Origin: Galdieria sulphuraria | Taxonomy: Eukaryota; Rhodophyta; Bangiophyceae; Galdieriales; Galdieriaceae | Length of the DNA stretch: 64,000 nucleotides | Reading direction: 5' to 3' | Assembly (NCBI RefSeq): GCF_000341285.1 | Contig: NW_005178421.1 | Location: forward strand, 1 to 64,000 | In this document: positions 1 to 64,000 of the stretch, piece by piece | How positions within the stretch are numbered: position 1 is the stretch's first letter | How the letters are laid out: the number at the start of each line of letters is the position of its first letter | Notes under the pieces: generated by a model | Seen by the model: the letters and a program-made list of their open reading frames with translations, nothing else | The model's database searches: none | Told to the model about the DNA's origin: nothing | Position numbers and translations under genes: made by a program

Positions 1-1038
1 CTATCTTTATAATCTCTTTCTTCCCAATAAGCGTCGATCCATTCTTCATCCAACTGTTTTAACATTTCTTCTCTTTCAAATTCATCTCTCGAGAAACTAT
101 AAAGATGGCTATATCCTTCTCTTCCTTTCGATTCTTTCCAAGGAACTATACCAGACACATTATTATTTCCATTAGAAATAGAAGAAGACACGGTTTCCTT
201 ATTTTCCATTGAAAAGCGATTTTCAGAAGATACCAAAGTCACTTTCTCAAACAATTGGTTGACTTGTTCAGACAAACTCGACCAATTTTGCTTTTCAGCC
301 GATAGATTAGAAGCCAATTCCTTTAAAGTGGACTGAATATCTTTCCATCTTTCTTCCCATTTATCCAGTTGATATAGGCGAGTATTCAAGGACATTCTGC
401 TTTCATTCCATTCTTCTCCAAGTCTTTTCCATTCCCATAAAAACTGTTTCCACTCTTCCTTTCGTTCTTCTTGTTTCCTTTCCATCCACTCACAAGTCTT
501 TGCTATGGATTCTAACTGAGATATCGACATTGCTAGTTGACCATCTCCTTTTTCTATCCTTTCTTCCAGTTTCGACATATATTTCTCCATATCTTCTTGC
601 CATACCCGCTGTGCTAACAACATTCTACGAATGTGTAGTCTCTGAATAACCATCGAAATACTCCAAAGCATACCACAAGCAACAATTAACAACAACCAAC
701 GTTTGTTTTTTGTCACCAAATAAAAATATATTGTTACAAAAGTGGTAATAAACCCAAACAAAAATATCCCAATCCATTCCTTGAGCAATAAAATAGCGTT
801 TTGTTCGGTCACTTGTTTCGTATGGTTACCTGGTCTCTGTACTTGACTTGACCTTTCTTTCAACGAAGATCGAAGGTATAAGCGTGAAACCGCAGTTTTT
901 CTCTTCAGCAGGATGATTCTCTTCCCACAACTCTTCGGACGATGTGAACCACCACAACATAAAGCTTGAGTAGGATGAACAACTCGAAGAGTAACAAAAC
1001 AAGTGGTTGGACTTTTGGAGGAGAGGAACAAAAACCAT
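1..1038 (-). CDS. Membrane-anchored coiled-coil protein, unknown (partial)
   Basis: I do not recognise this gene. It starts at the ATG at 1036-1038 and runs off the left edge, so its C-terminus is missing. The first 62 codons end near 853. The frame then changes, best explained by an intron at about 780-852 with a weaker GTCAAG donor. The second exon encodes two adjacent hydrophobic segments (around WIGIFLFGFITTFV and WLLLIVACGMLWSI), followed by a long Glu/Lys/Trp-rich region that should form coiled coil. The layout suggests a protein anchored in a membrane near its N-terminus with a soluble coiled-coil tail. It is divergent from PCCB, with 122 bp between the start codons. The frame is convincing; the intron boundaries and the organelle are uncertain. 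Confidence 0.6.
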
Positions 1039-1160
1039 TGTCTACAATAGCTTTTTATACAAGTCATGTTTTCAAGCTTTCAAAGAAAATCCACTGAAAA
1101 TCTAAAAATTCAGTCATATATTCTATTGAAGAGAATTCTGTTGGACGGTCTTAGGAAGAA

Positions 1161-2983
1161 ATGTTACGAGCACAAAACCTCTTTCACAACACTTTACAAG
1201 TTTGCGTGGATAGCTTTCGTGCGAGTTTATTTACTCGTAGTGGTCCTATCATTCGATCTCATTTGCATGATGCTTGCTTTTTTACCTCCTCCTCATTCTT
1301 TTTCAGTCAAGAACCTAACATTGTCAACGCAGCACAAGCAGAGAAAGAATATGGCGTAAAGCTTAAAAGCAAGTTCTTAGAAAAATATCAAGACGTTGTA
1401 GAAAACACTGGAGTGACAGATCCTAAGCTCGCTGCTCGTCAACACGAACGAGGAAAGCTCACAGCTCGAGAGAGACTACAAGTGCTACTCGATCCAGGAA
1501 CGTTTCGTGAGTATGATAGTTTGGTTACCCATCGTTGTGACCTATTTGGTATGCAGAATAACAGAATTCCTGGAGATGGTGTTGTGACTGGACACGGAAA
1601 AATCAACGGTAGAGACGTTTGTGTATTTGCCCAAGACTTTCTCGTAGTTGGCGGCACTTTATCGCAAACCCACGCCCAAAAGATATGCAAAGTGTTGGAT
1701 AGAGCAGTTGATGCCGGAGTCCCTGTTATTGGATTGAATGATTCAGGTGGAGCGAGAATTCAAGAAGGTGTTGATGCCTTGGCAGGTTATGCAGAAGTCT
1801 TTAAGCGTAATGTTCTTACTTCCGGTGTTGTACCTCAAATATCTGTTATTATGGGTCCTTGTGCAGGAGGTGCTGTCTATTCTCCAGCGTTGACAGATTT
1901 CGTTTTTATGGTGAATGAAACTTCGCACATGTTTTTAACAGGTCCCGATGTAGTGCGTTCAGTGACTCAAGAACAAGTAACTCAAGAAGAACTTGGTGGT
2001 GCAGCAGTACATACAAGTCGCTCTGGAGTCGCTCATGTCTTGTCTAATAATGATATCGAAGCATTGTCACAAGTACGCACATTAATATCTTATCTTCCTT
2101 CTTCATGGAGAGATATGGCTCCTACTCTTCGTCCAGTAGAGACAGATCCTCCTACAAGAGAAGACTCATTTTTGAATCGCATCGTTCCAGCAGATCCCAA
2201 TTCTCCATATGATATGCACCAAGTTATCTATAGAACTGTAGACTCGGGAGAATTTTTTGAAATTCACAAACATTTTGCTCCCAACATTCTCGTCGGTTTT
2301 TCTCGAATGAATGGTCAAACTGTCGGCATTGTTGGAAATAATCCTGCTAGTCTTGCCGGAGTTTTGGATATCAATGCATCCGTGAAAGCTGCACGATTCG
2401 TCCGATTCTGTGACGCATTTAGTATTCCAATCATTACATTCGTCGACGTTCCTGGTTTCCTACCTGGTACTCCACAGGAATACGGTGGTATTATTCGACA
2501 TGGTGCCAAGTTGTTATATGCTTATGCTGAAGCAACGGTGCCAAAAATTACAATCATTACTCGTAAGGTAAGTATCTTTTGTTGAGTTTTATGAGAGAGA
2601 GAGAGAGAGAGAGAGAGTATGGCAACTGACCCATGATGAAGGCTTATGGTGGTGCTTATTGTGTCATGTCATCCAAACAGTTACGAGGAGATATCAATTA
2701 TGCATGGCCATCAGCTGAAGTTGCTGTTATGGGAGCCAAAGGTGCTGTGGGAATCATTTTTAGAGGACTCACAGAAGAAGAAAAGGAAAGACAAGTAGAA
2801 GACTATGAGAGAGAGTTCTTGTCTCCTATGGTTTCTGCTCGCAGAGGTTATGTTGATGAGATTATTCAACCAAGTACAACAAGAAGAAGAATATGTGAAG
2901 ACTTGGTGCTTTTGGCAAACAAAGATGAGTCAACTGTTCGGGAAGCAACTCCACAAAAGAAACATGGAAATATTCCGTTGTGA
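1161..2983 (+). CDS. PCCB: Propionyl-CoA carboxylase beta chain, mitochondrial
   Basis: This is the carboxyltransferase subunit of biotin-dependent propionyl-CoA carboxylase, which makes methylmalonyl-CoA during valine, isoleucine and odd-chain fatty acid breakdown in the mitochondrion. Two exons (1161-2567 and 2642-2983) give 582 aa. Family hallmarks are [12 protein letters not shown], the oxyanion-hole segments [13 protein letters not shown] and [13 protein letters not shown], and [16 protein letters not shown]. The splice junction falls inside the conserved TRKAYGGAY, which fixes the intron exactly. The N-terminal ~55 residues are rich in Arg, Ser and Phe and poor in acid, as expected of a matrix presequence. 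The ATG at 1161 is the only start that keeps it. The biotin-carrying alpha subunit is not in this window. Confidence 0.96.
2593..2617 (+). repeat. (GA)n microsatellite inside the PCCB intron
   Basis: A run of about twelve GA dinucleotides lies in the single intron of PCCB (2568-2641), upstream of the acceptor. It is purine-rich, where a pyrimidine tract would be usual, so it may weaken or modulate recognition of this 3' splice site. Confidence 0.9.
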
Positions 2984-3062
2984 GAAACTATATCTTCTCA
3001 ATGACTACGGTAACAGTCTCAAACTATGAAAATATTTTTATAAAGAACAATATTCAATTCGT

Positions 3063-4577
3063 TTATTTCACGTCATTTGTCGACTGATTGAAATTGGACA
3101 ATACATTCAATTCTTTGCAACTATTCGTTTCATTAAAATACAGCTTTCCACAACTCATTTCAGGCTGTTCTCTTTCTTCTTCTGATAAAACTCTAGCGTA
3201 TGTTTCGGTACTTGTCATAGCACTAGAAGAGGAGGGAACCTTCTTATGTCGACAAGAACTTTTGGTGGTACGAGTATTCGCATAGGTAAAAAGAAAACTA
3301 GCAAAGAGACCAATGGCAACTCCAACCCAGGAACCAAAACTGATTTCCGTGTCAAAAATGAGCCAACTACAATAAAAAGATGGTTATGCCTGTCTAAACA
3401 AGAAATGAAAAAACTCACCCTAAAAGAATTACTGGCACCTTGTTCACACTTCCTGTTTTTGTAATTGTCAAAAAAAGTAATGAAACAGTAATTACAATAG
3501 AATTAAAATGCTTACCTACAAAGCTGAAAGTAGTCCCACTTGTAGAAGCAATACAGTAAAATGAAGCAGCACTGATACCAATTCCGAGGATTCCAGACAT
3601 CACAAACGACAATCTAAGAAAAGACAGCAAATGAATTCCTTAAAATGGAAAACATTCCATGAGGCTTACTTGAAAGTTGTCGAGCTAGAAACAAAACTGG
3701 AGCCAAAATCAGTCCACTCTCCACAAATAAATGCCAAAATAGTCATCCAGAACAAAGAGAGAATTGAGTTGTGATAAACTTTTGACCAACTTGAGTACTT
3801 TTTCTCTTTTGGCATAAATACACGAGTAGTACCAACGTATATAATGTTGCAAAGAACATTCAAAACTGCCCAAACATATCCCCAAAAGGAAAAAGTTATA
3901 TCATTATATCCAGCAATAATGTTTCCAATAATCATCATAATGAAAGAAGCTAACATGCACATGGAAAGCATTTCTTGATAATATACGGACTCAAAGACTG
4001 CGATACCGACTGGAGCCAAAGATTTTAGCACTGATAACATTGGTATTCTTACATATCGAAGAGATCTTGAGCCAGAGAAAAGAAATCCCACGAATCCGAG
4101 ATTAGGAATAATAAGTCGTATGAAAAGTTCCTTATCAAAACCAGCAAAGTCAATCATTCCCCAACTTCCCAAAAACAACACGAATATAGCAGCTGTTAGC
4201 ATCTGAAAACCCAAGCTGCACCAAGGATAGTCGAATTTTTGAGACGAAAATACGTGTTTGTTGCACAAAGTTAAGAGTATGGAACTCAAGGCATACAATA
4301 TGCACGACAACACAGCATCGCTCTTTTGCGACAAACAACCAAAGTCCAGGAGGCATTTCTTTGTCAGTTTCAAGCTATTAAAGAGGTTTTGCTCGGAAAG
4401 TGGAAGAAACCATATAAATCTACCCAGGAAGGATGTTTGCGTGAATTCGGAAGCTGCCTTCTCCAAATCAAGCTGTTCGATGTTCTTTCGTGTCAGCTTT
4501 ACCCAATTACCGAGATACTCAAACCAACTTCGACGTTGCTGATAGGCACCTTCTGAGAAGCTTTGGTTCTTTATCAT
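3063..4577 (-). CDS. Nucleotide-sugar transporter, GDP-mannose transporter family
   Basis: This is a Golgi-type multi-pass nucleotide-sugar antiporter of the NST/TPT family. Four exons (3670-4577, 3516-3613, 3419-3452, 3063-3366) give 447 aa. The C-terminal half carries the substrate-site region TSGTTFSFVGSVNKVPVILL, close to the GALNK-containing helix of GDP-mannose transporters, but with GSVNK in place of GALNK. The terminal helix (GSWVGVAIGLFASFLFTYA) is also typical. About 90 residues precede the first transmembrane segment, more than usual. After the last helix the tail is hydrophilic and Ser/Lys-rich. I chose the ATG at 4577 because the frame upstream has no earlier ATG. GDP-mannose is the likeliest substrate by family resemblance, but GDP-fucose or a UDP-sugar cannot be excluded. 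Confidence 0.85.
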
Positions 4578-5077
4578 TTCCTGTTTGTCTTTTTTCAAAT
4601 TTTGGAAACCAAAATTGTGCAAAAGACTTGCTTGGCTCTCTCTCTCTCACAAGATGCCCGAATGCCAGAAAAAAAAGCCACAAAAAGAATCCCACCTAAG
4701 CAAAATGAAACGGGCCAAATTCGCATTTTTCTCTGATTGGTCATTTCCACTCGATTTTTTTGGCGCAAAAGGTGCGCACACCTGTCCCTTTCATGATGAA
4801 GTGTTGCGGAACCCTCAGCAACATTTCATTTTCTCATTTTGAAGTTTTGTAAAGCTTCTCGCAAGAAACACATTAGTGTACATAGTACCTCGAAGATTCT
4901 CAAGTTAATGATTTTTAAAAAATAGTTTCCATATCGGTGTTATTTAGACACTTGTTGGAAACAACTAGTAGGTAAAGCGCCAAGGTAAGGCAATCACTAG
5001 GATTGCTTCCTTGCAAGAAAGACTTTATTTTCAAAATATTCCTGAACTATCCACTAGCACACACCCCAAGCAAGCAT
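4578..5077. other. Intergenic, ~500 bp
   Basis: This lies between the start of the transporter gene and the stop codon of ClpS, both on the minus strand. It must hold the transporter promoter and the ClpS 3' end. A short CT run lies near 4637-4650. Plus-strand frames here lack an ATG and look accidental. I see no gene or RNA. Confidence 0.6.
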
Positions 5078-5664
5078 TCAAGCGTCTGGTTCGATATCTG
5101 ACCCTAACCCATTGCTACGAAGACCATCACAGTATGCTTCGGCAAGTTCAAATATCCATACACCCACAACTGCCGAGCCAGTAGTATGTGCTGTCTCTAC
5201 AATACCAACTGCTTGGTCTTGAGTCATTCCTGGTATAACTCGCAATAAAGTTTCAAGTACGTATTGTCTTTGGACAAACCACTTAGGTTTTTAACAAAAA
5301 CAATAGTTCACACTTACTTTGTATGTGTCTCATCGTTAAATAGCAAAACTTTGTATGGTTTTCCGGGATCCCCCTGAGTTTTGGACTCCGATTGGACTCG
5401 TTTCTGTTTCTTCTTCTCAAGCAACTGTGCACCTCCTGCCTTTCTACCTGTAGCATATACTCGGAAGGTTTCTCGTACACTCGTTGAAGTACTTGAACAA
5501 CTATAACAGCACTTCCTACGGTATACAGAAATATTATATAGTTTCTTAGAACTCCTCGAAAATACAGAGTGCCGCTTTGTACACACAGGAAAAAGGAAAG
5601 CCTGCCTCTGGGTGTCCATGGCCAAGTTTTCTGAATGGAAGTAATTCAACAGCAAAAATGCCAT
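5078..5664 (-). CDS. CLPS: ClpS, Clp protease adaptor, plastid-targeted
   Basis: ClpS recognises N-degron substrates and delivers them to the ClpC/ClpP protease of the plastid. Two exons (5318-5664, 5078-5267) give 178 aa. The core is diagnostic: YKVLLFNDETHTK, then QYVLETLLRVIPGMTQDQA and AHTTGSAVVGVW, containing the conserved NDxxT and ETAHxxG-type binding-pocket elements. Roughly 90 residues rich in Ser, Arg and Cys precede it and should act as a plastid transit peptide. The ATG at 5664 is the most upstream one; the ATG at 5619 (MDTQRQAF) would also give a good transit peptide. The upstream same-strand SRAP gene stops only 11 bp from 5664, so transcription probably starts inside that ORF or the true start is 5619. 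Confidence 0.92.
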
Positions 5665-5675
5665 AGCATGCAAAA

Positions 5676-6533
5676 CTACTCTTTGGTACTTTTGGAACGC
5701 TTATTTCTTGAGCTGGAAGAAAAGTAGTTCTCTATACTGTATTGATGGGTGATAGAGTTGGTTTCCTCTCGAGTCCTTTTATACGAAATCAACTCAACTC
5801 CGTCATTCTTCACGCTGTTTACAAGAGGAGACGCTCGCTGTACTTTGAGATCCCCGTCAAACGGTTTCAATACTGCTATGGCTTCTTTTAGAGAAAACCT
5901 TTTTACGTCTAACCATTCGTCCAACTGATCTAGCTTTAATAGGGCAGGCATCCTATCATGTAGCCAAGCCACGGAAGGACTAGCATCCACTGTTATAATA
6001 GTGAATTGATCTTCTTTATTGGCTTTTGCTTTTGGAAGATCATAAACTACCGCCATATATAGAGGACCGTTTTCTTCTGAAACGAAATAAGGACTCTTTC
6101 TTTTCTCATCTGCAACATTTTGCCACTCGTAAAAACCGTTTGCTATCAAGACCCCTCTTCCGCCTGCTTCTAGAGGAATTTTAAACATACTTTTTCCAAG
6201 CAGTGTCTCACTTCGTGCGTTGATGCAACTCTTAGCAGTATTTGCGTCATTGCGGGACCAAAAAGGTTGTAATCCCCATTTCATAACGTGTAACACACGT
6301 TTCATATCGAAAGTTGTCTTGAGAACATCACAATCTTGTTCCTGAGGTTCCTCTTTAACCTCTAATTGTTCTTTTTTTGGCTGGTCTGGAATAAAAGTTC
6401 GAACTATAGGCACATAAGTACTGGGAGCCACATTGTATGAAGTGTGATACTTTTCTGCGTTTATCCAACTTTTTGTTCCACTTATGTTTTCCAGTTCCTT
6501 CTTACTGAAAGCAAATACGAAGCGCCCACACAT
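5676..6533 (-). CDS. HMCES/YedK-type SRAP-domain protein with C-terminal PIP box
   Basis: SRAP proteins crosslink covalently through Cys2 to abasic sites in single-stranded DNA and shield them at replication forks. This intronless gene encodes 285 aa. It begins MCGRF, so Cys2 is exposed once Met1 is removed. It keeps the DNA-binding and active-site segments SCINARSET, GFYEW (catalytic Glu) and HDRMP (catalytic His), in family order. The last 50 residues are basic and Ser-rich and contain QYSIENYF, which fits the PCNA-interacting pattern QxxIxxYF. Human HMCES is reported to bind PCNA, and bacterial YedK lacks such a tail, so this one looks replication-coupled in the eukaryotic manner. It is divergent from eS27 with 172 bp between start codons. 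Confidence 0.95.
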   Translation of the reverse strand: MCGRFVFAFSKKELENISGTKSWINAEKYHTSYNVAPSTYVPIVRTFIPDQPKKEQLEVKEEPQEQDCDVLKTTFDMKRVLHVMKWGLQPFWSRNDANTAKSCINARSETLLGKSMFKIPLEAGGRGVLIANGFYEWQNVADEKRKSPYFVSEENGPLYMAVVYDLPKAKANKEDQFTIITVDASPSVAWLHDRMPALLKLDQLDEWLDVKRFSLKEAIAVLKPFDGDLKVQRASPLVNSVKNDGVELISYKRTREETNSITHQYSIENYFSSSSRNKRSKSTKE

Positions 6534-6705
6534 AACACAACTCCTTCAAAGAGATGCCTTCAACATCATCATTTTAGGAATATCGATCCAAAGTTTCATT
6601 TTCATTGGAACGATTCGAGCGCCGTCCTTGTCGTTGTCTTTGTTGCAGATTTTTCTTGAAGTTATTGAGTTTTCTGTCTGTCTGCACTAGTTTTTACGTT
6701 GTAAC

Positions 6706-7058
6706 ATGCCCGTAAGTAAGAATGTTCACTCACAACTCTTTTGCTGAGATTTCCCAAGGTTTTACAAGGAGACTTGCTTCACCCTGATCCCGCAGTAGAG
6801 GCACGAAAGCACAAGTTACGAAGACTCATCCCAAGTCCCAACTCCTTCTTTATGGATGTGAAGTGCCCAGGATGTTTTCAAATGTAAGTATACTTACTGA
6901 CCCTCCAAGATTAAACTCAAATAGTATATAGTACTACTGTGTTTAGTCATGCTCAGACGGTCGTGATGTGTGGTAACTGTGCTACTGTTCTTTGTCAGCC
7001 TACAGGTGGGAAAGCAAGATTAATGGAGTCCTGTTCGTTTAGAAAAAAAACAGACTGA
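6706..7058 (+). CDS. RPS27: Ribosomal protein eS27
   Basis: A component of the cytosolic 40S subunit. Three exons (6706-6711, 6759-6883, 6932-7058) give 85 aa. The first coding exon is only six bases, ATG CCC. The zinc-ribbon core is unmistakable: [20 protein letters not shown], then [20 protein letters not shown], with the four zinc-ligand cysteines in CxxC pairs, and the family-typical C-terminus CSFRRK-like. Both introns are 47-48 nt. The frame of exons 1 and 2 would be missed by ORF-based calling. Introns right at the start codon are common in ribosomal protein genes. Confidence 0.97.
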
Positions 7059-7191
7059 GTTAATAATACAAAAGTTACACTGTTCCCCGTTAGAAACTTA
7101 GGAGGAAGGCGATGATGGATCCACGAGTTTTTCAATAAAGTGTTGGGTTGACTTGCGTCCAACTTTTGGCTCTTTGCAAATTTCAAGCGCT

Positions 7192-7599
7192 CTAGTCGAG
7201 AATATTTATTTTGATCTTGTCAGGATCTCCTTCCCAAAGTTTCCACTCCTGAAACTTTGGAATGAGTTCCAGTTCACTCTTAGCCTGTTCTATCAATTCT
7301 TCTACCAAACCCATCCCGACTCTTTCTTCAATAGCTTCCACTGTTTCACTCTCTTTCACCACTTTCCAACGATAATTTGTTATCTTCTCCACGTTTTGTC
7401 GATATACTGACCTTTCTGGAAGCACTTTAACTCTTTCAAGGGTCTCTTGATACAACTTTTCTAAAATCTAAAGAACAGCATCAACGGCAGTCAACTCTCT
7501 TCCATGTAATATTACCTCTTTAGCATTTGGTTCGGGTTTTAAACCAACCATGGTAAAAACTCTTTCGGCAGCTTTGCACAGGAATCTTGTTCGATACAT
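7192..7599 (-). CDS. NDUFA5: NADH dehydrogenase 1 alpha subcomplex subunit 5 (B13)
   Basis: An accessory subunit of mitochondrial complex I on the matrix arm. Two exons (7516-7599, 7192-7467) joined by a 48-nt intron give 119 aa. Family features are MVGLKPEPNAKE near the N-terminus, then a helical hairpin with ILEKLYQETLERVKVLPE, YRQNVEKITNYRWKVV, a conserved LIEQAKSELELIPKF and the ending WKLWEGDP, which matches the W-P-WE tail of this family. Length is as expected for NDUFA5 (about 115 aa). It is convergent with eS27, with 133 bp between stop codons. Confidence 0.92.
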
Positions 7600-7821
7600 A
7601 TTCCTATGGCTACCCAATAATGCCACCTCCAACAAAAATACTTTGATTAAAAAAAAAGAGATGCGTCACAAACTTGGCTTATTGAGTTCAAGATGAAACA
7701 ATTTGTTCCTAGATATGTAATTCTTATCGACATTTTGATACACAACTATTCACTCTTTCACACAATTCTATGGAAACTTGTCATTGATAAATAATAGTCA
7801 TGTTGATCAATTGTGTTGTGA

Positions 7822-9591
7822 ATGTCATCATTGAGATGCAGCTCTAGTCTTCTTGTTCACCGTCGTCGCTGTGTTTTCAACCCAAGAAGGACTTGTAGTA
7901 CAGTAGCTTCGTTGATTGAACGAGAATTGTTAAAGTTACAGAGTAAAGCAATGAAAGGTGACGCTGATGACGCAAACGATGTATTGACAAATTCTTCTCA
8001 AGTCGAAAGCCGAAAGGAAACCATTTGCGAAGGCAAGGGAAAAGTAGTATACAACAGTGGACAAGTATTTTATAACAAAGCACAAGCATTCAACAGAGAC
8101 CTATCAGTTCTCGTGTTGAACTACTTTGTTTCAACTTGTTTAAACGAAATGGAACAAGATAAGAAGCTTCAAAACTCCCGGGCACTATCTTACAAACGAG
8201 TGATCGATGACAAGCAGAAGACTTGCAAGTACGCTCAAATGAGACTTGATTCATCAACCTGGAAGAATCCAGTGGACCATTTTTCAGTCTTTGAAGCGTT
8301 TTCTGCCACCGGTTTGCGTGCCATACGTTATGCAACCGAAGTGCCTCATCTGTTTCCCATCATAGCAAACGATATGGACCAGGCTTCTTATGAAACCATT
8401 CAACAGAGTCTTTTATTGAATGAGAATGTACAAGGTAAGGTATTTGCCAACTTGGGAGAAGCCACGGATGTCATGTACAAACATCGTTTTGGAGCAAGTC
8501 AATGGGATATTATTGATCTCGATCCTTATGGTACAGCTGCACCATTTGTAGATTCTGCTATGCAGTCAATTAAGAATAGAGGTTTGTTATGTGTTACCAG
8601 TACAGATATGCGTTCACTTGCAGGAGTACAAGGCGGTATTTGTTTTGCACGTTATGGCTCAGTCCCTTGTACTTGGCCAAAGGCGTATCGCAATGAAGTT
8701 GGACTTCGCATTCTTTTATCATTTCTACAAAAAACAGCTAGTCGATATGGTAAATATGTGGAACCCCTACTAGCAATATTTGTAGATTTTTATGTGCGAG
8801 TATTTGTACGTGTCTATGAATCCGGTTTGCAATCACAACGTTCGATACAACACCAAGCTTATGTATATGCCTGTAATAGTTGTCCATCGTTTTTCTTACA
8901 ACCACTTGGTGCTATTAGAAACTTTGGAGAAGCCAATGAAAAGGTGGTTTGTGCCAAAGGCCCTCCTGTAGAAGGCGCTTGTCCTTATTGTCATTCGGAA
9001 CTTTCTCTCTATGGACCTATCTATACAGGAGCTATCTTTCAACAAAATGTAGTTGAAAAACTACTCCATCAACTAGAAAACGATTCCAAATGGTCCTATT
9101 TACCTTGTAAAGAGCGTCTAAAAGGATTTCTCACAGTGCTTTGTCATGAATGTGCTGATATTCCTTTGTTTGTGGATTGCAATGATATGTCCAAATTGCT
9201 AAGAACGAGTCCACCTCCACAAGCCTCCATTCGTGAAGTGTTAAGAAAACGAGGATATCGAGTGTCTACTTCTCATTTGAGACCAACCGCACTGAAAACC
9301 GATGCACCTTTCGAACTCATATGGGATATCATGAGAATATGGGTACAGAAGAATGGATTGAATAATATAAAGCCCCACGATGCCGCATCACGCATCATGG
9401 CAACGGAACCATTTCATATTTCACCCGAAGAGATTGACTTTCAGATACATAAAGATGCTTTCAATAGTTGTCATTCGGTTACTAGATATCCCCCACTGGA
9501 GAAACATCATGGTCCAGGAAAGAGAGCAACCGGAAAGAGAAAAATGGATCCAAACAAGTTACCAGGGCAAGATTTAGAAGATGAATTATAA
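7822..9591 (+). CDS. TRM1: tRNA (guanine26-N2)-dimethyltransferase
   Basis: TRM1 makes m2,2G26 in cytosolic and mitochondrial tRNAs. This single-exon gene encodes 589 aa. After an Arg-rich N-terminus that may target mitochondria come the family signature AFNRDLSVLVLNYF, the SAM-binding motif FEAFSATGLRAIRY (residues ~154-168), the acidic ANDMDQ and the catalytic DLDPYG (~232-237). Three CxxC pairs (CNSC ~350, CPYC ~386, CHEC ~440) form the zinc-bearing C-terminal region. The family-typical SHLRPTALKTDAPFELIWD follows, and the tail is basic (GPGKRATGKRKMDPNK), as in other TRM1 enzymes. All catalytic elements look intact. Its stop is four bases from the stop of a diverged paralogue on the other strand. 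Confidence 0.97.
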   Translation: MSSLRCSSSLLVHRRRCVFNPRRTCSTVASLIERELLKLQSKAMKGDADDANDVLTNSSQVESRKETICEGKGKVVYNSGQVFYNKAQAFNRDLSVLVLNYFVSTCLNEMEQDKKLQNSRALSYKRVIDDKQKTCKYAQMRLDSSTWKNPVDHFSVFEAFSATGLRAIRYATEVPHLFPIIANDMDQASYETIQQSLLLNENVQGKVFANLGEATDVMYKHRFGASQWDIIDLDPYGTAAPFVDSAMQSIKNRGLLCVTSTDMRSLAGVQGGICFARYGSVPCTWPKAYRNEVGLRILLSFLQKTASRYGKYVEPLLAIFVDFYVRVFVRVYESGLQSQRSIQHQAYVYACNSCPSFFLQPLGAIRNFGEANEKVVCAKGPPVEGACPYCHSELSLYGPIYTGAIFQQNVVEKLLHQLENDSKWSYLPCKERLKGFLTVLCHECADIPLFVDCNDMSKLLRTSPPPQASIREVLRKRGYRVSTSHLRPTALKTDAPFELIWDIMRIWVQKNGLNNIKPHDAASRIMATEPFHISPEEIDFQIHKDAFNSCHSVTRYPPLEKHHGPGKRATGKRKMDPNKLPGQDLEDEL

Positions 9592-9595
9592 TATA

Positions 9596-11470
9596 TTATC
9601 CATTCTTATTGTTATTCACAAAAGTAGGTACAATTTGAGTCTGTATTCGTTCATTGGGATGATGCAAACGACGAAAGAATCGTTCATCCTTTGAAATGGC
9701 CAACATTTGTTCGGTATGATGCGATGAGAGCCATTGTTCCCATTCTTTGCTATGGTAATACAATAATGGTTTGTAAGATAATAGATAATGATTGCTGTCT
9801 GGCTCACAATAAAGTTTCCAACTCTTCCACACGTCCCAAACAACATCCAAAGGTGCATTGGTTTTCAAGCCATGAAGACTAGTATGTGATGGAAATGCTT
9901 CGTAACCTCTACTCTTCAAAGCAGTATACAACAACTCTGTTCCAGGACTGTGAATTTGAAACAATGCATTCATCTTTTCTATATCTAAAAAGAAAGGAGA
10001 ACATCTACTTTCTGCAGCCATTGTGGAGAACAATACTTCCATATCCGCTGCATTGGCCAAAGTAAGAGTTGCTTTGTGTCCATTCAGACTGCGCGAAACA
10101 GGAACAATAAGTTCGTGTAGTATTCTACTTGACTCACGAGTCTGACACAAACCTTCCAAATATACAGTTCCTCCAAAATGCCAAGGAGATGTGCCACAAT
10201 ATTCACACAACTTACTCCACTTATTTTGTGAACCGTAATAATCTTGTCTTTCTGCAGGTGTACATTCAAGAGCTCGGATCCAGTACGAATAACAATGGGG
10301 ACAATAATAAAGCAAACCACTTCTTCTAGTCCAACCTTGTTGACCATATAAATCCTTTCGAACCCTAAGCCATATATGAGCACGTGTCCCTTCCAACATA
10401 CAAGAGAATACAGGTTCCAAATAAGCTTGATGAACAAATGCAGACTTTACCAACTCATCTAAAAACTGTCGAAGTTGAAATTCTGCCGCAAATGGAACGG
10501 ACTGCCATTCCTCTGAAAGTTTTGGAAGATTGACATGAACACACAACAGGCCATAATCTGCCACAGAACGAATGGCAAACTCCAACAGACTGTGGATACA
10601 ATTATCTGAAAAGTAATTATCGTCTAATATGATTACATCTTGAGCACCTTTTCCTATGCCAAATATATTACCTCCCCATTCCAATCCTCTCCTTTCCATA
10701 GAACCATCAAGCAAAGTATTCTCATACAAGACGACAATATTTCCCAATTTTGCCACTTCCAAACGCAAACGACGAGCTAAAATGTTTGCATGTTGAGTAG
10801 CCACAGTGACTGAATATCTCTTGGTAAAAAGTCGTCGACACACTTCTGAAGAAAACCAATCCTTCCTTTCTTCGAAAGATAAACGTTCAAAAGCGGATTC
10901 TGGAATATTCAATCTTTCAAGCCACTCTTTCTTCAGTTCTTTCGAATCTTGTCCAAGACAACAAGAAGCATATATGGTATGTCGATGGCGATAAAACTGT
11001 CTTTTCAATTCTGTACCTCGTCTACGTTGAAACCAACGAACAGCAAGTAAAGAAAGGTCTCTTTCAAACGATTGCTTCTTGTAGTTGATTCTTCTTTCCA
11101 ACGGTACACTAGCTTCTTGATAACTACCTTCCACATAGTTGGAGACATCCAACTCTGGCATCACGGGGTATTGCAACCATTCCAAGCTTGCTCTATCATC
11201 TTGAACATAAACAGAACGTCTCTTTTTCCAGTGTTGTACAAAGCCTAAAGAACCAACATTCTTCTTGACTCGTACTCGCACGGGAGTTGGACAATACTCA
11301 TCCATTTTGGGTAACGGGTCACTTGTACACAAAATATCCAACAGAGTATCGTTTTTGGTTTGCCTTTCTATGAGTTCCTCATTCTTGGTTTTCGTACATA
11401 ACCTTAAATAATGTTTCCAATTGAGTACTACTCGTGGAAGCCTATTGAGTCTTTTCATTCTCCTCGGCAT
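9596..11470 (-). CDS. Degenerate TRM1 paralogue (probable pseudoenzyme)
   Basis: A single-exon gene of 624 aa that aligns along its length with the adjacent TRM1 but has lost the catalytic core. Shared anchors are SFERDLSLLAVRWF (TRM1: AFNRDLSVLVLNYF), DYGLLCVHVN (NRGLLCVTSTD), the two zinc CxxC pairs CPHC (~389) and CEYC (~421), and SHTSLHGLKTNAPLDVVWD (SHLRPTALKTDAPFELIWD). In place of the catalytic DLDPYG it has ILDDNYF (~282), and no FxAFSATGLR SAM motif is visible; that region is replaced by unrelated sequence. It may be a regulatory or structural partner of TRM1, analogous to TRMT1L-type paralogues, or a protein that binds tRNA without methylating it. The frame is long and clean, so it is a gene under constraint and not a pseudogene. 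The start at 11470 (MPRRMKRL) lies 28 bp from the CPSF73 start. Confidence 0.85.
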   Translation of the reverse strand: MPRRMKRLNRLPRVVLNWKHYLRLCTKTKNEELIERQTKNDTLLDILCTSDPLPKMDEYCPTPVRVRVKKNVGSLGFVQHWKKRRSVYVQDDRASLEWLQYPVMPELDVSNYVEGSYQEASVPLERRINYKKQSFERDLSLLAVRWFQRRRGTELKRQFYRHRHTIYASCCLGQDSKELKKEWLERLNIPESAFERLSFEERKDWFSSEVCRRLFTKRYSVTVATQHANILARRLRLEVAKLGNIVVLYENTLLDGSMERRGLEWGGNIFGIGKGAQDVIILDDNYFSDNCIHSLLEFAIRSVADYGLLCVHVNLPKLSEEWQSVPFAAEFQLRQFLDELVKSAFVHQAYLEPVFSCMLEGTRAHIWLRVRKDLYGQQGWTRRSGLLYYCPHCYSYWIRALECTPAERQDYYGSQNKWSKLCEYCGTSPWHFGGTVYLEGLCQTRESSRILHELIVPVSRSLNGHKATLTLANAADMEVLFSTMAAESRCSPFFLDIEKMNALFQIHSPGTELLYTALKSRGYEAFPSHTSLHGLKTNAPLDVVWDVWKSWKLYCEPDSNHYLLSYKPLLYYHSKEWEQWLSSHHTEQMLAISKDERFFRRLHHPNERIQTQIVPTFVNNNKNG

Positions 11471-11498
11471 CCCATTTTCTATTCTATTTTACGAACTT
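11471..11498. promoter_or_regulatory. 28-bp divergent spacer between start codons
   Basis: Only 28 bp separate the start codons of the TRM1-like gene (minus) and CPSF73 (plus). Unless both messages are nearly leaderless, their 5' leaders must overlap and each promoter must extend into the neighbouring coding region. I see no clear TATA box inside the spacer. Confidence 0.45.
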
Positions 11499-13751
11499 AT
11501 GGGCGATCCAACATCCAACGTGAATGACGCAGTTCTCAACTCACAAGAATTGTTAGCAGACGAAACTTTGCAAGTACGTACTTCCTGTTCTCTCTTTACT
11601 TTTTCGAATAACTCTTCTTACAGATAACACCTTTGGGAGCAGGAAATGAAGTGGGTCGGTCTTGTGTCTTACTTACTTACAAGAACAAGACCATCATGTT
11701 CGATTGTGGTGTTCATCCCGCCTATTCTGGTTTAGCTTCACTTCCTTTCTTTGATGAAATGGACCCACGTTCCATCGACCTTATTTTAATAACTCACTTT
11801 CATTTGGATCACTGCGCAGCGTTGCCTTATCTGTTGGAAAAGACCAACTGTAATCCAAACGCCCGAGTATTCATGACGCATCCTACCAAAGCCATTTACA
11901 AAACACTGTTGAGTGACTTTGTTCGAGTAAGTTCCAACGAAGACGTTCTCTATTCCGAACAAGATTTATCGAGAACCATGAAAAGAATCGAAACCCTTGA
12001 TTATCATCAAGAAATGAACTGGAACGGTATTCGTTTTTGGGCGTATAACGCGGGACATGTATTAGGAGCTGCCATGTTCCTAGTAGAAATTGCTGGAGTT
12101 CGAGTCTTATATACGGGAGACTTTTCTAGACAAGAAGATAGACATTTGAAAGAAGCAGAGATACCACCATTTCCTCCAGATATTATAATAGTAGAAAGGT
12201 AAGATGTATCAACATTGAAAGAATAGAGAAATGCTGACAACATCAAGTACATATGGGGTTCAAGTACATGAACCACGAAAGATTAGAGAAGCTCGATTTA
12301 CACAAAAAGTAGCCGAAATTGTTCGAAGAGGTGGCAGAGTATTGCTTCCAGTATTTGCTTTGGGACGTGCTCAAGAGTTGTTGTTGATTTTGGAGGAGTA
12401 TTGGGAAGCTCATCCGGATTTACAAGATATTCCTATTTATTATGCTTCTTCTTTAGCTAAGAGATGTATGTCGGTATATCAAACATATATCAATATGATG
12501 AACGATAATATAAGGAAACGTTACGAAGTCTCCAATCCTTTTGCATTCAAATATGTATTGAATGTAAAGAACATTCAAGATTTTGATGATTCGGGTCCTT
12601 GTGTGTTTATGGCATCTCCTGGAATGTTACAAAGTGGTCTTTCCAGAGAACTATGTGAAAGATGGTGTACGGATAGAAGAAACGGAATCATATTGCCTGG
12701 TTACTCAGTTGAAGGAACTTTGGCCAAACATATATTATCTGAACCTTCCACTATAACTCGTTTGGATGGAAAGGAAGTACCATTACGTTGTAGTGTCGAT
12801 TATATTACATTTTCTGCTCATTCTGACTTTCTTCAAACAAGCGAATTTATCGATCGTTCGCGTTCAGGTCATATTGTTTTGGTACATGGCGAAATGACTG
12901 AAATGGGAAGGCTTCGAAATGCTTTGGACTTGAAATACAACAAAGGACAAAGTGTTCCGAATATTCGTATCTATACTCCTAAGAATTGTCAAACGGTTCG
13001 CCTCACTTTTCGAGCAGAAAAAGTTGCCAAAGCGATTGGAGAAGTAGCGAAACGGAAACCTGAAGATGGTGCTAGTATGTCAGGTATTTTGGTAAAGCGA
13101 GACTTTAACTATACTTTGATGAGTCCTAATGAGTTGAACACTTATACTGGTTTGAAAGTGAGTCGAATACAACAGCGTTTGGTTGTTCCATTAAAGAAAC
13201 CATTTTCTCAACTTGCTACTGAATTGAATCACTTATTGGAAGGCACAGTATTGGATATAGATGAAGAAACGAAAAGACCTCAATTGGATATTTTGGGAGC
13301 CATTCAAGTGACTCTTTTAGAAGATGGAGAATCGGCATCTGTGGAATGGTGTACCAATTATGCCACCGATATATTGGTGGAGAATATTGTCTATCTTTGT
13401 ATAACCCATTCGATAACTTCAGCGCCTGTATTGGCCATGGATGCTGTTTCTGTATATCGCAGTAAACAGTCTTCATCGTTTGAAGAAGAGGAAAAAGATG
13501 AAGACTTTCTATACTCTGCTTTATCGATGAGTAGGAAATTGTTAGAAGAACGTTTTGGTGCATTGCAAGTGATAGACGAAGACAAGTCCCGTTTTCAAGT
13601 GGATAGCATAGATGTTATCGTAGATCATCGACGTGGCATTGTGGAATGTGAACAGCACAACATCAGAGAGAGAGTAGAGTTGGCTTTAAGAAGAATTTAC
13701 ACTATCATGTTTCCTATTCCTGATTACTTTTGTGAATGTTGTGGTTGTTGA
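11499..13751 (+). CDS. CPSF3: Cleavage and polyadenylation specificity factor 73 kDa subunit
   Basis: CPSF73 is the metallo-beta-lactamase endonuclease that cuts pre-mRNA 3' ends before polyadenylation. Three exons (11499-11573, 11624-12198, 12248-13751) give 717 aa. The zinc motif HFHLDH (~83-88) is intact, with [11 protein letters not shown] downstream, the beta-CASP segment [11 protein letters not shown] rebuilt across the second splice site, [26 protein letters not shown], and the closing histidines in FSAHSDF and [11 protein letters not shown]. The C-terminal ~200 residues match the CPSF73 C-terminal domain. I chose the ATG at 11499 (MGDPTSNV). A start at 11421 in the same frame is not an ATG-based extension I would trust. 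Confidence 0.97.
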
Positions 13752-13758
13752 TGTTTTA

Positions 13759-14154
13759 TTATTTTATCTGGTCACCATCCGTTGTATCTGGTTGATATAT
13801 GGCTCTAGAAGTGTTGGTTTCGGATACTATCACGGCAGATAATAGCGGAAGTTGAGGCTTGAGTTGTTGATATATCCATTGAGCAATAAACTCCGAAGTT
13901 GGAGAATCGGTTTCCAATGTTTCGTTAAGGCAGTAGTGGTCCAAATATTTTTCTTTCAAGTCTTTACAAACGACAGATATACAACTGAAATCAGTCAACA
14001 TATTTTTCTTCGGTCCTTGCGTTTCCAATTGCTTTCCACTCAACCGTACAGTGACCTGATAAGAGTGTCCATGTGGTCGACTACACTTTCCGTCGTGATA
14101 AGTTAAATAGTGCATTGCTTCAAACGTAAAACTCTTCTCCAACCAAAAGGTCAT
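13759..14154 (-). CDS. QueD-type 6-carboxytetrahydropterin synthase
   Basis: QueD converts 7,8-dihydroneopterin triphosphate to 6-carboxy-tetrahydropterin in the bacterial 7-deazaguanine (queuosine) pathway. This intronless 131-aa protein has zinc ligands His15, His28 and His30 and the catalytic Cys24 in the spacing CxxxHGH (C24 SRP HGH), which marks the QueD subfamily. PTPS used for biopterin has a longer Cys-HGH spacing. Asp72-His73 (YLDHYCLNE) and SPTSEFIAQWIYQQLKP follow, then PLLSAVIVSETNTSRAIY, all very close to proteobacterial QueD. No targeting peptide is visible. Eukaryotes normally salvage queuine instead of making it, so its role (folate bypass, pterin metabolism) is open, and gene transfer from bacteria is plausible. 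It is convergent with CPSF73 (7 bp between stops). Confidence 0.9.
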   Translation of the reverse strand: MTFWLEKSFTFEAMHYLTYHDGKCSRPHGHSYQVTVRLSGKQLETQGPKKNMLTDFSCISVVCKDLKEKYLDHYCLNETLETDSPTSEFIAQWIYQQLKPQLPLLSAVIVSETNTSRAIYQPDTTDGDQIK

Positions 14155-14220
14155 GCTTCATGACTTGCACCGAAATCAATCATTCCCTAACGTCGTCTCT
14201 CCTCCTCCTCTTCTTCTTCC

Positions 14221-15468
14221 ATGAGTTTTATTTATGTTGCTGAACCACCTACTTGTGGAAAAGTAGTATTGAAAACGACTGTGGGAGATATCGAAATAGA
14301 ATTGTGGACCAAAGAAGCTCCCAAAGCTTGTAAAAACTTTATTCAATTGTCTCTTTCCGGTTATTATGACGGCTGTCCATTTCATAGGATTGCCAAAGGT
14401 TTTCTAGTTCAAACTGGTGACCCCACAGGAACAGGAACTGGTGGACAAAGCATCTACGGAGCTCCATTTCCTAATGAAATACATTCCAGACTCAAGTTTA
14501 GACACAGAGGAATGGTTGCTATGGCTTGTGATGAACCCAACCAAAACAATAGTCAGTTTTTTATCACATTAGACCGCTGTGATTGGTTAAACGGACAACA
14601 TACTATATTCGGTAAAGTTGTGGGAAATACCATATTTAACGTATTAAGAATAGCAGATTGGTCACCTGTCGATGAACACGAAAGACCACAAGAACCCGTT
14701 TACATCAATAGTACGTTGGTATTGTTCAATCCCTATGAAGACATCGTGTTGAGTCCCACCAAAGTTGAAAAGAAACAATCGGATGTAAAACCACAACGAT
14801 TACAAAAAGTAGCAAAGAGAAAGAGCAACTTGTTATCCTTTGATAATAATGAAGAACAGGAAACCTTTTTAGAAAAGCCAAGTTTGGTCCATCCCAAGGT
14901 GGAAATAGCCAACGTACCTGCTGCTGTGGAATCATCACTCAATGAAAAGAAGAGTCCAAAAGCAATGTCTACGAAAGAACAACATGTGGAAAATATAGAA
15001 CAAAGTGAGCAAACTGAACAACACCAAGAAACTCAAGTCGATTATTCTCAAACTGCAGTAATTCATGAATATGAGCAATTGAAGCAGAAATGGAAACAAC
15101 AAAAGAACAAGACAATGGTCGTTTCACTCGATTCTCAACAAAAAGATGAGGAAAAAGTAATCCAAGATGCTCCTTTTATGTCGCCAGTAGAAGCTCGAAG
15201 ACTAAAATATGCAACTAAGAGACGAAATGCAAACTTGGGAAATAGACAAGAGGAAACTTTGAAGCGATTGCAACAATTTCGTGCCAATCTTCGACGACCG
15301 ACTTTGCAGTCTAATGCAGAAAAAGAAGATAAAGGATGGCTTCTTCATCGACTACAGTTTCCTCAAAATACGAAAGAGAAGGATGAAACGGATCATTCCA
15401 ACGATTATGAAGTTTTCGATCCTTTACAGGGCAAAAGAGGAGAAAATGCAAATATTCATCGTTCATAA
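14221..15468 (+). CDS. CWC27: Spliceosome-associated cyclophilin CWC27
   Basis: CWC27 is a cyclophilin-fold component of the activated spliceosome. This single-exon gene encodes 415 aa. The cyclophilin domain (1-~175) starts MSFIYVAEPPTCGKVVLKTT, nearly the consensus CWC27 start, and contains FHRIAKGFLVQTGDPTGTG, ESIYGAPF-like GQSIYGAPFPNEIHSRL, QFFITLDRCDWLNGQHTIFG and LFNPYEDIV. The catalytic Arg of FHRI is kept, but the usual active-site Trp of secreted cyclophilins is absent, as in CWC27. The remaining ~240 residues are charged and Gln/Lys-rich with predicted coiled coil. Divergent from queD, 66 bp between starts; its stop is 9 bp from that of BUD32. Confidence 0.95.
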   Translation: MSFIYVAEPPTCGKVVLKTTVGDIEIELWTKEAPKACKNFIQLSLSGYYDGCPFHRIAKGFLVQTGDPTGTGTGGQSIYGAPFPNEIHSRLKFRHRGMVAMACDEPNQNNSQFFITLDRCDWLNGQHTIFGKVVGNTIFNVLRIADWSPVDEHERPQEPVYINSTLVLFNPYEDIVLSPTKVEKKQSDVKPQRLQKVAKRKSNLLSFDNNEEQETFLEKPSLVHPKVEIANVPAAVESSLNEKKSPKAMSTKEQHVENIEQSEQTEQHQETQVDYSQTAVIHEYEQLKQKWKQQKNKTMVVSLDSQQKDEEKVIQDAPFMSPVEARRLKYATKRRNANLGNRQEETLKRLQQFRANLRRPTLQSNAEKEDKGWLLHRLQFPQNTKEKDETDHSNDYEVFDPLQGKRGENANIHRS

Positions 15469-15477
15469 TATATTATT

Positions 15478-16245
15478 TCAACCAACCATTGTCTGTTTTC
15501 TTCCACGTCTTTTAACTTTTTCTAGTCTTCGAAGAACAGCAGAAGCATCATTGGACTCTTGTGAATAGGTCTCAATCAGTTTTTCAAAGAATGGAGCAGC
15601 ATCTTTTAGAGTGGTGAGTACTGCGCGCTCCAAAACATACAAATCCACTGCCTTGTCTTCTTCTGTATTACTATAAAAACTTAGTCCAAAGTCTATCAAA
15701 TACAGTAGAGTTTCATTGTTTCTTGTGACCACCAAAAAGTTGCTAGTTGTGAGGTCTCCGTGTATGATGGAGCCATTGTGTAGTTTAGCTACGGCTTTTC
15801 CAACTTTTGTGGCTATGAAAGACAATTCTTGGCTTCCGTTGCTCTGGTTCAAATAGTTTTTCAGAACAATGCCATCCGATATATATTGCATAATCAATAT
15901 GCTTTCTTCAGGGTCCACAAAATACACTGCAGGAACTCTAATTTGCAACTTTCTACAACGAAGTAAAGTTCTTACTTCCTATTTGGTGTTGAAACCATCG
16001 TTGGTTTTCGTAATTGTTCTATTCGTACCTGCAATAGTCGTCGTGTTCGAATCCTTTGGTCCAAACACTCGTGTCTATATTTCTTGACCACTCGTTGCTT
16101 CCACAAGGAAGGACGACCCAAAAAGTCTGCAATATAAAGAGTCTACGATACTTCATAATAAAACCAAGTGAAAAACACGCTTCCTTACTGCTTCTGCACC
16201 CTGATGAAATAGAGTAGCCTCTTTCCGAATGTTACTTATCATCAT
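15478..16245 (-). CDS. BUD32: KEOPS/EKC subunit kinase Bud32 (PRPK/TP53RK)
   Basis: Bud32 is the small atypical kinase/ATPase of the KEOPS complex that makes t6A on ANN-decoding tRNAs. Three exons (16189-16245, 16029-16142, 15478-15978) give 223 aa. Hallmarks are FHQGAEA near the N-terminus, KKYRHECLD (catalytic Lys region), the catalytic loop IIHGDLTTSN and LIDFGLS, and the C-terminal basic RRGRKQTMVG that contacts partners in this family. The first two exons are visible only after splicing, each junction restoring a Bud32-conserved residue string. Start codon MMISNIRKE at 16245 lies 46 bp from the eS24 start on the other strand. Confidence 0.95.
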
Positions 16246-16291
16246 TTACTTTCATTCGTCGACGTCGTCCTCCAATTGTGAACAATTTGAC

Positions 16292-16752
16292 ATGCCTGAA
16301 AAGAACTACACTATAAGAACGAGGAGATTCCTTACCAACCGACTGTTAAAGAGAAAACAATTCGTATGTGTCTAGAATCGTTTTTTTGTGTTCGTATAAC
16401 TTATTGTTGTCGTTAGGTTGTAGAAGTATTTCATCCTGGACAGTCTCCCATTCCAAAGGTTGAGTTGCAACAAAAGTTGGCTGCCATGTACAAGGTAGCT
16501 GATCCTTCAACCGTATTTGTATTTGGTTTTCGTACTCAGTTCGGAGGTGGAAAAAGTGTGGGGTTTGGTTTGATTTATGACAATCTAACAGCAGCCAAGA
16601 GATTCGAACCAAACTATCGATTAAGAAGAAACGGTCTCGTACAAATAGAGAAACCTGCTCGTAAGCAAAGGAAAGAAAGAAAGAATAGAGCAAAGAAAGT
16701 ACGGGGAAAGGCAAAGGCAGCAGCTAAAGGTGGTTCAACGGCTAAAAAGTAA
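16292..16752 (+). CDS. RPS24: Ribosomal protein eS24
   Basis: A cytosolic 40S subunit protein. Two exons (16292-16363, 16417-16752) give 135 aa. Sequence runs [18 protein letters not shown], then after a 53-nt intron [27 protein letters not shown] and the basic tail [16 protein letters not shown], all standard for eS24. It is divergent from BUD32 and convergent with the USP gene (48 bp between stops), so most of its transcript must lie inside about 0.5 kb. Confidence 0.97.
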
Positions 16753-16800
16753 AAACTATCTTTTTGGATACAAGACATATTGTAATAGAAAAGATTGACT

Positions 16801-19389
16801 TTATGTCACAGCACTAGAATAGATATCCACTTTATGTCGTTTAATTTCGGGATAACCACCGTATCTTTGTTGCAAAAAGTTCCAAACTGCAGCATTCACT
16901 CCTTTATAATCCTGCAAAGGACTTAAACTTTTGAGTGGTTTTCCATCTCTTCGTAATAACCTTCCATTTGTTATGGGTCCCGGTGGTTCTATTTCATATC
17001 CCATACAAAATTGTTGCCATTGATTGAACCATTGAGCATCTATCAAATACCAAATGCCGTTATCCTCCCACTGACTCCAATTCTCCACTGTCTCCTTTTC
17101 TTCCTTTCTACGTTGTTCTAAGTGACGTAATCTACATAAACATTCATCACAGCCAATAGTCACATTGTCCAATAAAAGACAAGGACCACCACCAAAACAA
17201 GAGTACAATTCCTTCCATAAGGACTCTTCCACTCTGTAACATTTGTCTTTCCATACTTGTTCATTAGATATATGTGAATGAGGACATAATAAATCCACTG
17301 CATTACTTATGGAACTAGGATGACTAAAACTAGATAAACGCCAAATCCAAAGTCTAGATACAAGATATTGAAATGTAGTATTATCTAATGAACTTTCATT
17401 GGGATCCAATATACAACGCAATGAAGATGATAAAATAGTCGGAAAATTCAACTTCCATTTTGTTCTTACTTGTTCGGTCGTTTCTAATGAATATTTATAA
17501 TATACCAATACATACGCTTGCGAGGAAGCATTTTGTACTTCATTAGCAGAAATCTACAAAATGAATGCATATATATATATATATCATAGTTGTCTACTTA
17601 CTTGTCGAACACAAGCATCATCAAATTCATACCAATGTGATAAAGTTGCTGGTGATACAGGAGGAAGTTTCACATAAGCAATATAATGACCACTAAATAA
17701 AGAGCCTAACAAAACCATTCAACCTTAACAACATATAGAAAAGGTAAAAAAATTCTTAAGATTACCTTTGTGGCACACTACACCTCCGAGATAATATCGT
17801 GTTGAACGATTCTTTTTTTCATAAACTGCATCCACCGCCAAAAACTTTCCAAGATCTAAATCATCCAATGGGAATTGCACATGAGTACTAACTTTAAAAC
17901 CTATTCAAGCACTTTCATGAAAAGGTAAATCATTTGAAATACAATACAAACCTCGATTTCCTTCATATCGAAAACGCTTCAAAGTAATAATCAAAGTTTC
18001 CGGAAGTTCTATTAAAGAACTCTTTCGAGAGATTATCTGTTGAGACTTGCGACATTTTGCACACTTGTATTCGGACTTGACAATATCTTCCGGAACAAAG
18101 AAATGACACAAAATGGTTCTCAAGTCAATAGTATCCCGAAAAGGACTTAAGAGCCAACCAAGCCATTGACTATTGCTAAAACTATCCACACGACTGAAAT
18201 GGTTATTGCTGTTACCGAAGCTGATACCTAAACTCGAATTGGCTCGCTTTCGGGGAACAATCCTATGTGATTCTGAAGCACAATATTCAGTACTATCAAA
18301 ACTTTGGTCATTTCGAAATTGAGTAGCTGCATTCTGAAAATGATGAATCGAACGCTTTCCATAGGGTACTTCTACTGCAAGGTCCCAGAATAATTCCTAA
18401 CAAGATTCGTCTCAATGCACTGTTTTTCAGAAATACAAATCACTCATTCAACTCACTCTTCTTCGAGAAACATGACCACAGCCATGACAACTTACTTCAT
18501 TCAATAATCTCCCTCGAAAGATTTCCGATACAAATGAAACTTCTCTTTCATAATAATCGGTAGGCGGACTCCTACATCACTTCATAAGTTTTCTCAGTCT
18601 TGGCAATTCACAACGACAAACCATAAAGGACAAGCCTGCTTCTCCTCTTCGGTCATCCACTCTTCTTCATCACTATCGTCTTCCTATCAATATGAGAAAA
18701 AACTTTAAGGTCTTTCCTCCTCGAACAAAGTCTGTTCTCACTCTTTGACCCTCTAACTGTTCAATTCTTTCTCTAGGGTCTGATAATAGTTGCTTGGTAG
18801 ATTCATGCAAACATTCCAAAAGATACTTGAGAAACAAAGAGGAATCATGTTGCACACCACCAGCAAACTCTACATTGTTGGAGCGAACCGATACAAGCAA
18901 CCTAAACATATCTATCATAGATTCCATTATAACTTTTTGCGTTTTCATACTCTCTTGGGTATAACGGAGCTACTTCTGTTGTAGCAAATTTCTGTAACAA
19001 GTTCATTGTCTCTATAGTTAACGAGTGTATGGAATACTGCTGTACAGCCTTTGCATCTACCAAACCCCCATCATAGGCAAAAAGAAATTTTCTTTATTCT
19101 TGCTGATCTTACCTCTATTGCAAGCGTGCTTCAGAAGATCCTTATAGAACGCCTTGCACTCTAGTGCGTACAGTAACGTAGCGGGATTGTGTAAGAGACA
19201 AGCCTGCAAAGCTGCATTACAGTAACAAGTATTTCCCGAGTTGAAAAGACCTCTTAGACCCATCCTTGGTATACAAGTTGGTCTTTCCGAAGCAGAGAAA
19301 GTGGAAGATAGGGTATCCGTGTTTTTATCAAGAGTTACCTTCTCCAAGCTCTCCTGTTTAGGTGGTCTTTGATGGGTTCCCAACACCAT
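16801..19389 (-). CDS. Ubiquitin-specific protease with C-terminal DUSP domain
   Basis: A cysteine deubiquitinase of the USP family, spread over about eleven short exons (roughly 690 aa after splicing). The Cys box is GLRGLFNSGNTCYCNAALQA, followed by the Q/D segment GGVQHDSSLFLKYLL. Two CxxC pairs (SCHGCGH and YKCAKCRK) form the zinc ribbon of the fingers, then LPETLIITLKRFRYEG. The His box SLFSGHYIAYVK and WYEFDDACV complete the catalytic domain. A DUSP domain ends the protein (WFNQWQQFCMG, EPPGPITNGRLL, YGGYPEIKRH), as in the USP20/33/48 group, but the N-terminal ZnF-UBP of USP20/33 is absent. Introns were inferred one by one from frame and motif continuity; the exact 5' start (ATG 19389) is the least certain part. 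Confidence 0.88.
17569..17584. repeat. (AT)n microsatellite in a USP intron
   Basis: Eight AT units lie in the intron that precedes the final large exon of the USP gene. Similar TA runs sit in other introns and spacers of this window. Confidence 0.85.
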
Positions 19390-19500
19390 CTCTTTCAAGA
19401 CTTTACAAGTCAACTAACTGTCTGGTTGGTTGCTCATCACGAAAGCAAAATCATTTCTTATTCACACTCCTCTTCGCCCATTTTTCCAGTTCAAAATGAA

Positions 19501-21576
19501 TTAGTAACCCAAAATGGCTTTTCTAAAGGCTTGATTTTTCAAGTCATTCTGTGTTCTTCCACTAACGAAATAGTCTTTGGTTTCCCATAATATTTCATTC
19601 TTTTTCGGATCTAAACTAGTGGTCAGATGCTTGGAGCTTGATGTTTTGGTTGAATAGAATGGAAGAGAGGAATGATTATGATTCCTATTCAAGGGTCCAC
19701 CATAATGAGACTGATATGGATGTGTTGTTCTTCCAAGACTACTCTTCTCAATCAACTGTTCATCTTTTGTTTCACACAACAACAACTGAGATGCTATTTG
19801 ACGTAAATTGGATGCAGATACTGGAACTAAAATTTCAATACATTTCTATCCTTACAGGCAATATCGAATATATCTTTGACTTACCTGCATCTCGTACAAG
19901 GGTGCGAGCCATTTGATGAGAATTGGAATCTGTCACATTCCATAAACATATGCCAACAACTTGATTATCTCTCAAAAAGAATAAAACTCCTCGTTCAACT
20001 CCATCCAAATAACGCGATAAACCACCAATAGGAATGACATTCCAATCTCTTATCTTCTTTTGTTGACGAAGATAATGGTCCACATGAAAGTAACTAGCAC
20101 TATCATAAGAAGAGTCGATATCGCCAAATAGAAACATTGGCATGCAAATATCACTCAACTCCATTTCTCTCATCGGTATGTGACGATAATACTCTCTACC
20201 TCCACTCATATTCACACCAACTACTCGGCCACTCAATAGATTATGTTCAGAACCCTAAGCAGTTCCTTTCACTTGGACTCCAATTTCTCGATTCATCTTA
20301 CCTGTTCTCTTCTTCTTCCAATAAAACGATTAGGAAAGGATACAGCTGAACCTGCAACATAAACATCCGAAGCTGCCAAAAGTTCTGCATTACATAATAT
20401 TCCACCATTCAAAACATCCATCTCTAATATGTCCTCTACATCAGCTGACCATCTCAACAAGCCACTAGACATATGAGTAGGAACAAAAAAAAGATAGTCG
20501 GTATCAAAGTAGCCAATATTGGTGGAATCATAAGTTCTCGAAATATGTACATGAAGATGGCTCTCGGTTGAAGAAGGTGACTTGGAAACATAGCGAATCA
20601 AAGCATAGGAAACCAAATCCACTCCTTTTGCTTTCAACTTGCTAGAAATGTAGTCACAAAGATATCTTGGAAGATATCGTGCTGAAATAGAAGGTTCTGG
20701 GAATACCATAGTAATAGGAAACCCTAATTGCTTCAACTTGCAAACATAAGCAACTGCATACCAACCACCGCCTACAATAGTAATATGAGGCAAAGAATTC
20801 GACTTGGCAGTCCAACCACTAGACAACTTATTCAACTCTTCTTTATCTAATTCCCATATTCTCCAGTGAACATAGTTAGTACAGTCCTTGGCAACCAGAA
20901 TATCCCAAGGCAACTCCAAATAATCAGCAGGACTTAATAACAACTTTCCATAACGAACCCATTCTCCACCACTTAGCAGAATCCTGTTATGAGCAATATC
21001 CAATTTCTCTACTCTATCGGATACTGTTGGTTGAAAATCAGAAAAATTATTGCTTCCTACTTGACTTGTTTCAACGAAGAAAGAGCCTTCTTTCTCAGAA
21101 GAGTGCTGGTTCCTTTCCTCTTTTCTGACAAGAGAAGAACTCAACAAAGACTGGAAACTGGGTCTGCTGTACTCTTCCATAGTCTTATCAGACAATATGA
21201 ATAGGGAACCATTGGGATCCTTTGTACGTATCACTTCAACAGCTTCCCTAGCAGCTTCTCCTGTACCTATGACCACATACTTGTAATACTTTCCTGGTTC
21301 CGAATGAACAAACAAAACATCAGACCAACTCTTTATAATACTCGATGTGTGTATAGTATACAAACAGTCGTTAGTATAGAAAGCCCATAGTAAGACCATT
21401 GTTCCACCACATATGGTCTTGAAATAGTTGCACTGTTTGCAGTTGTATTTACTAGGCGAACCTTTACGAACTACTGTAAATGGATATAAAGTTGACTTGA
21501 AAGCATTCAGTTTTAACCTTGTTGAATATACAAGTGGCCTCAAGTATGACCACACCCTATGGCTCCATCCATTCAT
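19501..21576 (-). CDS. Apoptosis-inducing-factor-like oxidoreductase (AIFM1 family)
   Basis: AIF proteins are FAD flavoproteins of the mitochondrial intermembrane space that bind NADH and support respiratory-chain biogenesis. Three exons (20302-21576, 19885-20254, 19501-19826) give 656 aa. An N-terminal region with a hydrophobic segment (GTMVLLWAFYT) precedes the FAD motif VVIGTGEAAREAVEVI. The second dinucleotide motif reads IVGGGWYAVAY, with Ala where AIF usually has the third Gly. The strongest link to AIF is C-terminal: LLSGRVVGVNMSGG, then GVLFFLRDNQVVGICLWNV and ARTLVRDAV, which match the AIF C-terminal domain. A Ser/Asn-rich tail of ~90 residues follows. The last exon ends 112 bp from the USP start and is easily taken for a separate gene. 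Confidence 0.88.
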
Positions 21577-21606
21577 TGGTTGAAAGAGTGAGTGTGTGTA
21601 TTGGTG

Positions 21607-22253
21607 ATGTTGAAATTGTTCTCGTTAAAACAGAAGAAACAATCGGCTCAAGAACAAACAGAAAACAAAACCAGTTCTAATAAAACAACAGCAGCAGAAT
21701 TGCGGCTACAAAAAGGTAAGACACTATAAACTCTTGTGGGTAACAAATTAATATCTTTCAATAGACATATCCGAGTTGGACACTGGAAAGACTCTTAGTG
21801 TTTATTTTCCAGACAAAAATAACATTGTGGAATTTATAGTTTATTGTAAACCAGACGAAGGAATTTATAAGTATGGTTGTTTCGCTTTTCGCTTCAAAAT
21901 ACCGCCCACTTATCCTCACGACCCTCCCAAAGTAAAATGTGAAACCAAGGTAAGACAAGCCATAAGTTTGGTTTACTTGTGCTCCAGTACATCGCTCTTT
22001 AATCGGGCGTTAGGTTTTTCATCCCAATATTGATGAAGAAGGTAACGTTTGCCTCAATATTCTTCGTGAAGATTGGAAACCCATTCTCTCCTTAAATGCC
22101 ATATTATATGGTCTTCAGTATTTATTCTTGGAACCTAATCCTGATGACCCTCTAAACAAAGAAGCTGCCAATCTATATAGAGACAACAAGGCTGCATTTT
22201 ATGCCCAAGTTCAACGGAGTATGAGGGAGAGTGGAGCTTATTATAGTCGTTGA
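21607..22253 (+). CDS. UBC12: NEDD8-conjugating enzyme UBC12 (UBE2M)
   Basis: UBC12 transfers NEDD8/Rub1 to cullins. Three exons (21607-21715, 21765-21949, 22014-22253) give 177 aa. It begins [12 protein letters not shown], the UBC12-specific N-terminal peptide that docks on the NEDD8 E1, and then has [30 protein letters not shown] and the active-site segment [15 protein letters not shown], with the catalytic Cys. [20 protein letters not shown] and VQRSMR complete the match. The start is 30 bp from the AIF start on the other strand. Confidence 0.97.
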
Positions 22254-22292
22254 AACTTGAACAAGTTATCCGAAAAATATGGAACATATATT

Positions 22293-22322
22293 TCTCTCTC
22301 TCTCTCTATATATATATATATA
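22293..22322. repeat. (CT)n-(TA)n composite microsatellite
   Basis: A CT run continues directly into a TA run in the 161-bp convergent spacer between UBC12 and HMG-CoA lyase. It probably lies in the overlapping 3' ends of both transcripts. Confidence 0.85.
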
Positions 22323-22414
22323 ATATGGTGAAAGCTTCCTAGTTCTTGATAAAGTTAACTAGATTCTAAATAATACAATGTATTTCCCAAATAGGACAAT
22401 CCTATTGTACGCAC

Positions 22415-23666
22415 TCAAAGGTTGGCCCTTCTTACTCGACTTGCTTGTGATGCAACCGCTACTTTGGAATTATTATTCTTCCCAAGCAACTGGCAAGTCT
22501 CTTGCCCGACAGCAATCAAAGCTGATAAATCAACTGGACCAACATCAATACCCATTCCTCTCAACATGTATATCACGTCTTCTGTAGCAACATTTCCTGT
22601 CGCTCCAGGTGCAAAAGGACAACCACCAAGACCTAAGAAGGAGTCAACTATATCATGATTTCGATAACTCAACCTACCAGCAACGGAAGCATCTACTACG
22701 CTAACTTGATATTGCAATGCTGTCAAAATGTTTGCAAGTGCTGTGCCACGAGTATCATGACAATGAACCTAACCCATAAATGAACGAGGCAATCAATATG
22801 AAATGTTTTGTTGAATACAAACCGCTAGAGCATTCATAGACACGTGCGGTCGTAAAGCCTGAAGAATACGATGAAAATCGCCAGGTGTGCCAATTCCAAT
22901 TGTATCCCCTAAAGAGACTTCATAACATCCCATTTCCAAAAGTCCACAAGTCACTCGAACGACTTGTTCGGCATCGATCGATCCCTACATACAGAATATT
23001 AAAACAAAATCATCATCAAAAGGAATAACTTACTTCAAAAGGACAACCAGCAACACAAGAAACATATCCTCGTACACTAACTTGATGCTTTTTAGCTTCT
23101 TCAGTCACTTGCCGAAACCTATCTAAACTCTCTTCTATGCTACAATTAAGATTCTTCTTGGAAAATGTTTCACTAGCAGCAGCAAATATTGCAATTTCTT
23201 TTGCTCCTGCCTCGAGAGCTGCTTCAAGTCCTTTTAAATTGGGTACAAGAACCGGATAACGAACTCCAGGCTTTTTCTGAATGCTGGTAAACACTTCTTT
23301 GGCATCTGCCAATTGGGGTACCCTTTTTTCTTTCAGTTGAGGAATACATATCTACATAAAGTATGCTTTCAAATCCACCTACCACTTCGGAGATATAAAG
23401 CTAGTCACTTCTACGGTTTCCAATCCAGTATTCGTCAACTTGTCGATGAGCTTGATTTTGTCTCGAGTGGGTACAAAATTTTTTTCGTTTTGCAAGCCGT
23501 CACGTGGACCAACTTCAACTATACGGACATTAGAAGGAAGTGAGGCACTCCAATCTTTTTGTACCGAGGTTGAGAAACTGCGGTAAGCAACCATAGGAAA
23601 ACGTCCCGCCTTGTGACGAGAAGCAGTCCACATCCTTTCGAGTCCAATAATTGTTCTTATAGACAT
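22415..23666 (-). CDS. HMGCL: Hydroxymethylglutaryl-CoA lyase, mitochondrial
   Basis: HMG-CoA lyase cleaves HMG-CoA to acetyl-CoA and acetoacetate in the last step of leucine breakdown. Five exons (23383-23666, 23034-23322, 22823-22984, 22678-22768, 22415-22632) give 347 aa. [25 protein letters not shown] (rebuilt over a splice), [40 protein letters not shown] (metal-binding HxH) and the catalytic-Cys loop [17 protein letters not shown] are all present. The first ~40 residues are Arg/Ser-rich and serve as a mitochondrial presequence. The 45-nt intron at 22633-22677 has no stop and keeps frame if retained, adding 15 residues just before the catalytic loop. Confidence 0.96.
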
Positions 23667-23812
23667 TTATTATCCAACTCCTTTGTTCCACTATCTTCCT
23701 GCCGAAAAGATAATCAACTCTTTGTTTTGTTCCGATATTACCTATTTCTTCCATATGCTTGCATACATAATAATAGAATATCATGCTTTCCTAATTGTCA
23801 TCAGTTTCTTTC

Positions 23813-24796
23813 ATGGGAAATGTCCTACGAAGAACTGCCAAACTACAAGTCCATACACCGACTAGTACCGATATTGTAGCAGTTAAAGTACGACATATTT
23901 TATTACCAAACGAGAAATTGTTACAACAGTGTGAAGAACAAATCCAAAAAGGCAAGTCTTTTGCTGCAGTAGCACGGGAATTTTCTGCTTGTCCTTCTTC
24001 TTCGAGAGGTAATAGTGACCTGCACACAACTCTCTTTGGATATCTCAAGGTGAGTTTAGGAGGAGACTTGGGTTGGGTTCCAAGAGGAAGTCTTCAAAAA
24101 GACTTTGAAGCTGCCTGTCTGTCTGCCAAAGAAAACCAGCTACAATCTGTAAAGACAACGTTTGGTTTTCATCTATTTCTAGTCGAAGCGAAAAAGACGA
24201 AGCTTTCTTTTGAACAACCAACCCAACCGTCTACCCAAGTCTCCGAAGCGCTTCGTCTATTGAGCGGTAGCATCGTTACTCGAACAGTGCCTGAAGCACA
24301 TCCTTCCTGGGCACTAAAGTCAAAGAAAGAAATAAAGACAGGGCCCAAGGATAGGGATAGTGAAAAGGTATAGTTGGTTAAACTTCTGGAAGTGCATATC
24401 TTTTATGACGCACCTTTGGTTATCGTTAGGCAGTTTCTGGTGCACCGGGCTTTCTAACGGAAAAGGAATTGGACCAACTCTTCGTGCGATGGAAAAACGT
24501 AAGTTGACTTGTATCTTTGTTTGATAAACTCAATTTTATGAAAGGATCCCAAACACTGGAATCCTGCTCATTTGGCTCAAGAGTACAGTTTGGATATCCA
24601 TCAAGTTCACCAATTATTATGTTATACTGGAGTATGGAGTCCACAGAAAGACCGCGACGGCAAAGTTCGTGGTTATTTATGCTCTCAGTTTCTCAGTCCT
24701 TCCAGTTTTGAGAAAACATACAAGGAAGGGAAACATAGAGAGGATACTAACGTATCTAGGAAACGTGATATATCTCAATTTTCCAATATGGCCTAA
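23813..24796 (+). CDS. Parvulin-type prolyl isomerase fused to an NDUFAF4-like domain
   Basis: Four exons (23813-24008, 24060-24367, 24430-24498, 24545-24796) give 274 aa in one frame. The N-terminal half is a parvulin domain: VRHILLPNEK, FAAVAREFSACPSSSRGG, DLGWVPRGSLQKDFEAACL, and FGFHLFLVE, with the peptide-binding His residues. After a linker, exons 3-4 encode GFLTEKELDQLFVRWKN and WNPAHLAQEYSLDIHQVHQL, then LCYTGVW. This pattern resembles the C-terminal region of the complex I assembly factor NDUFAF4. Exon 3 is preceded in frame by a stop and has no ATG of its own, so it must be spliced to the parvulin exons. No obvious targeting peptide is seen beyond the basic MGNVLRRTAKLQ. The parvulin call is firm; the second domain is inference. 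Confidence 0.78.
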
Positions 24797-24987
24797 AATA
24801 TTCTCGTTGCATTTTGTACAATAAAAGACGATGGATAGAAGAACTGACTGACCAAGAAGCCCAACAATAGGATGCCGATCAGAAAGCCATTACGTGGAAG
24901 CCAATGATTTGTCGTTGAGGGCAATTTTGCTTCAAGAAAAGAACGAAAAGTTGTACCTCTATTCATGTTTTGATTACTAAAAGGCAT
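24793..24987 (-). CDS. Small single-pass membrane protein, unknown
   Basis: A 64-aa frame from ATG 24987 to a stop that overlaps the stop of the parvulin gene by four bases. It has a hydrophilic, basic N-terminal half (MPFSNQNMNRGTTFRSFLEA) and one clear transmembrane helix (GFLIGILLLGFLVSQFFY), the shape of small mitochondrial or ER subunits. I cannot name it. It could be accidental, but the ATG, helix and placement between convergent and divergent neighbours favour a gene. Its start is 26 bp from the GT14 start. Confidence 0.42.
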   Translation of the reverse strand: MPFSNQNMNRGTTFRSFLEAKLPSTTNHWLPRNGFLIGILLLGFLVSQFFYPSSFIVQNATRIF

Positions 24988-25013
24988 AACGTATTTACAA
25001 AGCTGTCCTTATC

Positions 25014-26755
25014 ATGAATGTTTTTCACAGAAAGGGAAGAAACTCCAAAATTCGCACTATCTGTTTGGTCTCTCTTTTTCTAGCTGCTTCCTTTCTGTTG
25101 GGACTTATTGCAGGAACTACCATAGGGAAGATATCAGAACAAATTTTTACTAGACACTTTTCAGAGAACAGCTCGGAACTTGTATTGTCATCTTTTGACG
25201 AAGCACTGGATGAGGTTGGCAATCAATGGAAGTATAATAATAGCGATAATAATGACACAGACCTGAATAACAAACAGAAACCAGTTGATGCCTATACAGC
25301 CACAGGAATTTTGTATCGATTGAAAAGAAGTATCAACATATTTTGGTTATGGTTGAAGCAACTAGTAAGTATTTACAACTTGGCAAATACGGAAACAACT
25401 CAACCGCCTTTTAGACCACACAGCCTTTACAGAAGGACAATTCCTTACAAGACAATACATCTTCAGCAACAAAGCATGATCTCCTTCCAAGATATTCTAC
25501 TCATTCTGCTCAAGATACTCGTGGAGAAAGAAATTTGGCCTATTTTATTCAAGTCTCTTCATCAACTGTCCAAAGACTTGACAAATTATTGGGTGCTTTG
25601 TATCATCCTGACAATGTATATGCCATTCATTTAGATAAGAAAATTCCAGAATTGTTAAGAAGACAAGTGATGAGACGAATTACATCGAATGATTCTTATC
25701 GAGATAATGTTTACTTTATGGAGAGTGAACCAGTTACGTATCGAGGTAATGGTTTTCCTATAGAGAATATAGCCATTTGCTTACTATTTTTTTATGTAGG
25801 CATTAGCATGGTATTAAATACCATTGAGGCAATGAACTTTTTACTTACCAAAGATTCCAAGTGGGATTACTTTATCAATCTGAGTGGGTCTGATTATCCT
25901 CTTGTTTCAGCAACCTTTATTCGTAAACTTTTTGGTCTTGTACCTTCCAATCAGTTGAACTTTATTCAACTTTATCCTGAAATAGAATGGTCAGATGAAG
26001 CAACTCGTTTTCGAATCGAAACAGTTCATTTTGACCCTGCATTGGAGTTCAACGATGACTTGGTTCAATCGGAGTCTCTTATTAGTTTTGGTGTCCAACA
26101 TCCATTTCGTCAAAAGCGCAATTTTACTTATGTCAAATCCGATTTTTGGAGCATATTTTCGAGAGAGTTTTCGGAGTTTATAGTGCGAGACACATTTGCT
26201 AAGAAGATGTTGGCAGTGTTTGCAGTTTCAGATACTTCAGATGAGGCCTATTTTGCAACTTGTGCTTATAATCATCCACATTTTCACTCCACTATTGTAC
26301 CTGAAGCATTTCGAGCTGTTTACTTTTGTCACAAAGATATGAATCCTGCTTGCAATGGACAACATCCTTTTACTATGGATGAACAAGGTAATGAAGAAAT
26401 ATTTTGGAATACGCTGTTGTATTCCAAGGCCATATTTGCCAGGAAGTTTTCCAAAAAGGAAAGCCATTTAATGCATCGATTGGATGAACTTCGTAATGGT
26501 GGCTTATCAAAAGCACAAGATAATCTTACCAAAAGTTATCAAATCAGTGTGCAGTGTCGCTTAACGAATGCAATCGTTCCCATCTTGGAGTCTTTTTTGC
26601 AACAGATTCCGAATGACAACTCATGGAGACGATTGAATACTTCCTTAGAGAGTTGTCAACAATGGAAAAAGAGCAATGAGATATTAAGAAAGAAAGAAGA
26701 TTCTTTTGTATCCATATCCAACTTCTTTGATAGTTTGGGAGTTTTTTATTTCTAA
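25014..26755 (+). CDS. GT14-family glycosyltransferase (core-2/xylosyltransferase type)
   Basis: A type II membrane glycosyltransferase of family 14, which adds beta-linked N-acetylglucosamine, xylose or glucuronic acid in the Golgi. Three exons (25014-25364, 25415-25745, 25800-26755) give 545 aa. A short cytosolic segment and a signal anchor (ICLVSLFLAASFLLGLIAG) precede a ~130-residue stem. The catalytic domain then has LAYFIQVSSSTVQRLDKLL, YHPDNVYAIHLDKK, VTYRGISMVLNTIEAMN and DYFINLSGSDYPL, then HPFTMDE near the end. Acceptor and donor specificity cannot be told from sequence. The 54-nt intron at 25746-25799 is stop-free and in frame. Confidence 0.9.
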
Positions 26756-26870
26756 AGAATAAAGATGGAATCATTTTGTTGTAATCATCATCCATCGTTG
26801 GGTCTTTGCGTTGTGATTCCAACTTTCACTTTTGGATCTGTCGATTGTGTGTTTCTCAACCAACACAGTG

Positions 26871-29648
26871 ATGGACAAGAACAAGCGCACATTATCCTTT
26901 CAAGATTTAGGTAAGCAGATAGTTCTGATAATATATGGACTATCATCACTATTTTTAGCAAAGGGAACTATTTCTCCTTCCGAAAGTAGATTCCTCTACT
27001 CGGTCAGCGGTACTACGAGTCCACAGGATTGGAAAACTATCGAGGAAGATGAACAATTACGTCGCAAGTCATTGTTATACAGTCTCATGTCACAATATTT
27101 GTCAAGAGGTATTATTGTTCTCATCCCATCGCTCCAGCCAACTAAGTTTTGATAGACGTCGCTTCCATCGAGAGATACATCGTCGATCACGTCGAACACA
27201 CTTTAGCAAGAACAAGATTCAACTTTGACAAGTTTGATGCCTACCTAGCAACAGCACTATCGGTGAGGGATAGATTGATCGAATCTTGGAACGACACACA
27301 ACAATATTTTACCGAGGCTGGTGTCAAAAGGGCCTATTATTTGTCTATGGAATTTCTTATGGGGAGACAGTTGCAAAATGCTCTCATCAATTTGGGTATT
27401 CATGACCAATATCGCGAAGCTTTAAAAGAATTGGGATTCGACTTGAGTACGTTGGAAGATGAAGAACCAGAACCTGGTTTAGGGAATGGTGGATTGGGTC
27501 GGTTGGCTGCTTGTTATATGGACTCATTGGCAACTTTGAATTATCCAGTATGGGGATATGGCATAAGATATCAGTATGGTATGTTTGAACAAAAAATAAA
27601 AGATGGCAATCAGATAGAAATACCAGATTTTTGGTTGGCAAAGGGAAACCCGTAAGTAATAGTGGTGTTGGATAAAAAGATGAAAACTGATAGACTCTAG
27701 TTGGGAAATGCAGAGATTGGATGTTACTTATCCCGTACAGTTTTATGGCAACGTCATCGTAACAAATAAGGATGGCAAGTTACAAGTTCATTGGGAAGGT
27801 GGACAAATGGTACGTGCCATAGCTTATGATATTCCAGTACCAGGCTTCGATACCTACAACGTTTTAAACTTAAGATTATGGAGTTCAAGTCCACCTGAAG
27901 AATTTGACTTGGAGGCTTTCAACCGCGGTGACTATTTCAGTTCCATCGGAGAGAAACAAATGGCTGAAAAACTAACATCGGTATTGTATCCAAATGATAG
28001 TACGGAAGCTGGAAAAGAACTCAGATTGAAGCAACAATATTTCTTCGTTTCGGCAACTTTACAAGATATTATGAGAAGATTTAAAAAGCTTCAACTACCT
28101 ATACAACAACTGGTTAACAAAGCAGCTATTCAGTTGAATGATACCCATCCAACTATTGCTATTCCTGAACTTTTAAGATTACTTATTGACAAGGAAGGAC
28201 TTGGATGGGAAGAAGCTTGGGATTTGACCGTTCAGACATTCTCTTATACAAATCATACTGTATTACCGGAAGCTTTAGAAAAGTGGCCAGTACCTCTCAT
28301 GGAACGTTTATTACCTCGTCATATGCAAATCATTTATGAAATCAATAGAAGACATTTGGAATGCGTATCTCAAATGTTTCCTAATGATGAGCAAATACTT
28401 GAAAATGTTTCTCTGATCGAAGATGGTTTTCCAAAGATGGTTCGAATGGCAAGTTTAGCAGTTGTCGGATCTCATCGAGTGAATGGAGTGGCTGCTTTAC
28501 ATTCCGAATTGGTAAAGAAACAACTCTTTCCTCATTTTGCAGTGATGACTCCCGATAAGTTTCTTAACATTACCAATGGAGTAACTCCAAGGAGATGGAT
28601 ATTGGAGGCCAATCCAGCTTTGTCTTCGGTATTCACGCGATGGTTGGAAACGGATGACTGGATAACCGATACAAGATTGTTGAGTCAATTGGAACAATTT
28701 CAAGAAAGTGATGATTTCTTGAGACAAATAGAAGAAGCAAAAAGGTTCAATAAGCAACAGTTGGCTTTGAGAATATCCCAACTGTTTGGATTCCAAGTTG
28801 ATTCCAATGCATTATTCGACATTCAAGTAAAGAGAATTCACGAGTACAAAAGACAGTTGTTGAATATTTTGGGAGTCATTCATCGATATCTTTTTATCAA
28901 ACAGTCGGATACAGAACAAAGAAAATCCATCGTTCCTCGAGTGGTTGTTTTTGCTGGAAAAGCGGCGGCTTCATATGCACAAGCAAAGAGAATTATCAGA
29001 CTCATCAATGGTGTTTGTAGTGTGGTAAATAATGACCCCAGTATCGGTGATCTTTTAAAAGTTTTCTTTTTACCCAACTACAATGTTTCATTGGCTGAAG
29101 AGATCATACCGGCTAGTGATATCTCTCAACATATCTCGACTGCGGGTATGGAAGCTTCTGGGACAAGTAACATGAAATTTGTGATGAACGGTGGACTGAT
29201 ATTGGGAACCATGGACGGTGCCAATATCGAGATACTGGAAAATATTGGAAAGGAAAATATTTTCATTTTCGGTTTGAATTCTGACCAAGTTTTGGATGCT
29301 CGAAAGAGGAATGAAGAATTTCAACTCGACCCGAGACTGGAAAAAGTGAAACAAGAGATTGCAAATGGCACATTTTGTAATCAAAAAGTTGCTGAACCAA
29401 TCCTTTCGTGTTTGATACCCAAGAATGACTTTTACATGATTGGTCGAGACTTCCCTTCTTACTTGGAAGCTCAAGATGCAATAGACCAAGCTTTCAAAAA
29501 TAGAAAAGGTTGGATCAAGAAGACTGTATGCGCTATGGCTAGAGTTTATTATTTCTCGTCAGACCGAGCAGTGGAACAATATGCACAGAAAATTTGGAAC
29601 ATTGAACCTGCACCATTCATTCCTAGTACGATTAGTTTTAAAGACTGA
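26871..29648 (+). CDS. Alpha-glucan (glycogen/starch) phosphorylase
   Basis: This PLP enzyme releases glucose-1-phosphate from glycogen or floridean starch, which red algae store in the cytosol. Four exons (26871-26910, 26959-27108, 27156-27651, 27701-29648) give 877 aa. Signatures include [72 protein letters not shown] and the PLP-lysine segment [15 protein letters not shown]. The N-terminus ([16 protein letters not shown]) has no transit peptide, and the plastid-type L78 insertion of plants is absent, both consistent with a cytosolic enzyme. A tract around residues 20-60 is unlike other phosphorylases and may be regulatory. Each of the three introns is about 48 nt. Confidence 0.97.
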
Positions 29649-29787
29649 ACGATGAAAGTTGTTGCTTCAGTAAAATATTCTTAAAAACATGCGTCATGGG
29701 CTTAAGTGTTCATGACTCTGAACAAGTAGACAATGTTTCTGTCCATCATCAATCAATCAACAAGTAAATTTTGCATTGGGTTTTGAC

Positions 29788-30681
29788 ATGCAATCCACTA
29801 CAAACAGACGGGTGTTTAGTAAGGAAGAATGGGAGAAGAAGCTATCACAAGTACAGGTGGATAGGAGGTAAATACTATGTTCTAATAAAACCGTTATTGA
29901 AAGCAAGTGATGTGACAGGGATCTCAATCTGCTTGTAATGAACTATTTGGTTGTTGAAGGGTATAAGGACGCTGCAGAAAAATTCTCCGAGGAAACGGGT
30001 TTGGATCCGGGTGTGGACCTTAAAAGTATAGCAGAGAGAATGGCTATTCGAACAGCAGTACAACGCGGAGAAATTGACAAGGCAATCGAGTTGGTGAATG
30101 ACGTGAATCCTTTGGTAAGAGAATGACGTAGCTTGTTTCTTGAATGAAACCGTATATTGGTGTTTCTAGATACTAGATTCCAATCCTTCTCTATTTTTTC
30201 ATCTTCAATTGCAGAAACTTATAGAGCTCATCCGACAAGGGAATATAGAACAAGCTCTCAAGTTTGCACAAGAAGAATTGGCTCCAAAGGGGGAAGAAAA
30301 CGTAAGTGAAGAATAGTGAAGAGGAAAACTGTAACCTGGTTTACTTCTTTATAGCCCGTCTTCTTGGAAGAGCTTGAAAGAGTAATGGCTTTGCTTGCGT
30401 TTGAAGATCGTGCTACGTCACCAGTGGGTTTTCTATTGCAGCAGTCACAAAGACAGAAAACGGCGTCAGAGCTGAACCAAGCAATTCTAACGAGCTTTGC
30501 ACAAGAGAAGGGTAAGAAGTAACAATTCTTCTGATTGATTTATGTTCAACAAAGCGTAGATCCAAGGTTACCAAATTTGCTGAAGACTTTGTTATGGGCA
30601 CAAGAACAACTCAAGAGCAAAGCGATATTTCCAGAAATGGACATTAATACAGGCGTCTTGTCGGATCCACCAAGGGAGTAA
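29788..30681 (+). CDS. GID8: GID8/TWA1 homologue, CTLH E3 ligase subunit
   Basis: GID8 is a scaffold of the GID/CTLH ubiquitin ligase. Five exons (29788-29867, 29919-30114, 30170-30301, 30355-30511, 30560-30681) give 228 aa, the usual length. Order of domains: [15 protein letters not shown], LisH ([20 protein letters not shown]), CTLH and CRA ([51 protein letters not shown]). Exon 3 begins at 30170 and includes [13 protein letters not shown], a stretch hidden in a different frame from its neighbours. In yeast the complex degrades gluconeogenic enzymes; whether it does so here is unknown. It follows glucan phosphorylase directly on the same strand. Confidence 0.95.
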
Positions 30682-31182
30682 CAAAGAAAATTATTTGTGA
30701 AATATGTTTGAGTAGTTTCTAAAAGGTTCATTCGTGTATAGATTTATGGCTTTGTCCAAAAACCTTTTGAGTAAAGGTGACTTTTCGCCAAGGCATTCGA
30801 GTTTTGATCTACTTAATGTATTTACATGAGCTTAAACTTCTGTATTACCAATCAACTGCATGCAGTTTGGCGAAACCCTTACAAACTTCAAAAAATTAGA
30901 ATAAAAATTATCTTTATTGTAAGTAGTTGGCACGGAAGATTTTTTAACATTATTTCAAGTTTTACCCAGAATTTGTTGTTAATTTAATCACTTCTTTTAT
31001 AGTAAAATAATATTTATTGAATTTCCTGTTTGAAATTAATCTACGAACAGAAATTAACATTTACCAAAAGTTAAAAGGAAGCAAATTGTTTCAAATTTTT
31101 ATTTCAAACTTGCTTTTACTACTAAAAAATAATTATTTTCTTACCTATTTACCGAAGTTGAATCATTAACTGAAAGGATTAG
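30682..31182. other. AT-rich intergenic spacer, ~500 bp
   Basis: Located between GID8 and HDDC2, both on the plus strand, and clearly more AT-rich than its surroundings, especially 30880-31150. Stops are dense in all frames. It should hold the GID8 3' end and the HDDC2 promoter. I see no gene, RNA or repeat array in it. Confidence 0.6.
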
Positions 31183-31992
31183 ATGAACTCTGATACGGAG
31201 CCGCTTTGTTTTACTGAGAATGAAGCTTCAAGCAGCAATTTGTTAGAATTTTTATTATTGTGTGGTAAACTCAAGGTATTTTACAAGTTGTTGTATTCTA
31301 GCTTATTTTATCGTTTAAAATTTATTAGGAAACGAAAAGAAAGGGCTGGGTAGATCACCACATACGGTATCCAGAGTCAGTTAGTGATCATATGTACCGT
31401 ATGGCTTTGTTTTGTTTTTGTTCGTGTCCGAACCACCTCAATCGTGACAAGTGAGTGTAAAAATTATTTTTTATATTCTGATATTAATTTTTTTAAGGTT
31501 AGTAAAGCTTGCACTCGTCCATGATCTAGGAGAGTCCTTGGTTGGTGATATAACCCCTCACGATGGCATCTCTCCGGAAGAAAAAAATAGAAAAGAGGCT
31601 GAAGCATTTCGAAAGATACGAGACGAGTATCTATCGTCTTGTACGGTTGGTATGTCGTTCTTTGTAAATGACATCACAAAATTGTCACTTCTTTTTAGGT
31701 CAAGAACTCTATGATCTTTGGAACGAATATGAAAACAATTTGAGTGAAGAGGCTAAGTTTGTCAAGCAGGTTGACAAACTTGAGATGTTGATCCAAGCGT
31801 TTGAATATGAGAGAGGTAAAAATGATTGGTTTGATAGGATTTTGTTTCTAAATGCTTGGCAACCAAGATCAACATATGGACCTTTCGGATTTTTTCATGA
31901 GCTCATCGCATTGCATTCATAATGACAAGCTCTTAGGAATACTGAAATTGTTACAAGCAAGACGTGGAGAATGGCGAAGATCCATACGATAG
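31183..31992 (+). CDS. HD-domain 5'-nucleotidase, HDDC2 family
   Basis: HDDC2/YfbR-like proteins are metal-dependent phosphohydrolases that remove phosphate from deoxynucleoside monophosphates. Five exons (31183-31275, 31329-31450, 31498-31649, 31699-31815, 31868-31992) give 202 aa. Diagnostic strings are LLEFLLLCGKLK, KGWVDHHI, PESVSDHMYRMAL (metal His), LALVHDLGESLVGDI (HD pair) and EEAKFVKQVDKLEMLIQAFE. The last exon restores DLSDFF, matching the family C-terminus; reading through the last intron would instead end at 31922. Human HDDC2 is about 204 aa, so the model is full length. Confidence 0.93.
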
Positions 31993-32108
31993 GATGACCG
32001 ATAAAGTTTTCTTTAACGACATTGTATATCTTTTCGACATTCCACTGATGGAAAAATCACAGTCAAGGAAGCTATGTTGTTGTTTATAAAAGAAACGCTA
32101 GTACTATG

Positions 32109-32965
32109 TCATCCGGGTAGATGCAATTCTTCCTTCAACTTTCCTGCTTGATACAACTCCTCCACAATATCCAATCCTCCTATCAACTCTCCATTTACAT
32201 ATAGTTGTGGATATGTGGGCCAGTTTGCATATCGTTTTAAACCTGCACATCACCATAAAAAAACAGCTCTCAGTGAAGATGAACTCATGCATTACCTTCT
32301 CGTACTTGATAATCTGCGAGGATATTAAAGTGACCGAAAATCACTCCTTCTCCTTTGAGTATTTCAATCATTCTCCTGCTAAACTTACAAAGTGGCTTAT
32401 CAGGGGTTCCTTTCATGAATAGCATAATAGGTTGTCGGTGAACAAGTTTCCTAGAGTATCATCAAACAAAGGTTCCCGAACAAGGAAAAAAAACTTACTC
32501 TAGTCTCTCATTCAAAGAAAGATGGCAGTCTTCCATAAAATCTCGGCAAGCACGTGTGATTGTCGGTGGGTCCGCACCTTGTAGAACGTTGACCAACTCT
32601 CCATCGCGTGACAACACAACCGACGGTACGTTTGTTATTCCCCACGCAGTTGCAAAAGAGTTGCCCTCCTCGACTTCACAAAACCCGAACACTAAAGAAC
32701 GACCTCTTTCTAGAGCTACGGAAGCAAGTGTTTCCAATACTTCTCTCACATGGACACAAGGTTGTGACCAGGATGCTCCAAAACCGATGATACTGGGCTT
32801 CCAACCTTGCTCAGTCTAACCAAAAATAAACAATTATGCACAATAACTCTATAACTTTCATACCCAACAGAGTTGTTTCCATTCTTCTTCACTATGGATA
32901 GGTTGTAACAAGGTGGAACTCATCCAAGTTACCCGAATGAATGTGAGAAACGCTTCTACTCCCAT
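32109..32965 (-). CDS. Thioredoxin-monothiol glutaredoxin (Grx3/4, PICOT-like)
   Basis: Grx3/4 proteins carry Fe-S clusters and serve cytosolic iron trafficking. Four exons (32864-32965, 32499-32815, 32296-32450, 32109-32242) give 235 aa: an N-terminal thioredoxin domain ([10 protein letters not shown], degenerate active site with one Cys, as in PICOT) and one glutaredoxin domain ([37 protein letters not shown]). The active site reads CKFS, not the CGFS that names the family; the single Cys is kept but the Gly is Lys. Glutathione-binding elements ([12 protein letters not shown]) are intact. It is convergent with HDDC2 and 21 bp downstream of the SDR stop, on the same strand as the SDR. Confidence 0.9.
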
Positions 32966-32986
32966 CTGTATTAGGATCTTACATTG

Positions 32987-34231
32987 CTATAAAGACAACA
33001 GTTGAGAAATATGCCTCCATTGAGAAACCAAACCAAAATTTTCGGGTGCCACTGCATCTGGATAAACAAAATGTCGTTTTTTCAAACAATACATCACCCA
33101 AGGATCTACAGTAGCACCAAATAGTGAAAGCAAACGAGCTATCAACAACGGTGGAAGCAATGAGAGAACTGGAATCCTCGGAATGGAAAAAAATCTCCTC
33201 TTCTTACTACTGGAACACATCGACTGAATGAGTTGATCTGCAGTGAAGTAAGGTTGACCCAAGATAACTGCAGGTAGTTTTTTTGGAGGATCAGAAGAAG
33301 AATGCCAAGTGTAAAATGAGGGCTTTGGGTTAAAGTCTACCAAATAAGTGATGACTTTTGCAGCATCTATTGCATGGATAAAATGAGCACTAGCATCCAA
33401 ATCAATGAGTCGAAGTAAACCTTTCCAAGGCGTGATTTGTGAAGACACATTGGCTAGATGACTATTGGGTCCCACAACCAACGTAGGAAATATGACAGTT
33501 ATTCTTCGATGAGAATGATAGCGTAGCATTCTCTGCAATGCCACATATTTGGATTGTAAATATGTAGTTCCATACCGATAAGCTTCTTCTAACAAACATC
33601 CACTGGAGTCTATAATAGAGGCAGTAGAGAAATATAAAATATGACAATCCTTTGGTAGATAGTTGAAAAGTTGGAATGTTGCCTCGACGTTGACTTGGAA
33701 AGCTTGTTCACCACCCCAACTCGTAGCCGTTAGAATAGCACAATCGACATCCAAAAGTTGGTTTCTTAAACTAAGAATGTCTGTTAAATCAGCCTATAGA
33801 AAGTGATGGGGAGGTGATCTAACGATACAAAATAAAAGAAAGAAAAAGCTGCTTACCATCAAAACTTGAATTCTGCGTGAATACATTTTCCATATGTTGT
33901 CATCCAGTTTTGATAACGAGTCCTTTCTAACAATCAGTTTGACTCTGTGCGAAGTATGTTGCATCAAGTCCAACCATATTTGCTTTCCTATACAACCTGT
34001 AGCTCCTGAAAGCAATATCACCTTATTACGACGACTCTTCAACCATCCTTCTGCTGCCCAACAGCATCCATCACTTTGTTGAGGAGAAAAGACAAAACGG
34101 AGACCAAGTCCACCAAAAATAGGATAATCTACATGATGTTTGTTATAGTTTAGTTGGGATGGACGTTTTTTCCATCGTTGAATAGACACAGAACAAGACA
34201 AGAATGGAAAGAAGCAGAGCTCGGAAATCAT
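32987..34231 (-). CDS. Extended short-chain dehydrogenase/thioester-reductase-like protein
   Basis: A Rossmann-fold NAD(P) protein of the extended SDR class. Two exons (33857-34231, 32987-33793) give 393 aa. The cofactor motif LLSGATGCIGKQIW (GxxGxxG) lies about 75 residues in, then VKLIVRKD, NVEATFQLFNYL, the strand leading to FSTAS and the catalytic YLQSK (YxxxK), and VVGPNS. This layout matches fatty acyl-CoA/thioester reductase-like NAD-binding domains. The N-terminal ~70 residues have a hydrophobic start and basic residues and may target an organelle. No neighbour suggests a pathway, so the substrate is unknown. Confidence 0.78.
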
Positions 34232-34325
34232 CGTTCATCCATCTCTCTCCTTTTTGGCATCGATTCAAGACGATAACTTGTGCAGTATGTGTTGCTTTCA
34301 TCATGTTGGTTTTACTATTCTTTCT

Positions 34326-34658
34326 ATGGAAGGACTTTATACCAAAAAGTTAAGGTTTTCTTACAGGAATGGATATCCAATTTTCCAAAACAGAATCCCA
34401 GTGCCTCACAAGTTTCGACTGGGTATCGCTAAATATTATTCTTCAGGAATTCTACCTGAAGAAACCAAGGTTCCTTCCCGACTACCTCCTATAACTGGAA
34501 GTGAAGAAGACAAGAAACCACAAAATTCAAAGGATTTTTCGATAGTAGCTTGGTTGGAACGTGGAGCTTGGATAGGATTGGCTTGTTTGATACTTGTAGA
34601 GTTGTACGTGCATTTGGTATTGATCAAAGACTGGCTTCCAAAGTCGTCTGGTTCATAA
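34326..34658 (+). CDS. Unknown single-pass membrane protein, probably mitochondrial
   Basis: A 111-aa product if translation starts at the ATG at 34326. The first ~40 residues (MEGLYTKKLRFSYRNGY...) are basic and hydroxylated without acids, like a mitochondrial presequence, and end near YYSSG. A charged linker follows, then one transmembrane helix (IGLACLILVELYVHLVLI) and a short tail. I do not recognise it; small respiratory-complex subunits often look like this. An alternative frame from the ATG at 34204 gives a 50-residue peptide with its own hydrophobic helix, so the 5' structure is uncertain. Confidence 0.55.
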   Translation: MEGLYTKKLRFSYRNGYPIFQNRIPVPHKFRLGIAKYYSSGILPEETKVPSRLPPITGSEEDKKPQNSKDFSIVAWLERGAWIGLACLILVELYVHLVLIKDWLPKSSGS

Positions 34659-34789
34659 CAACAAGTATAATCATATAGAGGGAATGGGGGTTTATTATAG
34701 TACACATAGTGATACTTGTGCAATCATAGTTTTCAAACATAAAAGGCAACCAACCAGATATTCTTCTTCTAGACTAGCGAGTTTCTTTA

Positions 34790-35178
34790 TTACTTGTTGA
34801 GTTTTGTTGTGGAATCCTCCTTCTGCCGAGGTCTCTTCATAAAGCTCTGCTGACCAAGTACTCGAACGATACCCGTATGAATACCAATATGATGAGCCTC
34901 TTCACCTTTTTCAAAAACTTCTTCAAGGTGTCTTATGTTCTCTAACTGATCCATGGCATATACAAGCAGACTCTTTCGTTGATTCTCATCACTTTCAAAT
35001 CGATGTTTTCTAAACTCCTTTCTAGTCAAGTCACAAATATATTGTGCTCTTTTTTGTTCTGGAAACTTTTTTCCTTCCTAGTTTTCAATAATCGGTATGG
35101 AAGAGAAAAACAAAGGAAGAAACATAATACTCTTATAAGTGCTTTATATAGTTGTAACGCCAACTTGGCATCGCTCAT
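34790..35178 (-). CDS. LYR-motif protein (complex 1 LYR family)
   Basis: LYR proteins are small matrix helpers that bind the acyl carrier protein and act in Fe-S biogenesis or respiratory complex assembly. Two exons (35131-35178, 34790-35077) give 111 aa. The N-terminus reads LALQLYKALIREGKKFP, with the L-Y-K/R element split by the intron, followed by the conserved Phe-Arg pattern RKEFRKHRF. A long helix (LLVYAMDQLENIRHLEEVF) follows. The motif is LYK, not LYR, as in some family members. I cannot say which LYR member it is (ISD11, LYRM2, ETFRF1 and others are alike at this level). Confidence 0.78.
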
Positions 35179-35192
35179 TTGAATACTCTTTT

Positions 35193-36078
35193 TTATTTCC
35201 AACTCTTTTCCAATACGACCACATTTCCTTGATGAAGATCATACAAGGCAGATACTATACCCAACTGATGACTAGCTTGCAATTGATTCAAACTTGGCAA
35301 TTCCTTTAGGATAGTTTTTACAGCATCTTTGGCAATTGCTTCAGCTAAATGTTGACTAGCTTCCGAAATGGAAATATTGTTATACCGACTTTGTATTTCT
35401 TCCACTAAAGGTTCCATAGGACGAATGAGTGATTGCAACGCTGGAGAAAGTTGTTGTATTCGATGTTTTTCATGATGACACATATTCCATCCAGTGATAG
35501 CTGCACCACATTCCGTGTGTCCCATTACCATCAAAAGTGGAGTTGTAAAGTTTTCCACACCAAACTGAATTGAACCAAGTACAGTTGGACTGGAAACTAA
35601 GCTACCTGCTGTTCTTACAGTGAACAATTTCCCAAAACCTTGTTGAAATATCACCTCAGGTATGACGCGAGAATCACAACAAGTGACTATAGTAGCTATA
35701 GGTTTCTGACCACCGTGTGCAAGTGATTGACGATATTCTGGTTGGCTCTCGTTTTCTAGAATAGCTCCAGTTTCCACACCTCTTTGAAACTGTTGATTTT
35801 TCTGCAATAAAAAGTCCAACACTGCATCATATTTCATCGACTTGGGTCTATCGATGAGTGTCTTGGTTCGCTGACTCATCGTCAACTTGGATGGATTCAA
35901 AGGAGTTGTTTGCAGTAAATAACGACGGTGCACAAGGTGGTTTCTATTCGAAACGAACACTATTCTGTATAAGAATGGGTAACGGGAGATAAGCAAAGTA
36001 CTTACCAAAAGGAGAAGTGAATGAAGTATCAGTTATAAATGCAGGAATACGTGTCTTCCACAAAGGAGTACTCCACAT
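35193..36078 (-). CDS. Beta-carbonic anhydrase with N-terminal targeting sequence
   Basis: Interconverts CO2 and bicarbonate. Two exons (36006-36078, 35193-35959; 46-nt intron) give 279 aa. Zinc ligands are visible in VTCCDSRVIP (Cys and the Asp-Arg dyad) and GHTECGAA (HxxC). AGSLV and SIQFGVENF complete the beta-class core. The proposed first exon (MWSTPLWKTRIPAF...) joined to FVFVSNRNHLVHRRYLLQ gives an Arg-rich leader suited to mitochondrion or plastid. Without it the first Met is at LTMSQRT and the enzyme would be cytosolic. Location decides whether it serves CO2 supply or anaplerosis, so the first exon deserves transcript support. Confidence 0.9.
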
Positions 36079-36190
36079 TTATGTACGCAATAAGATAGCC
36101 ATCTATTTGGATCATCTCACATATAGAAAAGAAGTGAATTTAGTCGATGGGACAACGTTGCATTGTGAATTTCCATCATTCTATTTTTGA

Positions 36191-37179
36191 TTAATAATGA
36201 TATAAAGTGACTAAACTACGCATCTCAATGGATTGTCTACATAATGGACATTCTGCTTTGGTTGCAGTCCACTGTATAATACAACGCCAACAAAAGACAT
36301 GACCACAGACAGTACAAGTAGGATGTCGCATAAAACTCAAACAAAGAGCACATTTGTAACTAGACCGATTTCCTTCAATTCTTCTTCTTCTTCTTCTTCT
36401 TCAGAGGAAGAAAGCTGATTAGGAAAACCATCCCATTCATCTTCTCCACTGTCACCAACACCTATAGAATATTGAAGAAAAGAATAGAAACCATCCTTCC
36501 TACTCAAAATACGATAAGTAGATAATAAAAGTCCAAGACTCAACTGCACAAGCAAGATCAAGCCCAAAATACGATAACTGGGAAGTGGATATCGACTTTT
36601 GGCAACTCGAAAATATTGCATACCAACTAGTCTCTTAGACCATTCATAATATTTGCTATGTATATAAAATATTCCTAAATGAAACCTAGAAAGAAACCGT
36701 TTCACTTCCTCTTGTCTAGTGAGAACCAGTAAAGCTAGTAGATATAGATATATTTTGGGAAATGGTTGGGTTCCACTCAGTTGACCATCTCTCATATAGG
36801 CACGAACTCTTTGAGCTATCTTGTTACAAAAAAAGCCCCAAAAGTCTTCTCCATATGCTTGAATCAAACTATAAAATATTCTACGTAGAAGAGACCCTTG
36901 AAAAGTTATACGAGGAAACTGTCCAGTACACGCTATTATTTCACTGTATTCTTCTCCTGGAGTTTGTTGTCCTATCCACGTTGTCAACCCATAATAAAGC
37001 AAGTCTGTGATACCAGAGAGGTGCTTTGTTACAAAATGGGCATGACTCCTACGAGAAAGCACTAGAGAAGAAACTTCTGATAAGGACTTTTTCAACACTA
37101 GTCTATACTCCTTATCCTTTTCCGCGGACCTTATTATTTCCGCAGCAGTAGCCAAAGCAAAAAAAGGTGATGAAGCCAT
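36191..37179 (-). CDS. PEX10: Peroxin-10, RING E3 ligase
   Basis: PEX10 is a subunit of the peroxisomal retrotranslocation channel and ubiquitinates the receptor PEX5. Two exons (36462-37179, 36191-36372) give 299 aa. The membrane region (1-~240) has several amphipathic helices and FHLGIFYI typical of PEX2/10/12. The RING follows at once: [20 protein letters not shown], then [10 protein letters not shown] and AECPLCR, and the PEX10-like ending SLVTLYHY. The 89-nt intron (36373-36461) contains a (GAA)n acidic frame. Reading through it gives a RING-less protein ending soon after, and that is what naive translation shows. Convergence of frame and PEX10 conservation fixes the junction at [10 protein letters not shown]. 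Confidence 0.92.
36379..36402. repeat. (TTC)n / (GAA)n triplet repeat in the PEX10 intron
   Basis: Eight TTC units on the plus strand, read as GAA on the PEX10 strand, end a few bases before the intron acceptor. The pyrimidine tract usual before an acceptor is thus replaced by purines on the coding strand. Confidence 0.85.
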
Positions 37180-37380
37180 TTACTCTCTACAAACAAACAC
37201 TCTTTATGACATCAAAACAAACAGTCACTTCCCATCCTATTCCATTACAATCCTATCTGAACCACATTCAATCGTCTCATTCTCTCTGTTGAACAACCAA
37301 CAAAAACTTTATGGGAAAAACTTTCTTTCAAACAACTCCCATCAACATAATCACACAACTCTCTCACACAAAACATAAGT

Positions 37381-38646
37381 TTAAAACTTCCATACATTAT
37401 CTTCGGAATAACCCAATTCTTTCAAAAGACCAGATAATGGACCTTGTTTCTTATCTGGAGTTTTTGTTCCACTAATAGCTTCCATCATAGGTGGCGGTCC
37501 ACTATATATAGCCAATAGTAAAACATATCATTCAAAAACTCTTGGAAAACTTACCAAACAAATATAAGATTTTCATGAGATGCACGAGGCAAATATTTCT
37601 TCAACATGTCCTTTTGTATTTGTCCCTTTTCACCTTGCCAATGATCATTGGGTTGATCAACTGTATAATGAATTACTAGCCTATCCATACAAAGCCATCC
37701 CATATCAGCTGTACTGTTCTTTCATAATCATATTCAAAAATAAAATACTACTCACCTATCACTATGTTTCCTTTGCAAGGCATCCAATTCAGACTTCAGT
37801 AATATGTCTTCTGGAGTCTTGTTTGCATATAAAAGGGTTATCTTGGTATGATCTTTCGGATTGCTTAAAATATAATCTATCAATTGATATACAGGAGTAA
37901 TTCCAGTGCCTCCTGCTACGAAACCAATTTCTTTCTTAGCATTGGGTTGATAAGGATATTGTCTCATGGGACCTTTGACTAGGACACTATCTCCAGGTTG
38001 TCTAGAATGTAAATAAGTTCCCATCTTACTATTAGGATATTTCTTCACCATCAACTCCAAATAACTAAAACATCAATGAAAGAATAAAAACAAGGTTCCT
38101 TTCTTACCCTTTGGCAGAGACTCCTGAAACTGGATTATAGGGACGAATCACGTCATTTCCTTGCTCATCTTTAGTCTTTACCAAAACAAAACTAACAGCA
38201 GGAAAATCTTCTTGTTCTGCAGACTGAATAGCAAAACGCAATCTTGCAACGTTATGATTGTAAGGAGTATTGGAGATCAATTGGATAGGGACAAAATCTT
38301 CAGGATTCAGTTTCTTTGCTTCTTCACCAACTACTTGGGAGTCCAACTTTATCTTATTTTGATCTTGTGAATACCAAGTGGCCAAAGCTGAAAGTCCAAA
38401 CAGACCCAACAACAGGGATCCACGAGTTTTCCTAGTGTTACACTCGGAACCTAGATAACCATAGTTCACTCTGGATGAGCTAAAATAAATGGTTCTATAA
38501 AATTGGGATAAACTTGACACCAAACTGGAACGACTTTTACCCACTGTTTGGAACAAAGTAGCCAACATGACTCGCAAAGCCAAAGCAATTTCTTCCAACC
38601 AATGATCGACGATTCTTGATGCTTCTTTTAGAGAGCAAATTGCCAT
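37381..38646 (-). CDS. NADH-cytochrome b5 reductase
   Basis: An FAD enzyme that passes electrons from NADH to cytochrome b5. Four exons (38108-38646, 37756-38064, 37555-37680, 37381-37501) give 364 aa. The FAD motif is IRPYNPVSG (RPYTP-type), then [16 protein letters not shown], the NADH-binding [15 protein letters not shown], and CGPPPMMEA rebuilt across the last junction, with the terminal aromatic VWKF*. The N-terminal ~115 residues include a hydrophobic segment ([17 protein letters not shown]) after a basic stretch, which suggests anchoring in the outer or inner mitochondrial membrane, as for MCR1-type reductases. Confidence 0.93.
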
Positions 38647-39032
38647 TTGCTTCTTTTTGATATTTGGACAACGGATTGAACGAGAGAGTTTGACTAGTAT
38701 TGAAAGTTTTCAACCCTGGTTTCCAAACAAATATACTCTTCTGTAGCTATTCTTGTGGATTTTTACCGAGCAAAAGATAGAAAATTCGTTGATGCACTTC
38801 TCATAGCAAGATAGCTAACAAGTTGCCGCTCGGATCCTTTTTATACAAATTATATCATCCAGGGATATTACAAAAGTATTCATTATGATTGAATTTTGGC
38901 ACTTTGTAAAAGAATGAATGATATTTGTTTCGTTTAGCTAGTAGAAAGTGCAAGTATACTTTTTCTATTTTTTATGGGGTTATTTGATTGTAATTCAAGT
39001 CTGCCATTCCAAGTAAAGATTATCCTCGAGTG
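38647..39032. other. Divergent promoter region, ~390 bp
   Basis: It lies between the start codons of cytochrome b5 reductase (minus) and the RWDD1 homologue (plus), and is one of the few roomy divergent spacers in the window. AT-rich around 38830-38990. No ORF, RNA or repeat is evident. Confidence 0.55.
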
Positions 39033-39725
39033 ATGCATGTCAATGACGCACAGCGTGAAGAAATAGAAGCATTGGAAGCCATATTAGGTGATGATTTTTC
39101 TTTACAACAAGATGAGACAACTAGAAGGCCCTTGATAAAGTTGGACTTCTCAGAAGAGCGTCCTAAAGTTCAATTTAGTTTGTACTTGTGTCTTCCTCCT
39201 TCCTATCCAGAAGACTCTCCTTCCATGACTATTCAGCCTGGTAAGGGTTTTCCGGGAACATGGCGTTCTCCTTTACTTCAGTTTTTAAAGAATGAAATGA
39301 ACCTTTTGATGGGAGCTCCTATGATTTTCGAACTGTATATGAAAACCAAGGATTGGCTTTTGGAACAGGAGAAGGAAGATGAAGCGGAAGATATCGATAG
39401 AGTTTCTTGTGTAGGGTCGGTTCCATCTGTGAATGAGAATACGAAACTTGAGTCGTCTTTGTTGATTCACTCCTTGATAGAAGAGGTAGGTGAAGAACCT
39501 TGAAGATTTTGTTGATTCTCATCTATGGAAAAGAAGGAGTACGGAACTCCAGTCACAAAGGAAACCTTTGAAAAGTGGCGTCAAAGTTTTTTTCAAGAGT
39601 TTGGTTTGTCGTTGAGAAACAAAGAAAGAGAGACTGCTTGGAAACTAACTGGAAGACAACTTTTTGAGGAAAACCGTCTAGTTGAGACAAGTGAAACTTA
39701 TGGTTCTTCAGAAGATGAAGAATAG
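39033..39725 (+). CDS. RWD-domain protein, RWDD1/Gir2 homologue
   Basis: RWDD1 (yeast Gir2) binds the DRG2-type translational GTPases and modulates Gcn1-Gcn2 signalling. Two exons (39033-39485, 39537-39725) give 213 aa. The RWD domain is at the N-terminus: AQREEIEALEAILGDDF, then the PPSYPEDSP signature (YPxxxP) in LYLCLPPSYPED. The second exon restores GTPVTKETFEKWRQSF and LTGRQLFEEN, which match the C-terminal domain of RWDD1/Gir2 (GTPVTxExFxxW, SGKQLFE). The tail is acidic. No partner GTPase is in the window. Confidence 0.88.
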
Positions 39726-40078
39726 TTTCTACCCCGATATGGATAGTTGAACCGATGTAATACGTTTTTTTTTGTTTTGCATTAGAAATAATATTGTTTC
39801 AACAGGTTTCAAAGAGAAGATGTTTATGATAGAATGGAATGAGAAGAGAGAGAGCATGCTTATCAACAATATAATGAAAATAGGAACCCATAAAGTATTT
39901 GGAGAGATATTCAGTGTTCTTGATACAAACATGGACATATTCACTTAATACTTCCAAACTCGTTTTACAAATCAACTCATGAGCCATTTATTTCTTTCTT
40001 TATCAGAATAGTCTTAAAAGGAACATTGATTTTCTTTGTTGAGAAATAAAGAATATGAAAGAGTAGTCAAGGCAAGCA
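39726..40078. other. Convergent spacer, ~350 bp
   Basis: Between the stops of the RWDD1 homologue and the Ser/Asn-rich protein. Small minus-strand frames here lack an ATG and look accidental. It is presumably shared 3' untranslated sequence. Confidence 0.55.
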
Positions 40079-41731
40079 CTATTTCTTTCCTTGTTTTCTA
40101 TTTGCACTGGTCGTTTGCTTCTTATTATTGTTAGACCCTTGAAAAGGTTTTCTACCTCTACTTCTTTTGGTTTCCAATAAAGGTTTCTGTTCTTGACTTT
40201 TGCGTACTTCTTCATTCAGTTGATGAATGAACTTGGTGAGTCTTTCCATTCTAGTAGTTGCAGAAAGTCCATGTGTTTGTTGAATAAACAATGCTAAACG
40301 ATTCACCTGTTCTGCAGACCAATGATCTTGAGGAAATACTTTAACTAATTGTGATATATCTACCAAATTGGTAAAGTTTGGTTTCTTTTCCACTTGCTTC
40401 AGTCTTGCTCTTAGTTCATCAAGTGCATTGAGTTCTAAAGAATCTTCCTTCTTATTCTTGGGAATTTCTTGTGGATAAAGTTGTTCTTCTTCATCTGATG
40501 ATTGCTTCACCTTTTTGCTTTCTTCCATAGTGGAACCTTTTGAGGTGCTTTGTCTAGAAGCCAACTTTTTACTACTATACTCTTTTATCAATTGCTTTGC
40601 TGTTTCTTCATCCAATGAAAACTTTCCTTTCCTCTTCAACACATCTCGAACCTTTTCTTCAAATTCCTTTTGAACTTTTTCCTTTTGATCAGCTTCTTCT
40701 TCTAATATGCGTTGAGTTACTAATCTTCCAGGTGGATTCTTTTTTCTTCCATTGCCCGATGCATTATTTCCCGTAGTTCCAGAATGACTAACACTACTAC
40801 TAGTGCCATTACTATGATAGCTGCTGCTACTCAACTGACTGGAATCAGAGACGTTCCCACGCAAACTACTTTCTCTATTCACCACAGCTTTGGTATCGAA
40901 AAGATTGGCAACATTTCTTTCTTTAAACCGAAATACGCGATCTTTTCCTACCGTTTCTGGTAAAATGACGGTGGTGTTGGGACAATCTATGCGTGTCTTC
41001 AAAAAGGCATGCACGTAAGCATTTTCTTGTCGGATATGGCGATAGCTTTTAGATAAATCATAATACTTCCCTGACTCATGTGCTATGAACTTTGCCAAGT
41101 CTGAAGATTCCGGTTGTTGTCCTCGAAACTTGTGATTCAATGCGGATAGCACCGATTGGGAACTGTCTGAATGGCTAGTCGATAACGATATTGAGATAGT
41201 ATTATTATTATTACTGTTGTTGTTATGATAGGAGATACTTTGAGTTGTCATAGTCTCATGGGAAGTATACGAAGTCTGATGAGCGCCGTTGATAGAAGAA
41301 AGAGACGCTTCAGCGGTTTCTTGATATTCACAGTGATTAGCATCAGAATATGAAGATGAGTTGAAATGATTCGCGCCATGGACTCCATTTTGCTCCTCTC
41401 TTACAACTAAACTATCAGCGTTCCACAAACTGGGATCGCCTTGGGGTCGTTGATAAGGAGGCAAATAAGAATGTGAGAGACCGTTGGTGGTCAAAGATGA
41501 GTTAGGTTGTGAAGTTGGTTCCCTTCTTTCCAGCTGATCTTGATGTTTATCGTCCCATTCTAAGGAGGCACTTACTGGAGCTTGGGTAGATCGGGAGTGA
41601 ATGGTTTGAAGAAACGGTCCCAAATGAGAACAGGGCCAACTCAGCGAGGAGATGTCCACTGTAGCCTTGCTTCCTGAAAATAGTTTGTAACAAGGATGCC
41701 AACAACAACACCACAACCCACGATGATACAT
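40079..41731 (-). CDS. Unknown Ser/Asn-rich protein with charged coiled-coil half
   Basis: A clean 550-aa single-exon frame with an ATG at 41731. I do not recognise the family. The first ~200 residues are Ser/Asn/His/Gln-rich low complexity with a poly-Asn tract, without transmembrane segments. A more ordered block (~205-300) contains LAKFIAHESGKYYDLSKSYR and CPNTTVILPETVGKDRVFRF. A Ser/Gly-rich linker and a long Lys/Glu-rich helix region (EEEADQKEKVQKEFEEKVRD) follow. The C-terminal ~30 residues are strongly basic with RSRGRKPF, suggesting binding to nucleic acid or a nuclear role. It shares a 62-bp divergent spacer with ILVD. Confidence 0.75.
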   Translation of the reverse strand: MYHRGLWCCCWHPCYKLFSGSKATVDISSLSWPCSHLGPFLQTIHSRSTQAPVSASLEWDDKHQDQLERREPTSQPNSSLTTNGLSHSYLPPYQRPQGDPSLWNADSLVVREEQNGVHGANHFNSSSYSDANHCEYQETAEASLSSINGAHQTSYTSHETMTTQSISYHNNNSNNNNTISISLSTSHSDSSQSVLSALNHKFRGQQPESSDLAKFIAHESGKYYDLSKSYRHIRQENAYVHAFLKTRIDCPNTTVILPETVGKDRVFRFKERNVANLFDTKAVVNRESSLRGNVSDSSQLSSSSYHSNGTSSSVSHSGTTGNNASGNGRKKNPPGRLVTQRILEEEADQKEKVQKEFEEKVRDVLKRKGKFSLDEETAKQLIKEYSSKKLASRQSTSKGSTMEESKKVKQSSDEEEQLYPQEIPKNKKEDSLELNALDELRARLKQVEKKPNFTNLVDISQLVKVFPQDHWSAEQVNRLALFIQQTHGLSATTRMERLTKFIHQLNEEVRKSQEQKPLLETKRSRGRKPFQGSNNNKKQTTSANRKQGKK

Positions 41732-41793
41732 AATAACCCAACTTTAACAACTATGAGTCGACCCCCCAATTGTAAAAAATGACATTTTAGAAT

Positions 41794-43794
41794 ATGGAAT
41801 TAGGATTCACTTGTTGTCATATCTTTGGTATTTATCATGAGCCACAATCGACCTTTTGTTGCAAACCACTTTCTCCAACTACTTTTTTGAAAAATAGACG
41901 TGCACTTCATTGGTTACCAAGATTAGCTGTTCAAGATGGATCATCCCGATTGAAACACAGCCATGCCAGTTGGAGTATGATGAAGGAATCAAGTATCAAT
42001 CAAGATGCACAGAATAAAGCAACAAGAGTCGATCAGGACCAACAAACTGGAAATATTTCATATCAAAAACCTACTAGAAATAGAAGTGCAGCTTTAGTAG
42101 GTACCCAACCCGGTGCTCAAGACTGGAGTAAGCGTGCTGCTGCTCGTTCCATGTTGAGAGCCATTCAGTTCAAAGACGAAGATTTTGAAAAACCGATCAT
42201 CACAATTGCTTCCACTTTTACCAACGCTACTCCTTGCAACGCTCATATGGATCAACTGGGAGATAAGTTGTTGGCTACTGTAGAGTCGTTGGGTGCAAAA
42301 GGTTTCATATTTGGTACTCCTGTGATATCCGACGGAGAAACTATGGGAACTAGTGGAATGCGTTATTCGTTGGTGAGTAGAGACTTGATTGCGGATTGCA
42401 TAGAATGTATGCATGAAGGATACTTAGCAGATGGTATGTTGACACTTGGAGGTTGTGACAAGTCTATTCCCGGAGCACTGATGCCTATATTGAGGACTAA
42501 TGCTTATGGGGTCTTTCTTTACGGCGGTTCTATTCAACCTGGAAATCTGAATGGAGAAAACCTCACCGTCATTTCTACTTTTGAAGCTATTGGGTCTTAT
42601 TCTTCTGGAAGAATAGATGAACAACAATTGAAAAGAATAGAAGAACGTGCTTGTCCTGGCCCAGGTTCTTGTGGTGGAATGTATACAGCAAATACAATGG
42701 CATCTGTGATAGAAGCCATGGGCTTAAGTATCCCTTATTCCGCATCCCATACGGCAATGACAAAAGACAATCAACTTTCTCCTGAAAAGTTGCGAGACTG
42801 TGAAGAATCAGTGAAAGCATTGTTTACTTGTATGAAGAACAATATCCGAGCTCGAGATATTTGTACCCAAAAAGCATTTGAAAACGGTATCACAGTGATG
42901 ATGGCATTGGGAGGGTCGACCAACGGTGTGTTGCATTTGTTGGCATTGGCACACGAAGCACAAGTGGATTTGGATATTGAAGACTTTAACAGGATTGGAG
43001 AACGAGTACCTTTATTGGGAGACTTTAAACCTTCAGGAAGATACGTGATGGCTGACTTGGATAAGATTGGAGGCATTCCTATGGTGATGAAATATCTATG
43101 GAAACATGGCCTTATTCATGGAGATTGTATGACAGTTACAGGAAAGAGAATAGAAGAGTTGTTAGCGGATGCTCCTGATTTACCTGGGACAGATCATGCA
43201 ACTCCTAGTGTCATACTTCCGATAGAAAAGGCTTTGGCCCCCGCAGGTCAGCATATCATCATCATGAGAGGAAATTTGGCTCCCGAAGGTGCGGTGATCA
43301 AGTTGAGTGGAAAGGAATTGGAAATCCATCGTGGTCCAGCTCGAGTATTCAATTCGGAAGAGGAAGCTCTAGATGCCATTTTAACTGGAAGAATAGTAAA
43401 GAATGATGTAGTTGTGATACGTTATGAAGGACCAAAAGGAGGTCCTGGTATGAGAGAAATGTTATCACCTTCTTCAGCCATCATGGGTTCCGGTTTAGGA
43501 AAGGATGTTGCGTTGATCACGGATGGTCGGTTTTCAGGTGGGACTCATGGAATTATGGTTGGTCATGTTACTCCAGAAGCTGCTGTAGGTGGTCCTATTG
43601 CATTGGTTGAGGAAGGGGATATCATATGTTTGGAACCAAGGAAAAAGTTGATGACATTGGAAGTAGATGAAAGAGAGTTGGAACGAAGGAGAAAGCAATG
43701 GAAACAAGTTAATAAGTTGCCACAACAAGGTTTGTTGAAAAAGTATGCTAAAACAGTTTCTAGTGCTAGTAAAGGCGCCATAACTGATGCATAA
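41794..43794 (+). CDS. ILVD: Dihydroxy-acid dehydratase, plastid
   Basis: DHAD removes water from 2,3-dihydroxy-acids in valine, isoleucine and leucine synthesis. This single-exon gene encodes 666 aa, with a ~95-residue N-terminal extension rich in Ser, His and Gln before [20 protein letters not shown], a plausible plastid transit peptide. The Fe-S cysteines are visible in [28 protein letters not shown] and [16 protein letters not shown], spaced as in 2Fe-2S DHADs. [30 protein letters not shown] and GRFSGGTHG complete the family signature. Strong conservation to the last residue gives high confidence. Confidence 0.96.
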
Positions 43795-43850
43795 TATAAC
43801 CATAAAATGGAAACTTTTCCGCATTGTTATCAAAAAAGGAATTGGAGGTA

Positions 43851-45713
43851 ATGACTAAGAAAGGTTATTCCAAAGGTCTCAAGTTAACTCCCGCTAAGGA
43901 AAAAACTGTCAAAAAAGAAATAGCAATATTATCTGAAAAAATATTGGCACAACCACAACAAAACTTGAAATATTTGAAACAACTTTTTGTATATGCTTTT
44001 GATTGGACTCCTACTCAACAGGAACAAGTTGAAACAGTTTCAAATATTGCAACCCTTAGTATCACTTCACTGGTAATCATATTCCGAGATATTATTCCGG
44101 GTTATCCAATCCTTTCGCAGAAGGAACGGAAGGAAGAAGGAACAACCTTGTCCGTGGAGACTTTGCGTATCCGTAAGTTTGAAAGTCGTCTATTAGAATA
44201 TTATGTTGAGTTGGTCAATCAATTGCTCCAGCGAAGAAAGAAAGACAGGAAGTGTGTTCAGTTGGGGAAGAATGGATTGGGTCAGTGGAAAAGTGCGGTG
44301 AAACAAGTCATACTACCTGCACATACGAGGGCCTTATGTGTCCTATTGACAGATCTTGTCCATTTTAATGAAGCCAATAGAATAGCCAAAGCTTTGATCA
44401 AATATACACCTAGAGCAAATGAACAAGAACGAAGATGGATACGTGAAACTTTGACAGAGCTTACAAGTAGTCTACACCGAGTTTCCGGATACTCTTTGAA
44501 GACTTGTCTGAATATTTGTCAATATTTGTGCATGGCTGCAGCAAAGTGGAATATTGTTACTCCTTCCATTTTTTGTTCTGCTTTCTATTGTATAAATTAT
44601 GCAGCATTGTATAGTGAATATCAACAAGCCGCACGTCATCGAGAACAGCAGCCCACAGAAAGTGATTCAGCTTTGAATGATCCTCTTATAGATGAGAGAA
44701 GTTTTCAAAGGGATTGGAGAGAAGCACAAGGAAGAGCTCGTGATGATGAACGACGCATTCGATTTGAAAGAGTAATTGAGTCTGTGGAGCAGTTCTTAAT
44801 ATGTATTTTACAGTCCTCTGAAGATAAACAAGTTGGAGATATTTTATGTTTGGGAGAGCTGTTAGAATTGTTTGTGAAAGTCTCCATATATCTCTCAGAT
44901 GTTAGTGTTCGTCGGTTGGAATTTTATTTGCGCAAGTTGTCGTCTCATCAAATAGAAGACATGGAGAAGAGTTGTTTGTTGTTAAAGGCTCTTTATCAAG
45001 TGCATTTCTTACAGAGCAAGAATCGTGGTTGGAAGGAAGATACTGGATACCTGGATAGTCTTTTATACCAAAGTTGTGGGCGTTTGTTAGATTGTCGATC
45101 CATACACAACACGGATACAAGTCAATCGCTTGGTTCATTGTTCAAGTTGAGTCTTTGGTGGTTGAATCCAGCACGGGATCGATTGTTGAGAAGAAAGACG
45201 ATATGGAGAAGGTTATTATGGCTTCTTTTGAGAACAGAATCTCCATTATTAATGAATATTATTACAGCAACATTTATTCACGGAATTCCTGTAGATTGGA
45301 ATCAAGCTTCCATAGATAGTGATGAACAGTGGAGTGGTTCTCTTGAGATGCTTATTCGTGAAGCGTTAGTTAAGAATCCCGATGTTTCATATTTGGATGA
45401 TGCTCCTCCACTTTATGAATACTTCATTTTGAGTCAACATTTTCATCCTTATATTAGGAATCACTTTGTATCCGTCGTTCGAGGTCATATTTTGCCTTTG
45501 AGTGATTCTATAGAAGAATGGTTATCCGCATATACAGATGAAATGACATTTATTCCTCCAGTTGCCCAAACAATGAAGAATAGTAAATCTTTCAAAAGAA
45601 AGAGTTTATTTCTCACTTCTTTACCTCTTTTGGAAGAAAAAGAAGAAAATGTAGATTGGAATTGTTTGGTTCACCAAACCAAAACGATGAACAATGAGAC
45701 GAAGGATGAATGA
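43851..45713 (+). CDS. NOC3: Nucleolar complex protein NOC3 homologue
   Basis: Noc3 pairs with Noc2 in late pre-60S export and also loads MCM at origins in yeast. A single-exon frame of 620 aa from the ATG at 43851. The key block is VIIFRDIIPGYPI followed by LRIRKFESRLLEYYVELV, the NOC3 signature (FKDIIPGYRIR ... LRxFE..LL..Y). The rest is helical-repeat sequence matching the CBF/MAK21-type C-terminal region. Noc3 proteins usually have a longer acidic/basic N-terminus; here almost nothing precedes the conserved part, and the frame extends nine codons upstream of the ATG without another ATG. An upstream exon is possible. Confidence 0.8.
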   Translation: MTKKGYSKGLKLTPAKEKTVKKEIAILSEKILAQPQQNLKYLKQLFVYAFDWTPTQQEQVETVSNIATLSITSLVIIFRDIIPGYPILSQKERKEEGTTLSVETLRIRKFESRLLEYYVELVNQLLQRRKKDRKCVQLGKNGLGQWKSAVKQVILPAHTRALCVLLTDLVHFNEANRIAKALIKYTPRANEQERRWIRETLTELTSSLHRVSGYSLKTCLNICQYLCMAAAKWNIVTPSIFCSAFYCINYAALYSEYQQAARHREQQPTESDSALNDPLIDERSFQRDWREAQGRARDDERRIRFERVIESVEQFLICILQSSEDKQVGDILCLGELLELFVKVSIYLSDVSVRRLEFYLRKLSSHQIEDMEKSCLLLKALYQVHFLQSKNRGWKEDTGYLDSLLYQSCGRLLDCRSIHNTDTSQSLGSLFKLSLWWLNPARDRLLRRKTIWRRLLWLLLRTESPLLMNIITATFIHGIPVDWNQASIDSDEQWSGSLEMLIREALVKNPDVSYLDDAPPLYEYFILSQHFHPYIRNHFVSVVRGHILPLSDSIEEWLSAYTDEMTFIPPVAQTMKNSKSFKRKSLFLTSLPLLEEKEENVDWNCLVHQTKTMNNETKDE

Positions 45714-45741
45714 ATAAACTTGAAAGTTTGTAGTGTGAAGG

Positions 45742-46535
45742 ATGGAGAACATGGAAGAAGAACACACGAGTTCTGATAGAGATAGTTTTGCAATGTTTTA
45801 TAATCAAGGTCTAAGAGAAGGAATCATGGAGGCACAGGAAAACTTGACGAGAGTAAGTAGTTGACGGCATCTTGTAAGGTTGGGTTGTTGAAGGGTGTTT
45901 CCATAGCTTGGTTATTGGGAGGGCTTAAAAAGCGTTAGTCCAGGAATCAAGTTACTGAATAAGAAGTATGTTTGTTGTGTAGATATGACTACAGTATTGA
46001 TGTTGCTTGCATACCTTGCTTTTATATAGTATCAGTGAATTGTTGGTCTTGGAGTCGCTAAACCAAAAAGGACTTTTATTGACAAAGGTAAAAGAGTCTT
46101 ATGAACAGTAATAAGGGTTATCCTACTGTACAACTTTTACTTAATAGGAAAATCCTTCGTTTCTCGGTCAACAGATAAAGGAAACGAGAAAGCAGTTGGA
46201 AAATTTGCTACACGTAAGAATGAACTATTTCAGTTATGGAACAATGTCGTTGTACTTATTCAGTGAAATAGAAATATGAGTCTACCCTGTTAGAACTGGG
46301 GTCCAAATACGTCCAAAATACGCAACATACAAGTTATGTTTTCGAACAAAATTCGCCAATAGAGGAGACTCTTTCTTTAGAAGTTTTGAAGCAGAGTTGG
46401 TTCTCTCAGTTGGAGCAACATGAAAGGTACACGTTGCAAGAGGCCCATGAAGGAATAGCTAAGTTTGTGAATTCTTTGGACGAGTCTCTCCAGAGTCAGT
46501 TAAGAAGAGTGTTTATGAAAGAGTTGACACAGTAA
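45742..46535 (+). CDS. Unknown 185-aa protein, five exons
   Basis: Splicing 45742-45852, 45907-45965, 46030-46087, 46148-46213 and 46272-46535 gives one frame of 185 aa. Each piece is too short to stand out alone. The N-terminus contains FAMFYNQGLREGIMEAQENL and LGYWEGL, faintly like the GxxxG-rich repeat of LTO1/Yae1 (Fe-S recruiting factors for ABCE1), but the rest ([24 protein letters not shown], then a long acidic helix ending LRRVFMKELTQ) gives no match I can name. The steady phase of five exons and typical GTAAG/TAG sites support a real gene. It starts 28 bp after NOC3 on the same strand. Confidence 0.62.
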
Positions 46536-46820
46536 CCTCCCAGTGGTGGTAGGCTGTTACAGGAATAGACTATCTTGTGCAGTGTTGTTAGAGTTACTAT
46601 GAGTGTTATAAGAAACTGTCCAGAACACGTGTGTATCTTATGACCTTTTCTTCCTAGTGACTATGATAAGAAACCTAGAGGCATTTTTTGCCTCTTCCAT
46701 ATCTTTATTCGTAAATGTACTCCTACCTGTGTATACCTATGGAGTGGAACATTTCAAAACCAACCACATTTAGAAATAAAAAGGTTAATTACATTTGTTG
46801 TCTATTTGGGACAATAAATA

Positions 46821-48563
46821 ATGCCTCAAGATGATGACAAGTTAAATGCCTTTTTAGCTGTAACCTCTGCTGACCCAGAACTAGCACAACAGTTATTGGA
46901 TAGTAACCAAGGTGATTTAGAAAAGGCAATAGAATCCTACTTTGCTATAAATGAAGCTCAAATAGAGCTTGACCATACCCCGACGCAAACTCCGGTGGTA
47001 GACACTAGCAGCGTAAGTACAAAGAGGTCTTGTTTGGAAGAATTTTAAGTGTTATTCATAGGAAGATGCACTGCCGCATCCTCACGCACCACCTTCTGTT
47101 GAAGATGATGAAGAAGAGGTTATACCAGTGAGGAGACGGGAACCAAGAAGAAGAAGTTCAAATGGTGGTCCACAAAGAGAGACAAACAGAGATTCTGGGC
47201 ACCCTAATCACGTTGGTTTTCCAGAAAACTTGACAGAAGGAAGGTTGGGTGAACTCTATGCTCCCCCTTCTGACCTTAACTTTGAGGATTCTTATGAACA
47301 AGCACTACGGTAGGTCTACTTTAGTTTGCACAATCTGGAATTAGGCTCACTCTCTATTAGGAAAGGAAGAGAAGAAAGCAAATGGGTTTTGGTTAATTTG
47401 CAGCAGAATGAGAACTTTTTATGTCTTTTGTTGAATAGAGAAGTTTGGTCGGTAAGTATACTAAACGCTTGACTTAGTTCATGGTTCTAAACTCATAAAG
47501 GATTCCACTATTAAAGAGTTTATTCAGTCGAGTTTTATTTTTTGGCAACGTGACGTTCTTTCGGAGGACGCAATGCAGTTCTGTGCGCGATATTCTGTAA
47601 ATAGCTTTCCTTTTGTTGCTGTGATTGATCCTCGCACTGGAGAGAAAGTGTTGGAACCTAGCTTGGAAGAGAATGATAGAATAGAAAAGAACTATATAGT
47701 ATCAAATCTTTGTAACTTTCTCGAGACTAATGTTTTAGATGAATGGACCGCACCACGAGGAAGTCGAAGAAGTGGAGCTGTTCATTCAAATAGTCACAGT
47801 CTTCGGTCATTTCCTGTGAGTAACGACTCTGCTGAAGATGAGGCCAGAGATAGTTGGCAACAAGTAGATGAGAATGAAGATGCACAGTTGGCTGAAGCTA
47901 TTGCTGCGTCATTGGAAGACCAGGAAGGTCCCTCTTCATCATCGGAGATGATGGGATATGGCGAATTTTATACGAATGGCAAGTTTCCAGTAATTCATAA
48001 GAGTTTTGTTGGCTAACTTTATTTCAGAAGTACCTTTAACACGTAATGATAGTGAAAGTCGAATTGCTTCACAGTATGCTTCTATGACTGACCCTCATCT
48101 TACTGAAGAGAGAGAACTTAAGATGGAACAGGATGCCGCTTTAGCAGCAGCAGAAGCTGCAGATCGTGCACGATTGTCGCGTGTTGAAGAAGAAGAGCGC
48201 CAGAGACTTTGGCAGAAAGAAATGGAGCAAAAACAACAAGAAGAACTTGAGGCATTGGAGGCCACCAAGCACATGAGGCAACGAATGAAAAAGTCAGTAT
48301 TGAAAGATGAACCTGCTGAGAACAGTCCACACGTTACAGAGTTGCTCTTAAGGTTACCAGATGGACGAAAAGTTGTGAGGAGATTTCAAGACAATGAACC
48401 ATTGCAAGCAGTAGTCGATTTTGTGGTTTATGAAACAGGATTGTCTGAGGAGGAGTTTCAGTTGATTATTCCATATCCACGCAAGGTTTTGGCTGACTTA
48501 GACGTTACACTAGAACAGTTGAATCTTACCACGAAGGCGGCATTGATAGTAGAGCGTAACTGA
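46821..48563 (+). CDS. UBXN7: UBX-domain protein 7 (UBA-UAS-UIM-UBX)
   Basis: A p97/Cdc48 cofactor that links ubiquitinated substrates, notably on cullins, to the unfoldase. Five exons (46821-47012, 47062-47309, 47361-47451, 47501-47978, 48028-48563) give 514 aa. Domains in order: UBA-like (LNAFLAVTSADPELAQQLL, 8-45), UAS thioredoxin-like (WVLVNLQQNENFLCLLLNRE ... YSVNSFPFVAVIDPRTGEKV), a UIM (DAQLAEAIAASLEDQE), a coiled coil, and UBX (ELLLRLPDGRKVVRRF ... LIIPYPRKVLADL). The fourth intron (47979-48027) uses a GC donor (GCAAGT). All other phases would break the frame. Neddylation enzyme UBC12 is elsewhere in the window, but no linkage is implied. Confidence 0.95.
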
Positions 48564-48704
48564 GACAATTTCATGTTGTAAGAAATTCATTCGTACTACT
48601 TTTCACTGTGAAGAAAGAAACAAATTATTTTGACTCGTCCAGAACGCAATTTTTATGTATGCATCACACTCTAAAACCCCCTTGCTATCTCATTGATACC
48701 TAGA

Positions 48705-49730
48705 TTACAACTTGACTACCATTCGATACCGCACTTTGTTTTCTCGAACTCTATCTAGTGCCTCATTCAAATGGTCTACAGTCGTGACTTCACATTTAGG
48801 AAATATTTGATGAAGAGCACAAAAGTTCAACATGTCCTTAATAAGCGCTCTACCTCCTGTAATACTTCCACATATGGTAAGTTGTCTTACCATCAATTCT
48901 GTCATGACTGGAACCTCCACATTCCCCAAAATAGCACCGACAATTGCCATCTTACCGTTTCGACGCAAAAGAGCAGTATATTGTTGCCAAGGCAATTTTT
49001 TAGGAACAGTAACCAACATGAAGTCTATGGTTCCCTGCGCCTCTTTCATTTGCTTTTCATCTGATGAATTGATAAATTGGGAAGCACCATATTCTTTTGC
49101 TTCTTTGATCTTGTCTGCGCTCGACGAGATTGCTGTGACTTTACAACCAAAAGCTTTTGCAAATTTCAGCGCCATATGCCCTAGTCCTCCTATTCCAACA
49201 ACTGCCACATGGTCTCCTGGTTTCACACCGAAACGACGAAATGGTGCAAATACTGTAATTCCACCACAGAACAGTGGTCCAGCGTACTCTGGCGGAATCT
49301 CCTTTGGAATGGGAAATGCAACTCTGGCATCAGCGATAGTTTTTCTAGAAAAGCCACCTTGAGAAGCACCAAAACAAGTTGCTTCCCCGTGAGGACATAG
49401 GTTTTCATATCCTTGGATGCACTCTTGACAAGACAAACAAGCACGACGATACCACCCGATTCCTACTCTGTCTCCTATTTGAAGCTCTCTCACTTCACTT
49501 CCACGTCTCGATACTTTTCCAACTATTTCGTGACCAGCAACTTTTGGAAAACGAGAAGCTTCGTCGCCCCATTCTTTATCAATGATATGAACGTCCGAAT
49601 GACAAACACCACAATATTCCACGTCAACTTCGACATCGTTAGGACCCAAAGCAGGTAGTTCCAACTGATAGGGAACTACTTTTGCTTTCGGTTCCATAGC
49701 AGCCCAACTTTCTGTTACCGTCTTACTCAT
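48705..49730 (-). CDS. Zinc-dependent alcohol dehydrogenase (AdhC/YahK/CAD type)
   Basis: A cinnamyl-alcohol-dehydrogenase-like NADP enzyme that reduces a wide range of aldehydes. Single exon, 341 aa from the ATG at 49730. Catalytic zinc ligands lie in YCGVCHSDVHI and GHEIVGKV; the structural-zinc cysteines are in CLSCQECIQGYENLC. The cofactor motif is VGIGGLGHMALKFAKA and the NADP-type SSS follows the second strand. No targeting peptide remains if this ATG is used; the same frame stays open to 49859 without an ATG. Similarity is closest in style to bacterial YahK-type enzymes, so gene transfer is possible but unproven. Confidence 0.92.
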   Translation of the reverse strand: MSKTVTESWAAMEPKAKVVPYQLELPALGPNDVEVDVEYCGVCHSDVHIIDKEWGDEASRFPKVAGHEIVGKVSRRGSEVRELQIGDRVGIGWYRRACLSCQECIQGYENLCPHGEATCFGASQGGFSRKTIADARVAFPIPKEIPPEYAGPLFCGGITVFAPFRRFGVKPGDHVAVVGIGGLGHMALKFAKAFGCKVTAISSSADKIKEAKEYGASQFINSSDEKQMKEAQGTIDFMLVTVPKKLPWQQYTALLRRNGKMAIVGAILGNVEVPVMTELMVRQLTICGSITGGRALIKDMLNFCALHQIFPKCEVTTVDHLNEALDRVRENKVRYRMVVKL

Positions 49731-50151
49731 CTCTTGTCTACAATTCAGAAACAAATGAAATGTTCCATAGTTGAATCTACAATCGATATATAAAATTCCG
49801 TTGGAAGGTTCTATGGCCAATGGAATGGCGTCGTCAAAACATCCCGACGATTCCCTCAACAGCTGTCGTTTGGTATCGAGAAAAGGTTATGTCTCAAAAT
49901 AGGGATTGATGAAAAGGAAACCATTTCACTTGAGTTTAGCTATGCATCCATTGACTCTATTTGTTATGCTCTGAAGGAAGGAACACATGTAAAAGTAGAA
50001 TGAATTATCTTTTGAAAGACTGTTTCCAAGAAGAAGTATCATAGAGAATGAAGGGTAACCGATTTTCATTGTTATATTTGTTTGGTATAAGCGTAATAAT
50101 AAAGAAGAGAGTTGTTGCATTCTGACGGGCCTTGAAAATTGTTTGGGATAG
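49731..50151. other. Divergent promoter region, ~420 bp
   Basis: Between the alcohol dehydrogenase (minus) and THOC5 (plus) starts. A minus-strand ATG frame (49926-50177) runs into THOC5 coding sequence and shows no family features. I see nothing else. Confidence 0.5.
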
Positions 50152-52041
50152 ATGGATCGTTCTTTACAAGTAGCCATCGAGGCAGCTACTGACCTTCCAA
50201 GTGAAATAGGAAAGATTGAGCAACAAGTTTCCGAGATGGTTATGTGTTGTGAAGAGTTGCGTAACGCAAGCCGGCTATTTGTTGGTATTCAGAGTGAAGA
50301 CGAGTCGAAAGTTTTGTTGAAAATAGCAAGTTGTACAGCAAAACTGAAGTGGTTGAATAGGGAGAGTCACTTATCGCTGGAAAGTTGCAAGCTTGCTGTT
50401 CAGAAACATAAGGAACAAGTGCAGAACTCCCAGATTATTTTGGAAAATTATTTGTATCAAAGAGAACAGTTGAAGGAGGAAATCGCCAGCTGTCAAAGTT
50501 ACCGTGGTTTGATAGATGAAATTTCCCTCATTACTTTGGAAGAAGCTAGTCTCAGCGTTCCATCGGAGGAAGGGTTAGATAGCTTCGAATATGAGCACCA
50601 AGTGATGCTGAAACGATTGGAAGCGGAAAAAGAAAGGAGACAAAGTTTGCTGAACCAAGTTGAAGAGTTGAAGCGAAGAAAAAGTGATATGGAATCCGAA
50701 CTGAAAGAGTCTCGACAGTTTTTGGAGAATCTTCCAAAAGAGATTGAAAAGATTCACGTAGCAGCTAATCGTGTTTCAACTTTCTTTTTTGATTATGGGT
50801 TTGCTGGTCGTTTCTTTAATTTTCTTTGTGAAGACTCTTTGAAAAGGATGTTTCTTCTACCTTTTCCTTTGTATGTTTTGGCACGCCAAGCTTATGCATT
50901 TCAACATACTTTTCAATCAGAGCAACATTTGCATTTTCGTATGGATATCGTTGGAGATACCGTTGCTGCAGAGAGTATTTGTGATGCATTCAGCACTCGT
51001 TGGAAGGAACATGAGAATTTATATCAAATGCATCCTCTACAAGTACAGTTAGAGTTGGGAGGCCAACCTAAGGGAGCTTTGGATTCTACTTTGCAAAAGA
51101 CAGTGACGGTCACTTTTTCCTATTTGTTGTGTTTAGAGATTGTAGTTGTTTCATGTAGTGGAAATGCAAGTGATGGTAATTTAATAACGGAACAATTTGC
51201 TTTCTTATTTCCTGGAGATGATGGAAGTCATTCTCCGAATCCAACCAATCATTACCTCGAAGAAGGCAAGTTTCAGTTTCAACCTAGTAAAGTTGGTGGA
51301 GCTCGACCTTTTATTTGGGCACAGATTATATGTGGACTTGGCTTTCCATTTGAGTTAAATCTTTCTTCCTCTACGAAGGATGCAAAGGAATGGCTCCAAA
51401 ATGCATTGAATTATTCAAAGCATATCGTATTAGGTGCCGTGATAAAGGCATTAGTAGCTCGGAACTACTTTCTACAATCACTTTCCACCCAATTGGTGAG
51501 TCTTCAACGTCTCATTGTTCCTGTGAATGCGAAAGAGGCACAACTACCGGGAGATCCTCGTTCAGAGTTAAAGTCTTGGTCAGAGCTTATTGATAATCAG
51601 GAGTTTGCAAGTGGCCCGACCAATTCTTCCTTTTATTCATTAACTGGTACACGCAAATTTCTTTTAGAGATTCAATCGGAATCTATACATTTGAGAGGAT
51701 TGGTGGCTGTTTGTCCTGATTATCCATTAACATCACCGTATTGGTCTTTGAAATGTATTCGTGGTCCATTACAAGACAGCGATTTGCGCGATATTGAAAG
51801 AGAATTGTGTTCCTTTACAGATGAGAATTTAGAAGGAAATGCGCTCGGAGAGAATTTGTTGAGTATCCAAGTTAAGAAACTTCAAGCTTGTGTAGATATT
51901 TGTCAAGAAATCAACCGACCTTCTCCTCATGATAGCATGATTGAACGACCTCGTTGGGATCGTGCCTTTCGTGGGAGAATGAGAACCAAACCTTTTGTTT
52001 TCAACCCTGAAGCCAATATTTTTGAACCACGAATAGGTTGA
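50152..52041 (+). CDS. THOC5: THO complex subunit 5
   Basis: THOC5 is a core subunit of THO/TREX, which couples transcription to mRNA export. A single-exon gene of 629 aa. The N-terminal third is coiled coil with the family landmarks LKWLNRESHLSLE, NYLYQREQLKEEIASCQSY and ISLITLEEASLSVP. Further on come LPFPLYVLARQAYAF, YQMHPLQVQLELGG, AFLFPGDDGSHSPNPTNHY and GGARPFIWAQIICGLGFP, in the order found in animal and plant THOC5. Absence of introns in a gene this long contrasts with most neighbours. A TA repeat follows its stop. Confidence 0.93.
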   Translation: MDRSLQVAIEAATDLPSEIGKIEQQVSEMVMCCEELRNASRLFVGIQSEDESKVLLKIASCTAKLKWLNRESHLSLESCKLAVQKHKEQVQNSQIILENYLYQREQLKEEIASCQSYRGLIDEISLITLEEASLSVPSEEGLDSFEYEHQVMLKRLEAEKERRQSLLNQVEELKRRKSDMESELKESRQFLENLPKEIEKIHVAANRVSTFFFDYGFAGRFFNFLCEDSLKRMFLLPFPLYVLARQAYAFQHTFQSEQHLHFRMDIVGDTVAAESICDAFSTRWKEHENLYQMHPLQVQLELGGQPKGALDSTLQKTVTVTFSYLLCLEIVVVSCSGNASDGNLITEQFAFLFPGDDGSHSPNPTNHYLEEGKFQFQPSKVGGARPFIWAQIICGLGFPFELNLSSSTKDAKEWLQNALNYSKHIVLGAVIKALVARNYFLQSLSTQLVSLQRLIVPVNAKEAQLPGDPRSELKSWSELIDNQEFASGPTNSSFYSLTGTRKFLLEIQSESIHLRGLVAVCPDYPLTSPYWSLKCIRGPLQDSDLRDIERELCSFTDENLEGNALGENLLSIQVKKLQACVDICQEINRPSPHDSMIERPRWDRAFRGRMRTKPFVFNPEANIFEPRIG

Positions 52042-52077
52042 TTTTACGATTATCTCTTAAAGAACGGAATAAATAGG

Positions 52078-52098
52078 ATATATATATATATATATATA
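52078..52098. repeat. (TA)n microsatellite downstream of THOC5
   Basis: About ten TA units between THOC5 and the following coiled-coil gene. Confidence 0.85.
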
Positions 52099-52185
52099 GA
52101 CACTCGTAGCAATTTGCAAAAGGAATATGATTTCTACTCGTTGTGATCATTGGAGTGTTTATATATATTGACATATTATTTCTAG

Positions 52186-52923
52186 CTCATAGGAAATGTC
52201 GATAGAGAACTTGAAAATCTCTTTAGGACCAACGAAAGAGAATCTTCAGGGAATTTGTGGGAAGTGTTTCAAAGTGATGTCAGGTCGATAATGGATACTA
52301 TAGAGAATGAACCAGAGTCGAACTCTTCAGATGGCCTGAAACATATTCAGACGGAGACTAGGAAGCTTGTCATATCCCCCAACTTGATTGAAAAAGACGT
52401 GACGAAGTGGACGCAAAAAATAGATTGTGCCATAAGGTTGTTACAACTTTACAGAGTAGACTGGTCCAATGAACAGTTCAGTGAATGGAAGGAAGCGGTA
52501 GTTAGTTGTATAAGGGAACTTGAGCTACTCTTTGAAAATAGGAAAGCTGTTATGGAGGGTTGGCTTGAAGCAGCTGCAACAAAAGTGTTTCCAACGCCAC
52601 TTGATTGTTCGAGCGAAGAGATTGAAAGAGAACTTATCAATGCAAAGTTGCAACTTGCTCAGGTAGAAGAAGAAAATGCTAAACTGGAGCTTGCATATTC
52701 TCGATTGCTGCGAGAGGGAAACCAAGTGGCAGAGTCAACAAGCGTTTCTGAGTCCTTTATGGAAAGGTTTCAAACTGCCAAACAAAGAGCAGAGGACACC
52801 GATATGGAAAGAGAAAAGTTGAACGAAGAAATTGAAAGAGTACAGTCGCAGCTTTTTCTTTGTCGCAAGAAGAATCAACACCTCTTGGAAGAGTATAGAG
52901 CCTTAGAAGGAGAGTGGAACTGA
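52186..52923 (+). CDS. Unknown coiled-coil protein, 5' end unresolved
   Basis: An open frame that appears to begin at a splice acceptor (TTTCTAG) at 52185; its first in-frame ATG is at 52291. No convincing first exon with a phase-0 donor could be found in the 140 bp downstream of THOC5. The protein starts LIGNVDRELENLFRTNE and is largely helical. It contains a short globular-looking part (KWTQKIDCAIRLLQLYRVDW) and ends in a ~100-residue coiled coil (ELINAKLQLAQVEEENAKLE, then REKLNEEIERVQSQLFLCRK). No family recognised; coiled-coil cytoskeletal or kinetochore subunits look similar. Confidence 0.55.
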   Translation, partial: LIGNVDRELENLFRTNERESSGNLWEVFQSDVRSIMDTIENEPESNSSDGLKHIQTETRKLVISPNLIEKDVTKWTQKIDCAIRLLQLYRVDWSNEQFSEWKEAVVSCIRELELLFENRKAVMEGWLEAAATKVFPTPLDCSSEEIERELINAKLQLAQVEEENAKLELAYSRLLREGNQVAESTSVSESFMERFQTAKQRAEDTDMEREKLNEEIERVQSQLFLCRKKNQHLLEEYRALEGEWN

Positions 52924-53143
52924 CTAGTTTCTTTTGTGGTTTATTTATTTCAAAAAAATGGAAATTTGCTTTTGTTTTTGGTCAATCATTGTGTTGTTGT
53001 TGTTGTACAATTCGTTTTGATATCTAAAGTGTCTAGTAAATGACAACTCGTTTAGTATAATCTAATCTTTTAGACATCCTTGTGAATCCAATTTCCCTTG
53101 TTTACCCTAATGAACACTCAAAACTAACCAAAAACTAAGAACT

Positions 53144-55131
53144 TCAAGTATTGGCTCTCAACTGTTCTAAACTTGTTGAAATATCAGTTGCCTCGAATGG
53201 CTTTAGAGAGGAGTGTTGTGCTTGTCTATTACTCTCGTAAGCATTGAATGTTACATTACAAGCTCTTCGATTGTTCAAGGAATGCAATACCACATCTGCC
53301 AAGTCTGCATGACTTATATATTTGTCGTCTTGTATCGGTTCTTGATCAACGATAGTTGGCTTAAGGCCACCTACCATTGGAAGAAATTGGTAAGTTTATA
53401 GCTTATATATATATAGAGTCTATATATTTACCAGGTCGATCAATACATCTTCCAGAACGAATAATACAATACGTCAATCCCGAGTTGCGAAGGGCAATCT
53501 CTCCTCGAAGTTTCCAAACGATTGGATTGTCATCATCCAATTCCTTTCATCACATTTACTTGAGACCTTGCTAGATAGTAATGACTGAGATAAATACCTT
53601 GAGCTTATCCGGACGCAAATATTTTCCAACATCTGTACAAGATATCATTATAAATTCAGGTTCTTGTTGTTTTCGATAAGCTTTGATATAGTCAATAGCA
53701 AGATAAAAGCCATCATCTTCGTCCTGCCTTGTTGCTTTTACAAAATTGATTGCCAATTGATAAACGTCACTCAAGTTGATTTCTTCTGTGACAAGTACTG
53801 GTCTCAAAATTCCTTCTTTTGGAACTGCCACGAACTTAGAAAAAGGAAGTCTTATTGTGAGCCATTTATTTGGAACAGTTCGGAAACGTGCCTAATAAAG
53901 CATAAGTATATCATTGAGCATTGGACAAATGCTTACTAAATATTCCACTTGAGCGTTGTCTCCAGAACGAGTTCTTAACTCAAGGCCATATGTTTTCCCA
54001 TCTCCAATACAACGAATGATAAGACCTTCAAACTCTTCCAAGTTGTGTTGGTCTATCTTGGAAGCAATTTCTGCAGTTCCACCGTCTGCATCAAAAATCT
54101 TTCCTGTAAAGACTGCGTTGTTTCTACTGTTTTGCATATATTCAATTTTGGGCGGTCTCTTTTGTAATCCAACAGAAGCTAAGCGACTACGAAATTCATC
54201 GAGTACGGGTTTCCAATTCTCAAAATCGGTCTTTCTATCAAATTTGAATAGAGTCACTTTTGCTGACTAGAGAAATAAAAAGAATGATAATACAATATCG
54301 AAAAATACTCACTTCCTCACTACCATACTGTTGAAATTTGGAATCATGCAAGGCTTTGATCACGTTTTGTAATCCATTGAACTCCACAGTTTCCGTTTCT
54401 TGTGAATCGGAAGTTCCAACAGCCCAAATGACCTGAACTACTCTTAGACAAATAGTATTCTTGGAAAAGTTATTACCTTATCGATATTTTCCATGGCGTC
54501 ATATAAACTTGAAAGTTCTCTCACATCTCCTTTCGCAAAAGTACATCCAGTTCCAACTGCATCCAAGGTGGAGCTGTACAAATTTCTTACTAATACTCTA
54601 ATCATGGCCTTTGAAACCAAATAAAATAGTTGTGATGATAGCATACCTAACTCTGTATCCTCTTAACAATAGTTTCTTGGTAATGATATTCCCAATTTTT
54701 CCAGTAGCACCCAGTACTAAGACTTGATAGTTTCTGGACCATTCCTCTCTTTCAGGATAATAAACATCTTCCAACGGGGCCACATCTTTATCATCAACTA
54801 GTCGAGTAAGTCTTCTAAAACCCAGCAATAACTGCATCATTTGAGCAAAAATATTCCCAACAAGAAAAGTAATACCGCCAGAGCCAGAAGAGGGAGAAGG
54901 ATAAGGTTGTTTGGCAAACAGACACAAGTTGTACCTTAAACGTTTGGGTTTATGACTGACTGAAAATGCAGGTAAAAAACCGGAGGCAATCAAACAACGT
55001 GCTCTATACGTCCAAAAAATATGATTGATGATTAAAGAGAGAGTTGTACAACATGTATACCTCTTTGACTTGCAACAACTACTTTCTCCAGTCCAACAAG
55101 AACGAAATATGAAACATGACTGACTACGCAT
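53144..55131 (-). CDS. HCF173: HCF173-like plastid factor (SDR with CIA30 insertion)
   Basis: HCF173 binds the psbA mRNA leader and activates D1 synthesis in chloroplasts. Eight exons (55061-55131, 54647-55003, 54477-54597, 54313-54432, 53937-54266, 53598-53891, 53432-53543, 53144-53370) give 543 aa. A Ser/Cys/Arg-rich transit peptide precedes an atypical SDR fold (VLVLGATGKIGNIITKKLL, GYRVRVLVRN). A CIA30 domain is inserted after it (FKFDRKTDFENWKPV, VFTGKIFDADGGTAEI, FRTVPNKWLTIRLPFS). The SDR then resumes with WKLRGEIALRNSGLTYCIIR and YISHADLADVVLHSL. This interleaved order is that of HCF173. Frame, phase and motif order agree over all seven junctions. Confidence 0.9.
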
Positions 55132-56096
55132 CTGTTCCTGTAGTTTTCCAAAGTTCTCCAACAAATACTCTTCAAGAAACTTATTTCCAGTTGTTCAAAG
55201 AGAATGACAAAATCGCTGGCCAGGAGCTTAATCGAGAGCTCCGAATGCTTCAACAATAGACTTGTATGAAGCATAGCCTCTTAAAGTGAGCATCATTACA
55301 AGTAGCCAGAAATTGTCAGAGAGAACCAAAAAGTGCGCATACTATAGTCTACGAATAGGAAGACAGACTATTGAATAATATACGACAGAAGAATGTGAAG
55401 AGAGAATTTTTTACCAAGTTGTAGATTGGTTTTCTACATACTACATAAGAATAACCATTAGGAAGTTACAACTGACCATTTCTTGTTTGTCCTATTATGA
55501 AGAAGAGCTTATGTAATATTTGAATTAAAGTTTTCAAGGTCGCCATCTGAACACCATTATGAATCTCTCAATATAGATGACTAGTTGTTTTCTTCTGTTT
55601 GATAGGTTTCGGTTCTCTAACCGGGCCTTTTTCATATACCTGTAGAAGGAAATTGCTCAAAGTTGTCCAATAAAGACGTTGGCAGAAGAAGAAATCGAGC
55701 GAGTTTTGACTCGTTTGTGCTCGTCATTTTGTTTCCATTCTGTAACTAGCAACTATCCAAGACAAAGTTAAGTTGATTTCCCTTATATTCTTACAATCAA
55801 AGTGCTTCAAGCCGTGAGATAAGAGTTTTTCCTTGTAGGATCCAAAGTCAACTTGGAAACCTTCACTATATTAGCAAGTGGTTGAGAAGCCTTGTAGAAA
55901 AGTTGGAGCTTTCGTCAAACAAAGAGTGAGAAACTAGAAGACCTTGACTTTCATACTCTGTTGAAAAAGAAACCAAAAAGTTGCCCTTTTGTGGAAGAGA
56001 CTTTCAACGAAAGTGGAAAAACAACACAATTCTACCCGATTGATAATGTCGAGGAGTTGGTTGAAAACCCATTTACTTTTCCCACAATGGTATGTA
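55132..56096. other. ~960-bp region with a possible small unannotated gene (+)
   Basis: Between the HCF173 and AP-1 sigma starts. 55132-55560 shows nothing. On the plus strand, fragments look coding: one containing LAEEEIERVLTRL (~55681-55719) and one containing IQSQLGNLHYISKWLRSL with a stop at 55927-55929. They would join if a donor near 55717 is used with the acceptor at ~55840. I could not find a start codon exon, so no CDS is called. A separate frame, open from ~55886, runs without stop into the AP-1 sigma ATG. Confidence 0.35.
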
Positions 56097-56680
56097 TCGA
56101 TACTTTTTTTTTGGTTTCACTGTTCTCTTCTCTGCCTCTTATATATTTATTATTAGTTCCATTTTCTTCTTCTTATCAGCCGTCAAGGTAAGGTTCGTTT
56201 GGCAAAGTGGTTGGAACCCTATTCCCAAAAGGAGCGGACAAAGACCTCTCAAGAGCTTGCCACCCTGCTAACTGCAAGGTCCAGTAAAATGTGCAACTTT
56301 ATAGAGTGGAGGGACTTGAAAGTTGTTTATAGAAGGTATCTCGTTTCCACGTGAAGGGTTAAAGTTTGGTATAATTTTGTGTTTCCCATAGATATGCGAG
56401 TCTCTTTTTTGTTGCTGGAGTAGACTCAACGGATAACGAACTGATAACTCTTGAGATCATACATCATTATGTTGAGTGCTTAGACAAGTATTTTGGCAAC
56501 GTATGTGAACTAGACTTGATATTCAACTTTAGCAAAGCGTATTATATATTGGATGAGATATTACTAGCAGGAGATCTTCAAGAGTCCAAAAGAGGCAATG
56601 TACTGCGTGCAATACAAGCTTCCGATAATATGGCAGAAAAACATCCAGAAGATCCAAAACATAGTGTGCGAGGTTATTGA
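56097..56680 (+). CDS. AP1S: AP-1 clathrin adaptor sigma subunit
   Basis: The small subunit of the trans-Golgi clathrin adaptor AP-1. Three exons: the start codon alone (56097-56099), then 56157-56335 and 56392-56680, together 156 aa, the standard sigma length. The second exon reads [18 protein letters not shown], so the mature start [13 protein letters not shown] requires the ATG-only exon. [49 protein letters not shown] and [14 protein letters not shown] are family-specific. [12 protein letters not shown] and the dileucine-binding surface match AP-1 more than AP-2 or AP-3. An unusual open frame lies directly upstream of the ATG (see findings). Confidence 0.93.
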
Positions 56681-56713
56681 TGATGAAGAAATGGAATATG
56701 TAAGAGACAAAGG

Positions 56714-57364
56714 ATGAACATTTCCTTTGTGGTTATCATTAAGAGAATGGTAGAGATGAGGAAGAGAGATGAGGAGATTGCTGTTGGCTATACCAGTTGT
56801 AGTAAATCTACTTCAAAGGAAGTGATAAAAAAGAGTTTTTTCAATACAATATCTTTTGTATGTGATAGTGACTTATTCTGTCGTTCACTGCACCACGTTG
56901 ATTTCCTAAAGCAACTGCGTAAACAGCGCTCCAGAACGACAAAGTCTTTTCGTCTGCAACAAGTTTCCTGCGTCTTGAAGTCGAATAGTCCTTTCTTTCA
57001 AAAACTGTCTCTCATTCAATCATTGGATAATAATAGTTTGGAAAAAATGCGGAAAAATAGTGATACGGGTTCGTTGGAAAAGAAGAGTCGACAAGAGCAA
57101 CCAAAGAGGATGGAATACATTCAGTGTTCAGCTTGCAAAGCGGTATATTCAGTCAAAGTAGATATGTTTGGAGAAAATGGTAGATATGTTCGTTGTATAG
57201 TTTGTGGAAAGTTGTGGTTGCAGTTGCCTCAAGATGTAAAATTGTTGGAGGAGAATATGGAAACAAGGGAACTTTCAGAGGAGGTTTGGGAACAGTGGAA
57301 ACTTGTGAGAATGAAGAAGTTATCTTCATATAGTGCCACGGGGGACTCGACGGATAGAAACTGA
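56714..57364 (+). CDS. MJ0042-type zinc-ribbon protein, unknown
   Basis: A 216-aa single-exon frame whose C-terminal third carries IQCSACKAVYSV, then GRYVRCIVCGKLW. The two CxxC pairs, an aromatic, and the GxxVRCxxCxxxW ending match the bacterial MJ0042/zinc_ribbon_5 finger. The N-terminal ~130 residues are basic, with many Ser, Lys and Phe and no clear fold; part may be a targeting sequence. After the finger comes a charged helix (VWEQWKLVRMKKLSS). I know no function; such fingers in bacteria begin membrane or regulatory proteins. It starts 33 bp after the AP-1 sigma stop on the same strand, so its promoter must lie within that gene. Confidence 0.7.
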   Translation: MNISFVVIIKRMVEMRKRDEEIAVGYTSCSKSTSKEVIKKSFFNTISFVCDSDLFCRSLHHVDFLKQLRKQRSRTTKSFRLQQVSCVLKSNSPFFQKLSLIQSLDNNSLEKMRKNSDTGSLEKKSRQEQPKRMEYIQCSACKAVYSVKVDMFGENGRYVRCIVCGKLWLQLPQDVKLLEENMETRELSEEVWEQWKLVRMKKLSSYSATGDSTDRN

Positions 57365-57456
57365 TACTAGGGTAGTGTAGACAACGAGGTAGAGAGAATG
57401 GTTTTATTTTTTATATTTGGTTAGTCTTTCACTTTACATTGTATAGTAAAAGCCAT

Positions 57457-59503
57457 TTACTCTTCCTCAAACAAGGGTTGCCCAACCATATCTTCCTGTA
57501 AAATAACACTGTCTACTCCTACAGGTGATAAACGAATATCTACTACTTCAGAAAGAGGCACCTCAAAAAGACCCAATTGAATTGAACCTAATAGAAGTGA
57601 TGCTGTCAATCCTATTAATATCGTTACTTGAGCTACACGGCTTGATACACGATCTGCAAATCCTCCCAAAAAGTATACTAGTTGACAATAGTCTACAGAA
57701 AGATTGGACTGATAATAACACAAGTCATCTCCTTCTGACAAACTTTTAGGAAGCTTAGAAACAAAATACCACTCTGGTGGAGCCTGTGAAATAATTTCTT
57801 TCGTTCTTTTGGGTAACTGCCATCCAAATAGAAGAGCTGCCACACTTCTATCTTCCTCATAACGTTCATTGAACCATTCCACAAACAAACGAATATCCTC
57901 TGAAGAACGTCTTTCAGCCCACTGTAAAACTTTTCTCAAATCCTGCATTCCTCTTTGTTGTAATATTATCCTTAGATTTTGGTCATTTCTGGCTCTTGTT
58001 GCTAACCATTCTAAAACGATCCTAATGTCGGATTCCGATTTTCCCTCGACCATTTTACCTAACATGAACAGTCTCTCTCCTAAATGACTCGTTTCTGTAT
58101 GAGAGGTATCGGTGACCTTCCATTCTATAGAATCTGGCAAGTGACCGAGACGTCTTTCTAACAAAGTCCAACCACGTAATATAGCTAGGCTTTGTGGCTA
58201 TAAATAGTTTAGTTTATCAATAAGTATGACTATATAAGATACTTACTGAATAACGAAATCCCTTCTCATACAACTCTCTTGCCTTGTCAATATTTCCTAT
58301 TCTTTCTTCCATTTTAGCCCAAGCATGAAAAATAGGAGCATGACAGGAATCCAACTCGCTTCCTTTTTGAAATAATGATCTCGCATGTTCATAATTTCCA
58401 CATTCCGCTTCAAACATTGCATACGCTTGATAAGTAGGAACTGAGGTAGGACAAATCTTCAAGGCAGATTCAAAGCATGATAATGCAGTTTGTCTATTTC
58501 CAAGTTTTCCTTGTGCCACTGCCATTGCTTGCCATGCCTGATAATAATTGGGATGAACTGCAATTGCCCTTTCAAACATAGCAACTGCATCATTCCATTG
58601 ACATTTGCGTGAAAATAAAACTCCTCTCGCTTGCAATAAGTACGGGTTATGTGGATCTCTTTCCAAGCCCTTCTTCATCAACTCTTCTGCATGTTCTATA
58701 TTTCCTTGCCTTTCTTCTAAAAGTGCATAAGACTGCCAAGAAACTCCGTCAGAAGGATCTGCTTCAATACACTGTTCAAAAAGTTCTCGAGATTTGCTTA
58801 CATTACCACACCTTTCCTCAAAAACAGCCCAAGCATGAAACAAATGTTTGTTCTTAGAGTCAACCTCCACACCCTTTCGAAAAACGTATCTTGCCGCTTC
58901 CCAATTGCCACATTGTGCTTCTAACCTTCCCCAGGATAGGAAACATCGACTACGAGTATCAATTGAGCAATATTCATTTTCTGCACAACTTTGAAATAAC
59001 TGCCTTGCAGTTGACCAACGCTTTTGTTTCCATTCCTCCATACCTCTTGTGAAAAGAGTTCGGTATTGGCTGTCTAAATTTCTTCTTTGAGTATGGTCAG
59101 CTCCAGTAGGATGGATATCAAGCGACCCTGACTTTAGTGGATTTTTCTGTGTAGGTCTCTTCCTCTTCTTGTGGAATCTCCTGAGTTTGGGGTCGTTAGG
59201 TTGCTTGCTTGGTGCTTCCTCACTTGCTTCTTGCATTCGAACTATTGCACTTGTATCAGATAAAACAACAACGGACTTGCTAAAACTAGGTTCCCAAGGG
59301 GAGGTAAACCATTTGTTTCTTCCGACAGTTGGCACCATGTGGTTGTTATTTGGATACTTGAAGCAGTCACGTTTGGAAGTTCCACATAGAAAGCAACTTT
59401 GAACAATATTGATAAATAACAGAGGTTTTTGTAGACTAGTACAGTAACTCATGACTTCGAAAGAAGTTGTGTTACAACTTTTCGGAACAAGCAGGAGAAC
59501 CAT
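57457..59503 (-). CDS. HCF107/Mbb1-like HAT-repeat plastid RNA-binding protein
   Basis: HCF107 (algal Mbb1) binds 5' leaders of psbB/psbH transcripts through HAT/TPR repeats and protects them. Two exons (58247-59503, 57457-58197) give 665 aa from the ATG at 59503, or 648 aa from 59452. A Ser/Lys/Arg-rich leader precedes a run of ~34-residue repeats (LFHAWAVFEERCGNVSKSRE, SWQSYALLEERQGNIEHAEE, IFHAWAKMEERIGNIDKARE), ~170-440, with ILRGWTLLERRLG as the last repeat across the junction. Unlike plant HCF107, a further ~200 residues follow and end in a hydrophobic helix (VTILIGLTASLLLGSIQLGLF), which would tether it to a plastid membrane. The ATG at 59452 overlaps the start codon of the opposite gene. 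Confidence 0.86.
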
Positions 59504-60051
59504 TCAGCCATATTATGGATTCGATATCCAACACGTGAACACCACACAACTGGATTGGTTGGAGCAGCTTCATTTTGTAAGAAATCTTTTACTATTTTAT
59601 ATGTTACCTTGATCCTTTGAAAGCTTGAGATAAATATTGCTTTGGAAATGAGTCAAAACTTTTGTAGAAAACTAGATAAAGGCATATATTGAGTGTGCAA
59701 TCGTCAGACCATTGCTTCATATATCACAGTTAGGCTATTGAGAATGTTTCCAGTATTTGATAGTTGTTTGCAAAAGTGAGTGCAGGATACTAGTTGCTTC
59801 TATATTTTACGTATAGCATTTTTGGACAACTAACGTGTTTGTTGAAACAAACAACAAATGAAATACTATATTACTCCTTGAAAGATGTCACTAGGGATTC
59901 CAACTATACCGTAAAGGACGATTGCTTGAAAACACTTCAATATTATTCACGTTGTAACAAGTTCTTTCGTTCTATGACACTATACAACAGTGTTTATTCA
60001 CTAGTCTATCACCAAAGTTCCAAACTGTTGGCTGCTCTCCAAACTTCCTAA
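59451..60051 (+). CDS. Unknown protein, three exons, head-to-head with HCF107-like gene
   Basis: I do not recognise this gene. The first exon (59451-59576) starts MTSKEVVLQLFGTSRR and ends at a GTAAG donor in phase. The last (59817-60051) is NIFGQLTCLLKQTTNEILYY onward. A middle exon at 59708-59775 (ending RLLRMFPVFDSCLQ) joins them in one frame of 142 aa. The first intron would be 131 nt, long for this window, so another small exon may be missed. The product is helical, Leu/Tyr/Ser-rich and without a clear transmembrane helix. Its first 53 coding bases overlap the HCF107-like coding sequence if that gene starts at 59503. Confidence 0.5.
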
Positions 60052-60105
60052 CAAACCCTAGTAACTGTTGCTTTGTTTCCATAAAACTTCAATCAATTTC
60101 TTCAA

Positions 60106-60399
60106 CTAATAGCCTGGTACTCCGGAAATTCTTTTTCTCATATCAAACTATACATAATATATACATATATGTATGTATAAATATATTTCACTAATACTTC
60201 AAAAACGAAAACTTACAGCTGCCCGACGACATTTGTAATAAGAGTCCCGCACTCCTTTACAATAATCAGAAACATCACTACCATTACTTTTTGCACAATC
60301 CTTCAACGCTGTCTTCCTATCAGGATGATTCTTTACACAGTCCGAGTTGCTAAGACATCGAACCAATTCATCAAACAAGCCTTTGCAAGACTTGCCCAT
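60106..60399 (-). CDS. COA5: Cytochrome c oxidase assembly factor COA5 (PET191)
   Basis: A twin-Cys intermembrane-space protein needed for complex IV assembly. Exons at about 60216-60399 and 60106-60147 encode ~75 aa. MGKSCKGLFDELVRCLSNSD, then CVKNH, DCAK, DYCKGVRDSYYKCRR give the paired cysteines in the PET191/COA5 spacing (CKxxxxxxxxC and CxxxxxxxxxC). The second exon adds FDMRKRISGVPGY, matching the family ending (R.RFRG..GY), which confirms the intron. The intron contains a TA-rich palindromic stretch. The ATG at 60399 is 14 bp from the start of the methyltransferase gene. Confidence 0.9.
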
Positions 60400-60413
60400 G
60401 TTGACACAATTCA
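60400..60413. promoter_or_regulatory. 14-bp divergent spacer between start codons
   Basis: Only 14 bp part the COA5 ATG (minus) and the methyltransferase ATG (plus). No promoter element fits in it. Either leaders overlap antisense or the methyltransferase starts at a later Met. Confidence 0.45.
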
Positions 60414-61652
60414 ATGATGAATGCCTTTATTTCATCGTCTTGTTTTCAATGCGGTCGACTCGTTTTGCGTTGTCCACAGAAAAGCAAAGTTTTATGTTCC
60501 AAGAAAGGAATTCAAAAATTTCGTGCTGTTCCAGTGGAGTCCAGAATTTCGGAAAATTTGAAAACCTTATTTGAAACATATAAAATTGCAACTTCCGAAA
60601 CTTCAAAGCACAAAAAGTTGTTGTTGTCTCACTTTGAAGCGCTGGATATTCTGGAATACTTGGAGTTTAACTGCAAAGATAGTTCGAATTGGATCGATCT
60701 AGAGAAACCTTTGCAAGTGCATCTTGGTTGGAAGTGGGTTTCTCAGTTGAAGGTCATCGATCAAGGATTGCACTTATACTTGGACTTTGGTCCAGTATTC
60801 TTCAGTTGGCATGCTTTGACTGATTTTTTAGGAATAGACTCTCATTATCGTCCTTTTATAGAAAGGAATAGTCAGTTAACGCAAGAGTCTTTTAAGAAGA
60901 AACGCCCAAAGCGTATCTCTATAAGAAACTGCAAAATACGTCCAGGCGTGCTATTATGGGAAGAAGAAGATGTGGCACATTCACATGTTCAAAGAGTATC
61001 CTTCTTTTCTGCTTCAACAAAGCGCCCCATCACTTTAGTTCCTATTACGAGAGATAGTCCACCCACAGCTATTATTGGTGGTTTTACTATGCACCGAGGC
61101 TATTCCGATAGTCTTACAATGAATCCCGGTTTGGATACGCAACTTAAGATAGATTGCCTTTATCCTCTTGCTCCAAAAAGCAGAGTACTCGATATTTGTA
61201 CAGGACTGGGTTACACTGCGATAGAGTTGTTACAAAGATATCCAGACATAGAGCAGCTAATAACGATTGAAATAGACGAGAGTATGGTGTTGTTGCAACA
61301 AATCAATCCGTGGTCCTCCGCATTAATCAATGGCAATCGTGAAGTTGTTCATCGCCTACTCGTAGACGCCACCACAATATTGCCAAAATTGCCTGATAAC
61401 TATTTTCAAGTGATTATTCACGACCCTCCTTCGCAATCTCTACAAGGAGATTTGTATTCTTACGACTTTTACTGTCAACTTGCGAGGGTGTTAAGTCCTA
61501 GTGGACAAATGTATCACTATATAGGAAACCCAAATAGTAGAGAAGCTGGAAGACTATATCAAGGAGTTATAGATAGATTGCAAAGAGCAGGTTTTGGTAG
61601 AATTGTCAAAAAGTCCCAAGCATATGGAATTATAGGAATCAAGACAAACTAA
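60414..61652 (+). CDS. SAM-dependent methyltransferase, archaeal-type (COG2521-like)
   Basis: A single-exon 412-aa protein. The C-terminal half (~250-410) is a class I methyltransferase: motif I VLDICTGLGYTAIELL, the acidic TIEIDES, NPWSSALI, then IIHDPPSQSLQGDLYSYDFY and YHYIGNPNSREAGRLYQGVI, and RLQRAGFGRIV. The strings NPWS, HDPPxxSLxGxLYS and HYxGNP are those of the archaeal predicted methyltransferases of COG2521. The N-terminal ~240 residues hold a Cys-containing start (CFQCGRLVLRC), Lys-rich stretches and a central domain I cannot place. The substrate is unknown; modification of RNA or polyamine-like compounds is possible. Absence of introns and archaeal affinity raise gene transfer as a question. 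Confidence 0.82.
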   Translation: MMNAFISSSCFQCGRLVLRCPQKSKVLCSKKGIQKFRAVPVESRISENLKTLFETYKIATSETSKHKKLLLSHFEALDILEYLEFNCKDSSNWIDLEKPLQVHLGWKWVSQLKVIDQGLHLYLDFGPVFFSWHALTDFLGIDSHYRPFIERNSQLTQESFKKKRPKRISIRNCKIRPGVLLWEEEDVAHSHVQRVSFFSASTKRPITLVPITRDSPPTAIIGGFTMHRGYSDSLTMNPGLDTQLKIDCLYPLAPKSRVLDICTGLGYTAIELLQRYPDIEQLITIEIDESMVLLQQINPWSSALINGNREVVHRLLVDATTILPKLPDNYFQVIIHDPPSQSLQGDLYSYDFYCQLARVLSPSGQMYHYIGNPNSREAGRLYQGVIDRLQRAGFGRIVKKSQAYGIIGIKTN

Positions 61653-61902
61653 GCCCAAGTCGATAATTCTAAAAGGATTTGTATAAAAATTCCCGCTCTT
61701 TGGAGGACTTTTGAAGACAATCGACTAGGACTCCGCTTATGGAATTTTGAGAAAAGCCTTAGCAGTGGATAAAGACTTTTCTTGGTTGAGAGAAGAAATA
61801 TTAGAAACAGGGGGAATTCGTCATATTGTAAAAGTAAACACGGAGAAATCCGTTGTTGTATGGCTTAAGTGGTTGTAACCAAGTGCAGTTCCCTTAGAAT
61901 TC
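61653..61902. promoter_or_regulatory. E2F gene upstream region with an E2F-like site
   Basis: The 250-bp region upstream of the E2F start. It contains TATAAAAATTCCCGC at about 61682-61696: a TATA-like string abutting ATTCCCGC (61689-61696), one mismatch from the E2F consensus TTTSSCGC. An open 50-codon frame (61729-61878) starts at a possible acceptor but has no start codon. Autoregulation by E2F is inference. Confidence 0.4.
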
Positions 61903-63256
61903 ATGCAACAGAAAAAGACCAAACAACTCGCGGAGGGGAATCGAAGTGTGAGAAGAAGTAAAAAAGGTTCTTCATATTTGGAAGAAGAAGAGAATGTCGT
62001 GTTAAATTCACAAACAGCTAACGAACACACCTTTGGACTAGAGGAAACACATATGGCGCCTTTAGCTATGACTGCCAACTTCTTGAGAGGGGAACAAACG
62101 ATGAACTACAATCAAAGCGTTAATGCTTTATTAGAAAGTAAGTCAGTTGAAGTTTCTGTGGAGAGTTTCGTTGAAGCGTTGTTCTAGGTATCCAGTCTAC
62201 CTCGCCTAGTTCAAATCCCGACACACCGTCAAACTCTTTGCCAAGACTTTGTTGGGATTTTATGGAAGATTTTCCGTCCAATAAGGGACTGTTTCAGGAC
62301 TACTCGCCAGAATCTTCCGTAAACGCCTCCCAAACACAAAGACGTTCAAACCACGGTCGCTATGATAATTCTCTTGGATTCCTTACCAAAAAGTTTATAG
62401 AGTTGATTCAAAATAGTGAAGATGGAGCTATTGACTTGAACGAAATTACTAAACAACTTAATGTCCAAAAGAGACGAATATATGATATCACTAATGGTAA
62501 GACAGATTCATGAATTGAACGATGGAATCTCAACTTGCCTATCCAGTTTTGGAAGGTATAGGAGTAATTGAAAAGAAAGAGAAGAATATTATTGTTTGGA
62601 AACGTCAAGAAATGGAAGAGAATTCGGCCAATATACAATATAAAGACTCGATTGTAGAACAGTTGAAGCAGTTGTCCGAAGAAGAAAACGCATTGGACAG
62701 AGCTATCGCCGACACTCAGAATGCATTGAGAGAACTAGTATGTTCTCAAAAGGAGCTTGCTTATGTTACAGTTTCAGATATACGTTCCATTCCTTCACTA
62801 CAGGGCGATACTTTGATAGCCATACGAGCTCCTCCTGGGACAGAATTAGAAGTGCCTGATCCGGAAGAGGGTTTGCCACCAGGACAGAAACGCTTTCAAA
62901 TATTTCTTAAAAGTAGTGGAGGGCCTATTGACTGCAGTTTGGTAGAAAGTGTAGAAGATTCTTATCCTTCTTTTCCTGATTCACAAGACTCATCTCATCA
63001 TCGCACTCCACAACATGTTTATGGAAGAGATACTCAACCAAGACAACCCTTTTTAGATGAAGACGTTGGAAATTTAGTCATGGGAACAGAAGTTTATTCA
63101 TCACAAGAAGGAGATTATTATACTGACTCACAACCAAGTCACAGTGGACAAGTATTAAGATTGTTTCCTCCTTCACCCGTAGATGTGGATTACTTACTTG
63201 ATTTTGATAAGGATTATGGAATAGCAGACCTTTATCAAGGAAATGATGAAATTTGA
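61903..63256 (+). CDS. E2F: E2F transcription factor
   Basis: E2F pairs with DP to drive G1/S genes and is held by RB. Three exons (61903-62137, 62188-62496, 62547-63256) give 417 aa. The winged-helix DNA-binding domain is [38 protein letters not shown] and [19 protein letters not shown], with the recognition helix RRIYDITN split at the second splice site. A coiled-coil dimerisation segment follows ([16 protein letters not shown]), then a marked-box-like part ([31 protein letters not shown]). The acidic C-terminus, with [18 protein letters not shown], resembles the RB-binding transactivation peptide. Confidence 0.95.
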
Positions 63257-63279
63257 TGATAATGATGATGATGATAATG
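63253..63279. repeat. (GAT)n imperfect triplet run at the E2F stop
   Basis: An imperfect GAT/AAT run begins at the E2F stop codon (63254-63256) and goes into its 3' end. Confidence 0.7.
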
Positions 63280-63416
63280 AATTACACAGGAATGATTGGA
63301 AAGAATCTCGTAAGAAACACAACTTCATTCCCTCTATAAGGCACCAACGAAAAGTGAAAGTTGCAAAATACGATTAAAGGAGAAAATACTTTTTGCATTT
63401 CTTTTTGTTTGTTCTC

Positions 63417-64000
63417 ATGACTATTGTTTGTTTCCTTCCTATTTTACTTTCCATACCGGAACGCCACTATTCTTCCAAGAAACCTGGATTAACTTTACTT
63501 GGTAGATATCGCTGTTGGAGAAGATACTGTAAACGATGTTGTGATAGAAATATGTCTGGTGTTTGGTTGATTCAGTGTCAGTATAACAATAACCATAGTC
63601 CAAATAGTCGTCGTGCACTCACTCAGGAAGAGGAGAAAAAGAAGAGAGAAGATATCAAGCGGATGGTCATCACAAGAAAAGAGGCGCCTTTTCTTGATGG
63701 GATGGAAGATTTGTGGAAACAACCTTATCAACCTGAAAAGTTGGAAAGGATTATATATGATTGGTGGGAAAGTAGTGGATACTTTCTTCCTAATAACGAC
63801 TCTTCAAAGACTCCGTTCACTATATCCATGCCACCACCTAATATAACAGGAGCCTTACATATGGGACACGCAGTATTTGTCACTCTTCAGGATATTCTTG
63901 TTCGTTATTATAGGATGCAACAATATCCTGTTTGTTGGATACCTGGAACGGATCATGCAAGCATTGCAACACAAACTTTGGTTGAAAGAATGTTGAAAGC
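63417..64000 (+). CDS. Valyl-tRNA synthetase, organelle-type (5' part)
   Basis: A class I aminoacyl-tRNA synthetase charging tRNA-Val; the gene runs off the right edge. The first 194 codons are one frame from the ATG at 63417. A ~60-residue leader (MTIVCFLPILLSIPERHYSS, then many Arg/Cys) should target plastid and/or mitochondrion. The catalytic core begins YDWWESSGYF, then FTISMPPPNITGALHMGHAV, which contains the HIGH-type motif HMGH, and WIPGTDHASIATQTLVE. Ser replaces the usual Gly in GTDHAGIATQ. PPPNxTGxLHxGHA with this spacing separates ValRS from IleRS and LeuRS. Confidence 0.93.
   Translation, partial: MTIVCFLPILLSIPERHYSSKKPGLTLLGRYRCWRRYCKRCCDRNMSGVWLIQCQYNNNHSPNSRRALTQEEEKKKREDIKRMVITRKEAPFLDGMEDLWKQPYQPEKLERIIYDWWESSGYFLPNNDSSKTPFTISMPPPNITGALHMGHAVFVTLQDILVRYYRMQQYPVCWIPGTDHASIATQTLVERMLK

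What the first reader, a model, noticed from the sequence alone, without database searches (positions are those of the whole stretch)
7822..11470. Tail-to-tail TRM1 and a catalytically dead TRM1 paralogue, stops 4 bp apart
Seen: the two single-exon genes converge with 4 bp between stop codons and align along their length (AFNRDLSVLVLNYF/SFERDLSLLAVRWF; GLLCVTSTD/GLLCVHVN; ALKTDAPFELIWD/GLKTNAPLDVVWD). The minus copy has ILDDNYF where TRM1 has DLDPYG and no SAM-binding FxAFSATGLR. Known: TRM1 needs both elements for catalysis. Inference: an inverted duplication produced a pseudoenzyme that is still under selection, perhaps a tRNA-binding partner or antagonist of TRM1. The convergent layout would also give antisense-overlapping 3' ends between an enzyme and its dead copy.
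Basis: partly seen in the sequence, partly recalled or inferred. Interest (0 to 1): 0.78.

Follow-up and report, generated by a model that had tools for sequence, protein, structure and literature searches.

The report
Galdieria pseudoenzyme copy of TRM1
Beside its normal tRNA-methylating gene TRM1, the hot-spring red alga Galdieria keeps a second, heavily changed copy that has lost most of the methylating site but is preserved across the genus, which suggests a new, methylation-free job in handling RNA, possibly in mitochondria.

The parts
7822..9591 (+). TRM1, tRNA (guanine26-N2)-dimethyltransferase, 589 aa, one open frame, catalytic motifs present; Arg/Ser-rich N terminus, second in-frame Met at residue 44
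   Evidence: PF02005 354.4 bits; TIGR00308 302.9 bits, over the 280.65 cut-off; Met positions
9592..9595 (.). 4-bp gap between the two stop codons
   Evidence: sequence; ordinary for this genome
9596..11470 (-). TRM1-derived pseudo-methyltransferase, 624 aa, one open frame (public model Gasu_53540 has only 475 aa)
11381..11470 (-). N-terminal 30 residues: 10 Lys/Arg, no Asp/Glu, presequence-like
   Evidence: simple features, no trained predictor
10982..11050 (-). residues 141-163, 23-residue run invariant in 4 of 4: LLAVRWFQRRRGTELKRQFYRHR, predicted helical
   Evidence: helix 124-161 in the model
10763..10813 (-). residues 220-236, position of motif I: SVTVATQHANILARRLR in place of SVFEAFSATGLRAIRYA
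   Evidence: alignment A4
10607..10639 (-). residues 278-288, position of motif IV: DVIILDDNYFS in place of DIIDLDPYG; second Asp kept as D283
10196..10303 (-). residues 390-425, retained CxxC...CxxC (C390, C393, C422, C425), putative zinc knuckle
   Evidence: invariant in 4 of 4; aligned with TRM1 cysteines
9800..9991 (-). residues 494-557 (approximate), best retained C-terminal TRM1 block: RGY...SH....(L/V)KTNAP...WD

Best explanation
The minus gene is a pseudo-methyltransferase derived from TRM1 and so far seen only in Galdieria. Shown by sequence and prediction: it has the TRM1 domain order and predicted TRM1 fold; residues that hold S-adenosylmethionine and form the active-site loop are gone in the 4 proteins found; the CxxC pairs and C-terminal block remain; a new strongly basic stretch is invariant; and the protein has been kept through the genus. 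Inferred: it binds tRNA or another structured RNA through the retained C-terminal domain and the basic helix without methylating it, acting as an RNA chaperone or scaffold, most likely in an organelle (mitochondria favoured). This would be the catalysis-independent half of what Trm1 does in fission yeast, split off into its own gene.
Against: No expression, localisation or binding data. The presequence-like N terminus is clear in 2 of 4 proteins, arguable in P0005 (5 K/R, 1 acidic; Arg-rich after an internal Met) and absent from the P0006 model (3 K/R, 4 acidic), whose start may be wrong. R137, D138 and D283, aligned with TRM1 R92, D93 and D234, are kept in 4 of 4, so ligand binding is not excluded; 19 of 49 conserved C-half columns are lost in all 4, so the C-terminal half is not intact either. 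The good model was made with 26 TRM1 rows in the alignment, which pulls it toward TRM1. Orthologues are protein models; no dN/dS. In S. pombe the D201A mutant failed with more defective tRNA alleles, so the chaperone part alone is weaker. RNA binding here is inferred from fold and charge.
Confidence: 0.5

Rival explanations
1. A non-catalytic subunit of TRM1 itself: the pseudoenzyme pairs with the neighbouring TRM1 and positions tRNA, as Trm6 does for Trm61 (recalled).
For: The catalytic paralogue is encoded next door, and relatives of both are found in Galdieria. The G. phlegrea models carry consecutive JGI ids 3964 and 3965, which suggests kept linkage. Galdieria TRM1 has an unusual active-site loop, CTWPKAYRNE in 4 of 4 rows, where 21 of the 22 other TRM1 rows have His-Glu, so it may have changed too.
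Against: TRM1 of other organisms is taken to work without such a partner (recalled); Galdieria TRM1 scores as a full equivalog. The model names of the two G. phlegrea genes (G2579, G2625) are not consecutive. No complex could be predicted here.
Confidence: 0.2
2. It is the red-algal counterpart of plant TRM1c (AT3G56330), an old, divergent TRM1 paralogue with a predicted plastid transit peptide, and not a Galdieria-specific duplicate.
For: TRM1c is found from a green alga to flowering plants, is divergent (27% identity to human TRMT1) and gave no detectable m2,2G in the yeast assay (PMC7704012, passages; predicted plastid also in PMC2956550, passage). The trees do not tie the minus gene to Galdieria TRM1.
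Against: The authors of PMC7704012 think TRM1c highly likely to be the active plastid enzyme and could not rule out poor expression or localisation. Sequence and profile searches returned only 4 Galdieria proteins, though that search needs shared 5-residue words and scored 7,996 candidates each time. Adjacency to TRM1 would then be a coincidence. TRM1c sequences were not at hand to compare.
Confidence: 0.12
3. An active methyltransferase with an unusual SAM site.
For: R137, D138 and D283 are kept in 4 of 4 and a Rossmann-like core of six strands is predicted.
Against: The glycine and acidic residue at the motif I position, the Pro and Gly of motif IV and the C274-G279 loop are missing in 4 of 4, the motif II Asp in 2 of 4; no other methyltransferase family matches better.
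Confidence: 0.08
4. The layout is the point: overlapping 3' ends give antisense control between enzyme and dead copy.
For: 4 bp between stops, so 3' UTRs must overlap or lie in the other gene.
Against: Such gaps are common here: 5 of 15 (150-codon map), 3 of 9 (200) or 3 of 5 (250) convergent pairs closer than 400 bp lie within 20 bp in 264 kb, this pair counted in. No excess of shared synonymous codons (47 of 101 against 41.2 expected, p 0.12), so no sign of conversion.
Confidence: 0.04
5. A decaying pseudogene.
For: Catalytic residues lost; faster change than TRM1 (51.1% against 66.8% identity).
Against: 624-codon open frame here, protein models of 593-636 aa in 3 other lineages, 229 invariant residues, invariant runs of 23 and 12 residues.
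Confidence: 0.02

Closest known systems
TRM1 / Trm1 (PF02005, TIGR00308)
   Same: Domain order, predicted fold, CxxC pairs, C-terminal block with KT(D/N)AP
   Different: Motif I, most of motif IV and the active-site loop lost; new basic helix; 53.1 bits against the 280.65-bit equivalog cut-off
Human TRMT1L
   Same: A divergent TRM1 paralogue that does not make m2,2G26 on cytosolic tRNA (PMC7704012, passage)
   Different: Animal paralogue; said to ensure tRNA modification together with TRMT1 (title of a 2025 Cell Rep. paper seen in a reference list; that paper is not held; activity at G27 is recalled). Sequence not compared here
Plant TRM1c (AT3G56330)
   Same: Divergent TRM1 paralogue with predicted organelle targeting, no activity detected in yeast (PMC7704012, passages)
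   Different: Plant and green-algal; its authors think it the likely plastid m2,2G26 enzyme; catalytic motifs not stated in the passages read; not compared here
Trm6 of the Trm6-Trm61 m1A58 enzyme (recalled)
   Same: Catalytically dead paralogue kept beside an active one
   Different: Trm6 binds Trm61; no interaction is shown here
S. pombe Trm1 D201A (PMC10652106, abstract and passages)
   Same: TRM1 protein without catalysis that still binds tRNA and is active in an RNA annealing assay
   Different: A laboratory mutant of the enzyme, not a natural separate gene

Membership tests
TRM1 enzyme family | PF02005 domain over the curated cut-off | tested here: met
   62.8 bits against 27, but only profile positions 182-375 of 376
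TRM1 enzyme family | Equivalog score TIGR00308 of at least 280.65 bits | tested here: not met
   53.1 bits
TRM1 enzyme family | SAM-binding motif I (SATG(L/I)R) | tested here: not met
   absent in 4 of 4 proteins
TRM1 enzyme family | Motif IV DLDP(Y/F)G | tested here: not met
   LDD in 4 of 4; the second Asp kept, first Asp, Pro and Gly lost
TRM1 enzyme family | Trm1 fold with C-terminal domain | tested here: met
TRM1 enzyme family | m2,2G26 activity | not testable with these tools
   needs protein or mutant
Non-catalytic subunit of an RNA-modifying pair (Trm6 type) | Active paralogue in the same genome | tested here: met
   TRM1 with intact motifs at 7822-9591; activity itself not tested
Non-catalytic subunit of an RNA-modifying pair (Trm6 type) | Binds the active paralogue | not testable with these tools
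Plant TRM1c orthologue group | Groups with TRM1c in a tree | not tested
   no TRM1c sequence was at hand
TRMT1L orthologue group | Groups with TRMT1L in a tree | not tested
   no TRMT1L sequence was at hand

The most novel reading that the evidence does not exclude
When the Galdieria lineage lost 16-19 mitochondrial tRNA genes and its mitogenome began to change very fast, a tandem copy of TRM1 was turned into a methylation-free, mitochondrion-targeted tRNA-binding protein that receives imported tRNAs or holds the remaining degenerate mitochondrial RNAs in shape in a hot, acid-living cell: a tRNA-modifying enzyme's hidden chaperone activity made into a gene of its own.
Probability: 0.18. Interest if true: 0.75.

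Novelty: new variant of a known kind. Interest (0 to 1): 0.5.

Why it matters
Some tRNA-modifying enzymes (TruB, TrmA, and S. pombe Trm1 in PMC10652106) are reported to help tRNA fold independently of catalysis, which is shown there by mutating the active enzyme. A natural, conserved TRM1 copy without the active site would be a ready-made separation of function. It is also, as far as found, restricted to a genus whose mitochondria lost most tRNA genes, which makes a role in organelle tRNA supply directly testable by localisation and CLIP.

Tried and rejected
Other methyltransferase families as the true home of the minus protein: not favoured; family and fold searches lead to TRM1. Viral origin: two scans of viral contigs found pattern matches (1 and 159 stretches) but no relative, and the best viral fold matches are weak (2 with E up to 0.001). 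Gene conversion between the copies: no excess of shared synonymous codons; the 34-nt inverted repeat 9293-9326/9834-9867 is the homologous KT(D/N)AP stretch. Dating the duplication by trees: unresolved. In the full tree (42 rows, 484 columns) the dead clade is 100/100 on a stem of 4.9 changes per column, with letter make-up unlike the rest; dead + Galdieria TRM1 74/54; dead + archaeal side not rejected (p 0.395). In the C-half tree (30 rows, 292 columns) dead + Galdieria TRM1 is not in the best tree and is not rejected (p 0.189). Further paralogues in the genome: none with either protein at E up to 1. Papers: none holds Gasu_53540; two narrow searches gave no paper; listings (20 of 57 shown; 20 of 70; 10 of 14; 2 of 2) showed nothing on this gene by title and abstract start. 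dN/dS was not done: no orthologue DNA was at hand. The N-terminal 111 residues are low-confidence in the model and were barely tested by the fold searches.

Full report
What is there. The window lies in a 12.0-Mb, 102-contig assembly that I take to be Galdieria sulphuraria: the public protein Gasu_53540 is identical over its first 474 residues to the minus protein read from its second Met. TRM1 (7822-9591, +, 589 aa) and the minus gene (9596-11470, 624 aa) are single open frames with four bases between their stops. A family search of the whole assembly finds exactly these two PF02005 genes, and searches with either protein find no third copy.

Is it dead? By sequence, very probably. Of 80 alignment columns conserved in at least 92% of 26 TRM1s, all four minus copies keep 35, none keeps 32 and 13 are mixed; in the N half (TRM1 residues below 250) 10 of 31 are kept by all and 13 by none, in the C half 25 of 49 and 19. 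Lost in 4 of 4: the Phe and Asn of VFYN, the Asn of NRD (now Glu), the Ala, Leu and Arg of SATGLR, the first Asp, Pro and Gly of DLDPYG, both Thr of TSTD, and C274, Y278 and G279 of the active-site loop, most of which is deleted. Kept in 4 of 4: the Arg and Asp of NRD, the second Asp of DLDP (D283), the CxxC cysteines, and the C-terminal G-Y, H, KT.AP and WD residues. The second Asp of DLDP aligns with Pyrococcus D138 by my count along the alignment; that it is the catalytic base is recalled and fits the role described for S. pombe D201 (PMC10652106, passages; the equivalence of numbering was not checked).

Is it kept? Relatives were found in G. partita (P0003, 79%), a source without a name (P0005, 61%) and G. 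phlegrea (P0006, 51%), besides the short public model P0004; a second search with the alignment gave the same four. These are protein models; their DNA was not seen. The search needs shared five-residue words: P0006 shares 61 with the query, while 116 TRM1s of about 31-39% identity share some 8-27 with Galdieria TRM1 (every 14th value printed), so a distant orthologue in other red algae could have been missed. Between G. sulphuraria and G. phlegrea the minus protein is 51.1% identical and TRM1 66.8%: faster, but constrained. 229 of 624 residues are invariant in 4 of 4; the longest invariant run, LLAVRWFQRRRGTELKRQFYRHR (141-163), is not reached in 20,000 shuffles of the positions, and the model makes residues 124-161 one helix. 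In TRM1 this place holds a variable insert. The feature that is new and basic is thus also the least variable one.

Origin. The trees cannot say. The dead clade is firm (100/100) but sits on a stem of 4.9 changes per column; its sister position to Galdieria TRM1 has 74/54 support, a position on the archaeal side is not rejected (p 0.395), and in the C-half tree the Galdieria grouping is not found in the best tree and not rejected (p 0.189). Adjacency is the better argument: that the only two family members found in a genome with some 6,600 genes (number recalled) are neighbours has a chance of about 2 in 6,600. G. phlegrea models of the two genes carry consecutive ids 3964 and 3965, though their model names are not consecutive, so kept linkage is likely but not shown.

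The convergent layout. In the window plus 20 stretches of 10 kb, crude maps of long frames give 31, 19 and 16 adjacent convergent pairs at thresholds of 150, 200 and 250 codons; 15, 9 and 5 of them are closer than 400 bp, and 5, 3 and 3 of these lie within 20 bp, this pair counted in. The maps ignore introns and short genes. The 4-bp gap looks ordinary; a paper calls this genome highly streamlined, with reduced intergenic regions (PMC5880011, passages).

How it may work. TRM1 holds tRNA with its C-terminal domain and nearby basic surface (inference from the fold). In fission yeast a catalytically inactive Trm1 (D201A) binds pre-tRNA with affinity comparable to wild type, promotes suppression by one tRNA allele though not by more defective ones, and is active in an RNA annealing assay (PMC10652106; abstract and passages). 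The minus protein keeps the C-terminal block, loses the methyl-donor site and gains a basic helix; a methylation-free RNA binder is the simplest reading. The N terminus of P0001 (10 K/R, no D/E in 30) and P0003 (7 and 1) looks like an organelle presequence; P0005 (5 and 1) is arguable and P0006 (3 and 4) does not. Among Galdieria TRM1s, P0002 (6 and 0) does, P0008 (4 and 2) and P0009 (4 and 1) are arguable, and P0007 (4 and 4) does not. G. sulphuraria TRM1 has a second Met at 44, in line with the nuclear and mitochondrial localisation known for yeast and human TRM1 (PMC7704012, passages). [quoted passage not shown] That the pseudoenzyme serves imported or degenerate mitochondrial tRNAs is my inference and the boldest reading left open.

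What it is not shown to be. It is not filed as a TRM1 enzyme, because motif I, motif IV and the equivalog score were tested and not met. Whether it belongs with plant TRM1c or animal TRMT1L could not be tested, as no such sequence was at hand. Searches of the paper library (listings only, except where passages are named) showed no report on this gene; most subscription papers are not held there.

Noticed in passing
11470-11499: The start codons of the pseudo-TRM1 (minus) and of CPSF73 (plus, ATG at 11499 read by eye) are only 28 bp apart, so the gene is squeezed between 28 bp and 4 bp on its two sides.
   Followed up: partly
9596-11470: The public model Gasu_53540 (P0004, 475 aa) departs from the open frame after 474 residues and lacks most of the C-terminal TRM1 block; it has no Pfam domain listed, which probably hid the family.
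   Followed up: yes
7822-9591: Galdieria TRM1 has a changed active-site loop, CTWPKAYRNE in 4 of 4 Galdieria rows, where 21 of the 22 other TRM1 rows have His-Glu.
   Followed up: no
11499-13751: CPSF73 homologue (metallo-beta-lactamase, beta-CASP and CPSF73-100_C domains) with two short introns, about 11574-11623 and 12199-12247 by eye.
   Followed up: partly
5676-6533: SRAP-domain protein on the minus strand, 180.3 bits.
   Followed up: no
60414-61652: 412-aa frame with a match just under the cut-off to the Pfam 'methyltransferase small' domain (22.8 bits, cut-off 23).
   Followed up: no
40079-41731: 550-aa open frame without a Pfam match at E 0.001.
   Followed up: no
G000 contigs C62:1504-2211 and C72:317-1024: Two GCD14 (PF08704) frames of the same length (338 aa) near contig starts; possibly an assembly or recent duplicate.
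   Followed up: no
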